64,000 bases of DNA from Arboricoccus pini (GTDB taxonomy: Bacteria; Pseudomonadota; Alphaproteobacteria; Geminicoccales; Geminicoccaceae). The first letter of the stretch is position 1. Every line of letters starts with the position of its first letter. Location: contig NZ_FYEH01000012.1 in assembly GCF_900187945.1 (NCBI RefSeq), positions 1-64,000 on the forward strand, in the 5' to 3' direction. Below are positions 1-64,000 of this stretch, in pieces. The translations under genes and the position numbers were made by a program. The notes under the pieces are model-generated. The model searched no databases. It was not told the origin of the DNA and saw only the letters and a program-made list of their open reading frames with translations.

Positions 1-279
1 TCACCCAGCCATGCGTGAAAATGCAACGGACCCGCCGTGCTCGCCTGCTCAAAATCCGGCGCTTCCTGCCCAAGCTGTAACGACATCAAGCTTCCATCCT
101 GCCTGTTGGTGCCCCATCGGGCTTGCCACATGAGGTGGGGGCGACCGGGCGGATTTACCACCGGCCCCTCTCATCGAATTCTGGCTGGCCCGCTCTCCCT
201 CCCGCCCTCAAAGTCGGGAGGGTGCGGCTAGGCGCGTAGCCCGGGATCGCACGCCCAACATCAGGATCGGGAGATCACG
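1..279. other. Left-edge noncoding stretch with one hairpin
   Basis: I see no convincing gene here. A 64-residue open frame at 37-231 lacks domain signals and a good ribosome site. The only clear structure is an inverted repeat at 197-222 (arms CCCTCCCG and CGGGAGGG, 10-base loop). It has no T-run on either side, so it is at best a weak terminator for a gene left of the window. Confidence 0.4.
197..222. terminator. GC hairpin, possible terminator
   Basis: Perfect 8-bp inverted repeat, CCCTCCCG at 197-204 and CGGGAGGG at 215-222, around a 10-base loop. No T-tract follows on either strand, so termination is only a guess; it could close a gene lying to the left of the window. Confidence 0.3.
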
Positions 280-435
280 ATGCCAAAGCTTACCTTGGCC
301 ACCATCGCCGCCTTGGGGATGTTGACGCTGAGCGGCGCGCTCGTCACGGCCGGCGCTGCCTGCACGCAGCATCAGTCAGCCAGCGCCCAGAGCCAGGAAA
401 AGCCACCGGCCAGGACGAGCGGCCAGTCCAGCTGA
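280..435 (+). CDS. Small exported peptide or lipoprotein (51 aa)
   Basis: This 51-codon frame begins at an ATG preceded by a GGGAG ribosome site about eight bases upstream. Residues 1-25 form a classic signal peptide: a Lys at position 3, a hydrophobic core rich in Leu/Ala/Thr, then TAGAAC. Cys28 could be lipidated, although the lipobox is poor because Gly rather than Leu sits at -3. The remaining 23 residues are polar, rich in Gln, Ser and Pro, and probably disordered. I recognise no family. It stands alone, 178 bases upstream of the aldo/keto reductase. A real small gene is likely but not proven. Confidence 0.45.
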   Translation: MPKLTLATIAALGMLTLSGALVTAGAACTQHQSASAQSQEKPPARTSGQSS

Positions 436-613
436 GCTCGTCCTCGTCATCCCTTAATCCAGGTTGACCCTCCTCGTCCGGGCCCCTTTCGGGCGCGCAT
501 GTGATCCTTCGCCCTCTGGCCTCAAGCTCTGCATGGGGCTATGGCGGGCCGACGCCGATGCTTGATGCGGCAGGTGCGGCGCCCACAGGGCTCAAGGCAA
601 AAAGGATCGCAAT

Positions 614-1603
614 ATGGATTACGTGAAGCTCGGCCAGACCGGCCTCGATATCTCGCGCCTTTGTCTTGGCTGCATGACCTTTGGCGACCCTGATGCCGGC
701 GCCCATCCCTGGACGCTGAACGAGGAAGCTTCACGGCCGATTTTTCGTCACGCGGTCGAGAACGGCATCAATTTTTTCGATACCGCCAACAGCTACTCGG
801 CCGGCACCTCCGAGCGCATGGTTGGCAAATTCCTCAAGGAATTCACCCGCCGCGACGAGACGGTAGTGGCAACCAAGGTCTATTTCCCCGAAGGGGCCGC
901 CGGCGGCCCCTGGCACCCGAACCGCCAGGGCCTCTCGCGCAAGGCCATTTTCACCGGTATCGATGCCAGCCTGCAGCGCCTCGGGCTCGATCACGTCGAT
1001 CTCTACCAGATCCACCGCTTCGACCCGACCACGCCCATCGAGGAGACGATGGAAGCGCTTCACGACGTCGTGAAGGCGGGCAAAGCCCGCTATATCGGCG
1101 CCTCGTCGATGTATGCCTGGCAGTTCGCCAAGATGCAGGTGGTGGCGGTGCGGCATGGCTGGACCCGCTTCGTGACGATGCAGAACCATCTCAACCTCCT
1201 TTACCGCGAGGAGGAGCGGGAGATGGTCCCGCTTTGCGAGGACGAGGGCGTCGGCATGATCCCCTGGAGCCCGCTGGCGCGCGGACGCCTGGCGCGGCCA
1301 TGGGAAACGGAGACTGGTCGCAGCCGGACCGATGCGGTGATCGGCCGGCTTTATGCCAAGACCGAGGCCGCTGATCGCGAGGTCGTCGAAGCCGTGGCCA
1401 AGATCGCGGCCGCGCGCGGCACGCCCATGGCGCAGGTGGCCCTGGCCTGGGTGGCGCAAAAGCCGGTCGTCTCGGCGCCGATCGTCGGTGCCTCCAAGAC
1501 CGCCCAACTCGACGATGCCCTGGCCGCCCTCTCGGTCAAGCTTTCCGCCGAGGAGATCGCCGCCCTGGAGGCGCCCTACGTGCCGCACGATCTGGTGATC
1601 TGA
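614..1603 (+). CDS. Aldo/keto reductase (YajO/YccK type)
   Basis: NAD(P)H-dependent cytosolic oxidoreductase of the aldo/keto reductase superfamily, 329 residues, a usual length. The N-terminus carries the strand GQTGLDISRLCLGCMTFG. The catalytic tetrad is visible: Asp56 and Tyr61 in FFDTANSYSAG, Lys88 in VVATKVYF, and His134 in DLYQIHRFD. The C-terminal NADP-binding part contains VALAWVAQKPVVSAPIVG, typical of TIM-barrel strands 7-8. An AAGGA site precedes the ATG. The substrate cannot be told from sequence. An amidase follows on the same strand after 73 bases, so the two could share a transcript. Confidence 0.9.
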   Translation: MDYVKLGQTGLDISRLCLGCMTFGDPDAGAHPWTLNEEASRPIFRHAVENGINFFDTANSYSAGTSERMVGKFLKEFTRRDETVVATKVYFPEGAAGGPWHPNRQGLSRKAIFTGIDASLQRLGLDHVDLYQIHRFDPTTPIEETMEALHDVVKAGKARYIGASSMYAWQFAKMQVVAVRHGWTRFVTMQNHLNLLYREEEREMVPLCEDEGVGMIPWSPLARGRLARPWETETGRSRTDAVIGRLYAKTEAADREVVEAVAKIAAARGTPMAQVALAWVAQKPVVSAPIVGASKTAQLDDALAALSVKLSAEEIAALEAPYVPHDLVI

Positions 1604-1676
1604 CGGGTGCCATGCCTTCAGCGCCTCGCATGCCTTGCTACACTGATACCGTGAGCGGTGATCGCGAGGCGAGTGC

Positions 1677-3098
1677 ATGACGGTTGACCCGTTCGATCCG
1701 GCCACAAGGCTTGTGCGCCTCCTGCGGGAGCGGCGCATCGGCGCGCTCGAGCTCCTGGACCAGATGATCGAGCGCGTTCTCAGGCTGGACGGCCCGCTCA
1801 ATGCTGTCGTCGTCCGTGACTTCGAGCGCGCCCGCGAGCGCGCGAGGGGGCTGGACTCGACGACAGGACCTGTCGGCCCGCTGCATGGCCTGCCCATGAC
1901 GGTCAAGGAGAGCTTCGACATCGTCGGGCTGCCCACCACTTTGGGTTTCCCCGAGCGTGCAAGATACAAGATCGCCGAGAGCGCCCTCGCGATCGAGCGC
2001 CTCGAGGCGGCCGGTGCGGTGATCTTCGGCAAGACGAACGTGCCAACGGCGCTGGCCGACTGGCAGAGCGCCAACGCCCTCTATGGCACGACGTGCAATC
2101 CCTGGAATCTCGAGCTGACGGCGGGCGGCTCCTCGGGCGGCTCGGCTGCCGCGCTGGCGGCCGGCCTCACGCCCTTGGAGCTCGGCAGCGACATTGGCGG
2201 CTCGATCCGCCAGCCCGCCCATGCATGCGGTGTCTTCGGTCACAAGTCGACCTATGGCCTCGTGCCACGCCGGGCGGCACCGGGCAGGCTGCCCTTCGCC
2301 GTCGACATCGCCGTCAGCGGGCCACTGGCCCGGACGGCGGCCGATCTTGACCTCGCTCTCGACGTCCTGGCTGGACCTGACCCGGCTTTGACCCGGGCCA
2401 GGCTCAGCCTGCCGCCAGGGCCCGTCACCCTCTCAGGTCTCAAGGTGGCGATCTGGGCCGAGGATGGCGCGTCGCCCACGGATGGCCAGATCACCCAGGC
2501 CATCCTCGATCTCGTGCCGCGTCTGGAGGCCAAGGGTGCCATCGTCGATGTCCGCGCGCGACCGGCCTTCGATCCCGCCTTCGCCATGGCGCTCTATCTG
2601 ATGCTGCTCACTCAGCCTCTGACGATCGGCGTCGAGCCCGAGATCGCGGCTGCCAAGGCCGCCGAGTTCAAGGACCTCTTCGCGCGCTTTCCCATCGACC
2701 AAAGTCCAGTCGGCCTCAGCCATCAGGCGTGGCTGAAGCTGGACGCGCAACGGAGCGACCTGACGCGCCGCTACGCCGCCTTCTTTGCCGACTGGGATGT
2801 TCTTCTCTGCCCGGCCTTCAGCATTCCCGCCCATCGCCACCTGACGGGCGAGCAGAAGGACTGGCACCTCGACGTCGGCGGCCAACTCATCGACTATGGC
2901 GAGTTGCTTTTTTGGCCGGGCATCATCGGCGCCTTCGGCCTGCCCGCAACCGTCGTCCCTTTGGGCATCACCCGAGACAACCAGCCCTTCGGCCTCCAGA
3001 TCGTCGGCCCCCTCCATGGCGACCGCATCACCATCGCCGTGGCCGGCCTCCTCGAGGCCATGGGTCTGACCTTCCAGCGGCCGACCGGCTATGGCTGA
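1677..3098 (+). CDS. Amidase signature family enzyme
   Basis: Cytosolic amidase of the amidase-signature family (Ser-cisSer-Lys hydrolases that cleave carboxamides), 473 residues. The triad is visible: Lys77 in TVKESFD, the cis-Ser at 152/153 in TAGGSSGGSAAALAAG, and the nucleophile Ser176 in GSDIGGSIRQPA. The glycine-rich signature is intact, so activity is expected. The C-terminus ends GLPATVVPLG...PFGLQIVGP, as in the family. Specificity is not readable; GatA is unlikely because no gatB or gatC is nearby and the protein lacks GatA-specific features. It follows the aldo/keto reductase and converges on a LysR gene. Confidence 0.9.
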   Translation: MTVDPFDPATRLVRLLRERRIGALELLDQMIERVLRLDGPLNAVVVRDFERARERARGLDSTTGPVGPLHGLPMTVKESFDIVGLPTTLGFPERARYKIAESALAIERLEAAGAVIFGKTNVPTALADWQSANALYGTTCNPWNLELTAGGSSGGSAAALAAGLTPLELGSDIGGSIRQPAHACGVFGHKSTYGLVPRRAAPGRLPFAVDIAVSGPLARTAADLDLALDVLAGPDPALTRARLSLPPGPVTLSGLKVAIWAEDGASPTDGQITQAILDLVPRLEAKGAIVDVRARPAFDPAFAMALYLMLLTQPLTIGVEPEIAAAKAAEFKDLFARFPIDQSPVGLSHQAWLKLDAQRSDLTRRYAAFFADWDVLLCPAFSIPAHRHLTGEQKDWHLDVGGQLIDYGELLFWPGIIGAFGLPATVVPLGITRDNQPFGLQIVGPLHGDRITIAVAGLLEAMGLTFQRPTGYG

Positions 3099-3233
3099 AC
3101 CGGGCAGGGCGGCACAAAGGCACCAACCCCTTGTGGCGACCAGGTCGGCCAACTTGGCATTTCCCTAACTCCTTCTCGACCATCCGCCGCGTCGCGATCC
3201 TGCCGGCCGGTCGCCCGAAAATGCCTCTGGCGT

Positions 3234-4118
3234 TCAGACCGCTTCCAAACCCTCAACGAACCGCCTGAGCGCGGCATTGCCATTGTGTCGACGAAAGAGC
3301 GCTGCGATCGGTAATTCGGGAAAGGCGCGATCGCCCTGCAGGAACGTGACGCCTGGCGGCGCGGCACTTTGCAGGATGGTGGGCACGGTGGCTATGCCAA
3401 GGCCGGCGCCGACCAGCGACAGCAGCATGATCGGGCTTTGCGCATGGTGCCGTACCATGGGGGCGAACCCCGCCGCCTCGCGAAAGGCGTCGACTCCGAG
3501 ATCCTCGCCCAGTGCTTCATAGGTGATGAACGGTTCCTCGCGCAGCAGGTCGAACGGCACCACCGCACGCTTGGCCAAAGGGTGCCCTGTCGGCAGGGCC
3601 AGCGCCATCCGCCAGCGCTCGACCACCAGGCTGTCAAATGCTGGCTTACGGCTCTCGGCATTGGCGACGACGAAGCCGATATCGAGTTCTCGGGTCAGCA
3701 GCGCCTCGCGCTGCATGGCCGGATGCAGCTCGCGGACGTCGAGCGTGATCTCTGGCAGCGCGGCATGGAACGCGCTCAGCAGGCGCGACAACAATCCGGA
3801 ATAGGCCGTGGCAGCGGAGTAGCCGATCGCCAGCCGTCCGGCCTCGCCCCGACCGGCACGCTGGGCCAGGTCGATCGCCTGATCAAGGGCACGCAAGATC
3901 CGGCGCGCTTCCTCCAGGAACAGCTGCCCGGGCTCGGTCACGGCCACCGATCGGCGCGTTCGGTCGAGCAGGCGGACCCCCAACATCTCCTCCAGCTGGC
4001 GAATCTGCATGCTGAGGGCGGGCTGGACGATGTTGAGCCGCACGGCGGCGCGCCCGAAATGCAATTCCTCGGCGACGGCCGCGAAGGCACGCAGATGGCG
4101 AATCTCAGGAATCATCAC
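3234..4118 (-). CDS. LysR-family transcriptional regulator
   Basis: DNA-binding regulator of 294 residues. The N-terminal winged helix-turn-helix reads RHLRAFAAVAEELHFGRAAV and continues through QPALSMQIRQLEEMLGVRLLDRT, the standard LysR pattern. The rest is a periplasmic-binding-like effector domain. It is transcribed divergently from the adjacent exporter, with 88 bases between start codons and a perfect CCAATATTGG palindrome in between, which makes it the likely regulator of that exporter. The effector is unknown. The tandem Met-Met start leaves the first residue ambiguous by one codon. Confidence 0.92.
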   Translation of the reverse strand: MMIPEIRHLRAFAAVAEELHFGRAAVRLNIVQPALSMQIRQLEEMLGVRLLDRTRRSVAVTEPGQLFLEEARRILRALDQAIDLAQRAGRGEAGRLAIGYSAATAYSGLLSRLLSAFHAALPEITLDVRELHPAMQREALLTRELDIGFVVANAESRKPAFDSLVVERWRMALALPTGHPLAKRAVVPFDLLREEPFITYEALGEDLGVDAFREAAGFAPMVRHHAQSPIMLLSLVGAGLGIATVPTILQSAAPPGVTFLQGDRAFPELPIAALFRRHNGNAALRRFVEGLEAV

Positions 4119-4143
4119 GGCATTTGATCAGTATGGTCATAAA

Positions 4144-4153
4144 CCAATATTGG
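4144..4153. promoter_or_regulatory. Palindrome CCAATATTGG, candidate LysR operator
   Basis: Perfect 10-bp palindrome in the short gap between the divergent LysR gene and the exporter gene. LysR proteins usually bind dyads exactly here, repressing themselves and activating the neighbour, so this is the best operator candidate. The assignment rests on position and symmetry only. Confidence 0.45.
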
Positions 4154-4206
4154 ACGAATAAGTGCCGTCTTTCCATCAGGGCAACGATCTTAGATTGGAA
4201 AACGCC

Positions 4207-5481
4207 ATGATGAGTGGAGCCGGCGGCATGCCCCCTGCGCCGAGAGCCGTCGAGATGCGCGCAGGTGGGCCAGCCTTCACAGTCTTTCTGGGCGCCTTGA
4301 CGGCGTTGCCCCCGCTCGCGATCGACATGGGGCTTCCTGGTATCCCCGCGATCGAGGCCGATCTCGCCGGCGCGGCCGGTCGCGGGGCGCTGACGCTCAG
4401 TCTGTTCCTGGCGGGTTTCGCGGTAGCGCCACTGGTGTGCGGACCCTTGGCCGATCGCTTCGGGCGAAGGCTTACCATAATGGCGGGACTGTTCGTCCTG
4501 TCGCTGGCGGCAGGCGCATGTACGATCGCGCAAAGCTTCACACTGCTGCTGGCCTGCCGGCTGCTGCAGGGAGTAGCCGCGGGCGCCTGCGTCATCCTGC
4601 CGCTGGCGATCGTGCGCGATCTATTTGACGGATCCGAGGCGCGCCAACATCTCAGCCGGATTAGCGCGGTGATGGGCCTGGCGCCGATGTTTGCGCCTGT
4701 CTTGGGCGGATGGGTGATGCTGATGGGCGGCTGGCGCGCCATCTATGGCGCTCAGGCGCTGTGCGGGGCGCTTTTGCTGGCCGTCGCCTTTTTTGGTTTC
4801 ACCGAGACGCTGCCCGCCTCGCGGCGACGGCAGCTCGCGCCCAAGATCCTGGCCGCCGGCTATGCGACGGTGCTGCGCGACCGCGCGTTCCGCGGCAATA
4901 CCCTCGTCTACGCCGTGACCTTCGCCTGCATGTTCAGCTTCATCTCCAGCGCGCCCGCCGTGCTGATGGGCCAGCTCGGCCTGTCCCCCACGGTCTTCGC
5001 GCTGGTATTTGGCCTCACCTCGTGCGGGACGTTGCTGGGATCGCTGCTCAGCGGCTGGCTGAACCGGCGGGGTGTGTCGGGTCCGGCACTGGTGGATCGT
5101 TCCGCGATCGGCATGCTCGTCGCGGCCCTCGTGCTGGTCGTGGTAGTGCTGACAGGCGTCGCCAATCTTTGGACGATCGTCGCGCCGGTCGCCGCGGCGA
5201 TCTTCTGCTTCGGCCTGCTCGGCCCCAGCTCGAATCATGATGCGCTGCACGGCTTGCCGCAGGTGGCTGGTGCAGCATCCGGCGTCCTGCGCTGCTTGCA
5301 GATGGTGCTGGGCGCGCTCGCCAGCGCACTCGTCGCCTGGCTGGCGCCGCTCGACCAGCCGCTGGCGGTGATGGCCGGCCTGATGGCAGGAGCCGCGCTG
5401 GCGGCTATGGCAGTCCTGGTCAGGCTGCGCCTAGGAGAACGTCGCGACCAGCAGTCAAATCTCGTTCGCGACATGTCCTGA
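4207..5481 (+). CDS. MFS exporter, Bcr/CflA drug-resistance type
   Basis: Inner-membrane drug:proton antiporter of the major facilitator superfamily with about 12 hydrophobic segments. The start chosen is the ATG at 4207; the frame is open back to a GTG at 4162, which would add 15 residues. Family marks are MGLPGIPAIEADL in helix 1, the motif-A loop GPLADRFGRRLTI between helices 2 and 3, and the antiporter motif LLQGVAAGACVILPLAIVRD in helices 4-5, all typical of Bcr/CflA proteins that expel small drugs such as bicyclomycin or chloramphenicol. Regulation is probably by the divergent LysR protein. The actual substrate is unknown. Confidence 0.85.
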   Translation: MMSGAGGMPPAPRAVEMRAGGPAFTVFLGALTALPPLAIDMGLPGIPAIEADLAGAAGRGALTLSLFLAGFAVAPLVCGPLADRFGRRLTIMAGLFVLSLAAGACTIAQSFTLLLACRLLQGVAAGACVILPLAIVRDLFDGSEARQHLSRISAVMGLAPMFAPVLGGWVMLMGGWRAIYGAQALCGALLLAVAFFGFTETLPASRRRQLAPKILAAGYATVLRDRAFRGNTLVYAVTFACMFSFISSAPAVLMGQLGLSPTVFALVFGLTSCGTLLGSLLSGWLNRRGVSGPALVDRSAIGMLVAALVLVVVVLTGVANLWTIVAPVAAAIFCFGLLGPSSNHDALHGLPQVAGAASGVLRCLQMVLGALASALVAWLAPLDQPLAVMAGLMAGAALAAMAVLVRLRLGERRDQQSNLVRDMS

Positions 5482-5531
5482 CGGGCGACATCGCCCGCGG
5501 GGGCCAACGATCGCCGTCACGCCCAAGCCAC

Positions 5532-5571
5532 TGCCCTCAGGCGAGCTGCCACGTCCGCTTGCCTGAGGGCA
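5532..5571. terminator. Strong hairpin between convergent genes
   Basis: Perfect 11-bp arms TGCCCTCAGGC (5532-5542) and GCCTGAGGGCA (5561-5571). The stem can extend inward by four more bases with one mismatch, leaving a loop of about 10. It lies between the stop codons of the exporter and purU, which converge, so it probably terminates both. Neither side has a run of T. Confidence 0.55.
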
Positions 5572-5579
5572 ATGCGCGC

Positions 5580-6473
5580 CTAATCCTTGAAGACGACGGT
5601 CTTCCTGCCGTTCGGCAACACACGGTCGGCCAAGTGCCAGGCAAGCGCGCGGGCCAGAACCCGCCGCTCGATATCACGCCCCTTGCGCACGAGATCCTCC
5701 GGCTTGTCGGCATGCGTGATGCGCTCGACGTCTTGCTCGATGATCGGCCCCTCGTCCAGGTCGGGCGTCACATAGTGCGCCGTGGCGCCGATCAGCTTCA
5801 CCCCGCGCGCATGCGCCTGATGATAGGGCCGGGCTCCCTTGAAACCCGGCAGGAACGAGTGGTGGATGTTGATGCAGCGACCGGCGAGCCTGGTCGATAG
5901 CTCGTCGGAGAGGACCTGCATGTAGCGGGCGAGGACGACGACGTCGGTTTGCGTCGACTGGACCAGATCCCAGATCGCCGCCTCCTGCTGCGCCTTCGTC
6001 TCGCGTGTTACCGGCAGATAGTGGAACGGGATGTCGCCGAAATCGTGATGCGCGTAGGTGGATCTCGGATAATTGGCGACGATGGCCGAGACTTCCATCG
6101 GGATCTCGCCGATCTGCCGGCGATAAAGCAGGTCCGCCAGGCAATGGTCGAAGCGCGAGACGAGCAGCATGACCCGACGCGTCTCCGCCTGCGAGCGCAT
6201 CGCCCAGTCCATGCCGAACCGCGCCGCCACCGGTACGAAGGCGGCCCTCGCCGCCTCGAGCAGGACGCTTGCCGCCCTCTCGTCCCTGACAGGATTGAAG
6301 GTGATCCTGGCAAAGAAGCGGCCGCTCTCCTGATCGTCGTATTGATGCGCCTCGAGGACGTTGAATCCTTCCTCGAACAGGAGGGTGGAGGCGGCGGCGA
6401 CGATGCCGGGCCGGTTCTGGCAGACAAAGGTCAAGACCAGTTGGCAGCCGGGCGAAGAAAGGTCGATGGACAT
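5580..6473 (-). CDS. purU: Formyltetrahydrofolate deformylase
   Basis: PurU hydrolyses 10-formyl-tetrahydrofolate to formate and tetrahydrofolate, balancing one-carbon pools. The 297-residue length is normal. Residues 1-85 form an ACT-type regulatory domain ([19 protein letters not shown]). The catalytic formyltransferase fold follows, with [20 protein letters not shown] supplying the conserved Asn and His and [15 protein letters not shown] supplying the active-site Asp. The upstream 278 bases are structured and GC-rich, but I recognise no known riboswitch in them. The gene is monocistronic, ends at a hairpin shared with the convergent exporter, and is chromosomal core in character. Confidence 0.95.
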
Positions 6474-6751
6474 CTAAACGTCTCGCAAGAAAGAAAGGAC
6501 AGGCAGCTCTTGGGCAGCTGCCTTGGCCAGCCGGCCACCGCAGTGCCACCGCGCGGACCGTCCTTTCGCCGACCGGGCCCAATCGTATCGGCCAATGTCG
6601 GGATGACGCCGCCGCGCGCCCTTCAGCGCTGCTTGCCGCAGTCCAGAATTCACAACCTCGCCGAAGCGCTGGGCGCGCGGATCGCCTCGGGCCGGAGTCC
6701 TTCTATCTCCGTTGGATCGGCCGCAGAACCCTGTCGTTTTGGAGAGCGAGT

Positions 6752-6952
6752 ATGCGCCGCATGGTCCGCTATGCCTGCTTTGTCGTCATCGCTATCCTTT
6801 TGCTTATTCTCTACGCTGCCGGCCAACAGCTTTCGCCGACAGCACACAAAGCGCTGCTCTATGCCCTGATCGTCACGGGCGCGTCGCTCGGTGCTTTTTG
6901 CATCGCCGCCAAGGGCAACGGCCGCGACGCGAACGGACCAGGCCGAGAATAG
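6752..6952 (+). CDS. Small two-helix membrane protein (66 aa)
   Basis: A 66-residue frame with a GGAGAG ribosome site about eight bases before the ATG. It has two clear hydrophobic segments, roughly residues 6-25 (VRYACFVVIAILLLILYAAG) and 33-53 (KALLYALIVTGASLGAFCIA), joined by a short polar loop, then a charged Gly/Asn/Arg tail. I recognise no family; proteins of this shape are common, poorly known inner-membrane peptides. It is divergent from purU and separated by 310 bases from the next gene. The hydrophobic pattern supports a real gene, but length keeps confidence moderate. Confidence 0.5.
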   Translation: MRRMVRYACFVVIAILLLILYAAGQQLSPTAHKALLYALIVTGASLGAFCIAAKGNGRDANGPGRE

Positions 6953-7262
6953 CCCCGAGCGTTCGACTGGACGGGCCGCGCGCAGACTTCTCATTGACAG
7001 GCAGGGCCTCGGCGCATGATTAATGGTTGGCGCGTCCTTTCGACCGCGTGGCTGCTCCCTTTCGATCCGACCGACATACCGAGCTCCCGCGCCTAAAACG
7101 TGCCGGGACGGTACCGGCCGAGCCGACAGCCTTACCCCAGTGGGCATCAGGTCAGGGCCGCTCAATGAAATTCGCCTCCAGATCGCCGCGTGCGATGTCT
7201 GCCTCGAACCGGCCGCCAGCTGATCGGCGCGCCGCCGCCTGTCCCGCAATCGTAGCCCGCGC
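6953..7262. other. Noncoding stretch, nothing recognised
   Basis: These 310 bases lie between the small membrane protein gene and the transglutaminase-like gene. Several short frames run through but none has a domain signal or ribosome site. No repeat, RNA gene or convincing promoter was found; a downstream promoter must lie here because no plus-strand operon partner is close. Confidence 0.4.
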
Positions 7263-8102
7263 ATGAGCACGCCCATGTTGCGTATCCATATCGGCTGCCA
7301 GCTCAATTTCACGCTGCCGCAGATGACGCCCATGATCGTTATGCTGAATGTGCATTTCTCACGCTTTTCGGATCTGGAACGCCCCGATCATCTCATTACG
7401 AAGCCTGCCACCCAGGTTGCGGGCTATCGCGACAGCTTTGGCAACTGGTGCAGCCGTCTGGTGGCGCCTGCTGGCGAATTCACGCTCGGCACCGACGCGA
7501 TCGTTCTCGATTCCGGCGCGTCCGACCCGATCGATCCCGGCGCCATCCAACATCAAGTGCAGGATTTGCCGGCGGAGACTCTCTTATTCCTCCTTGGCAG
7601 CCGTTATTGCGAGACCGATCGGCTCTCCGAAGAAGCTTGGCGGCTGTTCGGCCTTATGCCGCTCGGCTGGGCACGGGTCCAGGCCATCTGCGACTTCGTG
7701 CATAACCATCTGGAGTTCGGCTACGCGTATTCGCGGGCGACGCGCACCGCATTCGAGGCCTATACGGAGCGTCGCGGCGTCTGTCGCGACTTCGCGCACC
7801 TGGCGATCGCATTCTGCCGATGTCTGAACATTCCCGCCCGCTATTGTACAGGCTACATCACCGACATCGGGCTTCCTCCACCCTACGCGCCCATGGATTT
7901 CGCCGCCTGGATGGAGGTCTATCTGGGTGGCAGGTGGCACACGTTCGATCCGCGCAACAACGCTCCCCGGATAGGCCGCATCCTAATCGCCCAGGGCCGT
8001 GACGCCGCCGATGTGCCACTTACGCACAGCTTCGGGCCCGGCCTGTTGTCGGATTTCCGGGTGTGGGCGGAAGACGCGTCAGCGGTCGAGATGATGCTTT
8101 AG
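7263..8102 (+). CDS. Transglutaminase-like protein with catalytic His replaced
   Basis: Protein of 279 residues resembling bacterial transglutaminase-like (papain-fold) proteins. The Cys motif is present (RRGVCRDFAHLAIAFCR, Cys174), followed by IPARYCTGYI and an Asp at FDPRNN (Asp229). The family normally reads M-D-F-H-A-W before the Glu/Tyr strand; here it is MDFAAWMEVYLGGRW, so the catalytic His is Ala214. The codon is plainly GCC. Without this His the Cys-His-Asp triad is broken, so it is either a non-enzymatic binding protein or uses another residue. No signal peptide is visible. It converges on the reductase fusion gene. Confidence 0.8.
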   Translation: MSTPMLRIHIGCQLNFTLPQMTPMIVMLNVHFSRFSDLERPDHLITKPATQVAGYRDSFGNWCSRLVAPAGEFTLGTDAIVLDSGASDPIDPGAIQHQVQDLPAETLLFLLGSRYCETDRLSEEAWRLFGLMPLGWARVQAICDFVHNHLEFGYAYSRATRTAFEAYTERRGVCRDFAHLAIAFCRCLNIPARYCTGYITDIGLPPPYAPMDFAAWMEVYLGGRWHTFDPRNNAPRIGRILIAQGRDAADVPLTHSFGPGLLSDFRVWAEDASAVEMML

Positions 8103-8106
8103 CTTA

Positions 8107-8124
8107 TTAGCCATATCCGGCTAA
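8107..8124. terminator. Hairpin between convergent genes
   Basis: Perfect inverted repeat TTAGCC (8107-8112) and GGCTAA (8119-8124) around a six-base loop, just after the stop of the transglutaminase-like gene and before the stop of the convergent reductase gene. The position suits a bidirectional terminator; the stem is short and no T-run follows. Confidence 0.4.
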
Positions 8125-8154
8125 CCGACCGAAATTTCATCAAAATAGCCGGGC

Positions 8155-10005
8155 TCAGGCGTCGAGAAGAACGTCGCCTTGGGGCTGGCCGACGCAGGTG
8201 AGGACGAAGCCGTCGGCAATATCGTCCTCGCTCAGGACCTGTTGAGCGGGCATGTCCACCCTGCCACGGATCCGTTTGATTTTGCAGGCGCCGCAGATGC
8301 CGGATCGGCAGGAGCTCTGGAGATCGACACTTTCGCGGGTGGCTGCATCCAGGATCGTTTCGCCCGTGGCACACACGACGGTCTTGCCGGTTTTGCGGAA
8401 CGTGACCGTTGCTCGTCCAGCACCGGCAGCTGGAGCAGCCGATGTGGGATACGACGGGTGCGCAGTCGACGGCTTGAGGACCGCCAGGGATCGCGGTGCG
8501 ACGGCAGGGGGGGACGCCAGAGCTGTCGAGGTCGAGCTGCCGCCAAAGCGTTCACTATGGAGGCGCTGGCGCGGTAGTCCTTCCGCGAGAAGCAGGCTCT
8601 CCACCATGTCCATATAGCCCGACGGTCCACAGACGAAAGCTTCCCGTTCGGCCAGATCGTCGACCACCGCCCGCAAGAGTTGCGGGGTAAAGGGCCCGGT
8701 CAGCCCGTGCCAGGATTGGCCGGGAACTAGGCGCTTTGGCACGATGACCAGTCGCAATCGCTCTTGCAGGCGAGCGTTCAGATAGGAGAGTTCTTGCGCG
8801 AAAGCGACATCGGCGAGGCTACGCACGTTATAGATGACGACGCTCTTTGTGGGCGCTTCGGTGTCGGCGATCCAACGGAGCATCGAGATGATGGGGGTGA
8901 TCCCGATCCCGGCAGCGATAAAGAGCAGCTTCGGCGAAGGGTGATCGACGCAGGTGAAATCGCCACCTGGCCCGGTAATATCCAATTCGAAGCCAGGGAT
9001 GACCTCATCCCAGAGCCAGTTCGAGATCCAACCCAACGGCACGCGCTTTACCGATATCGACAAGGTGAAGGGCCGCGAAGGCGAGGAGGAAAGGGTATAA
9101 GTCCTCCTTAACAGACGGTCGCCGATAGGGGCTTCGACGGTGACGAACTGACCGGGCTTGTAGCTGAAGAAGCAGGGTCGGAGGGCACAAAAGCTGTAGG
9201 TCTTGACGTCGTGCGTCTCGATGGTCACCGACACACAACGCAGGCGCATCTTGCCGCCCTGCCAGAGGTCTTCCGTCTTACGGGTAATGCCTGGCGGTGG
9301 CCATGCCGGGAGGCCGAGCCCGGCGGCCGACGTGGCATTTGCGGGCGGCACGGAGTCTTTCGCCGGTGTGCTTCGGCTGCCCGCCTCCGCTCGCGACAAA
9401 GAGCCGCCTTTGGTCCCACTATTGGCCGGCGCGCGGCGTTCGGCTTGCAGAGCAGGCGCCAGCGGAGAGCCCTCGACCGAAGGCAGATCAAGCGGCGGCG
9501 AGGCCGCAGCCAATTCGAAAGCCGGCGGCGAAAATAGCGTCTCGCCATCCCTTTGCTGGATGAGCTTGCGGATCTCGCTGCGCACCTGCGCGCGAGATCT
9601 CGATTCGTTGCCGAGCGTGAACCGATGACCGAAAATTCGGCCATCGCCCGCCAGTTGGGTCACGAAGTCGTCGAGCGCGCGCATCAGGTCCGCATGATGG
9701 CCAGTATCGACGAGCGTACCGATCCTGGCCAAGGCGTCGGCGACGGCGGTTGGGCCTGTCACCAGCCGCCCGGCCTCATAAGCCCCCCACATGGAGGAGT
9801 AGCTGCGCTGCAGTTCGGCTAGTCCTTTGCGTATGTCCTCGTTCATTGTCCAAACGCCATCGCTTAACAATCGATGGAAATGTTGGACGTCGTGAGGTGT
9901 TATGTCCTTCTCGCAGTCGGCGATCGATATAAAGATCAGGAACATAATGCTCGCGAGCTCATCATGCAGATCGACAAGGTCCTGCACGGTCTTTGCTTCC
10001 GACAT
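8155..10005 (-). CDS. Hcr-like flavin/2Fe-2S reductase with extra N-terminal helical domain
   Basis: Cytosolic NAD(P)H electron-transfer protein of 616 residues. Residues 1-150 are helical, His-rich in places (DVQHFHRLLSDG, VDTGHHADLM) and match no domain I know. Residues 155-245 are a Pro/Ala/Ser linker. From about 250 comes a ferredoxin-reductase module: FAD motif RRTYTLSSSPS (300-310), NAD motif AAGIGITPIISMLRW, and VCGPSGYMDMVE. A second linker leads to a plant-type ferredoxin (530-616) with Cys566, Cys571, Cys574 and Cys604 for one 2Fe-2S cluster. Hcr reductases normally lack the first 240 residues. It begins 51 bases after the Fe-S/FHA membrane protein gene, with a GAGGGGG ribosome site, so the two are surely one operon. 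Confidence 0.85.
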   Translation of the reverse strand: MSEAKTVQDLVDLHDELASIMFLIFISIADCEKDITPHDVQHFHRLLSDGVWTMNEDIRKGLAELQRSYSSMWGAYEAGRLVTGPTAVADALARIGTLVDTGHHADLMRALDDFVTQLAGDGRIFGHRFTLGNESRSRAQVRSEIRKLIQQRDGETLFSPPAFELAAASPPLDLPSVEGSPLAPALQAERRAPANSGTKGGSLSRAEAGSRSTPAKDSVPPANATSAAGLGLPAWPPPGITRKTEDLWQGGKMRLRCVSVTIETHDVKTYSFCALRPCFFSYKPGQFVTVEAPIGDRLLRRTYTLSSSPSRPFTLSISVKRVPLGWISNWLWDEVIPGFELDITGPGGDFTCVDHPSPKLLFIAAGIGITPIISMLRWIADTEAPTKSVVIYNVRSLADVAFAQELSYLNARLQERLRLVIVPKRLVPGQSWHGLTGPFTPQLLRAVVDDLAEREAFVCGPSGYMDMVESLLLAEGLPRQRLHSERFGGSSTSTALASPPAVAPRSLAVLKPSTAHPSYPTSAAPAAGAGRATVTFRKTGKTVVCATGETILDAATRESVDLQSSCRSGICGACKIKRIRGRVDMPAQQVLSEDDIADGFVLTCVGQPQGDVLLDA

Positions 10006-10056
10006 GACTCATTCCCCCTCGACTTGAAATCTATTTGGACGGATCAAATGGACGCA

Positions 10057-13000
10057 TCACTCAATGTTGAGCGCGGCCGCCAGCGCAGGTGGCCGCGCGC
10101 TGGCGGCCCGACTTGAAGCCAATGACCTTTGTCCTCCGAGCGTGTCGCTCGGCGCCGTCCGCCAGTCTGGGGCGACGATAATGACGGCAAATTCGCTGAC
10201 GATCTGGTAGACACGATCGCCGGTCGTCGCGCCGCCCTTTTGCGCTTCAGGAAATTCCAGCTGCACACGCGCACTCAAGCTGGCACTTTCAGCATCGTCG
10301 CCGGTCGGATCAGGTGAGTATTTGACCGAGCCCAGGTAGAGAAGATGGGCAACGCGCCCAGCTTCCGCCAACGGGCGAAGCTCGCCGCCGCACTTGTAGC
10401 GTCGCACTTCGCTCTCTTGTGCAATCATGGCCAGCCTGCCGAGCGGCATGTCGCCCAGGATGTCGAATTCGGCCAGCAGGAGGATGCGCGTGACGGTATC
10501 GTAGGCTTCCAACTCGTAGGACTTGGGCGCTTCCCAATCGAGCTTTAGGACGGGCCCTACTCCACCTATCGCGGCAAAGCTGATCGAGGCGCCGCGCTCG
10601 ACGACGGCGGAGGCGCTATCGCACAAAAGGCCATCGACGAAGAAAGGGGCCAGGTCCAGACGCTCGACCCGCACCTCGCCCAAGTGGCGGACGATGGCCA
10701 GATGATAGGGTAGGAGGCTACGGTCCCGGATACTCACGTCGTTACCGGGCGCGCGCCCGACGGTGATCTTGGATTGGGTCCAGTTCGTTACCTGAGCCGT
10801 CTTGTCAGGCCATGTCACCGTGAGATGCAATGCCATGAGGCCGGCGGTATTGTTTCCACCCCTGGGGCCCATGGCCAAGAGCCCAGCTAGGACTTCATCG
10901 AGCAGCCAATGGCCAACGAGCTCGTCCTTCGGACGGCTGGCCTTGAGACCGGCTGCCGCCTCTGCGGCCAGTGGCGGATCGATACCGGCAAACGCCGTCA
11001 GGGTGAGCGCTTGGCCAATGGGATCGGCGTTGCCCAGGAGGGTCTCGAGATTTGCAGCCCCGTCCAGTCCTTGCACGATGACGTCGCGAAAGACGTGGCG
11101 CTCCAATCCTTCGGGCGATTCGAGCTCTTTTTGCGTATCTTGGAGACGCAGCGCAGCGACGAGATCGGGAGCCAGGGCGCTTTCCCAACTCGTCCCGGCA
11201 TCGCGCGCGGCCGGAAGCAACAGAAGGGGTGCCATGACGTGGCCGGCAAAGCCTGCTGCGTCGCTCGCATACCAAAGGCCGAGCTCGCTCGGGCCCATGG
11301 CCCTGAGCAGGCTCAGTAGCCTGCAGCCAACATCCCGCAGGTGGCCGCCCACCTGGGTGTGCAGGAGGCGCCCCAGCGTGATCGAGAAGCTGTCGCCGCA
11401 CAGGTTCGAATCCAGGAAAAAGCGCGCGGCCAGGAGGTCTTGCAGCGTTTGCAGGCAGATCGAGGCGCGCATGCTCATGATCCCGTTGGGCTCGGCAAGC
11501 CCGCGCAGCATCCTTTGATGATCTTCGGCTGAGACCTGCAAGCTTGCCTGCAGCACGTCGAAGGTGGTGCGCATGTCGTGGCTATCCCGCAGGCCCGCGA
11601 GGGTGCCCCCGGCCTCGACATGATTGACGACCATTCCTCCAGCCATGTCGCGGTAAGCAGCAAAGGCGGTTTCCTTCTCCAGGCTCGTCGCTTCCGACGC
11701 TCTTGAATCGACGACCTCGCTCATGCCTAAATCGTCGAGCAGCCGCGCATGGTCGGCGTCACTGATCCCCATCTGCGTACGGATGTCGTAGAGGAGGTCT
11801 GCGAAGGATGTCGTGCTCGTCGTACCGGTAGCGACGGCGTCGTCCAGAACATTGCGATAGGCTTGCAGCTTCTGCTCGTGTGAAAAGCCCGGCAGAACCT
11901 TGGTCAGCAGATAGAGCTCGTCGGGTCCGAGATCGTCGAGCTGGCGTCCGTCCAAATAATGAGCAACGTCGACTTTGAGCTTTTTCAGCTGACTTAGCAG
12001 GCTCGATGCCATGCCCTCGCGGCGATATTTGATGGGTGAGCGCTGCAGGGCCTGCCAGAGCCACATCGTCGTCAGGAGAACGATCAGAATGTCGACGATG
12101 TGCATCGCCAAAGCTGGCAGCAATAAAAGGTTGGGGCGCCCCCCGAACAGATAGAAGGTGTTGATCGAGACATAGGCGCTCACGCACAGGCAGTGATTGA
12201 CAATCTCTGCCTCCGAGATACGCCCTTTGCGGTTGCGGAACGACCGATAGGCGCGCTCGAGGAGCTTGCCGATCGCAAGCGAGGCCACGGCCGCCAGCAG
12301 GAGAACCAGCGGCGCTGCCAGCACTTTGGGGATCGGCACCACCTGGCCTCTAAGATAGAGGCCAGGTGACATCAGCTTTGCAAGCGCGCCTTCCTCATGA
12401 GTCCAGATGCCGGAGAAGTAATAATCTCCGCTGCCAGAATATAGGTAATAGTATCCGTAAAATCCGACGATAAGACCAAAGAACATATAATAGACCTGCC
12501 GGCGGGCAGGATTGGCGATGCTATCCCAATATGAGCGCTCGAGGTCGATATCGCCGCAATTGGCCGTGCACGCGACACAGGCGCTGCGGTCACTCTCGTT
12601 GGAGGATGCCCGGCACATGGATTGCGGGGTCGCCGGTCGCTCCACATGCGGGGCGCTCTCCAGCAGGCCGCGTGGCTCAGTATAGATCTTCTGCACGATG
12701 TTGACCGGACAGAAATAGTTACACCAGCTCTTGCCGCCCCAAAGCGTCCCAACCAGGAACGCCGCGGCCAGCACGCCAAGCAAGGCCACCGCGAGCGCCA
12801 TCCGGTCGCTGTTGATCAAGAGTATGCGCGATGTCAGGCCCGCAAACAGAAGGCCTAGCTGGACGTACCACGCATGCCGTGCCAGCCAGTCATTGCGGCC
12901 AATCAAGGCCAGGACGCGCTCGATTTTTCCCGTCCGGCGTTGAAGGACGATCCGCCGGCGCTGCAATCCCAGATAACGCGGGAATTGGGATACGAAGGAG

Positions 13001-13296
13001 AGCGGGCAGATCCGGCGCCAGGCCTCATGACCAAAGACCATGAGAAACAGCGGCAAAACCGGCACGACCATCGTCCAGAAGATACGAGCGCCCATTGCAT
13101 AAGGGCTGTTTTGAAGAAGCTGGTCCTGTACGGGTATCCCTGTGGCCGTAATTCGAAAGGGGCTGCCGAGCTTCTCGGGCATGGTCCAGGCGGTGGTCAG
13201 CGGATCCCAAAAAAGCGACACGATCAATCCAAGCCATCCAAGCAGGAGGGTGGCACGGACAATAACCATCTTTCGCTCGGTCGTTCGCGCGAACAT
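10057..13296 (-). CDS. Membrane Fe-S protein with FHA and cyclic-nucleotide-binding-like domains
   Basis: A 1079-residue protein I cannot assign to a described family. The N-terminal third has about six to eight hydrophobic segments and NapH/NosR-like Cys motifs: Cys97 (RRICPLS), Cys192 and Cys196 (SWCNYFCPVNIVQKIY), Cys228, and Cys240-x2-Cys243-x3-Cys247 (ACVACTANCGD), enough for one or two clusters. Residues about 430-820 are a soluble, helical-repeat-like region. Residues 823-925 are an FHA domain (TVGRAPGNDVSIRD...YHLAIV), normally a phosphothreonine reader. Residues 931-1045 resemble a CRP-type cyclic-nucleotide-binding fold (LLLAEFDILGDMPLGRLAMI). It is co-operonic with the reductase, so electrons probably flow between them, under control by signalling inputs. 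Confidence 0.7.
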   Translation of the reverse strand: MFARTTERKMVIVRATLLLGWLGLIVSLFWDPLTTAWTMPEKLGSPFRITATGIPVQDQLLQNSPYAMGARIFWTMVVPVLPLFLMVFGHEAWRRICPLSFVSQFPRYLGLQRRRIVLQRRTGKIERVLALIGRNDWLARHAWYVQLGLLFAGLTSRILLINSDRMALAVALLGVLAAAFLVGTLWGGKSWCNYFCPVNIVQKIYTEPRGLLESAPHVERPATPQSMCRASSNESDRSACVACTANCGDIDLERSYWDSIANPARRQVYYMFFGLIVGFYGYYYLYSGSGDYYFSGIWTHEEGALAKLMSPGLYLRGQVVPIPKVLAAPLVLLLAAVASLAIGKLLERAYRSFRNRKGRISEAEIVNHCLCVSAYVSINTFYLFGGRPNLLLLPALAMHIVDILIVLLTTMWLWQALQRSPIKYRREGMASSLLSQLKKLKVDVAHYLDGRQLDDLGPDELYLLTKVLPGFSHEQKLQAYRNVLDDAVATGTTSTTSFADLLYDIRTQMGISDADHARLLDDLGMSEVVDSRASEATSLEKETAFAAYRDMAGGMVVNHVEAGGTLAGLRDSHDMRTTFDVLQASLQVSAEDHQRMLRGLAEPNGIMSMRASICLQTLQDLLAARFFLDSNLCGDSFSITLGRLLHTQVGGHLRDVGCRLLSLLRAMGPSELGLWYASDAAGFAGHVMAPLLLLPAARDAGTSWESALAPDLVAALRLQDTQKELESPEGLERHVFRDVIVQGLDGAANLETLLGNADPIGQALTLTAFAGIDPPLAAEAAAGLKASRPKDELVGHWLLDEVLAGLLAMGPRGGNNTAGLMALHLTVTWPDKTAQVTNWTQSKITVGRAPGNDVSIRDRSLLPYHLAIVRHLGEVRVERLDLAPFFVDGLLCDSASAVVERGASISFAAIGGVGPVLKLDWEAPKSYELEAYDTVTRILLLAEFDILGDMPLGRLAMIAQESEVRRYKCGGELRPLAEAGRVAHLLYLGSVKYSPDPTGDDAESASLSARVQLEFPEAQKGGATTGDRVYQIVSEFAVIIVAPDWRTAPSDTLGGQRSLASSRAASARPPALAAALNIE

Positions 13297-13543
13297 GCTT
13301 GAGGCTCCGGCGTCTCAGCTGAGCGCAGTTGGCAAGAACCGACCCGCGATCAGTCCCTGTCATTTCTTCCCCGACAGGTTACTCGCCGATGAATGGCCCC
13401 AAATAGTCGTTAGATGATATGCGGAAAATACATGCGAGTATGATTACGATCATTGTCGTCAGTATTGATATATGCGCATGCGATTTTGGCATTACCGCGA
13501 CTGACCGCAGGGCGATGAAGATTGGGGCGACGCAAGACCGAGG
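13297..13543. promoter_or_regulatory. Divergent promoter region with four ATGCG motifs
   Basis: The gap between the Fe-S/FHA gene (minus) and the di-haem peroxidase gene (plus) must hold both promoters. It is markedly more AT-rich around 13411-13490. There ATGCG occurs at 13419, 13432, 13472 and 13478, the last two within the self-complementary ATGCGCAT. This could be a shared operator. I found no convincing FNR box (TTGAT-N4-ATCAA). Confidence 0.35.
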
Positions 13544-14662
13544 ATGATGTCTGTGATCTCACAGGGCGCGACAGCAAAAACCAAACGCCTGCCCATATTG
13601 CCGGCCAGGCCCGTTCGCCCGAGGCGACGGCGATGTCGGGCCGGCAATCGACGGGCGTTGTCTGTTGCGGATTGGCTAGTCCGGGCACTCGCGGGTGTGA
13701 ACCTGGCATTCTTAACAGCGATACCAGCGGTCTCGGCTCAAGAAGCCATCGTCCCCATTCCGTTGCATCAGGATCTGGATTTACGCAAGGTCAAGCTCGG
13801 CGCTTCGCTGTTTAGAGACCCGCGCCTTTCGCACGATAACAGCAATTCATGTTCGACCTGCCACCTCTTAGAGCGCGGAGGTGCCGACGGTCTGCCTTTA
13901 TCGGCGGGCCTGGACGGAAAGCCCGGCATGACGAACACGCCGACGGTCTTCAACTCTGCCTTTAACTTCCGGCTGAATTGGGACGGTCGGGGCGCCTCGC
14001 TGGCGACGCAGCTCGATGCCGCCATCAAGGATCCGACCGTCATGGGTGCGACTTGGCCCGAGATCATCGACAAACTGAAGGCCGACAAACGCTTCTCCGT
14101 AGAATTTACCAAAGTCTATCCGCAAGGCTTGACGCCAGATGCGACCATCGACGCCCTCGTTACCTACGAGCGCTCTCTGACGACGCCCGATGCGCCTTTC
14201 GATCGCTATCTCCGCGGTGATGTAGCAGCCGTCGATGCGGACGAGCTCGAGGGGTATCGCCTCTTTAAGGCCTACGGGTGCATCGCCTGCCACCAGGGAA
14301 TGAACGTGGGTGGCAACATGATGCAGGTATTTGGCGTCCTCGGTGATCCCGGCGATTATTTTCGCGGGAAGGGGTCAACAACGCCCTTCGATACCGGCCT
14401 TTATCGGCTGACGGGCAAGGAAGAGGACAAGTTCGTCTTTCGAGTGCCGAGCCTTCGCAACGTCGCCTTAACGGCACCTTATTTCAATGACGGCTCCGCA
14501 ACAACACTGCCGGATGCCATTCGGATCATGGCAAAATATCAGTTGGGCCGCCCCATCAGCGAGCGCGACGTCGACCTGATCGTGGCCTTTCTGCAGACCC
14601 TGACGGGCGACTATGAGGGCAAGCCCCTCGATGCCCCAAGTGCCAGTGCGGCCGCTCATTGA
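13544..14662 (+). CDS. Di-haem cytochrome c peroxidase / MauG family protein
   Basis: Exported di-haem protein of 372 residues that either reduces hydrogen peroxide with electrons from cytochrome c or oxidises a partner as MauG does. Two c-haem sites are plain: Cys103-x2-Cys106-His107 (NSCSTCHLL) and Cys246-x2-Cys249-His250 (YGCIACHQG). NTPTVFNSAFNF and FRVPSLRNVALTAPYFNDGS are family hallmarks. The signal sequence (about residues 47-66, ending AVSAQ) follows an unusually long basic leader, so the true start may be further in. It is followed by a histidine kinase and a regulator on the same strand and is divergent from the Fe-S/FHA operon. Confidence 0.88.
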   Translation: MMSVISQGATAKTKRLPILPARPVRPRRRRCRAGNRRALSVADWLVRALAGVNLAFLTAIPAVSAQEAIVPIPLHQDLDLRKVKLGASLFRDPRLSHDNSNSCSTCHLLERGGADGLPLSAGLDGKPGMTNTPTVFNSAFNFRLNWDGRGASLATQLDAAIKDPTVMGATWPEIIDKLKADKRFSVEFTKVYPQGLTPDATIDALVTYERSLTTPDAPFDRYLRGDVAAVDADELEGYRLFKAYGCIACHQGMNVGGNMMQVFGVLGDPGDYFRGKGSTTPFDTGLYRLTGKEEDKFVFRVPSLRNVALTAPYFNDGSATTLPDAIRIMAKYQLGRPISERDVDLIVAFLQTLTGDYEGKPLDAPSASAAAH

Positions 14663-14722
14663 CGACGGTTCGGCCAACTCAAATCCCCGCCGTGCTGTAG
14701 GAAGTTGCAAAGAGGTCTCTCG

Positions 14723-16447
<1,725 letters not shown>

Positions 16448-16480
16448 AATCTTTTCTTCTCAAATCGAGGAGCGCCGTTC

Positions 16481-17446
16481 GTGACCCAGAAGCCAACCCT
16501 TCTTTTCGTCGACGACGAAGAGCGCGTCGTCAAACTCTTGAAGATCATGTTTCGCGCGGATTATCAGGTTTTCACGGCCAATAGCGGCCGTGAAGCCCTA
16601 GCTATTCTCGAAGCGCATCATATCGACGTCATCGCCAGCGACCAGCGCATGCCGGAAATGCTTGGCATCGAACTCTTGGCGCAAGCGGCCAAACGCTGGC
16701 CGCATTCGGTCCGCATCCTCCTGACTGGCTATAGCGATCTCGTAGCCATCATCGGCGCGGTCAACGAAGGCGAGGTCTTTCGTTTTCTCAACAAGCCATG
16801 GAACCAGGATGAGCTTCGCGCCGTCATTGCCGAAGCGGTACAGATCTCCCAGCGCGATCGAGAAGCAGCACTCGCAGCGGCGGCCAGCCCACAAGGAGCC
16901 CCCGCCGAGGATGTGGCGCGGTCGAGCAGTCAGTTGCCTCTAGCGACGGCGGCCAAGCTCCTGGCGATCGACGGCATTGCGAGTGACCGTCAGGAAGTCG
17001 TCGAGATGTTCACGCAGGATTACCACGTGATCACGGCCTCCACCATCGAGACGGCACTCGAGATGATCGAGATGCATGATGTGGGCGTCATCGTGACGAA
17101 CAGCATCGTCGACGGCGTCGACATCACCGACATGCTGGCGGCCATTCGTGAGCAATATCCAGCCATTACGGTCGTCGTCGTCACCACCAACCCCGATAGT
17201 GACACGATCATCAAGCTGATCAATCGCGGCCAGATCTATCGTTTCGCGATGAAACCTCTAAGCCCCAATATTTTCCGCTTGGCCGTAGGCGCGGCGATGC
17301 GGGAATATCATCGCCGGCTGGCCGACATTCGCTTGTCTCCGCCGACACCGCGGCATGACCCGAGTGCTGTCACATCCGGCGTCTTTGAAAGTTTCGTGCG
17401 CAGCATTGCCCGCTTCACCAAGGTGCGCGATCGTTCTTCGCTCTGA
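16481..17446 (+). CDS. Double-receiver response regulator, second receiver degenerate
   Basis: Cytosolic regulator of 321 residues that starts at a GTG with GAGGAG upstream. Receiver 1 (5-125) is complete: acidic pair LFVDDEE, phospho-acceptor Asp54 in IASDQRMPE, ILLTGYS and FLNKPWN, resembling RpfG/HupR-type receivers. Receiver 2 (158-285) keeps the fold and the Lys (FAMKPLS), but Asn207 replaces the phospho-acceptor Asp (IVTNSIVDG), so it cannot be phosphorylated normally. No output domain follows; the last 30 residues are polar. It sits 33 bases after the kinase and is its likely partner, acting by protein-protein contact rather than DNA binding. Confidence 0.85.
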   Translation: MTQKPTLLFVDDEERVVKLLKIMFRADYQVFTANSGREALAILEAHHIDVIASDQRMPEMLGIELLAQAAKRWPHSVRILLTGYSDLVAIIGAVNEGEVFRFLNKPWNQDELRAVIAEAVQISQRDREAALAAAASPQGAPAEDVARSSSQLPLATAAKLLAIDGIASDRQEVVEMFTQDYHVITASTIETALEMIEMHDVGVIVTNSIVDGVDITDMLAAIREQYPAITVVVVTTNPDSDTIIKLINRGQIYRFAMKPLSPNIFRLAVGAAMREYHRRLADIRLSPPTPRHDPSAVTSGVFESFVRSIARFTKVRDRSSL

Positions 17447-17793
17447 ACGCCGCGAGGAATGAGCCCGGTTTCGTGCTACCAGGCCTCATCGAGCATCGGT
17501 CGATTGCCGACCCCATCAGCGATGATAGCAAAGCCAGTTAGATCGACCGTCCCGTGGCGCGGTAATGCGCTCATCCGGCAAGTGATGTTCTCTATCAGGG
17601 CGCTGCCATGATGTTGCTACGCAAGCAGTAGCATATGGCTCAATCGAGGCTTTATCGCGTGAGATGATGCCAAGCGTTCGCCGCACCGCTCTCTAGTCTA
17701 GAAGATAATTGTCATAATGTAACTTATCGACAACGCGCAAGCATTGCACTTTTTACAACGCACAGCATAGACTCGTCGTCTCGGACATGCAGA
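17447..17793. other. Noncoding stretch before the CRISPR remnant
   Basis: No gene is seen. A short inverted repeat, TGCTAC (17615-17620) and GTAGCA (17628-17633), is the only local structure and could help end the regulator transcript. I searched for further CRISPR repeats left of 17794 and saw none. Confidence 0.4.
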
Positions 17794-17883
17794 GGGTCTG
17801 TCCCCGCACATGCGGGGAACACAGCGAGACCAAAACACAATCGAGCATTATCGCCGGTTCATCCCCGCGCATGCGGGGAACAC
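17794..17883 (-). CRISPR. One-spacer type I-E CRISPR array
   Basis: Two 29-base repeats, at 17855-17883 and 17794-17822, flank a single 32-base spacer (17823-17854), giving the 61-base period typical of type I-E. The right-hand copy contains CATCCCCGCGCATGCGGGG with GAACAC at its end, the standard I-E palindrome. The left-hand copy differs at five positions, as terminal repeats commonly do. Read on the minus strand the intact repeat is leader-proximal, directly downstream of cas2e, which agrees with normal I-E order. The array may be a relic or trimmed down. Confidence 0.8.
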
Positions 17884-17964
17884 TCTTGCTGGAAAGTGTT
17901 GTAACGCAACGACTTTTACGATGCCAAAGAACGCACCGACGATGATAAGGAAATCTCCCTGCCC
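17884..17964 (-). promoter_or_regulatory. Putative CRISPR leader
   Basis: The 81 bases between the cas2e stop and the first repeat on the minus strand are where a type I-E leader would lie. A palindrome GCCCTTAAAAGGGC (17961-17974) spans the cas2e stop codon and could be a terminator or leader element. The stretch is short for a leader and its function is inferred from position. Confidence 0.35.
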
Positions 17965-18270
17965 TTAAAAGGGCGGAATTTCGTTCAGATCGGCCGACGG
18001 ATGGAATGCGACGAGGCGAAAATCGTCGAAGTCGACCGGTACGCGACGGTTCCGACCGCATGTGTCGAAGGCGAAACCGGCATCGTTGGGGGCTGCCCAG
18101 GCGATTACGGCGTTGCCCTCCCCCACCTGAGCCAGAACGTCGGCCCAGATCCGCTCGCGGACGCGCCGGGAATAGCTGCCGACATACACGCCCGCGCGAA
18201 GCTCCAGCAGCCAAACGGCGAGACGACCGCGTAGGCGCGGCGGGACATTTTCAGTGACAATCATCATCAT
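17965..18270 (-). CDS. cas2: CRISPR-associated endonuclease Cas2, type I-E
   Basis: Cas2e forms the core of the Cas1-Cas2 spacer integrase. The 101-residue length is normal. The sequence MMMIVTENVPPRLRGRLAVW followed by LLELRAGVYVG is diagnostic of the I-E subtype, and FDTCGRNRRVPVDFDDFRLVAF matches the conserved C-terminal strand. The ATG at 18270 is chosen because GGAAGG lies six bases upstream; a TTG at 18276 is in frame. No frameshift is seen. It follows a truncated cas1e and precedes a one-spacer array, while cas3, cse1, cse2, cas7, cas5 and cas6e are all missing, so it is an intact gene in a broken system. Confidence 0.9.
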   Translation of the reverse strand: MMMIVTENVPPRLRGRLAVWLLELRAGVYVGSYSRRVRERIWADVLAQVGEGNAVIAWAAPNDAGFAFDTCGRNRRVPVDFDDFRLVAFHPSADLNEIPPF

Positions 18271-18306
18271 GAGCAACCTTCCTCGACGCCAGCGTTCCGG
18301 AGAGGC

Positions 18307-18585
18307 TCAGCCACGATGACCCTCATTGCCCGATGGGGCCGGATCCTCGAAAGCGACCGGCTGGGCATCGGGCGGCGGGTCGGGGCGCGCCAGCCCACCC
18401 GCTTCCAGGATCGAATCGATGAGCGGGATCAGCCGCTCCAGGAGATTTGAGCGTCGGAACGCGTCACGACATCCCCGCCGGACCGCGCTCTCGAGCGACG
18501 GGGCATTAAGGCTCTTGCCTTGTATGGCCTGGGCGGCCACGCGAGTCGATGGGCCTGATCGCTCACCTCGCCGGGCAATAGTCTA
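18307..18585 (-). pseudogene. cas1: Truncated cas1e, C-terminal fragment
   Basis: About 75 residues matching the C-terminal end of type I-E Cas1: RRGCRDAFRRSNLLERLIPL, then IDSILEAGGLARPDPPPDAQP and a terminal SGNEGHRG. A full Cas1e has about 300 residues; the catalytic Glu/His/Asp core is missing entirely. Upstream the frame meets a TAG at 18583-18585 and the sequence changes abruptly into an AT-rich tract. The Met at 18540 is not a natural start. The stop is 36 bases before the cas2e start, the normal cas1-cas2 spacing. This is the 3' remnant of a deleted or interrupted gene. Confidence 0.8.
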
Positions 18586-18842
18586 GTACATAAAAGATTA
18601 CACGCTTAGATACTTTATAATATAAAAAGCTAACTGTGAATAAAAGATTCTTTTATTCATTCTTTTACAATAATATTTATTTAGCACAGGGCGATTGCGC
18701 ACGTCGCGGACCATGAAATTCAATAATCCCCGCACTTGGGCGACGAAGCCTATCTTCGGTCATCTTGTCAAAGAAGCGGCATGGAATTTGCTAAACAATC
18801 TCTTCAACCATGCTGTGATGAGTCGCAACAAAGGGAGATGTC
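18586..18842. other. AT-rich palindromic tract upstream of ABC operon
   Basis: From about 18586 to 18692 the base composition drops sharply compared with the GC-rich surroundings. Inside are a 23-base palindrome (18637-18659) and a smaller one, TTTATA-A-TATAAA (18615-18627). TAAAAGATT occurs twice (near 18592 and at 18641). The tract abuts the cas1e breakpoint and precedes the transporter operon, so it may be a scar of an insertion, a promoter region or both. No gene is seen. Confidence 0.5.
18637..18659. repeat. Perfect AT-rich palindrome, 11-bp arms
   Basis: TGAATAAAAGA and TCTTTTATTCA are exact reverse complements separated by a single T. It could be an operator, a terminator-like hairpin for reading leftward into cas genes, or an end of a mobile element. 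It lies about 50 bases from the point where cas1e homology stops. Confidence 0.6.
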
Positions 18843-20456
18843 GTGCTTCGTCGATCAATCCTTCAGCTTCCCCTGGCCGGCTTGGTCGGCAGCCTGCCGC
18901 TGTCCAAGGCGCTCGCTGCGGCCGGCGCCGGCACATTGCGGATCGGCATGACGGCCTCCGACATTCCGCTCACGACCGGTCAGACCGACCAGGGTGGTGA
19001 AGGCCAGCGCTTCATGGGTCTGACGCTCTACGACGCGCTGGTCGGGTGGGATCTTTCGAGCGCCACGAAGCCGTCAGTCTTGATCCCCGCTCTGGCTACG
19101 TCTTGGAAGGTCGATGCGAATGACCAGACGAAATGGACCTTCGTGCTCCGCGACGGCGTGAAGTTCCATGACGGCAGCGAATTCGATGCCGAGGCCGTCG
19201 TCTGGAATTTCGACAAGCTCTTGAAGCAGGATTCGCCGCAATTCGATCCGCGCCAGTCCGCCCAGGGGCGCTCGCGCATCCCCTCGGTCGCCAGCTACCG
19301 GGTCGTCGACCCGAAGACGGTCGAGATCACGACGAAGTCGCCGGACGCGACGCTGCCCTACCAATTGGCCTGGATTCTTTTCTCCTCACCGGCCAATTGG
19401 GAAGCCCAGGGCAAGAGCTGGGATGCCGTCGCCCAGAAGCCGTCCGGAACCGGACCCTGGAAGCTCGAGCACGGCTTTCGCCCGCGCGAGCGCGCCGAAC
19501 TCACCCCCAACAAGGACTACTGGGACGCAACACGCGTCCCCAAGCTCGAATCGCTGGTCCTCATCCCCCTTCCCGAGCCCAACGCACGGGTGGCAGCCCT
19601 GCGTTCGGGTCAGGTCGACTGGATCGAGGCGCCGGCGCCCGACGCCGTGCCGTCCTTGCAGGCGGCCGGGTTCGACATCGTCACGAATTCCTATCCGCAT
19701 AACTGGACTTGGCATCTCTCGCGCGTTGAAGGGTCGCCCTGGAACGACATCCGCGTCCGCAAAGCGGCCAACTTGGCCGTCGACCGGGAAGGCATGAAAT
19801 CGCTCTTGGGCAACCTGATGATTCCGGCCGAGGGCTTCTTCCCCCCGGGGCATCCCTGGTTTGGCAATCCGAGCTTCAAGCTCGCCTACGATCCCGAAGC
19901 CGCCAAGAAGCTGATGACCGACGCTGGCTATGGACCCGACAAACGGTTGCATACCAAGACCGTCATCTCGCCCTCGGGCTCGGGGCAGATGCTGCCCTTG
20001 CCGATGAACGAGCTCATTCAGCAAAACCTGGCCGACATCTTCATCGACGTCGAATTCGAGGTGGCCGACTGGAATACCGTCATCAATATCTGGCGGGCGG
20101 GAGCCAAGGATCCGACTGCAAAGGGCGCCGACGCCGTCAACTATTCCTATTTCATCCAGGACCCGTTCAGCGGCCTCATCCGGCAGGTCGAATGCGATCT
20201 GGCGCCGCCTAACGGAACCAATTGGGGCTATTACTGCGACAAGGAGATGGATGCGCTCCTGAGCCAGGTGCGCACGACCTTCGATCCCGACGAGCAGGTC
20301 AAGGTCTTGCAGAAGGTCCATGAGAAATACGTCGACGACGCGCTCTTCTTGATGGTGGCGCACGACGTCAATCCCCGCGCGATGAGCCCCAAGGTCAAGG
20401 GCTTCGTTCAAGCGCAGAACTGGTTTCAGGACTTCTCGCCGATCACGATGGCCTGA
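18843..20456 (+). CDS. ABC transporter substrate-binding protein, peptide (SBP_bac_5) family
   Basis: Periplasmic binding protein of 537 residues in the DppA/OppA family that delivers peptides, or sometimes sugars, opines or nickel, to an ABC importer. A GTG start at 18843 follows AAAGGGAG. The first 26 residues are a signal peptide (MLRRSILQLPLAGLVGSLPL, cleavage after SKALAAA). Conserved marks include KWTFVLRDGVKFHDGSEFDA, GTGPWKLE and NDIRVRKAANLAVDRE. It heads a five-gene operon with two permeases and two ATPases in DppBC and DppDF style. The substrate is not readable from sequence. Confidence 0.9.
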   Translation: MLRRSILQLPLAGLVGSLPLSKALAAAGAGTLRIGMTASDIPLTTGQTDQGGEGQRFMGLTLYDALVGWDLSSATKPSVLIPALATSWKVDANDQTKWTFVLRDGVKFHDGSEFDAEAVVWNFDKLLKQDSPQFDPRQSAQGRSRIPSVASYRVVDPKTVEITTKSPDATLPYQLAWILFSSPANWEAQGKSWDAVAQKPSGTGPWKLEHGFRPRERAELTPNKDYWDATRVPKLESLVLIPLPEPNARVAALRSGQVDWIEAPAPDAVPSLQAAGFDIVTNSYPHNWTWHLSRVEGSPWNDIRVRKAANLAVDREGMKSLLGNLMIPAEGFFPPGHPWFGNPSFKLAYDPEAAKKLMTDAGYGPDKRLHTKTVISPSGSGQMLPLPMNELIQQNLADIFIDVEFEVADWNTVINIWRAGAKDPTAKGADAVNYSYFIQDPFSGLIRQVECDLAPPNGTNWGYYCDKEMDALLSQVRTTFDPDEQVKVLQKVHEKYVDDALFLMVAHDVNPRAMSPKVKGFVQAQNWFQDFSPITMA

Positions 20457-20482
20457 CCGCCGAAGATGCGGGGATCGCCCTG

Positions 20483-21436
20483 ATGCTGGCTTATGCCTTC
20501 AAACGTCTTCTGCATGTCATCCCGGTGGCGTTCGGGGTAAGCATCGTTTGCTTCCTCCTTCTCCACATAGCACCGGGCGATCCCCTGGCGGCGATCCTCC
20601 CCGCCGATGCCACGGCCGAGCTCCAGGCGCAGATGCGGGCGCTCTACGGCCTGGATCGCCCGCTTGTTATCCAGTATCTCCTCTGGCTGCTTCGGGCCCT
20701 GCATGGTGATCTCGGTTTGTCGATCGCCACGGGCCGGCCGGTCACGCGCGAGATTCTGGGCGCCATGGTCAACAGCTTCATCCTGGCGGGTGTCGCCACC
20801 TTGATCGGCTTCTCGCTGGGCTCGCTTCTCGGATTCCTGGCCGGCCTCTATCGGGGCTCCTGGATCGACCGCCTGGCCTCCAGCATCGCCATGCTGGGCG
20901 TCAGCGTTCCCCACTATTGGCTGGGCATCGTCCTCGTCATCATTTTCTCGGTCGAGTTGAACTGGCTGCCGGCCACCGGCGGCGGGACGGACGGCTCGGG
21001 GGGACGGGCCCTGGATTGGAGCTATCTCCGCTTCCTCGTCCTGCCCGCCTTGACGATGTCGGTCATCCCGATGGGTATCATCGCCCGGACGATCCGCTCG
21101 CTCGTCGCCGAGGTGCTGGCGCAGGATTTCGTCCAGGCGCTGGCCGCCAAGGGTCTGATGCCCCGCCAGATCCTCCGCCACGTAATCCGCAACGCCGCGC
21201 CCACGGCCATCTCGGTGATGGGCCTGCAGCTCGGCTATCTGCTGGGCGGCTCCATCCTGATCGAGACCGTTTTTTCCTGGCCCGGAACGGGCTTTCTCCT
21301 CAACAACGCGATCTTCACCCGCGACCTGCCGATGCTCCAGGGCACGATCCTCATACTGGCCCTCTTCTTTGTCATCATGAACGTCCTGGTGGACATCGTT
21401 CAAAGCGCCATCGACCCCCGCATCCAGAGGAATTGA
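20483..21436 (+). CDS. ABC permease, DppB/OppB type
   Basis: Inner-membrane permease of 317 residues with about six membrane helices. The N-terminus MLAYAFKRLLHVIPVAFGVS is typical of DppB-type subunits, as are LHIAPGDPL and the coupling-helix (EAA) region VLAQDFVQALAAKGLMPRQI, which touches the ATPase. It follows the binding protein by 26 bases and pairs with the next permease. Nothing unusual is seen. Confidence 0.9.
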   Translation: MLAYAFKRLLHVIPVAFGVSIVCFLLLHIAPGDPLAAILPADATAELQAQMRALYGLDRPLVIQYLLWLLRALHGDLGLSIATGRPVTREILGAMVNSFILAGVATLIGFSLGSLLGFLAGLYRGSWIDRLASSIAMLGVSVPHYWLGIVLVIIFSVELNWLPATGGGTDGSGGRALDWSYLRFLVLPALTMSVIPMGIIARTIRSLVAEVLAQDFVQALAAKGLMPRQILRHVIRNAAPTAISVMGLQLGYLLGGSILIETVFSWPGTGFLLNNAIFTRDLPMLQGTILILALFFVIMNVLVDIVQSAIDPRIQRN

Positions 21437-21440
21437 GCCG

Positions 21441-22331
21441 TTGGCCCTGACGCTGACCCGCGAGAAAGCCCAACCGGCCATCGTGCTCCGTTCGCCCGGC
21501 TACTGGCAAGGCGTTCTTGCCCGGCTGAGCCGCGATCGCATCGCGATGATTGCCCTGATCGTCGTCGCCCTCCTGATCCTGATGGCGATCCTGGCCCCCT
21601 ACCTCGCTCCCGACGATCCGACGCGGGGCAGTCTCGCCCGCCGACTAAAGCCGCTCGGCACGCCCGGCCATGTCCTGGGTACGGACGAGCTGGGCCGCGA
21701 CATGCTCTCCCGCCTGATCTGGGGAGCCAGGCTGTCGCTGGTCATGGGCGTGGTGCCGGTGCCAGTGGCTTTCGTCCTCGGCAGCGCCATCGGCATCATC
21801 GCCGGCTATGCGGGCGGCCTGACGAACAGCATCATCATGCGCACCGTCGACGTGTTCTACGCCTTCCCCTCGGTGCTGCTGGCCGTGGCACTTTCCGGCA
21901 CGCTGGGCTCAGGCCTCACTAACGCACTGGTCTCGCTCACCGTCGTCTTCATTCCGCAGATCGCGCGTGTCGCCGAGAGCGTGACGACCCAGGTGCACCG
22001 GCTTGACTATGTCGAGGCGGCCCGCGCATCGGGCGCCGGTTCGCTGGCCATCGTTCGCGTCCACATCCTGGGTAACGTCCTAGCGCCGATCTTCGTCTTC
22101 TCGACCAGCCTCATCTCGGTTTCGATGATCCTGGCAGCCGGCCTGTCCTTCCTTGGACTGGGGGTGCGGCCGCCGGATGCTGAGTGGGGCCTCATGCTGA
22201 ACACCCTGCGTACGGCGATCTACATCAATCCGACGATCGCGGCCCTGCCGGGCGTGATGATCTTTATCACCTCGATCGCCTTCAACCTTTTCTCAGACGG
22301 GCTTCGCAACGCCATGGACGTCAAGACATGA
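21441..22331 (+). CDS. ABC permease, DppC/OppC type
   Basis: Second permease, 296 residues, starting at a TTG four bases after the DppB-like stop with GAGGAA upstream. The N-terminal extension and first helix (RIAMIALIVVALLILMAILA) are followed by GTDELGRDMLSRLIWGARLS, a DppC hallmark, and the EAA region DYVEAARASGAGSLAIVRVH. Its stop overlaps the start of the first ATPase gene (ATGA). It forms the heterodimeric channel with the preceding permease. Confidence 0.9.
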   Translation: MALTLTREKAQPAIVLRSPGYWQGVLARLSRDRIAMIALIVVALLILMAILAPYLAPDDPTRGSLARRLKPLGTPGHVLGTDELGRDMLSRLIWGARLSLVMGVVPVPVAFVLGSAIGIIAGYAGGLTNSIIMRTVDVFYAFPSVLLAVALSGTLGSGLTNALVSLTVVFIPQIARVAESVTTQVHRLDYVEAARASGAGSLAIVRVHILGNVLAPIFVFSTSLISVSMILAAGLSFLGLGVRPPDAEWGLMLNTLRTAIYINPTIAALPGVMIFITSIAFNLFSDGLRNAMDVKT

Positions 22332-23347
22332 GCCTGGATCTTGGCGGTCCGGCCCAGCCCCTTTTAACCGTACAGGGACTGGTCAAGCATTTCCCGGTGA
22401 AAGGATCAGGCCTGATGCGACGGCGCGTCGTGCGCGCGGTCGACGGTATCGATTTCAAGGTAAAGAAGGGCGAGACGCTGGGTGTCGTCGGCGAAAGCGG
22501 TTGTGGCAAGTCGACGACCGCCCGGCTCATCATGAAGCTCTTGGACCCGGACTCGGGAACGGTTCTCTTCGATGGCCAGAAGCTCGGTCACGAACTCGAG
22601 CTTAGCGCCTATCGGCGGCAGGTGCAGATGGTGTTCCAGGACAGTTACGCCTCGCTCAATCCCCGCCTGACGATCGAGGAATCGATCGCCTTCGCGCCGC
22701 GGATCCACGGCGTCACCGCACGCGCCGCGACCGAGCGGGCCCATGCGCTGCTCAATCGGGTCGGACTCGATCCCGGACGTTTCGCCGGCCGCTATCCGCA
22801 CGAGCTTTCCGGCGGGCAGCGCCAGCGGGTCAACATAGCACGCGCGCTCGCGCTCGAACCGAGACTCGTCATCTTGGACGAGGCCGTGTCCGCGCTGGAC
22901 AAATCGGTCGAGGCGCAGGTTCTCAACCTCCTTCTCGACCTGAAGGACGAATTCGGCCTTACCTACATCTTCATCTCGCATGACTTGAACGTCGTCCGCT
23001 TCCTCTGCGATCGCGTCATGGTCATGTATCTGGGCAAGGCAGCCGAGATCGGCGATACCGAGGCGATCTACGAACGACCGGGTCACCCTTATTCCAAGGC
23101 GCTCCTGGCCTCCATGCCGAAGGCGAACCCGGCGGAGCGCATGGACGAGCCGCCGCTGGCTGGCGACCCGCCGAACCCGATCGATCCCCCCTCGGGTTGC
23201 CGCTTTCATCCACGCTGTGCGCTTGCCGAGCCGGTCTGCAGCCAATCGGAGCCGCCGTTGCTGCAGCTCGGCGGCGATCATGAGGCCGCCTGCCTCGCCA
23301 ACATGTCGGGCTCGGGGCATAGCCTGGCGCCGAGCAGAGCACCTTGA
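22328..23347 (+). CDS. ABC ATPase, DppF/OppF type
   Basis: Nucleotide-binding subunit of 339 residues. The start is the ATG at 22328, overlapping the permease stop; the longer frame beginning at 22184 would read through permease sequence. Walker A GESGCGKST, Q-loop MVFQDSYASLNPR, signature LSGGQRQRVNIARAL, Walker B LVILDEAVSALD and switch SHDLNVV are intact. The C-terminal oligopeptide/dipeptide extension with GCRFHPRCALAEPVC matches the Cys cluster (often Fe-S) of DppD/DppF proteins. It energises the adjoining peptide-type importer. Confidence 0.92.
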   Translation: MSLDLGGPAQPLLTVQGLVKHFPVKGSGLMRRRVVRAVDGIDFKVKKGETLGVVGESGCGKSTTARLIMKLLDPDSGTVLFDGQKLGHELELSAYRRQVQMVFQDSYASLNPRLTIEESIAFAPRIHGVTARAATERAHALLNRVGLDPGRFAGRYPHELSGGQRQRVNIARALALEPRLVILDEAVSALDKSVEAQVLNLLLDLKDEFGLTYIFISHDLNVVRFLCDRVMVMYLGKAAEIGDTEAIYERPGHPYSKALLASMPKANPAERMDEPPLAGDPPNPIDPPSGCRFHPRCALAEPVCSQSEPPLLQLGGDHEAACLANMSGSGHSLAPSRAP

Positions 23348-23350
23348 TCC

Positions 23351-24319
23351 ATGCAGACGCCGCCCGCCATCATCGACATTCGCAATCTCGCCGTCACGTT
23401 TCGAGGCGGCAGCCGCAAGGTGCGCGCGGTCAACGGTGTCGACCTCACCGTTGACCGCGGCGAGGTCCTGGCTCTCCTTGGCGAATCGGGCTCGGGCAAG
23501 AGCGTCACGTTGCGCTCGCTCCTTCGCCTGCATCCCAAGGGCACGCTGATCGAGGGTGAGATCAAGGTGGCGGGGCAGGACGTCATGCGGCTCGGCCGGC
23601 GGGCACTGGCGGATCTGCGCGGCGGCACTGTGTCGATGATCTTCCAGGAGCCGCGACTGGCACTCGATCCGGTCTACAGGGTCGGCGACCAGATCGTCGA
23701 GACGATCCGCCGACACATGCCGGTGTCACGCAGCGAAGCGCGGGCGCGGGCACTCCGCCTGTTCGAGGACGTCCGCATCCCTTCGCCGGAGAGCCGGCTC
23801 GGCAACTATCCGCACGAGATGTCGGGCGGGATGCTGCAACGATCGATGATCGCCATGGCACTCGCCTGTGATCCCGCGATCCTCTTGGCGGACGAACCGA
23901 CGACGGCTCTGGATGCGACCGTTCAGATCCAGATCCTCCTCCTCTTGCGCGAACTCCAAACACGGCGCGGCCTGGCCGTCGTCTTCGTCACCCATGACAT
24001 CGGCGTCGCCGCCCAGGTGGCCGACAAAGTGGCCGTCATGTATGCGGGCCGGATCGTCGAATCGGGCCACATCGCCGATGTCATCCACAATCCTCGCCAT
24101 CCCTATACGCAGGGACTATTGGATGCGCGCGTCGAGCTGGCGCAAGGCAGCAGTCGCCTGCGCACCATCGAGGGCGCCCCGCCCGACCTCTCGGCCCTGC
24201 CGCCGGGATGCGCGTTCGCCCCACGTTGCGGGAGGGTGGCCGAGACTTGTCGAACCGTCGTTCCCGAACTCCACTCGGGGTCCACCAGCGTCGCCTGCTT
24301 CGAGCCGCTGCGGGGCTGA
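23351..24319 (+). CDS. ABC ATPase, DppD/OppD type
   Basis: Second nucleotide-binding subunit, 322 residues. Walker A GESGSGKSVT, Q-loop MIFQEPRLALDPV, signature MSGGMLQRSMIAMAL, Walker B ILLADEPTTALD and THDIGVAAQ are intact. The C-terminal Cys motif GCAFAPRCGRVAETC is present as in DppD. The order DppF-like then DppD-like is reversed compared with the usual dppDF arrangement. It ends the operon; the following 386 bases carry no recognisable gene. Confidence 0.92.
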   Translation: MQTPPAIIDIRNLAVTFRGGSRKVRAVNGVDLTVDRGEVLALLGESGSGKSVTLRSLLRLHPKGTLIEGEIKVAGQDVMRLGRRALADLRGGTVSMIFQEPRLALDPVYRVGDQIVETIRRHMPVSRSEARARALRLFEDVRIPSPESRLGNYPHEMSGGMLQRSMIAMALACDPAILLADEPTTALDATVQIQILLLLRELQTRRGLAVVFVTHDIGVAAQVADKVAVMYAGRIVESGHIADVIHNPRHPYTQGLLDARVELAQGSSRLRTIEGAPPDLSALPPGCAFAPRCGRVAETCRTVVPELHSGSTSVACFEPLRG

Positions 24320-24705
24320 AGATCGACGCCTTGACACGTCGGGCCCCGCTCCTTGGTTGGCGCAACTCAGCGCGGGCTATCTCTCGGCGTCGGTTTCTTC
24401 CAGACGGTCCTTGTCTTCCGGATCTTCCGTCAATTGCGAGAAGATCGCACTACCTCAGGACTTTCCGGTAGTCGATCGGTGCCATCCCGCTGCGCCCATC
24501 ATTGCCTTTGGCCGGCAATCCTTCGGATGCGCGAGCTGGGCCCCAATCCTCGGTGTTGGGCCTCGTCTGTGATCGCCCGTAGGATCGCCTTGATTTCTTC
24601 CTGTCGGCCAGCTGCCGCTTTCTTATGCTGTCATGTATCTGGCGCATGCCCCCGGCGGGGACGGACGGGCATCACTTGGCTGCCGGCTACAGCCGCCGTG
24701 CGGGC
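24320..24705. other. Noncoding stretch between convergent operons
   Basis: These 386 bases separate the ABC operon from the convergent hybrid kinase gene. Short frames exist on both strands (for example 24450-24647 minus), but none has a recognisable domain, ribosome site or family signature. No strong hairpin or repeat was seen. It may contain decayed coding sequence. Confidence 0.4.
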
Positions 24706-27240
24706 TCAGCGCGTCCGGGACGTGAGCGCCCTGCCCTCGGTCCCCGCCTGAGGCGCCGGGTTCAGTTGGCGCTCGAGCACGGCGCGAAGATCGGCGGCAA
24801 GAAGCGGTTTGCGCACGACCTCCTTGATGCCGACGCGCTGAATGAGCTCAACCGAGGGAAGGCTCACGAGCCCGGTCATCAAGACGATCGGCAGGTCGGG
24901 AACGATCGCGTTCACGCGTGCGGCCAACTCGATCCCCTTCATGCGCGGCATGACCTCGTCGGTAAGGACCAGATCAAAACGATCGGGCGCCGCGGCAAGG
25001 GCCGCGAGGGCCGCGTGCGGATCGCTAAATCCCATGGGCTCGCAGCCCATCGAAGCCACGGCCTCCTCCGTGATGCGCAAAAGGCCGACCTCGTCATCGA
25101 CGATCATGACGATCTCGCCCTGGCCCTGAAACGTGCTGCCCGTCCTGCCGGGGAGGTTGGCGACCTGCTGCGCGTGCGGCAGGTAAACGGTAAAGACGCT
25201 GCCGCGACCAGGTTCGCTCTCGACGTCGATCGCGCCTTGATGCTCCGTCACCATGACTCGGATCGTGGCCAGCCCCAGGCCGGTGCCGGCATCCTTGGTC
25301 GTGAAGAAGGGCTCGAAGATGTTCTCGATCACCGCCCGGCTCATGCCGACGCCATGATCCTCGACGCAAAGCCTAGCATAGGCACCGGTCGCCAGTTCGC
25401 CATGCGAGAGTTGGCGTGGGGCCGTCACGACCTCGAGATCGAGCGAGATGGTCACCTGGCCCTCACCGTCCATGGCCTGAGCGGCGTTGCGCGCCAGGTT
25501 CATGATGACCTGCTGCACCTCGGCCGGATCGGCGGCGACCGTCAGCGGCGAGGTGCCCTTATGGACGACATACGCGACCTTTGCTGCTAGCGAGATCTCC
25601 AAAAGCCGGATGGTCTCGTCGAGCAGGTCACCCAATTCGACCTGCTGGAGATGGTGATCGCGCTGGCGGCTAAGGGTCAAGATCTGCTCGACCACGTCGG
25701 CTGCTCGTCGGCCCGAACTCAGGATCTCGCGCACGTAGGTTCCGGCTGTCGAGCCAGGCCCGGTCTGCTCCAGGGCCATTTCCGCGTAGCCCAGAATGGC
25801 CCCCAGGATATTATTGAAATTATGCGCCACGCCGCTGGCGATCGTCCCGACCGCCTGGACACGCTGGGCATGATGGAGACGGCTTGTCAGCCTGTCGCGC
25901 TCGAGACTGGAGAGTCGTCCCTGCCATGCCTGCAGCACCGTGTCGGCGACCATCCGCATCAGCCCGATATTCTCGGCCGGCCACGGCTTCTCGACGCGCA
26001 GCCGATCCAGGCCCATGATGCCGATCACCAAGCTGCGATGCATGACGCTGACGCCAAGCCACGAGCGCACGCCATTGGCCTCGAACTGCTGGCGGAACGG
26101 GCCCGACGGCAGCTGCGAGACCCGGTCCACAATGGCCACACTCTCCTGCCGCGGGCAGCTTTCATCGTCGAACAGGGTCAGCGCCGCCTCGGCCCAAGCC
26201 AGCTGCGCCTCGTCGTCCGGTACGTCGTCAGCCGTCCAGATCGCGAAATGCCGTTCGCCATAGCTTGGATGGGTTGCCAGGAAATAGACTCGATCGGCCT
26301 CGAAATGCCGTGCCAGAATCGCCAGTCCGTCCTCGATCGCGGCCTGAACGCTGTCGGCCGGCACGCCGACAAGCATGCTCGACAGCCCCACCACCATCTG
26401 CTCCAGCGCGAGGCGCGATTCGAGCGACTTCGCCCGCAGATCGAGCAGGCGCGCACTGCGCCGGACCTGACCGTAGAGGAAGACGAACATCCCAAGGAGG
26501 CCAAGCGCCACGGTGTAGAGAGCCAACCGCCACCGCGCGGATTGAGCCTCCATCTGGACCACTTCGCCGTTGAGTGTCGCTTGCAGCGCGTTGATGGACT
26601 GGCCCGCACGGTCTTCGGCCAACGTACGCAGCATCTGATCGACAGCCGGCAAGGTGCGCTCGATCATGCGACCGTGCGCCAGCATGGCACGCATATCGCC
26701 ATCGTCGTCTTGCGCCTGCACCCGACGGTCGAGCGCCGTCAGCAACTCTCGCAGGTGCTCATCGGCGTCCGCGGCCGTGGTCATCGCGAACCCCATCATG
26801 GCGTTGGCCAAGGGGCCAACCGCGTCGCTGAAGGGCCCCGAACGTTGGCTGCTGTGCGCTATCAATTGACTAAAATAGGCGACTGAATTGCGCACGGTGG
26901 CATTGCTGGCAGTGAAGGCGAAGACCTGCGACTCCTGCACACGCAGCGTCTCAGCAACCTTGTCGGTCAGTGCCATCTCGGTGGGCGACATGTTGGAATC
27001 CCTTGTAAGGGCCATTCCATCGTCGCGCAGCCTGTCCATGGCCGCGACGATCGGGTCGTCGTTGGCAACCAGATAGGACCGCGCCGCCAGCACCAGCTTT
27101 TGCAGCGATGCCTGCGTCATCACCATATCGCGCACCAGATCCAGATTATGCCGAGCATTCTCCAAGGCAGGCCGCGTCTGGACGAGGAGGAAGGTCAGGA
27201 GGAGGAAGAGAGCAACCGCGATCAGGGCGACGCGCTTCAA
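24706..27240 (-). CDS. Hybrid histidine kinase: DAHL-like, GAF, kinase, receiver
   Basis: Membrane hybrid kinase of 844 residues. It starts at a TTG whose bases overlap the stop of the di-haem peroxidase gene, so the two are translationally coupled. Order: transmembrane helix 1 ([17 protein letters not shown]), all-helical DAHL-like sensory domain (about 25-265, with [15 protein letters not shown]), helix 2 ([18 protein letters not shown]), GAF-like domain (about 300-445), H-box [18 protein letters not shown], ATPase ([16 protein letters not shown]), then a receiver ([10 protein letters not shown], Asp in VLTDEVMPR, Lys in VVRKPLL). It is the second kinase of this kind in the window beside a di-haem peroxidase. 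The downstream phosphorelay partner is unknown. Confidence 0.88.
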
Positions 27241-28232
27241 TGCATAGCCCTCCCGGCGGCGTCCTTCTGCTCGAGGATTGGAGGACGGGCGGTAAGCGTC
27301 CGCAGGAAGTCGGCGATCAGCGCCACGTCCGCCGAATCCAGTTCGCGGCCCAGCTGGAATCCCGACATTTTCTGAATCGCCCCATCCAGGGTAGCGACCG
27401 ACCCGTCGTGAAAATAAGGTGCGGTTTCAGCCACATTGCGCAGGCTGGGCACGCGAAAGACGCCCCGATCCGCCTCATCATGGGTGATGTCGTAGCGACC
27501 AAGTGCCGCCCGACTGGACGGTTGGCTTGCATTCGGATCGCCGAAGATTCCAAAGCGTTGATAGAGATTGCCGCCCACATCGCGCCCCTGATGACAGGCG
27601 ATGCAGCCATATTCCTGAAAGCGCCGATAGCCTTCGAGTTCCGTCGGGGTAATGGCGCCGCTGTCGCCGGCCAGATAGCGATCAAAACGCGAATTTGGGG
27701 TGACGAGCTGACGCTCGAAGGCTTGAAGGGCATCGCCCACCTGCACGATCGAGGGCGTCCCTCCATAGATCGCCGCAAAGAGCGGACGATAGGCGGCACT
27801 GTCCATAAGCCGCTCCGACAAGGTGGCCTCGTCCAGTCCCATGATCGCCGGATTGAGAATGGCTTTGACCGCCTGCTCCAGCAAGGTTCGCTGGTCCCCT
27901 CGCCAACCCAAGCGAAAGGCCAGGGAGACATTGAACACCGTAGGTGTATTCAGACGCAGATCGGGGGACAAGGCTGGATCGGTTGCTGCCGTGTCAGCGC
28001 CAAAGCCGTCCAGATCGTGGCAGCTGGCACAGGAAACATTCTTGTCCCTGGACAGGATCGGATCACTGAAGAGCTTCTGGCCCAACGCAATCTTGCGCGC
28101 ATCGTCCTGCGGCGGCGACGGAACCGGCACGATAGCCACCCGATGGGAGAGCACGCTGTCCTCCGCCGCCAGCCGGCCCGGCGCGCATGCCAGCAGCAGG
28201 ATCAAAACGACCCGGGCCAAGTCAAGACGCAT
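27237..28232 (-). CDS. Di-haem cytochrome c peroxidase / MauG family protein, second copy
   Basis: Exported di-haem protein of 331 residues, shorter than the copy near 14 kb but of the same layout. Signal peptide residues 1-23 (LARVVLILLLACAPGRLAAE). Haem sites: Cys68-x2-Cys71-His72 (VSCASCHDL) and Cys210-x2-Cys213-His214 (YGCIACHQG). LNTPTVFNVSLAFRLGW and FRVPSLRNVAETAPYFHDGS align with the first copy. The two proteins are clearly paralogues of one subfamily and each is followed by a DAHL-type kinase. Its stop overlaps the kinase start. Either peroxide reduction or MauG-like substrate oxidation is possible. Confidence 0.88.
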   Translation of the reverse strand: MRLDLARVVLILLLACAPGRLAAEDSVLSHRVAIVPVPSPPQDDARKIALGQKLFSDPILSRDKNVSCASCHDLDGFGADTAATDPALSPDLRLNTPTVFNVSLAFRLGWRGDQRTLLEQAVKAILNPAIMGLDEATLSERLMDSAAYRPLFAAIYGGTPSIVQVGDALQAFERQLVTPNSRFDRYLAGDSGAITPTELEGYRRFQEYGCIACHQGRDVGGNLYQRFGIFGDPNASQPSSRAALGRYDITHDEADRGVFRVPSLRNVAETAPYFHDGSVATLDGAIQKMSGFQLGRELDSADVALIADFLRTLTARPPILEQKDAAGRAMH

Positions 28233-28370
28233 GCAACAAGTCCATCGAATGCCACCCGAGAAGCGGTCCTTGCCACCGCCATCGTGGCCGCTTCCATGAC
28301 CGCCGTGAAGGGGCGCCGTAAGGTCTCGTGCGGCGAGCCAGTCGGCCTTCCCTCCCGTGGCTTTCGCCGA

Positions 28371-29357
28371 TCAGGCGGCCGACATGTCGCGGGCAATATC
28401 TCTGTTGCGGACGACGGCCAGGGCGGCGCTCGCTATCTCCGCCCTGATCAAGGCGTGGCCGGCGTCCCGGTGATTGCGCTCATGCCAGATCAGCGAGACC
28501 TCGTAGGGAGGCAGGTCCACCGGCACGTCCATGACGGTCAGCGGCAGCATGGAGGCTGCCTGCATAGCCACGCGTTGCGGCACGATCAGACAAAGATCGG
28601 TTTCGGCCACCATGACGGGGGCAGCCATCATGTTCGGTACAATTAGCGGATTGGCATCGGGCAGAGCGAGCCCGCTCAGTGCGTCAAAGACCTGACCGAA
28701 GCCTTCCTCGGACCCAGGGGCCACCACCGCATGGCGCAGGGAGGCAAAGCTCTCTTCCCCCCAGCTCTGATCCAGGACCGGGTGGTCGCGACGCAGCAAG
28801 CACGCGAACTGGTCGACATAGAGACTGCGACGATAGAAGCCAGAAGGCGCGCTCACCACCTGACCGATCGCGTAGTCGATCTCGCCTGCCTCCAGGCGCT
28901 TGAGCGCGCCGGCGAACAAAGAGTGCGTCACGAGTTGCACATCGGGGGCGCGGGTCCGCAGCCGCGGCAGAAGGCGCGGCAGTAAAAGAAGTGTCTGATG
29001 ATCCGGCATCACCACGTTGATGGTCGCTTGCCAATTGTCGACGGCGGTCTGCCGCAAGACCAGGAGGTCACGCACGGCACTCAAAGCCTGGGGCAGCCTA
29101 GCGGCGATCTGCTCACCGCGTGGCGTGACTGTAAAGCCTGTCGACGTTCGCACGAGAATATCGTCATCGAACATGCCGCGCAGTCGGGAAAGGGCCCGGC
29201 TCATGGCGGGCTGGCTGAGGCCGATCTGCTGGCCCGCATGTGTAACATTGCGATGATCCAAGAGCGCTTCCAGCGCCACCAGCAGATTGAGGTCCAGCGC
29301 AGCCAGGTTGACCTGGGGACGAGCTGGCGTCGCGAGATGAAGCGCGGCGGCCGTCAT
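28371..29357 (-). CDS. LysR-family regulator, NodD-like
   Basis: Regulator of 328 residues from the Met at 29357; the open frame extends to 29495, but the first 46 residues look non-native and precede the usual N-terminus. The helix-turn-helix domain reads LDLNLLVALEALLDHRNVTH followed by AGQQIGLSQPAMSRALSRLR, as in NodD/SyrM-type LysR proteins, then a substrate-binding-like domain. It lies 138 bases upstream of the di-haem peroxidase-kinase pair on the same strand and may control it. The inducer is unknown. Confidence 0.88.
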   Translation of the reverse strand: MTAAALHLATPARPQVNLAALDLNLLVALEALLDHRNVTHAGQQIGLSQPAMSRALSRLRGMFDDDILVRTSTGFTVTPRGEQIAARLPQALSAVRDLLVLRQTAVDNWQATINVVMPDHQTLLLLPRLLPRLRTRAPDVQLVTHSLFAGALKRLEAGEIDYAIGQVVSAPSGFYRRSLYVDQFACLLRRDHPVLDQSWGEESFASLRHAVVAPGSEEGFGQVFDALSGLALPDANPLIVPNMMAAPVMVAETDLCLIVPQRVAMQAASMLPLTVMDVPVDLPPYEVSLIWHERNHRDAGHALIRAEIASAALAVVRNRDIARDMSAA

Positions 29358-29578
29358 TGGGCGCGCCCGATCGAATTGGACGACATCCGGCCAGCGTCGT
29401 CCGGGGAGGCGGAAATGAGTAGCATTAGCACGTGTCGGGTACCTCCGATCCACGCCCTTGCTCACCAGGGCAGCATTTCGTTGAGCTCGTTCCACGACCG
29501 ATCCTCTGGGCGTCGCCGGCTACGCTGGGATTTCAGTCCAGATCTTTTTGGTTGCATTTGTAACTTTGCGAGGCTGAT

Positions 29579-30328
29579 CTATCGCAAGCAGCCATGGACG
29601 ACATCATAGACGGGCCGCCGGCCTTCGATCGCCGCGTGCCTCACCTTGCCCTGGTCGAGGGTGGCGGCAAGCTGCTGATCGGCCACGAGGCTGATCTCTT
29701 GAGTAAGCTCTTCGCGCATCGCCGCGAAACTACGGTCGACAGCCGACTGCGAAACCGTCGCCAACCGGTCCCGGATAGCGGCCGCTGCCTCGGTCATGGC
29801 AGCTCCGTTGATGGCGGCGTGCTGCTGCTCGCGCGCGATGATCAGCTTGTCCCAGCAGCTTCCCGGCTGACTTTCGCGGGCAACCCGGATGACCTGTTGG
29901 CCTTGCAGCTCAACCACGATGTTGGTCGGATAGACGCAGAGCTCGTGGCCGATCAGCGTGCCGGCAAACTGCACGTCGGTGATCCTGGCTGTCGCCTGTG
30001 CGTCCACCATGCCCCAGATTTCCGCTCCCCGCCCATAGTCGAGCTGGCGCTTACGCGCCAATTGCGTAAGCGCGCGCAGCCGCATGGACCGGTCTCTCCC
30101 CACTTGGCTGCCATCGCCCGCGTCGACGATCACCTTGACGCTGTCCGGTGGTTTGGCGTTGCCGCATGTCCCTTGGGCGTGCGGCATTGGTCCCGCAGAC
30201 AGGTCAGCTTCACTTGATACCGCAACGGGCGGGGGCATCGCGGTTGGCGGAGGCGGCGCGGTCACGGCCAGAGCCGCCGGGGGGGCGAATAATACCGCCA
30301 GGAAGCCGACAAAGGGACGAGGAGGCAT
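29579..30328 (-). CDS. Exported protein of unknown function (DUF922-like hint)
   Basis: Protein of 249 residues from the Met at 30328; the frame is open to 30370. The signal peptide is clear (MPPRPFVGFLAVLFAPPAAL). A Pro-rich stretch follows, then a domain with two Cys pairs (GTCGNAK, ELCVYP and GSCWDKL). The segment CWDKLIIAREQQHAAIN resembles the putative metalloprotease family DUF922, whose members usually carry a His-Glu-x-x-His-like motif; here the first His is Arg (REQQH), so zinc-protease activity is doubtful. It is monocistronic on the minus strand, just left of the T6SS locus. I do not claim a function. Confidence 0.6.
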   Translation of the reverse strand: MPPRPFVGFLAVLFAPPAALAVTAPPPPTAMPPPVAVSSEADLSAGPMPHAQGTCGNAKPPDSVKVIVDAGDGSQVGRDRSMRLRALTQLARKRQLDYGRGAEIWGMVDAQATARITDVQFAGTLIGHELCVYPTNIVVELQGQQVIRVARESQPGSCWDKLIIAREQQHAAINGAAMTEAAAAIRDRLATVSQSAVDRSFAAMREELTQEISLVADQQLAATLDQGKVRHAAIEGRRPVYDVVHGCLR

Positions 30329-30648
30329 AGGGCTGAACCTCAGGCTGGGACAGCTCGCACATGCCGCCAAGAGCGATCACGAAGCAATCCCGTTCGCTCG
30401 CGATCCATGACCTCTAAAGGCGGGGATCGGGCATACTCGATAAATTTGATCGAGCTAAAAAAGGTTTATTCTATAGGTACTTGATGAATAACGCAGATGA
30501 TCTGGACGCCTGGTGATGTATAATGGAATATCCTCAACGATCATCCTTGGATGCAAGACATGCATGAGCGGCCATATTTGGCATGGTTGCATGACGAGGT
30601 GACATTTGACCCGGGCCGTAACTGGACCATGCTACGCGGCCGAACTCT
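30329..30648. promoter_or_regulatory. vgrG upstream region with inverted repeat
   Basis: A 320-base gap between the exported protein gene (minus) and vgrG (plus), so both promoters should lie here. The stretch 30436-30500 is AT-rich. An inverted repeat CTCGAT (30436-30441) and ATCGAG (30449-30454) is the main symmetric feature and could be an operator. No correctly spaced sigma-54 site was found. Confidence 0.4.
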
Positions 30649-32724
30649 ATGACTGGACGTCAAAAGATGAGCAAAGCCGCCCCGGCTTTCGCCGCTCCCT
30701 CCCTCGTCACCCTCCTGGATAATGACCGCTATGCGGCCATCACCTCGGCGGCTTTCGATGTACGCGAAGTCAGGCTGATTTCGGTCAAGGGGACCGAGCG
30801 ACTGAGCGAGCCTTTCATCTATGACGTGCGCTTCTCGAGCCTGCGGCGCATGCGCAGCTTCGCCCAGGCGCCCGGGCAACGCCTGACCGTCGGCTTCAAG
30901 CTCAAGGATCACGGCACGCGCTATATAGACGGGTTCATCCAGAGCCTCGACTATCTGGGAATCGACGAGACGCGCAGCCCGATCTACGAGGCGCGGATCG
31001 TGCCGTGGCTCAGCTTTCTGGCACAACGCCAGAATTCGCGCTGCTTTCAGAACATGACGAGCATCCAGATCGTCCAGACGATTTTCGCCGACCATGCGGC
31101 GATCGCCAACTTTACCGACCGGACCGGCGGCGCTTGGTTGCCGACGCGTCCCTTCTGCGTCCAGTATCACGAGAGCGACCTCAATTTCATCAGCCGACTG
31201 CTCGAGCAGGACGGCATTTATTATTTCTTCACCCACGCGGAGCGGCAGCACCGCTTGGAGCTGGTCAATCGGCCCTCCAGCCACCGTCCCTGTGACGACT
31301 CGCCCATCCAGACCAAGCTGAACCTGCGGCCCTACCGGGTGCAAAACGACGTCATCTGGGACTGGCGTGAGCACGCGAGCCTGCAGCCCGGCCGTGTGGT
31401 GCTGCAAAGTTATGACCACGAGAAGCCCAACACCAATCTGATGGCGTTCACCGACGTCCCCGAAGTGAAGACGGGCGGCGTGCCCATCATCGACGAAGTC
31501 CAGGCCGCCGCCCGACGCGGCGCCGGCCCAAGCCCGGTCGAGCACATCCAGACGGATGGAGGCCCGTTTGCGAAGCAACGGGAAATCTTCAGCTTCCCCG
31601 GCTGCTACCAGGAGCGCCGGGCCGGCGAATTCCACGCACGCGTTCTGGCCGAGGAGATCGCCTGTCGCCGCTGGCGGGCGCATCTCAAGGGCAGCCCGCG
31701 CCACCTGACCACAGGCTCCACCTTCAAGGCGGCCAATCCGTTCGAGATCACCGATACCGATCTCGCGCCGCGGGAGATCGACAATTATCTGGCCGTGGCC
31801 GTTACAATGTCGCTGACAGGTGATCCCGAACACGGCGCACATGGCGACGCTGGCTCGTCCTTCTTCTACGAAGCGTCGATCGAGGCCCAGCTGGCCGTGA
31901 CGCAATTTCGACCGCCTCGGGTCGCCATGGCACCTGTGATCAACGGGCCGCAAACGGCAGTCGTCGTCGGGCGCAAGGGCGATATCGTGACCACCGATCA
32001 GTTTGCCCGCATCAAGGTCCAATTCCATTGGGATCGCTACGGAACGAACGACGAGGCCAGCTCGACCTGGATCCGGGTCGCACAGGACTGGGCTGGCAAG
32101 AACTATGGCGGCTTCGTCATTCCCAGGATCGGCCAGGAAGTCGTGGTGGCCTTCATCAATGGCAATCCGGACTGGCCGCTGGTAACGGGTTGCGTCTATA
32201 ATGCTGTTAACATGCCTCCCGAAGCAGTTCCTGACAATGCGATGCGGTCTACGTTCAAGACGAGGACGGAGAATGGCCGTCCCGACGAGTTCAACGAACT
32301 TACGTTCGAGGACAGAAAGGGTCGAGAGGAAGTCTTCATGCGTGCGCAACGCGACTATCGATTAGCTGTCGGCGATACTCATACGATCGAAGTCGCCAGG
32401 CGCTTTGCGCTGAACATGCCGATGATGCCCACCCCGCTGCCCGAGAGCGCCGGAGCATTACCCCCGCGCCCGGGCGGACCGGGCAGCCGAATCGAGGTCA
32501 CGCCGGAAAAGATCAGCTTTGTGGTCAACGGCCCGACCGGTCCCCAGGCAATCGAAATCACCCCAACCGGGATCGTCCTGGTGGGCATGACCATCGGCAT
32601 GATGGCACGCGGTGCCATCACCGCCTTGCCGCCGCCCCTCCCCACCCAGTCGCCGCTGGCCACCAAGACCATGGCCGAACTCGCCGCGGCGGAAGCCGGG
32701 CTCGACCCGGGAGGGCTGGTGTGA
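30649..32724 (+). CDS. tssI: T6SS spike protein VgrG (TssI)
   Basis: Trimeric spike that caps the Hcp tube and carries effectors, 691 residues. The N-terminal gp27-like part begins near FDVREVRLISVKGTERLSEP and includes IQSLDYLGIDETRSPIYEA and VQYHESDLNFISRLLEQDGI, which are VgrG hallmarks. The gp5-like OB domain covers KGDIVTTDQFARIKVQFHWD through VPRIGQEVVVAFI-type sequence (FVIPRIGQEVVVAF). The C-terminus, about 110 residues with Pro-rich stretches, lacks any toxin domain I recognise. No PAAR or adaptor gene follows; instead the stop overlaps a response-regulator start. A second Met at 30667 is an equally good start. Confidence 0.93.
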   Translation: MTGRQKMSKAAPAFAAPSLVTLLDNDRYAAITSAAFDVREVRLISVKGTERLSEPFIYDVRFSSLRRMRSFAQAPGQRLTVGFKLKDHGTRYIDGFIQSLDYLGIDETRSPIYEARIVPWLSFLAQRQNSRCFQNMTSIQIVQTIFADHAAIANFTDRTGGAWLPTRPFCVQYHESDLNFISRLLEQDGIYYFFTHAERQHRLELVNRPSSHRPCDDSPIQTKLNLRPYRVQNDVIWDWREHASLQPGRVVLQSYDHEKPNTNLMAFTDVPEVKTGGVPIIDEVQAAARRGAGPSPVEHIQTDGGPFAKQREIFSFPGCYQERRAGEFHARVLAEEIACRRWRAHLKGSPRHLTTGSTFKAANPFEITDTDLAPREIDNYLAVAVTMSLTGDPEHGAHGDAGSSFFYEASIEAQLAVTQFRPPRVAMAPVINGPQTAVVVGRKGDIVTTDQFARIKVQFHWDRYGTNDEASSTWIRVAQDWAGKNYGGFVIPRIGQEVVVAFINGNPDWPLVTGCVYNAVNMPPEAVPDNAMRSTFKTRTENGRPDEFNELTFEDRKGREEVFMRAQRDYRLAVGDTHTIEVARRFALNMPMMPTPLPESAGALPPRPGGPGSRIEVTPEKISFVVNGPTGPQAIEITPTGIVLVGMTIGMMARGAITALPPPLPTQSPLATKTMAELAAAEAGLDPGGLV

Positions 32725-33443
32725 CCCACGTTCTCGTCGTCGACGACGATCGCGCCATGCGCGACATGGTGGCGACTTATCTACGCAGCCAGGATTTCGA
32801 GGTGACCGCCGCGGCGAACGGACCGGAGATGGAGCGCGCCCTCCATGCCGGCACTATCGACCTTGTGGTGCTGGACCTCAAGCTCGGTCGGGAGGATGGC
32901 ATAGACCTGTTACGTGCCCTTCGGCCGAAGCTCGACATGCCCTTCATCATCATCAGCGGCCATCGCCGCGACGAGATCGACCGGGTGATCGGCCTGGAAA
33001 TCGGCGCGGACGATTTCCTGACCAAGCCGTTCGGCCTGCGGGAATTGCTGGCCCGCGTGCGCGCCGTGCTCCGGCGCTATGAACAGCGCGAACAGGCGCC
33101 CGCCACCAGCCGCGCGCCGCGCTATCGCTACCACTTCGCCGGCTGGTCACTTTCCAGCTGGGACCGGCGACTTGTCGATCCCGGCAATGGCGAGGTGCCG
33201 CTGACCGCCAGCGAATATGCGCTGCTCGTTGCCTTCGTGCAGGCACCGCAACAGATCCTGACCCGCGAGCAGCTCTTGAACGCCTCGCGCCTCCACGAGG
33301 ATATTTTCGACCGCAGCATCGATGTTCAAGTGCTGCGCCTCAGGCGCAAGATCGAGGTCGACCCGCGCAATCCGGGACTGATCCAGACGAGGCGCAATGC
33401 CGGCTATATCTTCGATACGCCGGTTGAGCGAATCAAGGTCTGA
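32721..33443 (+). CDS. OmpR-family response regulator coupled to vgrG
   Basis: DNA-binding regulator of 240 residues with a GTG start overlapping the vgrG stop by four bases. Receiver (1-120): VLVVDDDRAMRDM, phospho-acceptor Asp in VVLDLKLGRED, IIISGHRR and FLTKPFGLRELLARV. The C-terminal winged helix (about 135-235) includes LTASEYALLVAFVQAP and a recognition helix region DRSIDVQVLRLRRKIE. No histidine kinase is adjacent, so it is an orphan here. Its coupling to vgrG suggests that it controls or responds to the T6SS locus. It ends six bases before the convergent kinase gene. Confidence 0.9.
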   Translation: MTHVLVVDDDRAMRDMVATYLRSQDFEVTAAANGPEMERALHAGTIDLVVLDLKLGREDGIDLLRALRPKLDMPFIIISGHRRDEIDRVIGLEIGADDFLTKPFGLRELLARVRAVLRRYEQREQAPATSRAPRYRYHFAGWSLSSWDRRLVDPGNGEVPLTASEYALLVAFVQAPQQILTREQLLNASRLHEDIFDRSIDVQVLRLRRKIEVDPRNPGLIQTRRNAGYIFDTPVERIKV

Positions 33444-33448
33444 TCGAA

Positions 33449-34870
33449 TCAGTGCGCGGAACGGCCGTCCCGGATGACCGGAGCAAAGGTCCGCTTGAAC
33501 TCCTTCCTGAAATCGTCGCGTTCCTCGTCCTTGTCGATGAAGGAGGCCAGCTGTTCGCCAAAGCCGTCGAGAGAACGCGCCTCCAGGGAGCTGCGCTTGA
33601 CGAGGACACCGGCGATCGGCCCGATGAAACGGGCCAGCATCAACTGAGCGCTCGACATCACATCAGGAGTCAAGGAGGGCTCATCATCGGTCGATTCGGG
33701 CGCGGAAGTCGGCTCGCGGGCCGACTCCTGGAGAGCCTCGTGCTCGGCCTGCGGCACCGATAAAGTCTCTCGGCTGGCAAGGGTGCGTTTGATGACAGCA
33801 AGAAAGCGCTCCTGCTGGCGCTGATCATCGATCGACGCCGCCAATTTCTGCACCAGATGCTCGATGTCCCGTGCGGTACGTGCCTCGCGCGCCACCATGA
33901 AGGCGGCGATCGGGCCCATTGTCTCAGCCAGCGCGTTCGCCAAGGCACCCGCCAGCCATTCGGGCATGGCCAACCCCTGGCCCTCGGTCGCGGTCGGCAC
34001 CGGCTTTGGCCGCGCTGGCAAATCCAGCGGCCAGATCTCCTCCTCCGTTCGCTCGATCGTCATGGCACGCAGCATGCGGGCGAAGGCTTCGGCACTCTGA
34101 AACCGTTGCTCGACGTCCTTGGCCACAGCCATGGCGGTCACGGTAGCCAGCCGCGGATCGATGTCTTCCAGCGCGGTGACGTCGATCGGCTCAGAGGCAG
34201 CCATGCGGCTGAGGACGACAGCCACGCTGCCGTCGCCATAGGGCAAGGCGCCGGTGACAGACCGCAACAGCAGCATGCCCACGGCGAAGATGTCGGCACG
34301 ATGATCGGCTGACTCTCCTCGCGCCTGCTCGGGAGCCATATAACTGGGCGTTCCCAGCATCAGGCCGGGCGTGGTAAGGCCGGCCGCGCTCATGCGGGCA
34401 ATGCCGAAATCCGTGAGAATGACACGATCCTGGCTCAAGATGACGTTGGCGGGTTTGATGTCGCGATGCACCACACCCCTTGCATGGGCATGCGCCAAGG
34501 CATCCAGCACCTGCAGTGTGATATCGATGCCGTCCCTGACCGATAGCGGCCCGGCTGCCAAGCGCCGTTGCAGGGTCTGCCCCGGCACATAGGCCATGAC
34601 GATATAAGGGTCGCCCTCCTGCTCGGCCACGTCGTAGATCGTCACGATGCCCGGATGAACGCAGCGGCCGACGGACTGGGCCTCCTGTCGAAAACGCTTG
34701 CGATAATTGTCGCGATCGCTTTCCTCGAGCAGGTCGGTCCGGATGACCTTGATGGCGACCTCGCGGTCGATCAGCGGATCCTGGCCCCGATAGACCACGC
34801 CCATTGCACCCGCACCGATTTTCTCCGTGAGCCTGAAGCGGCCCAGATTGATGGGCAGCTCCGTCTTCAT
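33449..34870 (-). CDS. T6SS-associated Ser/Thr kinase, soluble, with tandem C-terminal repeats
   Basis: Eukaryotic-like kinase of 473 residues that plays the PpkA role in threonine-phosphorylation control. The kinase domain (10-270) is complete: GAGAMGVVYRG, Lys41 (VAIKVI), HRDIKPAN (Asp137), DFG (154-156), GTPSYMAPEQ. Unlike PpkA it has no membrane helix or periplasmic domain. The C-terminal half holds two related segments, about 306-365 (MGPIAAFMVAREARTARDIE) and 406-465 (IGPIAGVLVKRSSLEARSLD), each ending in a charged IDxxxxRxxF motif. It is the last gene of the nine-gene minus operon, 34 bases after the haem/HAMP sensor; its likely targets include the FHA protein TagH. Confidence 0.85.
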   Translation of the reverse strand: MKTELPINLGRFRLTEKIGAGAMGVVYRGQDPLIDREVAIKVIRTDLLEESDRDNYRKRFRQEAQSVGRCVHPGIVTIYDVAEQEGDPYIVMAYVPGQTLQRRLAAGPLSVRDGIDITLQVLDALAHAHARGVVHRDIKPANVILSQDRVILTDFGIARMSAAGLTTPGLMLGTPSYMAPEQARGESADHRADIFAVGMLLLRSVTGALPYGDGSVAVVLSRMAASEPIDVTALEDIDPRLATVTAMAVAKDVEQRFQSAEAFARMLRAMTIERTEEEIWPLDLPARPKPVPTATEGQGLAMPEWLAGALANALAETMGPIAAFMVAREARTARDIEHLVQKLAASIDDQRQQERFLAVIKRTLASRETLSVPQAEHEALQESAREPTSAPESTDDEPSLTPDVMSSAQLMLARFIGPIAGVLVKRSSLEARSLDGFGEQLASFIDKDEERDDFRKEFKRTFAPVIRDGRSAH

Positions 34871-34904
34871 CGTCAGTATTCCTTTCGTCTGAGGGCCTTC
34901 ATCC

Positions 34905-35777
34905 TCATGCCTCGATCATCTTGAGCGCACTCTCGAGGCTGCGGCGCATCCGGTTGAAGGCCCGTGCCAGGGTGCCGATCTCATCGCTGCTATTATGCTC
35001 GTAGATGGGAATATCGCTCCGCCCGAGGCTGACATCGTCGGCGATGCGCGCCATCCGCTTGATGGGCCGGATGACGAGCAGGAAGAGAAAAATGTTAAGG
35101 AGGATCAAGACGACCAGGAACACCGAGCCGAAAGTGATGAGCAGCGAGCGATAGGCGACACCCGCCCGCTCCAGCGTCGGCGCCACCGGCACCGTGACGA
35201 TCTCCGCACCCACCGTCTCGCCTGCCTTCCAGCCAAAGCCGCCCTTGTCGCCATAGAGACTGACCATGGAGGGAGGGGCGCGAGCCGGCGTGTCGTGACA
35301 GGCAAGGCAATCCTTGCCAACCACGATCGGTCGCGAAAGCTTGAGCGATGCCGTCGATCCCTGGCCAAGCCTAGTGACGAGTTCATCGAGCTCCTTGTCG
35401 GCACGGAACTGCGCGATGATACCCTGACCTGCCTCATCCGGGCGATCATCGGGATTGGTCGGGTTCAAGGCTACGTTGTGAACGGAGTAGTCGGGATAGT
35501 CCTTTTGGAGTTCTTTAAAGACACTGGCGGTCGCGAAGAAGGGCACGGCAGCCTTGGCGAAGACGTGATCGGCCCCCAGCAAGCGCGGCAAGGGCGATAC
35601 TTCGCGATCGATGAAATGCATCATGCCATTGCTGGCCGCCAGCATGATGCGTGCGCTTTGCAGCACCTCGTCGCGCGCCCCATCGACAAACCGGTTCCAC
35701 ATCAGCTGCGCGGAGACCGCGAGCGCCAGCGCGAAAGCCAGCGTGATCACGAGATTGATCTTGACGATGAGGCGCAC
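34905..35777 (-). CDS. c-haem HAMP sensor protein (DUF3365/Tll0287-like) without output domain
   Basis: Membrane protein of 290 residues. Transmembrane helix 1 (about 7-25), a periplasmic domain resembling Tll0287/DUF3365 haem sensors (26-210) with a covalent haem motif Cys157-x2-Cys160-His161 (KDCLACHDTP), transmembrane helix 2 (about 212-236), and a HAMP domain (237-289) starting RPIKRMARIADDVS. The protein stops at the end of the HAMP, so there is no kinase, cyclase or methyl-accepting output; it must signal through a partner. The neighbours are a soluble Ser/Thr kinase (next) and an unknown 560-residue protein (previous, five bases away). Membership of the T6SS operon suggests redox or gas input to secretion. 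Confidence 0.8.
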   Translation of the reverse strand: MRLIVKINLVITLAFALALAVSAQLMWNRFVDGARDEVLQSARIMLAASNGMMHFIDREVSPLPRLLGADHVFAKAAVPFFATASVFKELQKDYPDYSVHNVALNPTNPDDRPDEAGQGIIAQFRADKELDELVTRLGQGSTASLKLSRPIVVGKDCLACHDTPARAPPSMVSLYGDKGGFGWKAGETVGAEIVTVPVAPTLERAGVAYRSLLITFGSVFLVVLILLNIFLFLLVIRPIKRMARIADDVSLGRSDIPIYEHNSSDEIGTLARAFNRMRRSLESALKMIEA

Positions 35778-35782
35778 CTAGC

Positions 35783-37465
35783 TCACTCCGCCGCCAGGCT
35801 GCTTCGCGCCTGCGCCAAGGAGTCACTCATCTCACGCAATCCATGCGTCAAATGCGGTGCCACATAGTCGCCGCTGCCGATGGGCGCTTGCGCCAGCAGC
35901 ATGGCCACATGGCTGCCCGCGATGTAGCTTTGCGCCGCTGCCACCTCCTGCTCGGCCAGGGCGATGGCATCATTGCGCTGTGAACCTCGGGTTCCCTTGA
36001 TCGCTCGGACGGCCTGCTTGACCCTGGCGGTATTCAGCCCCCGGAAGAGATCCTCCACTTTGTCCCAATTGCCACCCAGCGCCTCCACGCTCCAACTCGG
36101 GTCTTCCGCCTGGAGAGCGCTTTGGACATCACTTTTCAACGTGTTGAGATCGCTTTCGGCTCGGCCCAGCGCCAGGTCCCACGTCCGCAACGTGGGAGGG
36201 ATGAAGATATCCTCCGGCGCCAGTGGTGTATTTCTTCCCAACCCCAGGTAAAGGGCAAGCCTGTCATCGCTGGCGAAGCTGGCACTTACGTTGGCGCAAA
36301 GCTTGCGGATCACCTCCAGCCTCTTGTCGCCCTGTTCGGCAGGCCAGTTGGCGCGTACCATTTGATCGATTTCCAGGTCATTGGCGGCGTCAAGGTGGGG
36401 CAGCTCGCGCTGGCGCGCCAGCTCCATCCCCTGGCTGAAGAGCTCTTGAACCACATCCTCGATGCTAGGCGCCTCGGTCTCGATGTCTTCGAGATCGAGG
36501 CGGCCATCGAGAATAGTTGAATCAGCCTTATCCGCCTTTTCAGCGCCCGCTGTCTTGGTGGCGGCATTGCTCTTCTTCGTATATTGGACGTCGCGAAGAT
36601 TTTCGGCCCTGCAAAGCGCCAGGGTGAGCTGCTGCATGAAGGTAATGAGCCTGTTTTCGCGCTCCGCCTCGGGCGTGGCGGCAAGGATCTGCACCAGCCA
36701 ACCGGCAAGCTTGGCCGCCAGATCGCCCACCGTCGTGCGACTCGGCAGGCCGATGATGCCCGAGATCCTTATGACGTGCTCGGCGACACGCGCGGCTTCC
36801 GATTGGACCTTCGCTCGCAAGGATTCACTGAGCTGCGCCTTGGCGGCCGCGATGCGTTTTTCTTCTTCGTCCTGGTCGGTGTCGCCATCGTCGCCGTTCG
36901 CATCCGGGCCCTCGGCCGCTTCCGCCGAAGTGCTCACTTCGTCGACATCGTCGTCGGCGACGCTGGTCTCTTCGGCGAATTCGCTCATGACCTTGTCGAA
37001 ATCATCGACCTCCGCCGACGGGTCGTCATCTTCGAGTACATTATAATTGTCGGTGTCGGCATCCGTCAGCGGCAAGGTGTGCACCTTGGCAAAGGGCTTG
37101 ACCAGTTTGTTGCCGGTCTTGAAGAACCCGACCGCCGCCTTTTGCACGAGACCCGGCATCGACTTGGCTGCCCTGACCGTCAACGTGCTGCCATCGAGCT
37201 TTGCCAGCCCATGCAGGAGGACAGGGAACTTGAGCTCCTTGCCCTTCGCATCGATGTAACCGGGATTACCACCCGCCCATTCAAAGGCGCGCCCCGCGTC
37301 CGAGCGTGCCGATGCCATTGCCTTGCGCGTCGCCACAAACACATATTTGTTGAGCTTACGGTCGTGCGCGATGGCGATGGCGCAGGGCGACTTGCCCTCA
37401 CCGCGCGTTGCCAGAAGCGTCATCAAGGATTTCTTGGCGATCTCCTTGGTCAATTTGAAAGCCAT
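35783..37465 (-). CDS. Unknown 560-residue cytosolic protein in T6SS operon
   Basis: I do not recognise this protein. There is no signal peptide and no membrane helix, so it should be cytosolic. Residues 1-130 form a compact alpha/beta-looking unit (MAFKLTKEIAKKSLMTLLAT, FPVLLHGLAKLDGSTLTVRA). Residues about 135-205 are a strongly acidic low-complexity linker rich in Asp and Glu. Residues 210-560 are largely helical. Its start overlaps the pppA end by 16 bases and its stop is five bases before the haem/HAMP gene, so it is firmly operonic. A scaffold linking phosphatase, sensor and kinase is one possibility, purely by position. Confidence 0.7.
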   Translation of the reverse strand: MAFKLTKEIAKKSLMTLLATRGEGKSPCAIAIAHDRKLNKYVFVATRKAMASARSDAGRAFEWAGGNPGYIDAKGKELKFPVLLHGLAKLDGSTLTVRAAKSMPGLVQKAAVGFFKTGNKLVKPFAKVHTLPLTDADTDNYNVLEDDDPSAEVDDFDKVMSEFAEETSVADDDVDEVSTSAEAAEGPDANGDDGDTDQDEEEKRIAAAKAQLSESLRAKVQSEAARVAEHVIRISGIIGLPSRTTVGDLAAKLAGWLVQILAATPEAERENRLITFMQQLTLALCRAENLRDVQYTKKSNAATKTAGAEKADKADSTILDGRLDLEDIETEAPSIEDVVQELFSQGMELARQRELPHLDAANDLEIDQMVRANWPAEQGDKRLEVIRKLCANVSASFASDDRLALYLGLGRNTPLAPEDIFIPPTLRTWDLALGRAESDLNTLKSDVQSALQAEDPSWSVEALGGNWDKVEDLFRGLNTARVKQAVRAIKGTRGSQRNDAIALAEQEVAAAQSYIAGSHVAMLLAQAPIGSGDYVAPHLTHGLREMSDSLAQARSSLAAE

Positions 37466-38652
37466 GGATGCACCTCTTCGTATAGGCGTTTGCTCAGCCG
37501 CGCGAGCGGCAGCGGATAATCGGGTCTGGGTAGATGGGCAGCCAGCATGGCGGGATCGCCGATGTCGGTGACGGCAATCGTGACGACGCCCAGACCGGCC
37601 AGAAGCAACAGAGCGGATACAAGGGCTAGCGCCCGATACCGACGCCCGACAAAACCGACGGCGGCGGCGAGCACGAAGGCCAGTTCAGCCCAGAGCAGCA
37701 GGGCCTGCCGGGTATCGGCTAACGCCAGGTTGCTGCCCGGGCTCATCTGCATGATGGAGGCGCTCTGTCCGCTCGTGAAGATAGCCGCCAGTAATGCCAT
37801 CATGCACAAGCGTCTGCCCCAAGCATGTACGCGCCTACCGCGTTCTGCATCTACACGCGCCGGCACGCGGCAGGGTGCGCTCAGCTTTGCCAAGGTTTTC
37901 GGCACCGCCGCACGCTGTGGCTCGACCTTGAGCGCCACCCGCACGACGACAGCGGTGACATTGTCGGGCCCTCCTTGATCCAGGGCGTCACCAATGAGCA
38001 GACCCACCGCCATCCTTGGGTCGGGGTCAGCCAGATGCTCAATCAGCGACGCTTCAGCGACGGTCTTGCTCAGCCCGTCGGTACAAAGGAGGAAGACATC
38101 GCCCGGCTGGATCATCCCCGTCAGTCGGTCGAGGTCAACGTCTAGCGCCACGCCCACGGCGCGGCTGACAATGTGATCGAGGCCGACAATACCCGCATCG
38201 TCCCGCTTGAGGAGCCCTGCCGCGATGGCCTCTTGCACCGGCGTGTGGTCGCTTGTGATCTGCGTCAGGAAATCGCCGCGGAGCCGATAGAGCCGGCTGT
38301 CGCCTGCCCATAGACAGACGAATTCTTCCCCCTCGCGAATCAACGCGACCACGGTGGCGGCGGACTGACCGCCACCTTGCTCGTAAAGCTCGTTGTTGAT
38401 CCCGCGCAGTCGAGCTTCGGCACGCGCAGCCAAGCCCGGACCTATCGCCAGCCTACCCAGTTCCTCGACGATCGCCCGACTGGCGCTTCCGCCACCGCTA
38501 AGGCCGCCGATTCCGTCGGCAACCACCCAAAGGCCGATATCGGACCGACAGAGATAGGCGTCCTCGTTGGCCTGACGGACCCGGCCACGATGCGTATCAC
38601 CAGCAGCCCTTATTGATTTGCCAACGCTGTCGGGAAACTCCTTAAGTGTCAT
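37450..38652 (-). CDS. pppA: PP2C-family Ser/Thr phosphatase of the T6SS
   Basis: Metal-dependent phosphatase that would reverse the kinase, as PppA does in Pseudomonas. It has 400 residues from the ATG at 38652, which overlaps the tagF stop (ATGA). Motifs: HRGRVRQANEDAYL, VVADGIGGLSGG, LWAGDSRLYRL, LLCTDGLSKTV and GGPDNVTAVVVRV, giving the Asp residues that hold the metal pair. Unlike the short PppA it has a C-terminal extension (about 270-400) with two to three hydrophobic segments, so it is probably membrane-tethered. It overlaps the next gene by 16 bases. The fused TagF-PppA of Agrobacterium is here two overlapping genes. Confidence 0.88.
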   Translation of the reverse strand: MTLKEFPDSVGKSIRAAGDTHRGRVRQANEDAYLCRSDIGLWVVADGIGGLSGGGSASRAIVEELGRLAIGPGLAARAEARLRGINNELYEQGGGQSAATVVALIREGEEFVCLWAGDSRLYRLRGDFLTQITSDHTPVQEAIAAGLLKRDDAGIVGLDHIVSRAVGVALDVDLDRLTGMIQPGDVFLLCTDGLSKTVAEASLIEHLADPDPRMAVGLLIGDALDQGGPDNVTAVVVRVALKVEPQRAAVPKTLAKLSAPCRVPARVDAERGRRVHAWGRRLCMMALLAAIFTSGQSASIMQMSPGSNLALADTRQALLLWAELAFVLAAAVGFVGRRYRALALVSALLLLAGLGVVTIAVTDIGDPAMLAAHLPRPDYPLPLARLSKRLYEEVHPWLSN

Positions 38653-39425
38653 GATAGCCTCGCGCGTGAGGCGCTTGAGGGGCGCTCGTCCAGCCAATCG
38701 ACGGCGTCATGAAATGCGCTCGCATGCCCGCGCCAGCCGTGCGGCTGCCAGCGGCCATCGACAAAGGCCGCAAAGCTGACTGGGACTACGAGACCATGGC
38801 AGAGGGCAAGCCCCGGCGCAAAACCAACGCTGCCCGTCGTCCACCAAAGGGCCGGCGGCGGCGCAGATCTACCCCCTTTGGCGGGAACGAGGGTCTGGAC
38901 GACGCGGTATGCCGCCGATGCCAAGGGTAGGGCATACCAAAGACCGGCCCGTTCGCCGGCCGTGTCCGGCCAGGCACGCTGGACGTAACGCCCAGGCGAA
39001 GAAATGGACGGCAGACGCCGATCGAGGTCCCTTAACGAGAATTCGCTGCCGAGGGCACGAAGAGCCAGCCGCTCGGCAGCAGCAAACCATGCGGCCGCCC
39101 CTTCCATCACGGCCAGTGGATCGAAGGAAGGAGCCAGCTCAAGCCCGAGCATCAAAGGAAAGCAGCGTCCCACAGCGTCGACGCTGGGCATCATCACGCC
39201 CACCAGACCATGCGGGCCACACGCTCCCGACGGCAAGATGAAGCGCCAGATCGGCGCGCCGAAGAATGCCTCGCGCCACGTCTCACCCAAAGCCTGCTGG
39301 CTGGCGGCCAGCGCTTCCTGCATCCAGGCGTCCCAGGGCTCGATCGTCGAGCGTTGCAGCCGCCCATGAACGAAATCGGCATGGATCGGCACCTTGCCGT
39401 AGAAGCCGCAGGCAGCACTCTCCAT
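38649..39425 (-). CDS. tagF: T6SS accessory protein TagF
   Basis: TagF acts as a post-translational repressor of T6SS assembly in Pseudomonas and Agrobacterium. It has 258 residues from the Met at 39425, preceded by AGGAG; the frame extends ten codons further to 39455 into tssM. The N-terminal MESAACGFYGKVPIHADFVH is the family signature, and WRFILPSGACGPHGLVGVMM and DAVGRCFPLMLGLEL are also conserved. It starts 11 bases after the tssM stop and overlaps pppA. Such proteins bind FHA proteins, consistent with tagH in the same operon. Confidence 0.88.
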   Translation of the reverse strand: MESAACGFYGKVPIHADFVHGRLQRSTIEPWDAWMQEALAASQQALGETWREAFFGAPIWRFILPSGACGPHGLVGVMMPSVDAVGRCFPLMLGLELAPSFDPLAVMEGAAAWFAAAERLALRALGSEFSLRDLDRRLPSISSPGRYVQRAWPDTAGERAGLWYALPLASAAYRVVQTLVPAKGGRSAPPPALWWTTGSVGFAPGLALCHGLVVPVSFAAFVDGRWQPHGWRGHASAFHDAVDWLDERPSSASRARLS

Positions 39426-39436
39426 CGACCCGTCTC

Positions 39437-42400
39437 CTAAAAGCCGGTGGGGCATTGAAAGGATGCCAGCATCTCACCATCGAATGGCGTCTGGGTGCTG
39501 TCCGCCTGAATCTGCACCGTCGCTTCCCGACCCTCCCCACGAAAGCGCGCCCGGACCAGACCGGGCACGCCGGTCCGCTGCCGTTGCGCACGATCAATGA
39601 GCCGGAAGAGCGCCCAGGGGCCCTCTTCCAGAATAGTCGACGCCGGGGCACCATCGTCGCTTGCCAGCGTCACGGAGGCCCGATCGGTACCGCCATCTAC
39701 AGGCCAGACCACGCGGCGCGTCGCTGGTGCGTCGGGTTGGAGATCGATCGTCTGACCGCCGATATTGACGCTCACCCCACGAGTGGCGGCGTTCATGGCG
39801 ACGATCCGCAATTGCAAGCCCAAGGCCGGCAGGCCGCCACCACGAGCGAACATCGTATCGCGAATGGCAGCGGCACGCTGGAGAGCCTTGAGCGCATCCT
39901 TGGGGCCGTCAAAACCGCCTTCCGAGGGATCTCGCCAACGCCAGGCGGATCCGCTCATGTCGACATAGGGAGCGAGCGTTTCCTTGACGAACGTGTCGAT
40001 GGCGCCGTCTCGGGCGAAGAGACGGCCGAAATCGCCGAGCGGCATATCGACGGCGGCATTGGCCGCAAAGGGATAGCGATTCTTGGTCGCGTCCATGCAG
40101 AACTGGCCGGCGCCGCGCCGCCAGAGCTCGGTCAACCGATGGCGCAGATCATCCTGGGATAGGCTGGCGCTGTCGTCGCTGACGCCGAACAGCCAGTCCT
40201 TGACGGGTGAGGGAAGATTGCCAGCAGTCGCCTTGATCTGTGCCATGGCGGCCGCGCGGCCGTCGGCCGGCCGGAGCGGGTTGCTCTTGAGATCGTTGAG
40301 CGAACGATAGAGCAAGCCCAGATCGTCGATGGCCCGGTCGATGGGCGGGGCCGCCCCGGTCTGGCTATTCGCCGGCACCTCGACTAGACCGTGCAACGCG
40401 CTGAAATGGGCCTGGCCGTATTGTTCCGCCATGGCGATCGGCGAATCGGCGACACTCAGGCGACCACGGAACAGATCGCTCAATTGATCTGGCGGGGTAC
40501 CGATTGCCGGCGACGCTGCCGGCAAGCTCGTCGTCGTGGCCCTGTCACCGCCCTTGTTCTGATTGCCGTCGGTGCCCGCGGCCGCCGCCGGGCTGGGGGA
40601 GGCCGGCGCAAACGTCGTCTCCTGAGCGGCCGAGGCGATCAGCAGGCGGATGGGCGAAGTTGGCGCCGAGAGCACGTTCAAGGTACGCAGGCTGTCGTCC
40701 AGGGACTTGATCGGCTTGATCGTCACATCGCCCAGCAGGCTATCCCACCGCAATCCGAATTCCTGCAGATAAAGCGCCGTCGCGTCGCGCTCGAGCCTGG
40801 CCGTCGCATCGGCGTCCGCGTCTGTCAATGTCGCGGCATCGCCATCGACAACCCATCGCTCTTTCAAGATGGCTGAGACAGTTCCGGCCAGCATCGGCGC
40901 GAATACCTGCCGGTAGCCCGCCTGCGTGTAGATTCCGGCAATGCCGTCGACAAAGGCCGCGCCCGAGCGGCGTTGCATCACTGAACCTGCCGAGGGGCCC
41001 GCGTGATCCGATGGTCGCCAGGGCGGCAGGACCAGGGCTTCCGGGCTGTTGACGATCATGGTGACGGCGCGCTCCGCCAAGGGCGTGCGATGCAGTATGT
41101 CCCGGACGCGGGCGATCAGATCGCCATCCAGGGATACGGTGCCGAACGGACCGCCAAGGAGGCTCTCCACATGGTGCCGAAGCGCTTCCCTCAAGGCCAC
41201 ATCAGCGTCGCCCGGATAAGCCGTCCCGATGTCGAGAGTGAGCCAGCGGAGGAGGAACTGCCTGTCGACCGGCCCCTGTCCACCCAGCATCAAATAGGCC
41301 TTGAGGCCGGGATAGAGGAAGGCAGGGTCACCCTGGCGCGCGCTGAGCTCGCTCTCGAGCCGCAGCACCAGTCGTGGAACGAGCAGGCTGGAGAGCGCGC
41401 GGGCATAGGTGGAGCGCGTCTGCGTCCCGAGCTTGCCGCGCTGATCCAGGGCCGCCAACGGAAGGAGACCGCCCTGCCCGCCGCGCACCTCCGCATCGAG
41501 GTCGCGCAGCTGGTTCAAGAGAAGCGTAATCTGACGCAGATCGGCGTCGGCGACACGCTCGGGATGCAGGGGTGCGGCTGCCTGCGCATAGGCGTCGGCA
41601 CGACTCGCGACGTCGTGGACGAGGGCGACGTTCTTGACATAAACGCCCAGCATCCAGCCCCCGAGCAGAAGGACGGCAGTCGCCATGAGAGCGAGCAGGC
41701 CGAAGCGCAGCCGGCGACGGCGTCGCAGTGCTTCAGGTGCTGCATCGGCCAGCCCTGCTTCCTTGAAGACGACTTGGCGCAAGAGATTGGTGAGAAAGTA
41801 GCTGCGCTTATTGTCTGCAAGCGCCGGCAAAGGTGGCGGGGAGATCGCGAACATACGCGCCATCGACGCCATGACCCGATCAAGCGGCGTGCCGCTCTGC
41901 GTACCGCTGGCGAAATAGACCCCGCGCAACAAGATCGCCTCGTCGAAGGAATTGGGCTCGAAGACCTCGTCGATGAATTGCTGCAGGAGATCCTTTAGGC
42001 TCGCCATCTGCTGCGGAAAGCCGAAGATCAAGGCACGGCGCTGGGGGTCGGCTTCGTGCTGCATGCGATCGAGCAGCCTCGTGTCGAGCCGTCCGATCAG
42101 ATTATCAAATAGATGCGGATATTCGGCCGCATAGCCTTCAGGCGGCTCCGGGTCCCGCAGCTGCAGCGTCGAGCCCCAGACAGCCTCGCGCCCTTCCTTG
42201 CCCAAATCGTCGAAATACTCGGAAAACCCGGCAACGAGATCTGCCTTGGTGAACATGACATAGACGGGCAGCCGCAATTCGAGCTCACGGTAGAGCTCAT
42301 CGATCCGCTGGCGAATGCTCGCCGCGTGCGCCTGGCGCACCTCGTCGCCCGCACCGATCAGATCACTGATGCCGATGGCAACCAGGATGCCGTTCAGTGG

Positions 42401-43090
42401 CTGATGGCGGCGATAGTGCTTAAGGAGCTTGAGGAAGCCCAGCCACGCGACGCCATCCTGTTCCCGATTGCTTTCCCGGGTCGTATAGCGACCAGCCGTG
42501 TCGATGATGACCGCATCGTCGGTAAACCACCAGTCGCAATGGCGTGTCCCACCGACGCCACCCAATGCCTTGCGACCGAATCTGTCGGCCAACGGGAACG
42601 TCAGGCCGGAATTGACGATGGCGGTGGTCTTGCCCGCGCCGGGCGGCCCGATGACAACGTACCAAGGCAACTGATAGAGCCAGCGCCGCCGGCCACCGGC
42701 GATAAAGCGCCGCTTCTTAAGAATGGCCAGAGCATCCTTGAAGCGCCGATTGAGCAGCTCGACTTCCTCCTTGCCCGGCGCCTCGTCGTACTTGACAGAC
42801 GAAATGCCGGTGGCGACGCGCGCACTGCCCTGGCCGAGCACGCCGGTTAGAGCCTGAGTCATCTTCGCGTTGACCCCGCTCTCCAGCATTTGCCGCCCCT
42901 GCAGCAACAGCATGTAGCCGCTCGGTACAAGAACCGCGATGAAGGCTCTGCTCTCAAGGCTCTGGAGAGGCGTGATGCCGTTGATCGAGACCAATTGGCC
43001 CAGGCCCAGAATCAGCAAGACGACGACCAGGAGAGCCCCGGTTACGAAAATAAGCCGGAGGCGCGACATGGATTTCAGCGTGGAGAGCAT
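39437..43090 (-). CDS. tssM: T6SS membrane complex protein TssM (IcmF)
   Basis: Inner-membrane trans-envelope subunit, 1217 residues, usual length. Two N-terminal helices (about 11-32 and 49-65), then the cytosolic P-loop domain with Walker A GPPGAGKTTAI (148-158), keeping the NTPase site that some TssM proteins lose. A third helix lies near residue 460 (LRFGLLALMATAVLLLGGWM), followed by a large periplasmic region. It lies eight bases after tssL and before tagF. TssJ, its usual outer-membrane lipoprotein partner, is absent from the window, as in other alphaproteobacterial loci. Confidence 0.95.
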   Translation of the reverse strand: MLSTLKSMSRLRLIFVTGALLVVVLLILGLGQLVSINGITPLQSLESRAFIAVLVPSGYMLLLQGRQMLESGVNAKMTQALTGVLGQGSARVATGISSVKYDEAPGKEEVELLNRRFKDALAILKKRRFIAGGRRRWLYQLPWYVVIGPPGAGKTTAIVNSGLTFPLADRFGRKALGGVGGTRHCDWWFTDDAVIIDTAGRYTTRESNREQDGVAWLGFLKLLKHYRRHQPLNGILVAIGISDLIGAGDEVRQAHAASIRQRIDELYRELELRLPVYVMFTKADLVAGFSEYFDDLGKEGREAVWGSTLQLRDPEPPEGYAAEYPHLFDNLIGRLDTRLLDRMQHEADPQRRALIFGFPQQMASLKDLLQQFIDEVFEPNSFDEAILLRGVYFASGTQSGTPLDRVMASMARMFAISPPPLPALADNKRSYFLTNLLRQVVFKEAGLADAAPEALRRRRRLRFGLLALMATAVLLLGGWMLGVYVKNVALVHDVASRADAYAQAAAPLHPERVADADLRQITLLLNQLRDLDAEVRGGQGGLLPLAALDQRGKLGTQTRSTYARALSSLLVPRLVLRLESELSARQGDPAFLYPGLKAYLMLGGQGPVDRQFLLRWLTLDIGTAYPGDADVALREALRHHVESLLGGPFGTVSLDGDLIARVRDILHRTPLAERAVTMIVNSPEALVLPPWRPSDHAGPSAGSVMQRRSGAAFVDGIAGIYTQAGYRQVFAPMLAGTVSAILKERWVVDGDAATLTDADADATARLERDATALYLQEFGLRWDSLLGDVTIKPIKSLDDSLRTLNVLSAPTSPIRLLIASAAQETTFAPASPSPAAAAGTDGNQNKGGDRATTTSLPAASPAIGTPPDQLSDLFRGRLSVADSPIAMAEQYGQAHFSALHGLVEVPANSQTGAAPPIDRAIDDLGLLYRSLNDLKSNPLRPADGRAAAMAQIKATAGNLPSPVKDWLFGVSDDSASLSQDDLRHRLTELWRRGAGQFCMDATKNRYPFAANAAVDMPLGDFGRLFARDGAIDTFVKETLAPYVDMSGSAWRWRDPSEGGFDGPKDALKALQRAAAIRDTMFARGGGLPALGLQLRIVAMNAATRGVSVNIGGQTIDLQPDAPATRRVVWPVDGGTDRASVTLASDDGAPASTILEEGPWALFRLIDRAQRQRTGVPGLVRARFRGEGREATVQIQADSTQTPFDGEMLASFQCPTGF

Positions 43091-43098
43091 GATGCGCC

Positions 43099-44397
43099 TC
43101 AGTTTGGCTTGGTCAGGATAAGTTCGATCCGGCGGTTCAGCGCGCGCTGAGCTGTCGTATCGTTGGGCGCTATCGGCTCGGATGCTCCCTTACCCTCGAT
43201 GGTTACGCGCGCCCGATCGCGCATCGGTTCGGTGATGATGGCCGCCACGGATTTCGCCCGGGCGAGCGAAAGCTGGTAGTTCGACGGGAACGCGGGCGTG
43301 CGGATATTCACATTGTCCGTATGCCCTGTGACCAGCACATCGCCCGGCTGGTCGTTCAGCGCCTTGCCGATCCGATCGAGCAGCGACCGGTAGGAATCGA
43401 TCACCGCATCCTCGCCAGAGGCGAACATGCCGGCTCCTCTGATCAAGACTTTGATGGACTGTGCATCTTCCTGAACCGTGACCAGCCCGGCCTTGATCTC
43501 CGGCTCGAGGAAGTGGCGCAGGCGTTCCGATTGCGGCACCACGACCGGCTTCGGCGGAGTGGCCGAACGTGCCAGGCTGACGGTACCGGTGGGCGGCAGG
43601 GTGGCCAGCCGGTCGAAAAGATTGTCCGACATGCCGTTCAGCAAGAGGGCCAAAAGCGTGTAGAGGCCGAGGAGAACACCCAATGCCGCCGTCCCCGCTA
43701 CCCAGAGCGGTACGATCGTTACGAGACGTTCGGCCGGCCGGATCGCACCTCGCCAGTCGGGCGAGAGGTCGCGCTCGACATCGCCTCTGGCCGCACGGAT
43801 CAGACGGTAGACGTCCTCGCGCAGCAAGGTCAGCTCGGCCGCCCCGCGCGGAGCAATGCGATATTTGCCTTCGAAGCCCAGGCTCATGCAATAATAGAGC
43901 AGCTCCAGAAGGTCGACATTGACGCCCGGATCCTTCTTCAGCTGCGTCAGTAGGTCGAAGAATCTGTCGCCGCCCCAGGTCTCGCTGAAGAGCGAGCTCA
44001 CCATGCTGCGGCTGGTCCAAAGACTGCGACTGCCCCATGGGCTGTTGAGAACTAGGTCGTCGATCGTGGCACAGAGGGCATATTTGGCAGCCCGCACCGC
44101 GCGCGGAGCCAGCCCCAGGGGCACGATACGGCGCTCGAACGCGTCGATCTCGCGCAAGACGCGCAATCGCAACCCCTCGATATCGGGATGGCTGACGCTG
44201 GCGCGGATGCGAACGCAGAGATCGAGGAGGGGAACGGCCGCGACCACTAGAGGCATATGGCGTTCGATCGACCAGTGATCGAAGATATTGGGGACCGCCC
44301 CCGGCACAGCGGTGGGCTCCGGGCCCGGCGTCAGCCGACCGCCGGGATTGGGCCGTGCTAGGAAACTGGTCGCGACGATCGTCTCGTCATCCGACAT
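43099..44397 (-). CDS. tssL: T6SS membrane complex protein TssL with OmpA domain
   Basis: Inner-membrane TssL (DotU) subunit of 432 residues. The cytosolic DotU domain (about 45-220) includes AKYALCATIDDLVLNSPWG and DLLELLYYCMSLGFEGKYRI. One membrane helix follows (VAGTAALGVLLGLYTLLALL). The periplasmic C-terminus is an OmpA-type peptidoglycan-binding domain (VLVTGHTDNV, SLARAKSVA, NRRIELILT), an extended TssL that anchors the complex to the wall. This may compensate for the missing TssJ-TagL. The start overlaps the tagH stop by 11 bases. Confidence 0.95.
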   Translation of the reverse strand: MSDDETIVATSFLARPNPGGRLTPGPEPTAVPGAVPNIFDHWSIERHMPLVVAAVPLLDLCVRIRASVSHPDIEGLRLRVLREIDAFERRIVPLGLAPRAVRAAKYALCATIDDLVLNSPWGSRSLWTSRSMVSSLFSETWGGDRFFDLLTQLKKDPGVNVDLLELLYYCMSLGFEGKYRIAPRGAAELTLLREDVYRLIRAARGDVERDLSPDWRGAIRPAERLVTIVPLWVAGTAALGVLLGLYTLLALLLNGMSDNLFDRLATLPPTGTVSLARSATPPKPVVVPQSERLRHFLEPEIKAGLVTVQEDAQSIKVLIRGAGMFASGEDAVIDSYRSLLDRIGKALNDQPGDVLVTGHTDNVNIRTPAFPSNYQLSLARAKSVAAIITEPMRDRARVTIEGKGASEPIAPNDTTAQRALNRRIELILTKPN

Positions 44398-45820
44398 CGC
44401 CGATGCCTCCCTGCCTGACCTGCCGCGAGAGCCTCATGCCGGCGGGACCGGCATGATCCTGTCCCTCTCCCCCGCCATCGCGGTAGCTCTGGGCGATCTC
44501 CCGGCCGAAGATCCGCGCGGAATCGTTGTCCAGGCCCGCGGTCACATCGGTAAAGGCAGCCCTGTAGGCGGCCCAGCGCTGCGCGTCGCGCGCGCCCGGG
44601 CGCAGGCGGCTCAGGGGTGAACGACCGGTCAGACTCGCCTCGATCAGTGCGGGGGAAAGTCGATGACAGACGGTCTCAAGGGCGGCGCGAAGGGCGGCCA
44701 CCAGGGCCAACTGATGCGCCTCGATATCCTTAAACGCGAACTCGACAGCCTCGTCGGCGGCAAGAAAGCCGGGCAGGCTGCGGACCAGCAGGACACGCAG
44801 CGCGTCCTGCGGGTCCATGACGAACTTCAACGGATTATTGTTGCTCTGGCCCAGCATCGTCCGATCGACGCCGAACCCGTCTTTGGTAAGATCGCGCACG
44901 TTCAGCAAGGCGTGCAGGTTGGCGATGGAAAAGCGCAATGCGCGACCGGCTCGACCCATCATCAGCGTCAGGTCGCCCGCAGCTAGATCCTCACTGACGA
45001 GCCCGACCCCTTCGAGGAAAGCGGCGATGGCCGCCTGCTCGGGCGTACGGCCGCCAGCGGCAAGCGAAGCCGATGCCGGCCCCTCCCCCTCCGGCCCTTG
45101 TAATGGCTGTCGTGCGTCGGGCTCAGAAAGATCGTCTTCCTCGGCAGGCGCCTCCGGCTCGCTCTGCGGCGTGCCGAGCTCGGCCAGCAGATCCCAGTCG
45201 TCGGGAATGCTCTCTGGCCTGACCCCCGGCCGCACGAAGGCGGCATGTCGCACCTCCACGTGATCGGCGAAACTGGGCCTCGCACCATACGCGCCGAAGG
45301 GCTCGTCGCCAGCATCCTCCCCACGATCGAGGAAGGAGGCCATGCCGCGCTCGCCTTGCCGGCTTGGCGACGCCGCCCAGCGGGAGGGGTCCCCCGAGCG
45401 ACCGTCGATGGCGCCGAGGAAGCTTTCCTCAGCGGGTAAACCCGGGCGAACGTCGGCTACCCGATCCTGATCGTTCCCGAAGTGCGAGGGCGCATCGAGC
45501 GAGAGCACGGTAAGCGTGAAGCTCGATAGCTGAAGGCGATCGTCTACCCTCAGAACCACGGAATGGTCTTCTGCGAGAGCAATCATCCGACCGTTCAGAT
45601 AGGTGCCGTTACGGCTGTGATCGACCAGGGTGTAGCCCCGCTCGCCGCGCTCGATCGTGCAATGATGTTTGGATATATTGCGCTTGGTATCTAGCAGAAC
45701 GAGACCATTGTCAGGCGCTCGACCGATCGCGAGCCGCTCCTCGATCGTAATGCGGCCTTCTTCGTCCACGCCGGATGGACGGTCCGCCTCGGCGCCCTCA
45801 TAGCGCAGGATGAGAGTCAT
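44387..45820 (-). CDS. tagH: T6SS FHA-domain protein TagH (Fha)
   Basis: Phosphothreonine-reading scaffold of 477 residues, the usual target of the T6SS kinase. The start is the Met at 45820 (MTLILRYEGAEA); the open frame begins at 46012, inside tssK. The FHA domain (about 15-115) shows AIGRAPDNGLVLLD, ISKHHCTI and DHSRNGTYLNG. A low-complexity linker follows, then the conserved T6SS C-terminal domain with TLMMGRAGRALRFSIANLHA and NNNPLKFVMDPQDALRVLLV. It overlaps tssL and is 52 bases after tssK. Confidence 0.92.
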   Translation of the reverse strand: MTLILRYEGAEADRPSGVDEEGRITIEERLAIGRAPDNGLVLLDTKRNISKHHCTIERGERGYTLVDHSRNGTYLNGRMIALAEDHSVVLRVDDRLQLSSFTLTVLSLDAPSHFGNDQDRVADVRPGLPAEESFLGAIDGRSGDPSRWAASPSRQGERGMASFLDRGEDAGDEPFGAYGARPSFADHVEVRHAAFVRPGVRPESIPDDWDLLAELGTPQSEPEAPAEEDDLSEPDARQPLQGPEGEGPASASLAAGGRTPEQAAIAAFLEGVGLVSEDLAAGDLTLMMGRAGRALRFSIANLHALLNVRDLTKDGFGVDRTMLGQSNNNPLKFVMDPQDALRVLLVRSLPGFLAADEAVEFAFKDIEAHQLALVAALRAALETVCHRLSPALIEASLTGRSPLSRLRPGARDAQRWAAYRAAFTDVTAGLDNDSARIFGREIAQSYRDGGGEGQDHAGPAGMRLSRQVRQGGIGDVG

Positions 45821-45872
45821 GGTCGGCCTCCCGACAGGGAATGGACATGAGACCGCGCCGCCATTGCAGCCT

Positions 45873-47210
45873 CTACTGAGCACGGATGGCCCAAAGTGCC
45901 AGCTCGAGATTGGGAAATTCGCCGGCGACATGGAGAGCCAGACCGCTCGAGTGGCGGAGATCACGCCAATAAGGGCTCTGCGGATCGACCTCGAAATAAG
46001 TAGTGCCGGCATGAAAAGGGATCTGGCGTGGCGCCACAGGCAAGGCGTTGATGACGATACCCGGCAAGGCGACGTTGACGAGTTCCTTGATCTTCTCAGC
46101 GGGCCCGATCTTGATCTGGGAGGGAAATTCGCGCCTGAGACGCGTGGCCTCGATATCGGCCCGGACCGCCAGTACGAAGGTGGCGCTGGTAAAAAGTGTA
46201 CGGTCCGAAACTTCCGCGATCTGAACGCCGTATTTGTGCAGGCGCAGCCGGATCGGCACGGCCGACTGTTCCAGAACCATGCCCAGTGAGGTACGGATCG
46301 ACTGGATCAGCGGCAGGAAGCTGCGCGCGAGGTCGGTATGCTGGTAGCTGCTTTGGGGTGTCAGATGCTTCTGAGCACCGGCATATGTTGCAAGTTCCCC
46401 CGCCAGTTGGGCCATGGCGAGATAAAGGCTCTCGGGATGCAGGAGAGAGGCCTGCGCATAGTGCCCGAAGAGAGGCTCCCAGCGATTGATGGCCTGGAGG
46501 AGAAGAAAGTCAGCGATCTCGGCGACGCCGCGGGTGCCCGAATGGACGACCCGGTCGGCCAGAGCTTCGGCCCGATGATGAAGCAGGCCATGAATCTCGG
46601 TGACATAGCCGGCCAGGACGACCGAGGCGCCGCAATCCAGAGCGGGGACCACATGGCCCTCGTCGAGAACCACCTGCAGATCGGGCCGCCGCTCGACCAG
46701 CCGAGCGATCGGTAGGCTCGCAAAGCCGGAGCGATCGGCTCCTTCGGGCAGGATCTCGAAACGCAGCCTCGCGACTTCGATGGTGACCGCATCACGCTGC
46801 CCGGCATTATTGTCGACCAGTTCCTGATCGCCGGCGATATAACGCACGGCTATGTCGGCCGCGTGCGCCGCGCCGATCTCGATACTGCCGGGCTGGTGCA
46901 AAGGCACGGCCAGATGGATGATCTCATTCCGCAAATGCTCAGGCACGTCATACGGCCTTGGCTGATCCGCATCGTCGGGGATGGCGAAAGGCATGCCGTC
47001 CGGCGTAATGCCCCGGGCACGCTCGATCGCGATCTTGCCCAGACTCAAGAGCTCGCGGTTCAGCTTGAGCTCGGTGAAACCCCAGCCGTGGCCGACGAGA
47101 CTGGTGGTCGCCACGCGCACGAGCTTCTCAAAATAGCGATCGCTCTGTTGCAGATGCTGTGGTCGGAGAAAGAGTCCTTCCGACCACACCACCTTGTTGT
47201 CCCAGGACAT
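45873..47210 (-). CDS. tssK: T6SS baseplate protein TssK
   Basis: Trimeric connector between the baseplate and the TssLM membrane complex, 445 residues. The start is the Met at 47210, giving MSWDNKVVWSEGLFLRPQHL, the canonical TssK N-terminus; the frame is open to 47384 but that part is non-native. Conserved parts include WGFTELKLNRELLSLGKIAI and IRLRLHKYGVQIAEVSDRTL. It is the first gene of the minus-strand operon and is divergent from tssA, sharing a 262-base regulatory region. Confidence 0.94.
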   Translation of the reverse strand: MSWDNKVVWSEGLFLRPQHLQQSDRYFEKLVRVATTSLVGHGWGFTELKLNRELLSLGKIAIERARGITPDGMPFAIPDDADQPRPYDVPEHLRNEIIHLAVPLHQPGSIEIGAAHAADIAVRYIAGDQELVDNNAGQRDAVTIEVARLRFEILPEGADRSGFASLPIARLVERRPDLQVVLDEGHVVPALDCGASVVLAGYVTEIHGLLHHRAEALADRVVHSGTRGVAEIADFLLLQAINRWEPLFGHYAQASLLHPESLYLAMAQLAGELATYAGAQKHLTPQSSYQHTDLARSFLPLIQSIRTSLGMVLEQSAVPIRLRLHKYGVQIAEVSDRTLFTSATFVLAVRADIEATRLRREFPSQIKIGPAEKIKELVNVALPGIVINALPVAPRQIPFHAGTTYFEVDPQSPYWRDLRHSSGLALHVAGEFPNLELALWAIRAQ

Positions 47211-47472
47211 GAGTGACGGTCTCCGTGGCGCCCGCGGCCGAGTGGTGCGACGCGCAGGCATCGAATGACCCTGAACCTGCCAGGAAAGCTGGTACCTGGA
47301 GCATGCGCAGTTGGTATCGCAGCATGCCCCCGCGTACTGCGCGCGTACATATGCGATCCGCATGTGTCCATGTCCGAAGAGCATATAATGGCCAGCACAC
47401 GATGCTTTAGACGGTCGTTCTGTCCAAGTAGTGACGAAGTCTTTCCTGCATTCGGAAAGTGTGAAGAAGGTA
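47211..47472. promoter_or_regulatory. Divergent T6SS promoter region with near-perfect dyad
   Basis: This gap between tssK and tssA must hold the promoters of both core T6SS operons. A 9-bp inverted repeat with one mismatch, ACATATGCG (47347-47355) and CGCATGTGT (47359-47367), lies 17 bases before a TATAAT (47384-47389) that could be the -10 of the tssA operon. The matching -35 region is poor, which would suit activation. It is the best operator candidate for the whole locus. Confidence 0.45.
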
Positions 47473-48498
47473 ATGATTATCCTTGATGTCGCAGCCTTTC
47501 TGGCGCCGATAAGCCAACAGGAGCCGTGCGGCCAGGCCTTGGACTATGACCTCGATTTTCTCGATTTCGACATGGCCATACGTGGCAAACCCGCTCAACA
47601 CCTGGGTGAGTCGCTCATACCGGCGGAAGCCCCGGACTGGGCCACAGTCGTCAAGGCGGGCACTGCCCTCGGACGGCGCACCAAGGATCTGCGCATCGTC
47701 GTCGCACTGGCCTCGGCCGCGCTAGTGGAAGGCGGTTTTCCCGGTCTGCGGGAAGCATTGGCAATCATCGCCGGCTATGTTGAGGTCGACTGGCAGGAAC
47801 TCCATCCGCGTCCCGATCCCGAGGACGGCGACGATGAGACGGTCCGCATCTCGGCCCTGACCAATCTTTGCGATCCCGAGGGGCTGATCGCAAGGCTGCG
47901 GCAAAGACCGCTCGCCGCTTCCGAGCGTTATGGCGCCCATCCCTTCCTTGCATGGCAGGAAGCCCAGCGAGACATTCTCGAAGGCAAGGAACAGGCAGGC
48001 CCTGATCTCGCCATCCTCGAGCAGGCCCTGCGGGACAGCGATCCGCATCTCCTCAAGGCTAGCCATCAGGCGCTCACGGAGAGCTTGCAGATCCTGGCTC
48101 GGATCGACAAGGCACAACGGCAGCATCTGGGAGTAGCCCAGGCCGTCGACCTGAATCCCTTACGAATGACGATCGAACAGATCGGCGCCACCCTCGAGCC
48201 CTTCATACCCGGTGAGACGGCCGAGACGCCGAGCAGTCGGATCGCTGAGGCGCCGGCGGACATCCCCAGCACCTCGCATGGGGAGATCCGTGGCCGCGAC
48301 GATGTGGTCCTAATGCTCGATCGGATCTCCACCTGGTATCGACTGCACGAGCCGGCAAGTCCGGTGCCGACGCTTCTGGAACGAGCCAAGCGGCTCGTTT
48401 CCAAGGATTTTCTCTCGCTGCTCATGGAGATCGCGCCCGATGGAGCCGGTCAATTCAGGGCACTGGCCGGCATGTCGGCCGAGCAAGGTCAATCATGA
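47473..48498 (+). CDS. tssA: T6SS protein TssA
   Basis: Baseplate- or cap-associated assembly protein of 341 residues from the ATG at 47473, preceded by AAGAAGG; the frame begins at 47431. The ImpA_N domain opens with MIILDVAAFLAPISQQEPCG and continues DYDLDFLDFDM, as expected. The C-terminus (DRISTWYRLHEPASPVPTLL) ends in the short helical hairpin typical of the TssA types with the VPTLLERAKRL motif. First gene of the seven-gene plus-strand operon. Confidence 0.93.
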   Translation: MIILDVAAFLAPISQQEPCGQALDYDLDFLDFDMAIRGKPAQHLGESLIPAEAPDWATVVKAGTALGRRTKDLRIVVALASAALVEGGFPGLREALAIIAGYVEVDWQELHPRPDPEDGDDETVRISALTNLCDPEGLIARLRQRPLAASERYGAHPFLAWQEAQRDILEGKEQAGPDLAILEQALRDSDPHLLKASHQALTESLQILARIDKAQRQHLGVAQAVDLNPLRMTIEQIGATLEPFIPGETAETPSSRIAEAPADIPSTSHGEIRGRDDVVLMLDRISTWYRLHEPASPVPTLLERAKRLVSKDFLSLLMEIAPDGAGQFRALAGMSAEQGQS

Positions 48499-48542
48499 CC
48501 ATGGCCCCTCGCGGGTACGGACAGCTTTAGAAAGGAGCGATC

Positions 48543-49088
48543 ATGGCGCAGGCCAATAGTCAAAAGTTCATCGGCCGCAACCGGGCGCCGCGCGTACAGA
48601 TCGAGTATGACGTCGAAACCTATGGTTCCGATCGAAAGGTCGAGCTGCCGTTCGTGGTCGGCGTGATGTCCGACCTTGCCGGCGCGTCCCTGGTCGAGCA
48701 GCCAGCCCTGGCCGAGCGCAAGATGATGGAGATCGACGTCGATAATTTTGACGCGCGCATGAAATCATTGTGCCCGCGCGTGGCCTTGCACGTGAAGAAC
48801 ACGCTAAGTGGCGAAGGTGATCTTCCCATCGACCTCACCTTTGAAAGCATGGAGGATTTCTCTCCAGCAGCGATCGCCTCCAGGGTCGACAGCTTAAAAA
48901 AGCTTCTGGAAGCGCGCAGCCAATTGGCAAACCTCCTGACCTATATGGATGGAAAGAGCGGCGCAGAGCAGCTGATCAGCCAGCTTCTGGCGGATCCGGC
49001 CCTCCTCGCGGCGGTCGGGGGTCAGGCAAAGCCGGCGTTGCCGATGCAGGACGATGCATCGGATGCCGACCAGTCGAAGGATGCTTGA
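48543..49088 (+). CDS. tssB: T6SS sheath small subunit TssB
   Basis: Contractile-sheath small subunit, 181 residues, normal length. NRAPRVQIEYDVETYGSDRK and VELPFVVGVMSDLAG are the conserved N-terminal strands, and EDFSPAAIASRVDSLKKLLE is conserved in the middle. A strong AGAAAGGAG ribosome site precedes the ATG. It is followed at once by tssC with only two bases between stop and ATG, so the two sheath subunits are made together. Confidence 0.96.
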   Translation: MAQANSQKFIGRNRAPRVQIEYDVETYGSDRKVELPFVVGVMSDLAGASLVEQPALAERKMMEIDVDNFDARMKSLCPRVALHVKNTLSGEGDLPIDLTFESMEDFSPAAIASRVDSLKKLLEARSQLANLLTYMDGKSGAEQLISQLLADPALLAAVGGQAKPALPMQDDASDADQSKDA

Positions 49089-49090
49089 GC

Positions 49091-50590
49091 ATGCCTACCG
49101 CAACGTCGCAGCTTCCCAACCCCGTCTTGAGCGTCGAGAGCGCGGAAGACGGCAGGTTTACAGCACTTCTCGATCGCGAGTTCCGACTGCGCTCGGACCT
49201 GGCCCGTCAATCCGTCAATCAGGCGGTCAGGACCTTGGCCGAACAGGCACTGGCCGATACAGCTCTCATTGAGAGCGATGTAATCTCCTCGATCCAAGCC
49301 ATCATCGCCTCCATCGACAGCAAGCTTACCTCACAGATCAATGAGATCTTGCACCACGAATCGTTCCAGCAACTGGAATCCTCCTGGCGCGGCCTGCACC
49401 ATCTGGTCACCAACACCGAGACCGACGAGACTCTGAAGATCCGCGTATTGCCGGTCTCCAAGCGCGAACTGCAAAGAAGCTTGCGCAAATACAAAGGCAT
49501 CGCCTGGGACCAGAGCCCCGTCTTCAAGAAGATCTATGAGGAAGAATATGGCGTCATTGGCGGTCAGCCCTATGGCTGCCTGATTGGCGACTATTATTTC
49601 GACCATAGTCCGCCGGATGTGGAACTGCTGAGCGGCCTCGGCAAAATCGCGGCAACAGCGCACGCGCCTTTTATCTCCGCCGCCAGCCCTGATCTAATGG
49701 GGATGACATCCTGGCAGGAACTGGCCAATCCGCGTGATTTGACCAAGATCTTCCAAACGCCCGAATACGCTGCCTGGCGCTCGCTACGGGACAGCGAGGA
49801 TTCGCGCTATATCGCGCTCACCATGCCCCGCACCCTGGGGCGACTTCCCTACGGCACGCGCACCGATCCAGTCGACGCCTTCGATTTCGAGGAGGAAACG
49901 GACGGTAGCGATGCCAGCAAGTATCTCTGGTGCAATGCCGCCTACGCCATGGGCACCAACATCACCCGCTCGTTCAAGCTCTATGGCTGGATGTCGCGCA
50001 TTCGCGGCGTGGAATCAGGCGGCCTCGTCGAGGACCTGCCGGCTCACACCTTCCCGAGCGACGATGGCGGCGTCGATCTCAAATGCCCGACCGAGATCGC
50101 CATCAGCGATCGCCGCGAAGCCGAGCTTTCGAAGAACGGACTCCTGCCGCTCCTGCATCGCAAGAACACGGACATGGCGGTTTTCATCGGTGCGCAGACC
50201 CTGAACAAGCCGGCCGTCTATGAAGAGGTGGACGCTTCGGCCAACGCGCAGCTTAGCGCCCGGCTGCCTTATATCTTTGCCACCTCGCGCTTCGCCCATT
50301 TCCTCAAATGCATCGTTCGCGACAAGATCGGCTCCTTCAAGGAGCGGGCCGACATGGAGATCTGGCTCAATCGCTGGATCAGCCGCTATGTCCACCCCTC
50401 GGCCGCCATCGCCTCGGAAGAGGATCGGGCACGCATGCCCTTGAGTGCCGCCGAGGTCACGGTGGAAGAGATGCCGGACAATCCCGGATATTACAGCGCC
50501 CGGTTCTACATCCGGCCACACTACCAGCTGGAAGGCCTGACGATCTCCCTGCGTCTGGTTGCCCGCCTGCCCTCCGCACGTTCCGCCTAA
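49091..50590 (+). CDS. tssC: T6SS sheath large subunit TssC
   Basis: Sheath large subunit of 499 residues from the ATG at 49091; a TTG at 49085 overlapping the tssB stop is in frame. ESSWRGLHHLVTNTETDETL and FKKIYEEEYGVIGGQPYG are canonical, and the C-terminus YYSARFYIRPHYQLEGLTIS forms the conserved handshake strands. A ClpV ATPase would normally recycle this sheath, but none is in the window. Sixty bases separate it from hcp. Confidence 0.97.
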   Translation: MPTATSQLPNPVLSVESAEDGRFTALLDREFRLRSDLARQSVNQAVRTLAEQALADTALIESDVISSIQAIIASIDSKLTSQINEILHHESFQQLESSWRGLHHLVTNTETDETLKIRVLPVSKRELQRSLRKYKGIAWDQSPVFKKIYEEEYGVIGGQPYGCLIGDYYFDHSPPDVELLSGLGKIAATAHAPFISAASPDLMGMTSWQELANPRDLTKIFQTPEYAAWRSLRDSEDSRYIALTMPRTLGRLPYGTRTDPVDAFDFEEETDGSDASKYLWCNAAYAMGTNITRSFKLYGWMSRIRGVESGGLVEDLPAHTFPSDDGGVDLKCPTEIAISDRREAELSKNGLLPLLHRKNTDMAVFIGAQTLNKPAVYEEVDASANAQLSARLPYIFATSRFAHFLKCIVRDKIGSFKERADMEIWLNRWISRYVHPSAAIASEEDRARMPLSAAEVTVEEMPDNPGYYSARFYIRPHYQLEGLTISLRLVARLPSARSA

Positions 50591-50650
50591 ATGGCGACGT
50601 GTCGCGCAGCACCATCCCTCACAAATTCTGTTCTCGAAAGGTAGTCAATC

Positions 50651-51208
50651 ATGGCATTCGACGCTGTCTTGAGTTTCCCGGTTCCCTCCGCCACTGGCAT
50701 CAAGATCGAAGGCGAATCGAAGATCGTCGAGAACGGTATCGCTCTGACCGATCAATGGGGCTTTTCGCTTGAGAACAAGCTGAACATCACGCAGCACACC
50801 TCGGGTGCTGGCGCTGGCAAGGCCGAGTTCGATGCCTTCACAATCAAGAAGCAAGTCGACAAAGCCTCCCATACATTATTGCTGGCCTGCGGCTCGGGCG
50901 CTCATTTCAACGGCGTGACGCTCAAGATCTTCAAGGCCGGCGGCAATTTCATAAATGCCAAGGCCAATCTCTATATCTGCTGGACCTACAACCAATTGGC
51001 GGTCGAGAAGGTTGAATGGGCTTTCGGAGATCCGGCACCCGAAGAGACCATCACATTCAAGTTCGGTGCCTGCTCGATCGCCTACGGCACGCAGGACGCA
51101 TCCGGCAAGATCACACCAGCTGGCATCGGCAGCTGGAACCAGATCGCCAACAAGCAGGATTTCATGGCCGATATCCTGGGCGGCCTGCAAGCGGTCAACA
51201 TCGCCTGA
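50651..51208 (+). CDS. hcp: T6SS tube protein Hcp (TssD)
   Basis: Inner-tube protein of 185 residues that forms stacked hexameric rings and is itself secreted. AFDAVLSFPVPSATGIKIEG and the central beta strands fit the alphaproteobacterial Hcp group. The longer leader before it (50591-50650) with CTCGAAAGG suggests strong translation. It is the only hcp in the window, placed between tssC and tssE within the operon rather than as a separate hcp island. Confidence 0.93.
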   Translation: MAFDAVLSFPVPSATGIKIEGESKIVENGIALTDQWGFSLENKLNITQHTSGAGAGKAEFDAFTIKKQVDKASHTLLLACGSGAHFNGVTLKIFKAGGNFINAKANLYICWTYNQLAVEKVEWAFGDPAPEETITFKFGACSIAYGTQDASGKITPAGIGSWNQIANKQDFMADILGGLQAVNIA

Positions 51209-51214
51209 TTGCCG

Positions 51215-51712
51215 ATGCGCGCGCGTGCCCAACCCTCTCTGCTCGACCGACTGACCGATCATCGGCCGGCAGAGCTAAAGGACAGCGAGGCCGGACGATC
51301 CGCCTCGCTGTCCGCCCTGCAGGCGGCTATCCGGCGGGATCTCGCCTGGCTCTTGAACACCACCCGGCTGCAGGAGAGTAGCGATCTCACGGCCTTCCCG
51401 CACGTGATGGCGAGCACGCTGAATTATGGCGTGCCAGCTTTGGGCGGCCAGGTGGTCGAAGGGGTGGATCGCGAGCGCCTGCGCCTTGAGATCAGCCTTG
51501 CTCTTCGCCTGTTCGAGCCGCGTCTGCTGGCTGGGACAGTACGCGTCACGCCGCTCGCCGATGACGTGGGCGGCCCCCTGCGCGCATTGAATTTCCGCAT
51601 CGAGGCGGAGCTCTTTGCCCACCCCGCACCCTTGCGCATCATCATGCGGACCGAGTTCGACTTGGAATCGGGTGACATCCGGATCGCCGGCATGCGTTCG
51701 GACAAGCATTAA
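51215..51712 (+). CDS. tssE: T6SS baseplate protein TssE
   Basis: gp25-like baseplate protein of 165 residues. The ATG at 51215 lies six bases after the hcp stop; a TTG at 51209 is in frame. SLLDRLTD near the start, DLAWLLNTTRLQES, VMASTLNYGVPALGG and LEISLALRLFEPRL are family features. Its stop shares a base with the tssF start (TAATG), indicating coupling. Confidence 0.93.
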   Translation: MRARAQPSLLDRLTDHRPAELKDSEAGRSASLSALQAAIRRDLAWLLNTTRLQESSDLTAFPHVMASTLNYGVPALGGQVVEGVDRERLRLEISLALRLFEPRLLAGTVRVTPLADDVGGPLRALNFRIEAELFAHPAPLRIIMRTEFDLESGDIRIAGMRSDKH

Positions 51713-53595
51713 TGGATCCTCGCCTCCTGCAACTCTACAATGACGAACTCGCCTATATGCGCGAGATGGGCAGCGAGTTCGCGCAAGCCTTCCCCAAGAT
51801 CGCCGGGCGCCTCGGTATGGAAGGCGACGAGGTTGCCGATCCCTACGTTGAACGCTTGCTAGAGGGCGTGGCCTTTCTGGCGGCACGCGTCCAATTGAAG
51901 CAGCAAGCCCGGTTTCCGGCCTTCACCCAGCATCTGCTCGAACTAGTCTATCCGCATTTTCTTGCCCCTATGCCCTCGATGACCATCGTACGGCTGGAAC
52001 CCGATCCTGAAGCCGGTCGGCTGGAGCAGGGCTATATTGTCCCGCGAATGACCAGGCTTGTCAGTCAGCCGCCACCGGGCGCGGTGACGCACTGCACCTT
52101 CCATACGGCGCATGACGTCCAACTCTGGCCGCTGCAGGTCGAATCCGTCGACTACCAGACTCTCTCGAGCGCGATCGCGGCCATGCGTCTGCCGTCACGC
52201 CCAGGCGTCAAGGCGATCTTGCGGATCCGGCTGCGGACGACCAACGGCATGCAACTGCGGCGCCTGGCCTTGCGCAAGCTCGACCTGCACCTGACGAGCC
52301 ATGGCAGCCTCGGCGCACTGGTCACGGAGCAGCTCCTGGCCGGCACGATCGCCATGGTCGCACGGCCGACGACCAGACCCGCTCCATGGCAGGAGGTAAT
52401 CGAACGCCGTCACCTCCGGCAGACCGGCCTGGAGCCGGAACAGGCACTGTTGCCCGACATTCCACGCACTTTCGATGGCTATCGTCTGCTGCAGGAATAT
52501 TTCTCGCTGCCCGAACGTACCTGCTTCATTGAAGTGACCGGCTTGGCTGATGCGATCGCGCGTTCGGCCGACGAGCGGATCGATCTCATCTTCCTGCTGG
52601 ACCGCATCGATCAGAGGCTGGAGCGACATCTCGCCACCGACAATATCGCGCTCTTCGCGACGCCGGCGATCAATCTCTTCGAGTGGCAGGCGGACCGGGT
52701 CGAGGTCAGCGATCGATCCTATGAATACCATCTGGTACCCGACCGGACCCGGCCGTTGGACCTCGAGGTGCATTCCGTTCTCGACATCAAGGGCGAGTTC
52801 GAAGGCGATACCAAGCCATTGCATTTCAAGCCCTTCTACAGCATGGCCGACCATGAGCCTGCCGACAGCGAGGGTGCCGCCTATACGATCCGGCGCGACC
52901 AGCGCCTGATCTCGGCCCATCAGCGTCGCCAGGGGCCAAGGAGCGCTTATGTCGGCAGCGAGGTCTTTCTCCAGCTGAGCGATCGCAATGCAGCACCTTT
53001 TGCCCAGGACCTGCGTCAGCTCACCGTCAAATGCCGCTGCTCCAATCGCGACTTGCCGCTCCTCTTGCCCGTCGGCAAGGGCAATACGGACTTCACGCTC
53101 GAAATCGGCGCGCCGGTATCCAATATCCGTTGCCTGAACGGCCCCACGCCACCGCGCGCCTCACGCGCCACGGGTGATGTGGCCTGGCACCTGATCAGCC
53201 ACCTCTCGCTGAACTATCTCTCGATCACCGGCGCCAAGAACGCCGAAGTACAAGGTGCCGATGCCTTACGCCAACTTCTGCGCCTCTATGCCGAGGACGG
53301 CGCCACGCCACTGCTGCGCCAGATCGAGGGACTGAGGCAGGTCATCTCGCGGCCGATCGTCCGCCGACTGCCTGGGGGTGGACAGACCGCGGTCGCACGT
53401 GGACTCGAAGTCGAGCTAACCGTCGACGAGACCGCGTTCGCCGGGACCGGCGCCTTTCCCCTGGGCGCCGTGCTCAGCCATTTCTTCGCAAAATACGTGT
53501 CGATCAACAGCTTCACCGAGACCGTCCTCGTGAGTGCCCAGCGAGGGGAGATCATGCGATGGCCGATGATGACCGGTCGCCGCGCGACGCTTTGA
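51712..53595 (+). CDS. tssF: T6SS baseplate protein TssF
   Basis: Baseplate wedge protein, 627 residues, normal length. The N-terminus MDPRLLQLYNDELAYMREMG is diagnostic, and FAQAFPKIAGRLGM, VERLLEGVAFLAARVQLK and WHLISHLSLNYLSI are conserved. It works with TssG, TssE and TssK. The stop lies 37 bases inside tssG, a strong overlap. Confidence 0.95.
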   Translation: MDPRLLQLYNDELAYMREMGSEFAQAFPKIAGRLGMEGDEVADPYVERLLEGVAFLAARVQLKQQARFPAFTQHLLELVYPHFLAPMPSMTIVRLEPDPEAGRLEQGYIVPRMTRLVSQPPPGAVTHCTFHTAHDVQLWPLQVESVDYQTLSSAIAAMRLPSRPGVKAILRIRLRTTNGMQLRRLALRKLDLHLTSHGSLGALVTEQLLAGTIAMVARPTTRPAPWQEVIERRHLRQTGLEPEQALLPDIPRTFDGYRLLQEYFSLPERTCFIEVTGLADAIARSADERIDLIFLLDRIDQRLERHLATDNIALFATPAINLFEWQADRVEVSDRSYEYHLVPDRTRPLDLEVHSVLDIKGEFEGDTKPLHFKPFYSMADHEPADSEGAAYTIRRDQRLISAHQRRQGPRSAYVGSEVFLQLSDRNAAPFAQDLRQLTVKCRCSNRDLPLLLPVGKGNTDFTLEIGAPVSNIRCLNGPTPPRASRATGDVAWHLISHLSLNYLSITGAKNAEVQGADALRQLLRLYAEDGATPLLRQIEGLRQVISRPIVRRLPGGGQTAVARGLEVELTVDETAFAGTGAFPLGAVLSHFFAKYVSINSFTETVLVSAQRGEIMRWPMMTGRRATL

Positions 53596-54620
53596 ACCCG
53601 GGAGAGCGGCTGCTAGAACGGATCGCCAATCATCCCGAAGCCTTCGATTTCTTCCAGGCACTAAGGCGCCTGGAAGCTCTTCATGCCGACTTGCCCCGAC
53701 TGAGCGAGGCCGCCCGTCCAGGCGACGAACCGATCCGCCTCGGGCAGGAGCCGGCCCTTTCCTTCGCCCAGCGGCCACTCGCCCGACTGGTGCCAGGAGA
53801 GAACGGCCAGCCACCGAGGCTCGAGACCTATTTCTTCGGCCTGTTCGGGCCCAATGGTCCCTTGCCTTTGCACCTGACCGAATACGCTTTCAGCCGCCTG
53901 CACAATGAGGGCGACGAGACCTTCGCGCGCTTTGCTGATATGCTTCATCACCGGCTGGCTTCCTTGCTTTTTCGCGCCTGGGCCGAGAGCGAGCCCACTG
54001 TCAGTCACGACCGGCCGGGCGAGGATCGTTTCGCCATGCAACTGGCCGCTTTGGCAGGGCTCGGCATGGAAAGTCTGCGCCGTCGCGACGCCATGCCTGA
54101 CCTCGTGAAGCTGCATTTCACCGGACGCCTCGCGGCCGAGGTCCGCAATCCCGATGGCCTGCGCGCCATTCTGGGCAGCTTCCTTACGACCGAGGTGGCG
54201 ATCGTCGAGTTCGTCCCGACATGGGTGGAGCTGCCGGCACGCGAGCTCTGTCTCCTTGGCCGGGATTCAGCCACCGGCACGCTGGGCCAGACCCTGACCG
54301 CAGGTGCCAGGATCCATGTCCATCACCATCGCTTTCGGATCGTCATCGGGCCGCTTCGGCTGGAGTCATATGAACGCCTCCTGCCAACGGGCACCGCTTT
54401 GCAGCGCGTCGTGGCGATCCTGCGCAATTATGTGCACGAGGAACTGGACTGGGAGCTCGAGTTGCTGCTGTTGGCCGAGGAAGTGCCAAGGTTGCGACTG
54501 GGTGCGAGCGGCCATCTCGGCTGGACCAGCTGGCTGGGCACGCGGCGCACGCAACGTCCGGCCAACGATCTTCGGATCAGCGCCGCGGTGGCCTCCCTCG
54601 GGGTCGACCGTACACCCTGA
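53559..54620 (+). CDS. tssG: T6SS baseplate protein TssG
   Basis: Baseplate wedge protein, 353 residues. Conserved stretches: HPEAFDFFQALRRLEAL, GLFGPNGPLPLHLTEYA, FADMLHHRLASLLFRAWAES and AGARIHVHHHRFRIVIGPL. It begins 37 bases before the tssF stop, ends the plus-strand T6SS operon, and is followed by a small GC hairpin. No tssH (clpV) gene follows, which is where many loci carry it. Confidence 0.94.
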   Translation: MADDDRSPRDALNPGERLLERIANHPEAFDFFQALRRLEALHADLPRLSEAARPGDEPIRLGQEPALSFAQRPLARLVPGENGQPPRLETYFFGLFGPNGPLPLHLTEYAFSRLHNEGDETFARFADMLHHRLASLLFRAWAESEPTVSHDRPGEDRFAMQLAALAGLGMESLRRRDAMPDLVKLHFTGRLAAEVRNPDGLRAILGSFLTTEVAIVEFVPTWVELPARELCLLGRDSATGTLGQTLTAGARIHVHHHRFRIVIGPLRLESYERLLPTGTALQRVVAILRNYVHEELDWELELLLLAEEVPRLRLGASGHLGWTSWLGTRRTQRPANDLRISAAVASLGVDRTP

Positions 54621-54638
54621 TCGATGGCACTCCGAATG

Positions 54639-54658
54639 GCCGCGAAGCCGGGCGCGGC
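54639..54658 (+). terminator. Weak terminator after tssG
   Basis: Inverted repeat GCCGCG (54639-54644) and CGCGGC (54653-54658) with an eight-base loop, followed by TTT. The position 18 bases after the tssG stop suits termination of the T6SS operon; the stem is short and the T-run minimal. Confidence 0.4.
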
Positions 54659-54719
54659 TTTGACAGGAGCGCCGGACGCCTCCTAACTTTGCGCCCTGCA
54701 GGCGAAGGGGGGTCCTGGC

Positions 54720-56084
54720 GTGGCAGCGCGGCCAATGAAGCTCGGGCTCAACATCGTCGCCAACGGCGCGCATGCGGCCGGCTGGCGCCTCCCCGAGGCC
54801 AAGGCCGATGCTGCCCTGGATTTCGAGCTTTGGACAATGCTCGCGACTCGCGCCGAGACCGCCTGCCTGCATTTCATGTTCTGGGCCGATGGTGCTGCCA
54901 TCCGACACAATGCTCCTTCGCAAGAAGCCCTGGCCTATCTGGCCAGGATCGACGTCTGGGAGCCACTTACGGTAATCGGGGCGCTCGCCGCCCTCACCAA
55001 GCGACTGGGCTTCATTGCCAGCGTTTCGACCACCTTCAACGAGCCTTATCACGTCGCCCGCAAGCTGGCTTCGCTCGATCATATCTCCAAGGGACGCGTT
55101 GGCTGGAACGTGGTGACCTCCTGGAGCGAGCAGGAGGCACGGAATTTCGGTCGCGCAGCGCTCATGCCGCATGCCCAGCGCTATGCGCGGGCGGAGGAAT
55201 TTGTCGACGTCGTGACGGCGCTTTGGGACAGCTTCGAGGACGATGCCTTCATCCGCGACAAGGCGAGCGGTCGCTATTTCGATGCGGACAAGCTGCATCC
55301 GCCAGGCCATGCCGGCCGGCATTTCGCTGTCGAGGGCCCCCTCAACATTGCCCGGCCGGTGCAGGGCTACCCGATCATCGCCCAGGCGGGTTCGTCGGGA
55401 CCGGGCCAGGCGCTGGGGACACGGATCGCCGACATCATCTACACGGCACAAAAGGACAAAGCGGCAGCGGCGGCCTTTTATCGGGCGATCAAGGCGCAGG
55501 CGGCGAGCATCGGCCGTGATCCGGCCCGTGTGCTGGTCATGCCGGGCATCCTGCCCATCATCGGGGCCACGCGGCGCCAGGCCGCCGATCGCTTCGAAGC
55601 CTTGCAGGAACTCGTTCCGCCAGCCCTGGGCCTGCCGCTGCTCAAGGCCTCCTTCGGCGACCTTGCGGGTCTGGACCTGGACGGCCCGCTGCCCCCGCCT
55701 TTGCCGGAGAGCAACGCGCTCAAGAGCGAGCACGCGGCCCTCGTCAGGCTGGCCGCCGCCGAGGGCATGACGATCCGCAAGCTCTACCAGATCCTGGCCG
55801 GCGCCTCGGGCCATTACATCGTTCACGGCACCGCCAGCGACGTTGCCGACCGCATGCAGGACTGGTTCGAGGGTGAGGCCTGCGACGGCTTCAATCTGAT
55901 GCCGGCATGGCTGCCAGGCGCCGCCTTCGACCTCTTCGACCAGCTGGTACCAGAGTTGCAGCGGCGCGGCCTCGCACAGACCGCCTATGCCGGTGACGGC
56001 ACACTGCGTGGCAGCCTGGGCCTGCCTCGACCGCCCCATCGACGTCACCGCTCGAGCGCGCCTGGAGAAGATAGGAACGCATGA
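54720..56084 (+). CDS. FMN-dependent monooxygenase, NtaA/SnaA/DszA family
   Basis: Bacterial-luciferase-fold monooxygenase of 454 residues that uses reduced FMN from a separate reductase to oxidise an organic substrate (nitrilotriacetate, organosulfur compounds and similar in known members). The GTG at 54720 has AAGGGGGG seven bases upstream. Family marks: ALAALTKRLGFIASVSTTFN, ARKLASLDHISKGRVGWNVV and VQGYPIIAQAGSSGPGQALG. Its stop overlaps the carbonic-anhydrase-like gene start by four bases, so the two are co-translated. No flavin reductase gene is adjacent. The substrate is unknown. Confidence 0.88.
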   Translation: MAARPMKLGLNIVANGAHAAGWRLPEAKADAALDFELWTMLATRAETACLHFMFWADGAAIRHNAPSQEALAYLARIDVWEPLTVIGALAALTKRLGFIASVSTTFNEPYHVARKLASLDHISKGRVGWNVVTSWSEQEARNFGRAALMPHAQRYARAEEFVDVVTALWDSFEDDAFIRDKASGRYFDADKLHPPGHAGRHFAVEGPLNIARPVQGYPIIAQAGSSGPGQALGTRIADIIYTAQKDKAAAAAFYRAIKAQAASIGRDPARVLVMPGILPIIGATRRQAADRFEALQELVPPALGLPLLKASFGDLAGLDLDGPLPPPLPESNALKSEHAALVRLAAAEGMTIRKLYQILAGASGHYIVHGTASDVADRMQDWFEGEACDGFNLMPAWLPGAAFDLFDQLVPELQRRGLAQTAYAGDGTLRGSLGLPRPPHRRHRSSAPGEDRNA

Positions 56085-56608
56085 CCTGCTACACCCTTGA
56101 CGGCCACGCTCCCACCCTGCCGCCCGAGGGGCGCTACTGGATCGCTCCGGGCGCCCACCTGATCGGCAAGGTGATTCTCAAGGAAGATGTCAGTGTCTGG
56201 TTCAACGCCGTCCTGCGCGGCGACAACGAACCTTTGACCATTGGTGCACGCAGCAACGTCCAGGACAATGCCGTGCTGCATGCCGACTTGGGCTTTCCCC
56301 TGGAAATCGGAGAGGATTGCACGATCGGCCATGCGGCCATCCTGCATGGCTGTGTCATCGGCGAAGGCGCGCTGGTCGGCATGGGGGCCACAATCCTGAA
56401 TGGTACCCGGATCGGCAAGGGCTCGCTAATCGGCGCCAACGCGCTGGTCAAGGAAAAGAGCGAATTCCCCGACTTCGCCCTGATCGTCGGCTCGCCCGCC
56501 CGCCTCGTGCGGATTCTCGATCCCGAGGACGCGGCACGGATAAAAGCCGGAGCTGCCCACTACGTCGCCAACTGGCAACGCTTCGCCAACGGACTGAAGC
56601 CGGCCTGA
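56081..56608 (+). CDS. Gamma carbonic anhydrase-like hexapeptide protein
   Basis: Left-handed beta-helix protein of 175 residues in the YrdA/gamma-carbonic anhydrase family. Hexapeptide repeats run through SVWFNAVLRGDNEPLTIGAR, NVQDNAVLHADLGFPLEIGE and TIGHAAILHGCVIGEGALVG. His residues in LHAD, IGHAAILHG match the zinc-binding positions, and RGD is conserved. Many such proteins have weak or no carbonic anhydrase activity, so the role is uncertain. It overlaps the monooxygenase gene by four bases. Confidence 0.9.
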   Translation: MTCYTLDGHAPTLPPEGRYWIAPGAHLIGKVILKEDVSVWFNAVLRGDNEPLTIGARSNVQDNAVLHADLGFPLEIGEDCTIGHAAILHGCVIGEGALVGMGATILNGTRIGKGSLIGANALVKEKSEFPDFALIVGSPARLVRILDPEDAARIKAGAAHYVANWQRFANGLKPA

Positions 56609-56669
56609 AGGTGACATGGCGTACTCGGCGGGATCCCGCTTGACAGGCCGCGATCGGCGGTTCAGCATC

Positions 56670-56710
56670 TGTGCAAATGTTCGGACCATGAAGTTTTGTG
56701 CAAAGGTTCG
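56670..56710 (+). promoter_or_regulatory. Direct-repeat operator of the SorC regulator
   Basis: Two direct repeats, TGTGCAAATGTTCG (56670-56683) and TGTGCAAAGGTTCG (56697-56710), match at 13 of 14 bases and start 27 bases apart, just upstream of the SorC-type gene. SorC/DeoR-like sugar regulators bind such AT-cored sites. A weaker relative (TGTG, seven bases, TTCGAC) lies at 57725-57741 before the binding-protein gene. Confidence 0.55.
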
Positions 56711-56742
56711 ACGCCCGATCAGGGGCAGGAAAGCAGTGGCGC

Positions 56743-57717
56743 ATGGAACGCGAGGAAACTGACCTAGCGGCGCGCGCAGCCTGGTTGTCCTACGTGGGCG
56801 AAATGACGCAGGAGGCGATCGCCGCCCGATTGCGGGTCTCGCGCATCAAGGTCACCCGGTTGATAGCTCAGGCTCAACGCCTGGGGCTTGTGCGCGTCTT
56901 CGTCGATGGCGAGATCACCCATTGCCTTGCCCTGGAGAACGCCATCACCGCAGCCTTCGGGCTCGAATTCTGCTCGGTGGCCCCCGATCTTGGCGAGGAT
57001 GGCATCCCGCTGAAGGCACTGGCCAGCGCGGGCGCCCGCTACCTCATGGGCGCCCTTGACGGCTCACGGACGATCGGGCTCGGGCATGGACGCACGCTTG
57101 CCGCCATGGTTGAAAGCCTGCCGCGCCAGCTCCGCCCCGATATCCGATTCGTCTCCCTCTTGGGGTCCTTGACCCGCAAAGCTGCCGCCCATCCCTTCGA
57201 TGTCATCCACAAGATCAGCGAGATTACCGGCGGCGAGGGCTATTTCGTCCCAGCGCCTTTCTTTTCCGACAGTCGCGAGGACCGCGACGTTTTCATCGCC
57301 CAGCGCAGCGTCGCCACCGTTTTCGCGATGGCGGCCGCGGCCGATCTCTACCTCGTCGGTGTGGGCGACGTGGGTCCAGGTTCGCAATTGTTGGCCACGG
57401 GCATGATCACGCCATCGGAGCAGCGCGCGATCGTCCGGGCTGGGGGTGTCGGCGAGGTGCTGGGCACGTTCGTCGACGCCAATGGCCGCAAACTGTCGAT
57501 CGAGCTCAATGAGCGCTCGGTTGCTGTCGATCTCGAGATTTTGCGCGGCAAGGAGGCCCTGCTCGTCGCGGGCGGCGAACAAAAGGCCCAGGCTATTGCC
57601 GCAGTACTACGGACCGGAATCTTCAAGGGCCTGATCGTCGACGAGAGAACCGCTGCCAGCCTGACGGAGGGGGCGACGATCGACACCCAGATGGAAAGGA
57701 AAAGAAAAGCGGGCTAG
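56743..57717 (+). CDS. SorC-family transcriptional regulator of polyol operon
   Basis: Sugar-responsive regulator of 324 residues from the Met at 56743; the longer frame to 56698 would start inside the repeated operator. The N-terminal helix-turn-helix reads YVGEMTQEAIAARLRVSRIK followed by VTRLIAQAQRLGLVRVF, as in SorC, DeoR of Bacillus and the erythritol regulator EryD. The C-terminal sugar-binding domain has IGLGHGRTLAAM and LYLVGVGDVGPGSQL. It leads the polyol transport operon and probably represses it and itself until a polyol or its phosphate binds. Confidence 0.88.
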   Translation: MEREETDLAARAAWLSYVGEMTQEAIAARLRVSRIKVTRLIAQAQRLGLVRVFVDGEITHCLALENAITAAFGLEFCSVAPDLGEDGIPLKALASAGARYLMGALDGSRTIGLGHGRTLAAMVESLPRQLRPDIRFVSLLGSLTRKAAAHPFDVIHKISEITGGEGYFVPAPFFSDSREDRDVFIAQRSVATVFAMAAAADLYLVGVGDVGPGSQLLATGMITPSEQRAIVRAGGVGEVLGTFVDANGRKLSIELNERSVAVDLEILRGKEALLVAGGEQKAQAIAAVLRTGIFKGLIVDERTAASLTEGATIDTQMERKRKAG

Positions 57718-57766
57718 AGCCGATTGTGGTAGTCATTCGACAATAAAAAAGATCAGGGACAAAATA

Positions 57767-59206
57767 ATGCATGAAAAAGCCAAGGATGCGGTCGCATCCT
57801 TCGTCGCCGGCAGGACGAGCCGCCGGGAACTGTTCGGCTACGGCGCCAAACTCGGGCTTGGCGCCGCCACAATGGGCTTTCTATTGAACGAGGCGCAGAC
57901 GACCGCTCAGGCCGCCGACTTCGACTGGCAGTATTACAAGGGAAAGACTGTCAATCTGCTCTTGAACAAGCATCCCTATGCCGATGCAATCATCGCCGAT
58001 CTGGAAAATTTCAAGAAACTGACCGGCATGGACGTCAAATACGACGTCTTTCCCGAAGACGTCTATTTCGACAAGATCACAGCCGCACTGTCGTCGGGCT
58101 CAACGCAGTACGATGCCTTCATGACGGGCGCCTACCAGACATGGCAATATGGCCCGGCCGGCTGGCTCGAAGACCTGAACGAATATATAAAAGACCCTAA
58201 ATGGACGAATCCCGCCTATGCATGGGATGATGTCCTGCCCAATCTTAAAGCCTCCACTTCATGGTCAGGCGTACCGGGCGCGGCGCTTGGCGGCGAGGGC
58301 GCGAAGCAGTGGGCCGTTCCTCTGGCCTTCGAACTGAACTCGATCACCTATAACAAACGGATCTTCGACAAGGCCAAGGTTGAGCCCGCCAAGAACCTGC
58401 CGGAACTGGTCGAAATCGCCGCCAAGATCCAGGGCTCGGGTCAGAACGTCTATGGCATCGGGACGCGTGGCTCGCGCAGCTGGGCTACGATCCATCCAGG
58501 CTATCTCTCGGCCTTCGCCAATTACGGCGGCAAGGATTTCGAAGTCGCCGACGGTAAGCTCAAGGCCGCGATGAACAGTGCGGCTGGCAAGGAGATGACA
58601 GCACTCTGGGTCGACATGATCAAGTCGAGCGGCCCCCGCAACTGGTCGACCTATACCTGGTACCAGGTGGGCACCGATCTTGGGGCCGGCGCCTCGGGCA
58701 TGATCTATGATGCCGATGTGCTCGGCTACTTCATGAATGGCGGCGACAACAAGGAAGCGGGCAACCTTGCCTTTTCGGCCTTTGCGCCCAATCCCAAGGG
58801 AAGTTCCCCTACCCCCAATGTCTGGATCTGGTCGCTCGCCTTGAATTCTTATTCAAGCCAGAAGGGGCCAGCCTGGTGGTTCGTACAATGGGCCACCGGC
58901 ACCGAGCATGGCCTCTTCGGCGCGCAAAAGATGGATCTGGTCAACCCTGTCCGCAACAAGATCTGGCAGGATGAGACCTTCCGCGCCCGCATCGCCAAGA
59001 GCTACCCGGGCTATCTTGAACAGTATGCGGCCTCGTCGCCGGGATCGAAGATCTACTTCACGCCACAGCCCCTGTTCTTCAACCTGACCACAGAATGGGC
59101 AGCTTCGCTGCAGCGGATGGTGGCGGGCGAGCTTCCGGTGAGCGAGGGCCTGGATGAGTTGGCCGCCAATGTCGACAACCAGCTCAAGCAAGCCGGGCTG
59201 GGCTGA
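57767..59206 (+). CDS. Tat-exported ABC sugar/polyol-binding protein
   Basis: Periplasmic binding protein of the extracellular solute-binding family 1, 479 residues. The leader has a twin-arginine motif (TSRRELFG) and a hydrophobic core (LGLGAATMGFLL), so export is probably by Tat, followed by cleavage near AQAADF. YDAFMTGAYQTWQYGPAGWL and VPLAFELNSITYNKRIFDKA are typical sugar/polyol-binding features. An AGGGAC ribosome site precedes the ATG. It precedes two MalFG-like permeases and two ATPases; with an EryA-like kinase downstream, a polyol is the likely ligand. Confidence 0.9.
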   Translation: MHEKAKDAVASFVAGRTSRRELFGYGAKLGLGAATMGFLLNEAQTTAQAADFDWQYYKGKTVNLLLNKHPYADAIIADLENFKKLTGMDVKYDVFPEDVYFDKITAALSSGSTQYDAFMTGAYQTWQYGPAGWLEDLNEYIKDPKWTNPAYAWDDVLPNLKASTSWSGVPGAALGGEGAKQWAVPLAFELNSITYNKRIFDKAKVEPAKNLPELVEIAAKIQGSGQNVYGIGTRGSRSWATIHPGYLSAFANYGGKDFEVADGKLKAAMNSAAGKEMTALWVDMIKSSGPRNWSTYTWYQVGTDLGAGASGMIYDADVLGYFMNGGDNKEAGNLAFSAFAPNPKGSSPTPNVWIWSLALNSYSSQKGPAWWFVQWATGTEHGLFGAQKMDLVNPVRNKIWQDETFRARIAKSYPGYLEQYAASSPGSKIYFTPQPLFFNLTTEWAASLQRMVAGELPVSEGLDELAANVDNQLKQAGLG

Positions 59207-59337
59207 AGGCGACCCGGTGGACGCCCACCTTTGACCACGAGCGTCCGCCGGCCCTCCCGTCTCACCGCATTTTCAGATCCTCGGGTTCGCCTGACCTGAA
59301 GATGTTCCAGCCGTCGCAACGATCAGGGCAGCCAATC

Positions 59338-60264
59338 ATGGCCACCGCGACCCTCAAGGGCAGACCGACGCTGACGCGTCGTCCCGCCCGACACCGCCTT
59401 CTTCCCTATCTATTGAGCCTGCCAGCGCTCCTTGTCTGCATCGGCATCCTCGTGCCGTTCGCGACGGCGGTCGCCTACTCGCTGCAGCGCTACAATTCCT
59501 CGCTGCCCTATCTGCGAAAATGGATCTGGTGGGGCAATTACCAGACCTTCCTTACCGACAGCGCTTTTTGGAACACCGTCTACGTTTCCTTGAGCTACAC
59601 GATCTGGACCGTCGGCATCGAGCTCTTGCTCGGCCTGGCGATCGCCCTTCTTTTGCAACGGACGACCCGTTTCAACAACGCCGCGGCAATCGCCTGCCTG
59701 CTTCCCTTGATGATCGCCCCGGCTCTGGCCGCCTTGATGTGGAAGCTGATGACCAATCCCGATTTCGGGATTCTCAGCTATCTGGTCGGTCTCATCGGCC
59801 TCAGCGACTTCCGCTGGGCCTCCTCGCCCAGCACCGCCATGTTCACCGTCGTGCTCATCGATGTCTGGGTCTACACGCCCTTCATCATGATCCTCCTCCT
59901 GGCCGGCTTGCGCGCTCTGCCGCGCCAACCCTTCGAGGCAGCCGAGCTCGACGGCGTGCCGGCCAGCTTCGTCTTCTTTCGCATCACCCTGCCCATGCTG
60001 ATGCCCTATATCCTGACAGCGGTGCTCTTTCGCCTGCTGGATGCGATCCAACAGTTCGACATCGTCTACGCCATGACGCAGGGCGGGCCCGGTGACAGGC
60101 TCATGGTCTTTCAGGTCCAGGCCTATCTCGAACGCTTCCAATATCTGAATGTCGGCCGCTCTGCCGCCTTCCTGATGGTCCTTTGGCTCATCACCTTCAT
60201 TCTCTCCAATCTCTTCATCAAAAACTGGCTACGCCTGCGCGAGCGCGCCAGAGGAGCCGTATGA
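59338..60264 (+). CDS. ABC sugar permease, MalF/UgpA type
   Basis: Inner-membrane permease of 308 residues from the Met at 59338 (the frame is open to 59302). About six helices, beginning LLPYLLSLPALLVCIGILVP. The coupling motif is RQPFEAAELDGVPASFVFFR, the EAA loop of binding-protein-dependent permeases. Its stop overlaps the next permease start (ATGATG). It pairs with that permease as channel. Confidence 0.92.
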   Translation: MATATLKGRPTLTRRPARHRLLPYLLSLPALLVCIGILVPFATAVAYSLQRYNSSLPYLRKWIWWGNYQTFLTDSAFWNTVYVSLSYTIWTVGIELLLGLAIALLLQRTTRFNNAAAIACLLPLMIAPALAALMWKLMTNPDFGILSYLVGLIGLSDFRWASSPSTAMFTVVLIDVWVYTPFIMILLLAGLRALPRQPFEAAELDGVPASFVFFRITLPMLMPYILTAVLFRLLDAIQQFDIVYAMTQGGPGDRLMVFQVQAYLERFQYLNVGRSAAFLMVLWLITFILSNLFIKNWLRLRERARGAV

Positions 60265-61121
60265 TGGCCAGCAAGATCAGCGGCGGTGCCGTGCTGCGGG
60301 CGGCGGCGCGAATCATCGTTCTTCTGTTCTTTCTCTTTCCGATCTTCTGGGTCTTCCTGATGTCTTTTCAGACGAACCAGCAGATTCTTCGCATTCCCCC
60401 CTCGATCTTCTTTACGCCAACGCTCGAGAACTACACGGCCCTCTTCTCCGGCAGGCTGCAGACGGCCTCGGGTTCGCTCGACATCGCGTTCATAAAAAAT
60501 CTTCTGAACAGCATCATCCTCTCAAGCTGCTCGGTCCTGATCGCGCTCATCCTGGGCGTGCCCGCGGCCTATGCCTTCGCCCGCTTCAAGTTCCGCCTGG
60601 GCGAAAACATTGCCTTCACGCTCCTTTCCTTCCGCTTCGCGCCGCCGTTGCTCGTCCTGGTCCCGCTGGTCGCCTATTTCCAGATGATCGGTCTGTCCGA
60701 CACCTATATCGGACTCATCTGGGTCTATCAGTTGATCTGCCTGCCGCTCATTCTCTGGATCGTGCGCGGCTATTTCGAGGATATCAGTCCCGACATCGAG
60801 CATGCTTATCGCGTCGATGGTCACTCCTGGGCCAAGACCTTCTTCAAGATCGCCATTCCCCTGGCTCGGCCCGGCATCGCCGCCGCAGCGCTGCTGTCGT
60901 TCATCTTCGCTTGGAATAATTTCGTCTTTGCCTTGATCCTGGCCTCCGCCGACAAACAGCCGGTGACCGTCGGGGCCCTGGCCTTCGTGACCTCGGCCGG
61001 CATCCAGTACGGCATCATCGCCGCTGCCATTGTCCTTTCGGTCACCCCGACCCTTCTCCTTGCCCTCTATGCCCAGCGCTACCTTGTCGAAGGCCTGTCG
61101 CTTGGCGCCGTGAAAGGCTGA
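60261..61121 (+). CDS. ABC sugar permease, MalG/UgpE type
   Basis: Second permease, 286 residues, start at the overlapping ATG at 60261; the open frame from 60183 reads through the first permease. IIVLLFFLFPIFWVFLMSFQ is helix 1, and EHAYRVDGHSWAKTFFKIAI is the coupling EAA loop. It ends four bases before the first ATPase gene. Confidence 0.92.
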   Translation: MMASKISGGAVLRAAARIIVLLFFLFPIFWVFLMSFQTNQQILRIPPSIFFTPTLENYTALFSGRLQTASGSLDIAFIKNLLNSIILSSCSVLIALILGVPAAYAFARFKFRLGENIAFTLLSFRFAPPLLVLVPLVAYFQMIGLSDTYIGLIWVYQLICLPLILWIVRGYFEDISPDIEHAYRVDGHSWAKTFFKIAIPLARPGIAAAALLSFIFAWNNFVFALILASADKQPVTVGALAFVTSAGIQYGIIAAAIVLSVTPTLLLALYAQRYLVEGLSLGAVKG

Positions 61122-61125
61122 TGTC

Positions 61126-62244
61126 ATGACAAGGCTCGAGATAAGAAACCTTTCCAAGAGCTTCGGCTCGCTTAGGCTCTTCCACGATGTCGGCTTTGCG
61201 GTAGCGGCCGGCGAGACGCTGGCCCTGGCGGGACCATCGGGTGGAGGCAAAACGATCCTTCTTCGGCTGATCGCCGGCATCATGGAGCCCGACGAAGGCT
61301 CGATCCTGATCGACGGCAAGGACGTGGGTGGCGTTGGTCCGGAGGCGCGCGATGTCGGCGTCGCCTTCCAGAATTTCGCTCTCTACCCGCATATGACCGC
61401 TTTTGAGAATATCGCGAGCCCGCTCCGAGCGCGCGGCACCGAGACGGCCCGCGTGAAGGAACGCGTGACCGAAGTCGCAGCCCTGCTCAAGATCGACCAT
61501 GTGCTGGAAAATCAGCCGCGCGAACTCTCCAACGGCCAAAAGCAACGCACCGCCCTGGCTCGAGCCTTGATCCGCCGGCCAAAAGTACTTCTCCTCGACG
61601 ACCCCTTGCGCAATGTCGACGCCAAACTGCGCTACGAAATGCGGCTCGAGCTGCCGCGCCTCCTGGCCGTCGCCGACTGCGCTGCCATCTATGTGACCCA
61701 GGATTATCGCGAGGCGATGGGCCTCGGGGACCTGGTCGGCATTCTCCGGGCGGGACGCTTCGAACAGATCGCCCCGCCAGCCGAGATCTATACGCGTCCG
61801 CGCTCCGTCGAGATCGCCCGGCTTTTCGGAGATCCGACGATCAACCTCCTGCCCTGCCGCCCGGAGAGAACGGCGGAGGGCCTGCAGGTTGAAATTTTCG
61901 GCCGGCCGATGCCATTGCCCTTGCATTTCGCTGCAGCCGAGGGGCGGGATTGCCTGATCGGTGTGCGCCCGGAGCATGTAAGCGTCGGCCTACAGAATGG
62001 TCCGGGCTCGCTGCCCTTCGAGCTCAACGCGGTAACTCCCTTGAACGTCAGGGCCGTCCTCTTCCTGCGCGACGCGGCCGGCACCGAGTTGCTGGCCACA
62101 TGTCCCGAAGACGATGCCCTGGCCTTCGGTCGCGGCCACCATCGAGTCTTTGTCACGATCGACACCTCTAGGGCCCTGCTCTTTGACCGCGAAAATGGTC
62201 AGACTCTAGCCTTGCCTGCCGCCGCACAGCCGCTTGCCGCCTGA
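61126..62244 (+). CDS. ABC ATPase, MalK/UgpC-like, degenerate catalytic residues
   Basis: Nucleotide-binding subunit of 372 residues with a C-terminal OB-type regulatory domain. Walker A (GPSGGGKT) and the Q-loop (VAFQNFALYPHM) are intact. The Walker B end reads LLLDDPLRNVD, so Asp replaces the catalytic Glu. The switch region reads VTQDYREAM, so Gln replaces the switch His. The signature is LSNGQKQR rather than LSGGQ. It should therefore bind but poorly hydrolyse ATP and act in a heterodimer with the next ATPase. The two-ATPase layout recalls rhizobial GlpST glycerol importers. Confidence 0.88.
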   Translation: MTRLEIRNLSKSFGSLRLFHDVGFAVAAGETLALAGPSGGGKTILLRLIAGIMEPDEGSILIDGKDVGGVGPEARDVGVAFQNFALYPHMTAFENIASPLRARGTETARVKERVTEVAALLKIDHVLENQPRELSNGQKQRTALARALIRRPKVLLLDDPLRNVDAKLRYEMRLELPRLLAVADCAAIYVTQDYREAMGLGDLVGILRAGRFEQIAPPAEIYTRPRSVEIARLFGDPTINLLPCRPERTAEGLQVEIFGRPMPLPLHFAAAEGRDCLIGVRPEHVSVGLQNGPGSLPFELNAVTPLNVRAVLFLRDAAGTELLATCPEDDALAFGRGHHRVFVTIDTSRALLFDRENGQTLALPAAAQPLAA

Positions 62245-62256
62245 AGGAGCTCCATC

Positions 62257-63393
62257 ATGGCGACTCTGGTCCTCGACCACCTGAACAAGATCTACAAGCC
62301 GCGCGGACGGGCGCCGGTAAAGGCGGTCGACGATGTCAATCTTGCCAGCGCGGATGGCGAGATCATCGGCCTTCTAGGTTCCTCGGGCTGCGGCAAGACC
62401 TCGACGCTGCGCATGATCGCCGGCTTTGAGGATGTCAGCAGCGGAACCATCAGGATCGGGGAGCAGCCGATCCAGCAGACCGCGCCGGCCAGGCGCGGCG
62501 TGGCGATGGCATTCGAAGGCTATGCGCTCTATCCACCTTTGAAGATCGAGGACAATATCGGCTTCGCGTTGCTTCGCCAGCGCATGCCGCGCGCAGAGGT
62601 CAGGAAGCGTGTTCGCGACATAGCCGAACTTTTGGAGATCCAGCCGATCCTGGAGCGCTATCCGCCGACGATCTCGGCCGGCCAGCAGCAGCGCGCCAGC
62701 CTCGCCAGAGCACTCGTTCGCCGGGCACCCGTCTCCCTACTGGACGAGCCCATGTCGCAACTCGAGCCGCAGCTTCGCGCTATCCTGCGCGCGCGCATTA
62801 AGGATTATCTAGCCGCCCACCAGATGACCACGGTGTTCGTCACCCACGACCAGACCGAGGCCATAGCGCTGGCCGACCGGATCGCGGTTATGGAAAAAGG
62901 GGTGCTGCAGCAATTCGCCAGTCCCGCCGAACTGAAGGAACGCCCGGCCAATCTCTTCGTCGCCAGCTTCATCGGCGAGCCGCCGATGAACGTCGTTCAG
63001 GCGGAGATAGGCACCACGCGTGGCGCGCGCGTCGTCCAGCTCTTCGATCGTGCCGGAGAGCCCTCTTTCACCCTGCCGATCGGCGGCCTTGGCCAGGACC
63101 AGATTCCGCTCGCACCTGGCAAGGTCATCCTCGGCATCCGCCCGCACCGCATCACCCTTGCGGACCAAGGTCTGCAGGGCCGGATCCAGTCGAACCAGTG
63201 GCTGGGCGACCAGACGCATCTCCTGATCGAGGTGAACGGAATCCCTCTTACCGTCGTCACGCACAGGCGGATCCCGGGCCGGATCGGCGATAATCTTGCC
63301 ATCGAGATCCCACCGCGGGCCCTTCATCTCTTCGAGCCCGCGAGCGGCAGGGCCCTCCTGCATGGCGGCGACGCCGTCCGCGCCGCCGCTTGA
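62257..63393 (+). CDS. ABC ATPase, MalK/UgpC-like, partner subunit
   Basis: Second nucleotide-binding subunit, 378 residues, 12 bases after the first, with GAAGGAG upstream. Walker A GSSGCGKTST, Walker B SLLDEPMSQLE (Glu present) and switch His (VTHDQTEAIAL) are intact, so it carries the working catalytic residues. Its signature is ISAGQQQR and the Q-loop Gln is Glu (MAFEGYALYP). The D-loop SQLE differs from SNLD. Together with the preceding subunit it would form one canonical and one weak ATP site. A C-terminal regulatory domain follows (about 240-370). Confidence 0.9.
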   Translation: MATLVLDHLNKIYKPRGRAPVKAVDDVNLASADGEIIGLLGSSGCGKTSTLRMIAGFEDVSSGTIRIGEQPIQQTAPARRGVAMAFEGYALYPPLKIEDNIGFALLRQRMPRAEVRKRVRDIAELLEIQPILERYPPTISAGQQQRASLARALVRRAPVSLLDEPMSQLEPQLRAILRARIKDYLAAHQMTTVFVTHDQTEAIALADRIAVMEKGVLQQFASPAELKERPANLFVASFIGEPPMNVVQAEIGTTRGARVVQLFDRAGEPSFTLPIGGLGQDQIPLAPGKVILGIRPHRITLADQGLQGRIQSNQWLGDQTHLLIEVNGIPLTVVTHRRIPGRIGDNLAIEIPPRALHLFEPASGRALLHGGDAVRAAA

Positions 63394-63405
63394 GGAGCCG
63401 ACGCC

Positions 63406-64000
63406 ATGCAAGGGGACCTCATCATTGGCATCGACGCCGGCACCTCCGTCATCAAGGCCGTGGTCTTCGACCTCATGGGCCGCGAGATCGCCATGGCCGC
63501 GCGGGCCAACTGCTACGAGAGCCGGGAGGATGGCGGCGTCGAACAGGATATGGGGCGGACCTGGAAGGATACGGCGGCCGTACTTGCCGAGCTCACGGAG
63601 CGCATGCCGGACCTGGCCGCGAGAACCATAACGGTGGCCGTGACAGGCCAGGGTGACGGCACGTGGCTGATCGATGCGGAAGGCCAGCCGGTCGGCAAAG
63701 GTTGGCTCTGGCTGGACAGCCGGGCGGCCGGGCTCGTCGAGGGCTGGGTCGGCGATGGCACGCGCGATCGAGCATTCCAGATCACCGGCTGCGGCGTCAC
63801 ACCGTGCAACTCCAGCAGTCAGCTGGCCTGGATGCAGCGATATCAACCCGACGTCCTTCGCCAGGCAGTCACGGCGTTCCACCCAAAGGACTGGCTCTAT
63901 CTCAAGTTGACCGGAATCGTCGCTACGGACGTCTCCGAGGCAACGTTCACTTTCGGCGATTTTCGCACCAGTAGCTACAGTCAGCCCTTGATTGAGCTCT
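63406..64000 (+). CDS. FGGY-family carbohydrate kinase, erythritol-kinase-like, cut by window edge
   Basis: The first 198 residues of a sugar/polyol kinase; the 3' part lies outside the window. The ATG at 63406 follows GAGGAG. The N-terminal ATPase fold shows IIGIDAGTSVIKAVVFDL and TVAVTGQGDGTWLID. The segment WLWLDSRAAG, ITGCGVTPCNSSSQLAWMQR and FHPKDWLYLKLTG, then EATFTFGDFRT, closely recalls EryA (erythritol kinase) of Brucella and rhizobia. With a SorC regulator and polyol-type importer upstream, phosphorylation of erythritol or a related polyol is the likely job, but the substrate is inferred. Confidence 0.85.
   Translation, partial: MQGDLIIGIDAGTSVIKAVVFDLMGREIAMAARANCYESREDGGVEQDMGRTWKDTAAVLAELTERMPDLAARTITVAVTGQGDGTWLIDAEGQPVGKGWLWLDSRAAGLVEGWVGDGTRDRAFQITGCGVTPCNSSSQLAWMQRYQPDVLRQAVTAFHPKDWLYLKLTGIVATDVSEATFTFGDFRTSSYSQPLIEL

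What the first reader, a model, noticed from the sequence alone, without database searches (positions are those of the whole stretch)
8155..17446. Redox-signalling island: Fe-S/FHA/cNMP-like membrane protein, modified Hcr-like reductase, di-haem peroxidase, kinase and double receiver
Two divergent operons share one AT-rich promoter region and combine electron transfer (flavin, 2Fe-2S, membrane Fe-S, two c-haems) with signalling modules (FHA, CRP-like domain, histidine kinase, two receivers). Known parts: Hcr-type reductases, di-haem peroxidases and two-component pairs are each well described. The combination is not one I know. Inference: electrons pass from NAD(P)H through the reductase to the membrane Fe-S protein and perhaps out to the peroxidase, with the kinase reporting on that flux.
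Basis: partly seen in the sequence, partly recalled or inferred. Interest (0 to 1): 0.78.

Follow-up and report, generated by a model that had tools for sequence, protein, structure and literature searches.

The report
Peroxidase-like sensor beside regulated electron-transfer pair
This stretch of an alphaproteobacterial genome holds a conserved five-gene set in which an enzyme-like haem protein seems to have become the 'antenna' of a signalling kinase, next to a membrane electron-transfer machine that the kinase may control; I found no description of it, and it is directly testable.

Summary
All five genes are real, and the set is not a chance arrangement: the divergent order RR-HK-PER <> BIG-RED recurs in 9 of 12 alphaproteobacterial BIG loci, at 38-67% identity to the window, and on annotated R. 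etli and A. fabrum plasmids. 'Electrons flow out to the peroxidase' is not supported; the peroxidase belongs to the kinase. The genome's only two CCP_MauG matches each sit directly before one of its only two DAHL-domain kinases, both pairs in this window. In class and phylum samples 67 of 78 DAHL matches have such a gene just upstream, 59 of 60 at 76 bits or more. Kinase-coupled peroxidases split from uncoupled ones on one branch (100/99) and lack the distal haem histidine (0 of 67, against 15 of 17 uncoupled Met-type); the island clade also lacks catalytic Glu114 (0 of 10). I read the island as a di-haem sensor with its kinase and an output-less regulator, next to a regulated NAD(P)H-to-membrane Fe-S electron-transfer pair. 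The sensor role and the regulator's target are inferred.

The parts
8155..10005 (-). RED: NAD(P)H-FAD-2Fe-2S reductase (616 aa) with an N-terminal helical domain (about residues 7-151)
   Evidence: alignment A5; model of the helical domain
10057..13296 (-). BIG: membrane Fe-S protein (1079 aa): membrane part about 1-420 with 7 invariant Cys (97, 192, 196, 228, 240, 243, 247), helical region about 420-810, FHA fold 819-924, degenerate CRP-like C-terminus
13297..13543 (.). divergent intergenic region (247 bp, 53% GC) between BIG and PER; no motif established
13544..14662 (+). PER: di-haem peroxidase homologue (372 aa) with a hydrophobic stretch at 45-63 (probable export signal); CxxCH at 103-107 and 246-250, Met329 kept, distal His (Leu123) and catalytic Glu (Val166) lost
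14705..16447 (+). HK: DAHL-domain histidine kinase (580 aa), two predicted TM helices 17-35 and 272-290, DAHL 40-270 between them, phospho-acceptor His334
16481..17446 (+). RR: receiver (Asp54) plus pseudo-receiver (Asn207), 321 aa, no output domain found; most conserved protein of the set (58-67% to the window)
27237..28232 (-). PER2: second di-haem peroxidase homologue (331 aa), His71 column Leu, Glu114 column Ile
24706..27240 (-). HK2: hybrid DAHL-GAF-HisKA-HATPase-REC kinase (844 aa), start overlaps the PER2 stop by 4 nt
28371..29495 (-). LysR-type regulator upstream of PER2-HK2; 33% identical over 281 aa to the second LysR that follows RED in rhizobial copies of the island

Best explanation
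The island joins two modules. Module 1 (PER-HK-RR) is a periplasmic sensor: a di-haem cytochrome c peroxidase homologue whose active-site haem has lost its histidine lid works as the ligand- or redox-binding subunit of the DAHL-domain histidine kinase (candidate signals: peroxide, NO, O2 or the redox state of periplasmic cytochromes). Its state changes kinase activity through the periplasmic DAHL domain, and His334 passes phosphate to Asp54 of the response regulator. Module 2 (RED-BIG) is a regulated electron-transfer pair: NAD(P)H -> FAD -> 2Fe-2S of RED -> Fe-S clusters of the membrane protein BIG, whose tail (helical region, FHA, CRP-like domain) sets its activity. Because RR has no DNA-binding domain and ends in a conserved pseudo-receiver, the most likely route is that phosphorylated RR acts by contact with a protein partner, BIG or RED being the nearest candidates. 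Shown: gene set, domains, conserved order, PER-DAHL coupling, residue losses, separation of coupled from uncoupled peroxidases. Inferred: the sensor role, the signal, the side of the clusters, the direction of electron flow, and RR acting on BIG-RED.
For: Five-gene order in 9 of 12 alphaproteobacterial BIG loci and on annotated plasmids of R. etli and A. fabrum. Congruent divergence, rho 0.79-0.96. PER-DAHL coupling: both pairs of the own genome; 67 of 78 DAHL matches over cut-off have CCP_MauG 432-612 bp upstream on the same strand, 59 of 60 at 76 bits or more. Coupled CCPs separated from uncoupled ones by one branch, 100/99. Distal His 0 of 67 Met-type coupled against 15 of 17 Met-type uncoupled, p 9e-15. 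Island Glu114 0 of 10. RED-BIG adjacency in 20 of 64 loci; FHA on RED in cyanobacteria, with a Ser/Thr-kinase-type gene upstream in 6 of 9. RR: Asp54 and Asn207 in 10 of 10, no output domain found.
Against: No experiment. 41 of 67 Met-type coupled CCPs keep Glu114, so many may still be active enzymes that signal by turning over. Over all uncoupled CCPs, not only Met-type, the distal His is in 18 of 40, so its loss is not confined to kinase partners. 11 of 78 DAHL matches have no CCP upstream; several lie near contig ends, but G932:C130 has another gene there and G285 has no CCP_MauG match. An A. vitis plasmid stretch keeps PER-HK-RR without BIG-RED, so there RR must have another target. The FHA of the island BIGs lacks the phosphopeptide-binding Ser (Leu or Trp in 7 of 7) and 3 of 10 island BIGs have no FHA. 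No path for electrons across the membrane was established.
Confidence: 0.55

Rival explanations
1. One reading: one electron chain NAD(P)H -> RED -> BIG -> periplasm -> PER, with PER a working peroxidase and the kinase reading the flux.
For: Conserved gene set. In L010 (an alphaproteobacterial MAG whose genome gave no PER match at E 1e-60, and whose locus shows no HK or RR) the divergent neighbour of BIG-RED is another di-haem oxidoreductase (DHOR, 844 aa), which hints that a di-haem enzyme suits BIG-RED.
Against: In the class sample coupled PER-DAHL pairs are in 8 of 385 genomes and BIG in 1 of 385; an A. vitis plasmid stretch has PER-HK-RR alone; island PERs lack Glu114 and the distal His. 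A path through BIG to the periplasm is not shown; only His90 and His217 of its membrane-part histidines are near-invariant (40 of 41 each).
Confidence: 0.15
2. PER is an active peroxidase of a different activation type (no reductive activation), and the kinase-response regulator pair only regulates its expression; the operon is ordinary stress-response bookkeeping.
For: CxxCH motifs, axial Met and Trp94 kept; 41 of 67 Met-type coupled homologues keep Glu114. Solved 9qdt, named probable cytochrome c peroxidase, falls on the coupled side of the tree; its own gene neighbours are not known to me.
Against: A kinase placed directly downstream, in 59 of 60 strong cases, is more than self-regulation usually needs; no DNA-binding domain was found in the island RR; island PERs lost Glu114.
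Confidence: 0.2
3. The island is a plasmid-borne maintenance or transfer regulator: in rhizobia it sits near repC or virC genes and reads the redox state of the host plant to control plasmid functions.
For: repC within the fetched stretch of L003, L004, L007, L054 and L067; VirC1/VirC2 in L067 and L068.
Against: No RepC, VirC1 or VirC2 match at 1e-10 in the window or in the stretches L002, L005, L006, L008, L009 and L069, and BIG-RED also occurs in cyanobacteria and SAR324.
Confidence: 0.07

Closest known systems
HbpS-SenS-SenR of streptomycetes (PMC4991794; abstract and outline seen)
   Same: Secreted accessory redox protein, membrane sensor kinase and response regulator forming a redox-sensing pathway. 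That HbpS binds haem is recalled, not in the abstract seen.
   Different: HbpS is not a di-haem c-type peroxidase (recalled); SenR binds DNA (abstract), whereas the island RR has no output domain found; no BIG-RED pair.
AioX-AioS-AioR (passage seen in PMC3834237)
   Same: Periplasmic accessory protein next to its kinase and regulator.
   Different: AioX binds arsenite; it is not a cytochrome.
Bacterial di-haem cytochrome c peroxidases (1nml, 3o5c, 4aal)
   Same: Two CxxCH, axial Met, Trp94; about 212-217 bits to PER.
   Different: Distal His71 and Glu114 lost in the island; linked to a kinase.
MauG and MbnH (6e1c is labelled only 'Di-heme enzyme'; that it is MbnH is recalled)
   Same: Same superfamily (82 and 114 bits).
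   Different: Axial Met instead of Tyr at the MauG Tyr294 position; the Tyr294 rule is stated in PMC7567364 (passage seen).
c-haem Cache sensor domains (PMC12889525; abstract and outline seen)
   Same: Cytochrome-derived c-haem recruited for extracytoplasmic sensing.
   Different: There the haem is in the receptor domain itself; here it is in a separate protein, and the window HK has no CxxCH (sequence).
NapH/CcoG-type membrane Fe-S proteins (recalled)
   Same: Fer4_5 match and a CxxxCP motif.
   Different: Only one complete CxxxCP; added helical, FHA and CRP-like regions; the 60 solved chains shown of 194 matched only the CRP-like end of the family profile.

Membership tests
Bacterial di-haem cytochrome c peroxidase (classical) | two CxxCH haem sites and axial Met (Met275 of 1nml numbering) | tested here: met
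   10 of 10 island PERs
Bacterial di-haem cytochrome c peroxidase (classical) | distal His71 that caps the active-site haem (role recalled) | tested here: not met
   Leu in 9, Gln in 1 of 10 island PERs; 0 of 67 Met-type coupled against 15 of 17 Met-type uncoupled
Bacterial di-haem cytochrome c peroxidase (classical) | catalytic Glu114 (role recalled) | tested here: not met
   Thr in 8, Val in 2 of 10 island PERs; 17 of 17 Met-type uncoupled keep Glu
MauG | axial Tyr294 | tested here: not met
   Met329 at the aligned position; score 131 against cut-off 444 of TIGR03791
DAHL-domain histidine kinase | PF19443 over its cut-off plus HisKA and HATPase_c | tested here: met
   146.6 bits against 38; His334 in 10 of 10
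Two-component response regulator with DNA-binding output | receiver plus output domain | tested here: not met
   Pfam finds two receiver stretches and no output domain; alignment
Hcr (NADH oxidoreductase for hybrid-cluster protein; link of NF007964 to Hcr recalled) | NF007964 cut-off 383 bits | tested here: not met
   220 bits; presence of Hcp in the genome not tested
Glycine betaine monooxygenase reductase GbcB | NF058606 cut-off 500 bits | tested here: not met
   315.5 bits
NapH/CcoG-type membrane polyferredoxin | two CxxxCP motifs (definition recalled) | tested here: not met
   one complete motif, C192-C196-P197; the first reduced to C97-P98; 7 invariant Cys in all
FHA domain | FHA fold | tested here: met
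   residues 819-922, Z 15.7, rmsd 2.0, 98 aligned; sequence just under the Pfam cut-off
FHA domain | phosphothreonine-binding Ser three before His (recalled) | tested here: not met
   Leu or Trp in 7 of 7 island FHA domains; Ser in 8 of 8 aligned cyanobacterial REDs
Cyclic-nucleotide-binding (CRP-like) domain | PF00027 over its cut-off in the window protein | tested here: not met
   no hit in the window BIG; over the cut-off in L010, L051, L022, L063; family profile matches cGMP/cAMP-binding domains
Known anti-phage defence proteins (PADLOC) | model match at E 0.001 | tested here: not met
   0 of 5 proteins

The most novel reading that the evidence does not exclude
A whole clade of di-haem peroxidases has been turned into periplasmic receptors for one kinase family (DAHL), so that DAHL is a docking domain for a haem protein. 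In this island the kinase does not regulate genes but, through an output-less double receiver, directly gates NAD(P)H-driven electron flow into a membrane Fe-S protein whose cyanobacterial form works with an FHA-bearing reductase beside a Ser/Thr kinase.
Probability: 0.3. Interest if true: 0.87.

Novelty: new variant of a known kind. Interest (0 to 1): 0.72.

Why it matters
DAHL is a Pfam domain whose name occurs in one paper of the searched library, as a table entry. Genome context gives it a concrete hypothesis: it reads a partner di-haem protein. That would explain why these peroxidase homologues lost their histidine lid, give an enzyme-to-receptor evolution case, and offer a genetically encoded periplasmic haem sensor. 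The RED-BIG pair would be a new class of regulated membrane electron-transfer device. Two signalling styles, Ser/Thr kinase with FHA in cyanobacteria and two-component in alphaproteobacteria, appear to have been attached to it.

Tried and rejected
Promoter motif: with up to two mismatches an FNR-like palindrome turned up in 4 of 10 BIG-PER regions (window, L004, L005, L007) and a CRP-like one in 0 of 10; no background control was run, so I make nothing of it. Anti-phage defence: no PADLOC match in 5 of 5 proteins. MauG-type protein-modifying enzyme: rejected on the axial ligand. A solved relative of BIG's membrane half: the 60 chains shown of 194 all match the CRP-like end (profile 772-933); the fold searches were dominated by the FHA domain, so this says nothing firm. 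A first clade test of the island PERs gave a false rejection because row L244 (G1060:C61, contig of 79093 bases, the same length and gene as L003's) was labelled 'coupled'; with it counted as island the 11 rows form one clade with weak support, 94/41. Because of that duplicate, the 67 or 68 coupled rows hold one fewer distinct sequence. With the three solved chains counted as 'not coupled' the careful tree needs 2 changes, since 9qdt falls on the coupled side.

Choice made after seeing the data: the distal-His comparison was narrowed to proteins with axial Met; without that it is 0 of 68 coupled against 18 of 40 uncoupled. For Glu114 without narrowing: 0 of 10 island, 41 of 58 other coupled, 34 of 40 uncoupled.

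Literature. Ten searches. Among the papers they listed (lists were capped: 15 of 1,997, 15 of 71, 12 of 6,414, 12 of 14) I saw none that pairs a di-haem peroxidase with a DAHL kinase or describes BIG; many subscription papers are not held. Passages were read in PMC7567364, PMC7726332, PMC8998981, PMC3834237 and PMC4053972; abstracts and outlines only of PMC4991794 and PMC12889525; all others were seen as listings.

Rows dropped. From three weak CCP rows (20-22 bits) were not typed into. Of the 115 CCP matches, 4 lie in G256 and G280, whose DAHL matches are below the cut-off. Of 48 uncoupled CCP matches 6 fragments were not fetched, 1 (L137) gave no ORF with two CxxCH and 1 (L135) scored under 50 bits, leaving 40 in the site counts. 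Of 67 coupled matches 56 were read (46 fetched, the two of the window); 3 more came from rhizobial genomes outside the samples (L091, L094, L095). Three long-branch rows (L129, L135, L188_0) were left out of the careful tree; in the quick tree with all rows coupled and uncoupled also needed one change.
Full report
WHAT IS THERE. The five ORFs are at the stated places. From left to right: RED (8155-10005, -), BIG (10057-13296, -), a 247-bp divergent gap, PER (13544-14662, +), HK (14705-16447, +) and RR (16481-17446, +). Gaps inside the two operons are 33-51 bp. Pfam gives RED a flavin, NAD and 2Fe-2S chain; BIG a Fer4_5 Fe-S motif and a borderline FHA; PER the di-haem peroxidase family; HK a DAHL domain plus kinase core; RR two receivers. 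The model of BIG (mean pLDDT 84.4, pTM 0.55) has a membrane part, a long helical region, an FHA fold at 819-922 (Z 15.7) and a CRP-like end that is degenerate here but clear in relatives. Seven cysteines of BIG are invariant in the rows that span them (64 of 64; 66 rows in all). The host is an alphaproteobacterium: G1060, listed as 'same class', has contigs of the same lengths as G413, the genome of L003 (Rhizobiales bacterium).

IT IS NOT A CHANCE ARRANGEMENT. BIG relatives were found at 64 places in public genomes. Twelve are alphaproteobacterial (counting L009, which is titled Mycobacterium but groups with these). Nine of the twelve (L002-L009, L054; BIG of 974 aa or more) carry the same five genes in the same divergent order. 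Of the other three, L010 (BIG 947 aa) has BIG-RED with a different di-haem protein (DHOR, 844 aa) in the place of PER, and L011 and L012 have only a short BIG. Annotated plasmids show the set again: R. etli pRsp8C3a and A. fabrum pAt3; a second A. fabrum record matched BIG and HK in searches only. The five proteins diverged together: rank correlations of pairwise identity over 45 pairs are 0.79-0.96, and L009 is nearest to the window for all five. BIG is rare: 1 of 385 genomes of the class sample, the own genome, and 2 of 397 of the order sample around G415. It is a sporadic set whose arrangement has been kept.

THE PEROXIDASE BELONGS TO THE KINASE. The own genome has two DAHL matches and two CCP_MauG matches. 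They form two adjacent pairs, both in this window: PER-HK of the island, and PER2-HK2 at 28232-24706 on the minus strand, where the kinase start overlaps the peroxidase stop by 4 nt. Rhizobial paralogues in L090, L091, L094 and L095 also sit directly before a large kinase; only the L090 kinase was checked for DAHL, and has it. I then counted. In the class sample (385 genomes) and the phylum sample (359 genomes) together there are 78 DAHL matches over the Pfam cut-off in 57 genomes, the own one included; 67 have a CCP_MauG domain 432-612 bp upstream on the same strand, in 50 of the 57 genomes, and 59 of the 60 with 76 bits or more do. The same call counted 115 CCP_MauG matches, 67 coupled and 48 not. 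The 11 exceptions are listed: several lie near contig ends, but G932:C130 has another gene upstream and G285 gave no CCP_MauG match.

THE COUPLED PEROXIDASES ARE A GROUP OF THEIR OWN WITH A CHANGED ACTIVE SITE. In a tree of 109 sequences, 68 kinase-coupled and 38 uncoupled proteins lie on the two sides of one branch with support 100/99; 3 solved chains make up the rest. The solved chain 9qdt falls on the coupled side; whether it has a kinase neighbour I do not know. Column by column against 1nml: distal His71 is absent in 67 of 67 coupled proteins with axial Met (66 distinct) but present in 15 of 17 uncoupled ones (p 9e-15). Narrowing to Met-type was my choice; without it the figures are 0 of 68 and 18 of 40. 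Glu114 is kept in 17 of 17 uncoupled and 41 of 67 coupled Met-type proteins, and in 0 of 10 island proteins. The axial Met and Trp94 are kept in 10 of 10 island proteins. Against my reading: most coupled proteins outside the island keep Glu114 (41 of 58), so loss of activity is shown for none and suggested only for the island and some relatives. What the coupled ones share is the missing lid. The numbering of H71, Q104, E114 and M275 and their roles are recalled from the peroxidase literature; the alignment to them is.

THE REGULATOR HAS NO OUTPUT DOMAIN. RR is the best-conserved of the five (58-67% to the window). Its first receiver keeps Asp11, Asp12, Asp54, Thr82 and Lys105 in 10 of 10; its second has Asn207 where, by eye, the acceptor Asp would be, in 10 of 10. 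Pfam finds no DNA-binding domain. In L090 and L094, by contrast, the PER-kinase pair sits beside an OmpR-type DNA-binding regulator. A protein target is therefore likely for the island RR, and BIG or RED is the simplest guess, but this step is inference. The A. vitis plasmid stretch that keeps PER-HK-RR without BIG-RED shows that the two halves can part; the A. vitis chromosome was not searched.

RED AND BIG WORK TOGETHER. RED is adjacent to BIG in 20 of 64 loci, across alphaproteobacteria, SAR324 and cyanobacteria. In cyanobacteria the N-terminus of RED is an FHA domain (55 bits in L052; the phosphopeptide Ser kept in 8 of 8 aligned). A clustered gene (c5) lies directly upstream in the same direction in 6 of 9 cyanobacterial BIG-RED loci; the three of those searched (L026, L050, L052) are Ser/Thr kinases with WD40 repeats. 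The L053 member is a 164-aa fragment, and L040 and L049 were grouped by similarity only. L036 has a HlyD-type protein there and L061 no such gene; in L057 a Ser/Thr kinase lies one gene away on the other strand. In the island clade the FHA is on BIG in 7 of 10 (by alignment), has lost the Ser, and RED carries a helical domain instead. A domain found on either of two neighbours argues that they act as one complex.

MECHANISM. Shown: genes, order, coupling, separation of the coupled group, residue changes. From family knowledge: RED accepts hydride from NAD(P)H and passes single electrons through 2Fe-2S; DAHL lies between two predicted TM helices, so outside the cell membrane. Inferred: PER senses, HK relays, RR gates RED-BIG. 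I put 0.55 on this composite; the PER-HK sensor part alone I would put near 0.75, and RR acting on BIG or RED near 0.35.

NOVELTY. Accessory extracytoplasmic proteins that serve kinases are known (HbpS-SenS; AioX-AioS). A di-haem peroxidase group in that role, tied to DAHL, was not among the papers listed by the ten searches named under Tried and rejected; nor was BIG. I file it as a new variant of a known kind.

Noticed in passing
window 24706-29495: A second di-haem peroxidase plus hybrid DAHL kinase pair (with a LysR upstream) about 7 kb from the island; two searches found no other CCP_MauG or DAHL match in the genome.
   Followed up: yes
L013, L015, L027, L028, L034, L046 (directly upstream of BIG): In several cyanobacteria the longer BIG directly follows a gene cluster of the nitrate/bicarbonate ABC transporter type (families checked in L013 only: NMT1_2, BPD_transp_1, ABC_tran with NMT1_2; the rest by clustering).
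   Followed up: partly
L019, L020, L022, L025 (upstream of BIG): In Pseudanabaena and relatives BIG follows NDH-1-type subunits, a CO2-hydration protein (ChpXY) and a fasciclin protein (families checked in L020 only), suggesting a link of BIG to inorganic-carbon uptake.
   Followed up: partly
L003, L004, L005, L006, L007, L008, L054, L069: In rhizobial copies two LysR genes follow RED; in some, repC or virC1/virC2 lie in the fetched stretch, so the set can travel on plasmids.
   Followed up: partly
L068:8417-14787: An A. vitis plasmid keeps the two LysR genes and PER-HK-RR but the 25.6-kb stretch shows no BIG or RED (tblastn).
   Followed up: yes
L051:7197-9614: In a SAR324 locus BIG-RED is followed by an 805-aa protein with a metallo-beta-lactamase match and two cNMP-binding stretches.
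   Followed up: no
L063, L064, L065: Distant BIG relatives in Sulfurimonas sit beside a rhodanese and dapB (families checked in L063); the L063 protein has a clear cNMP domain.
   Followed up: no
L009: Record titled Mycobacterium sp. KBS0706 carries the window's closest island; the name is probably wrong (not tested).
   Followed up: no
L011, L012, L071 and other Rhizobium plasmid records: 24 of the 25 Rhizobium records matched only the membrane Fe-S part (29-40% of the query, about 54-58% identical). Of these only L011, L012 and L071 were looked at for neighbours, and none has RED beside it.
   Followed up: partly
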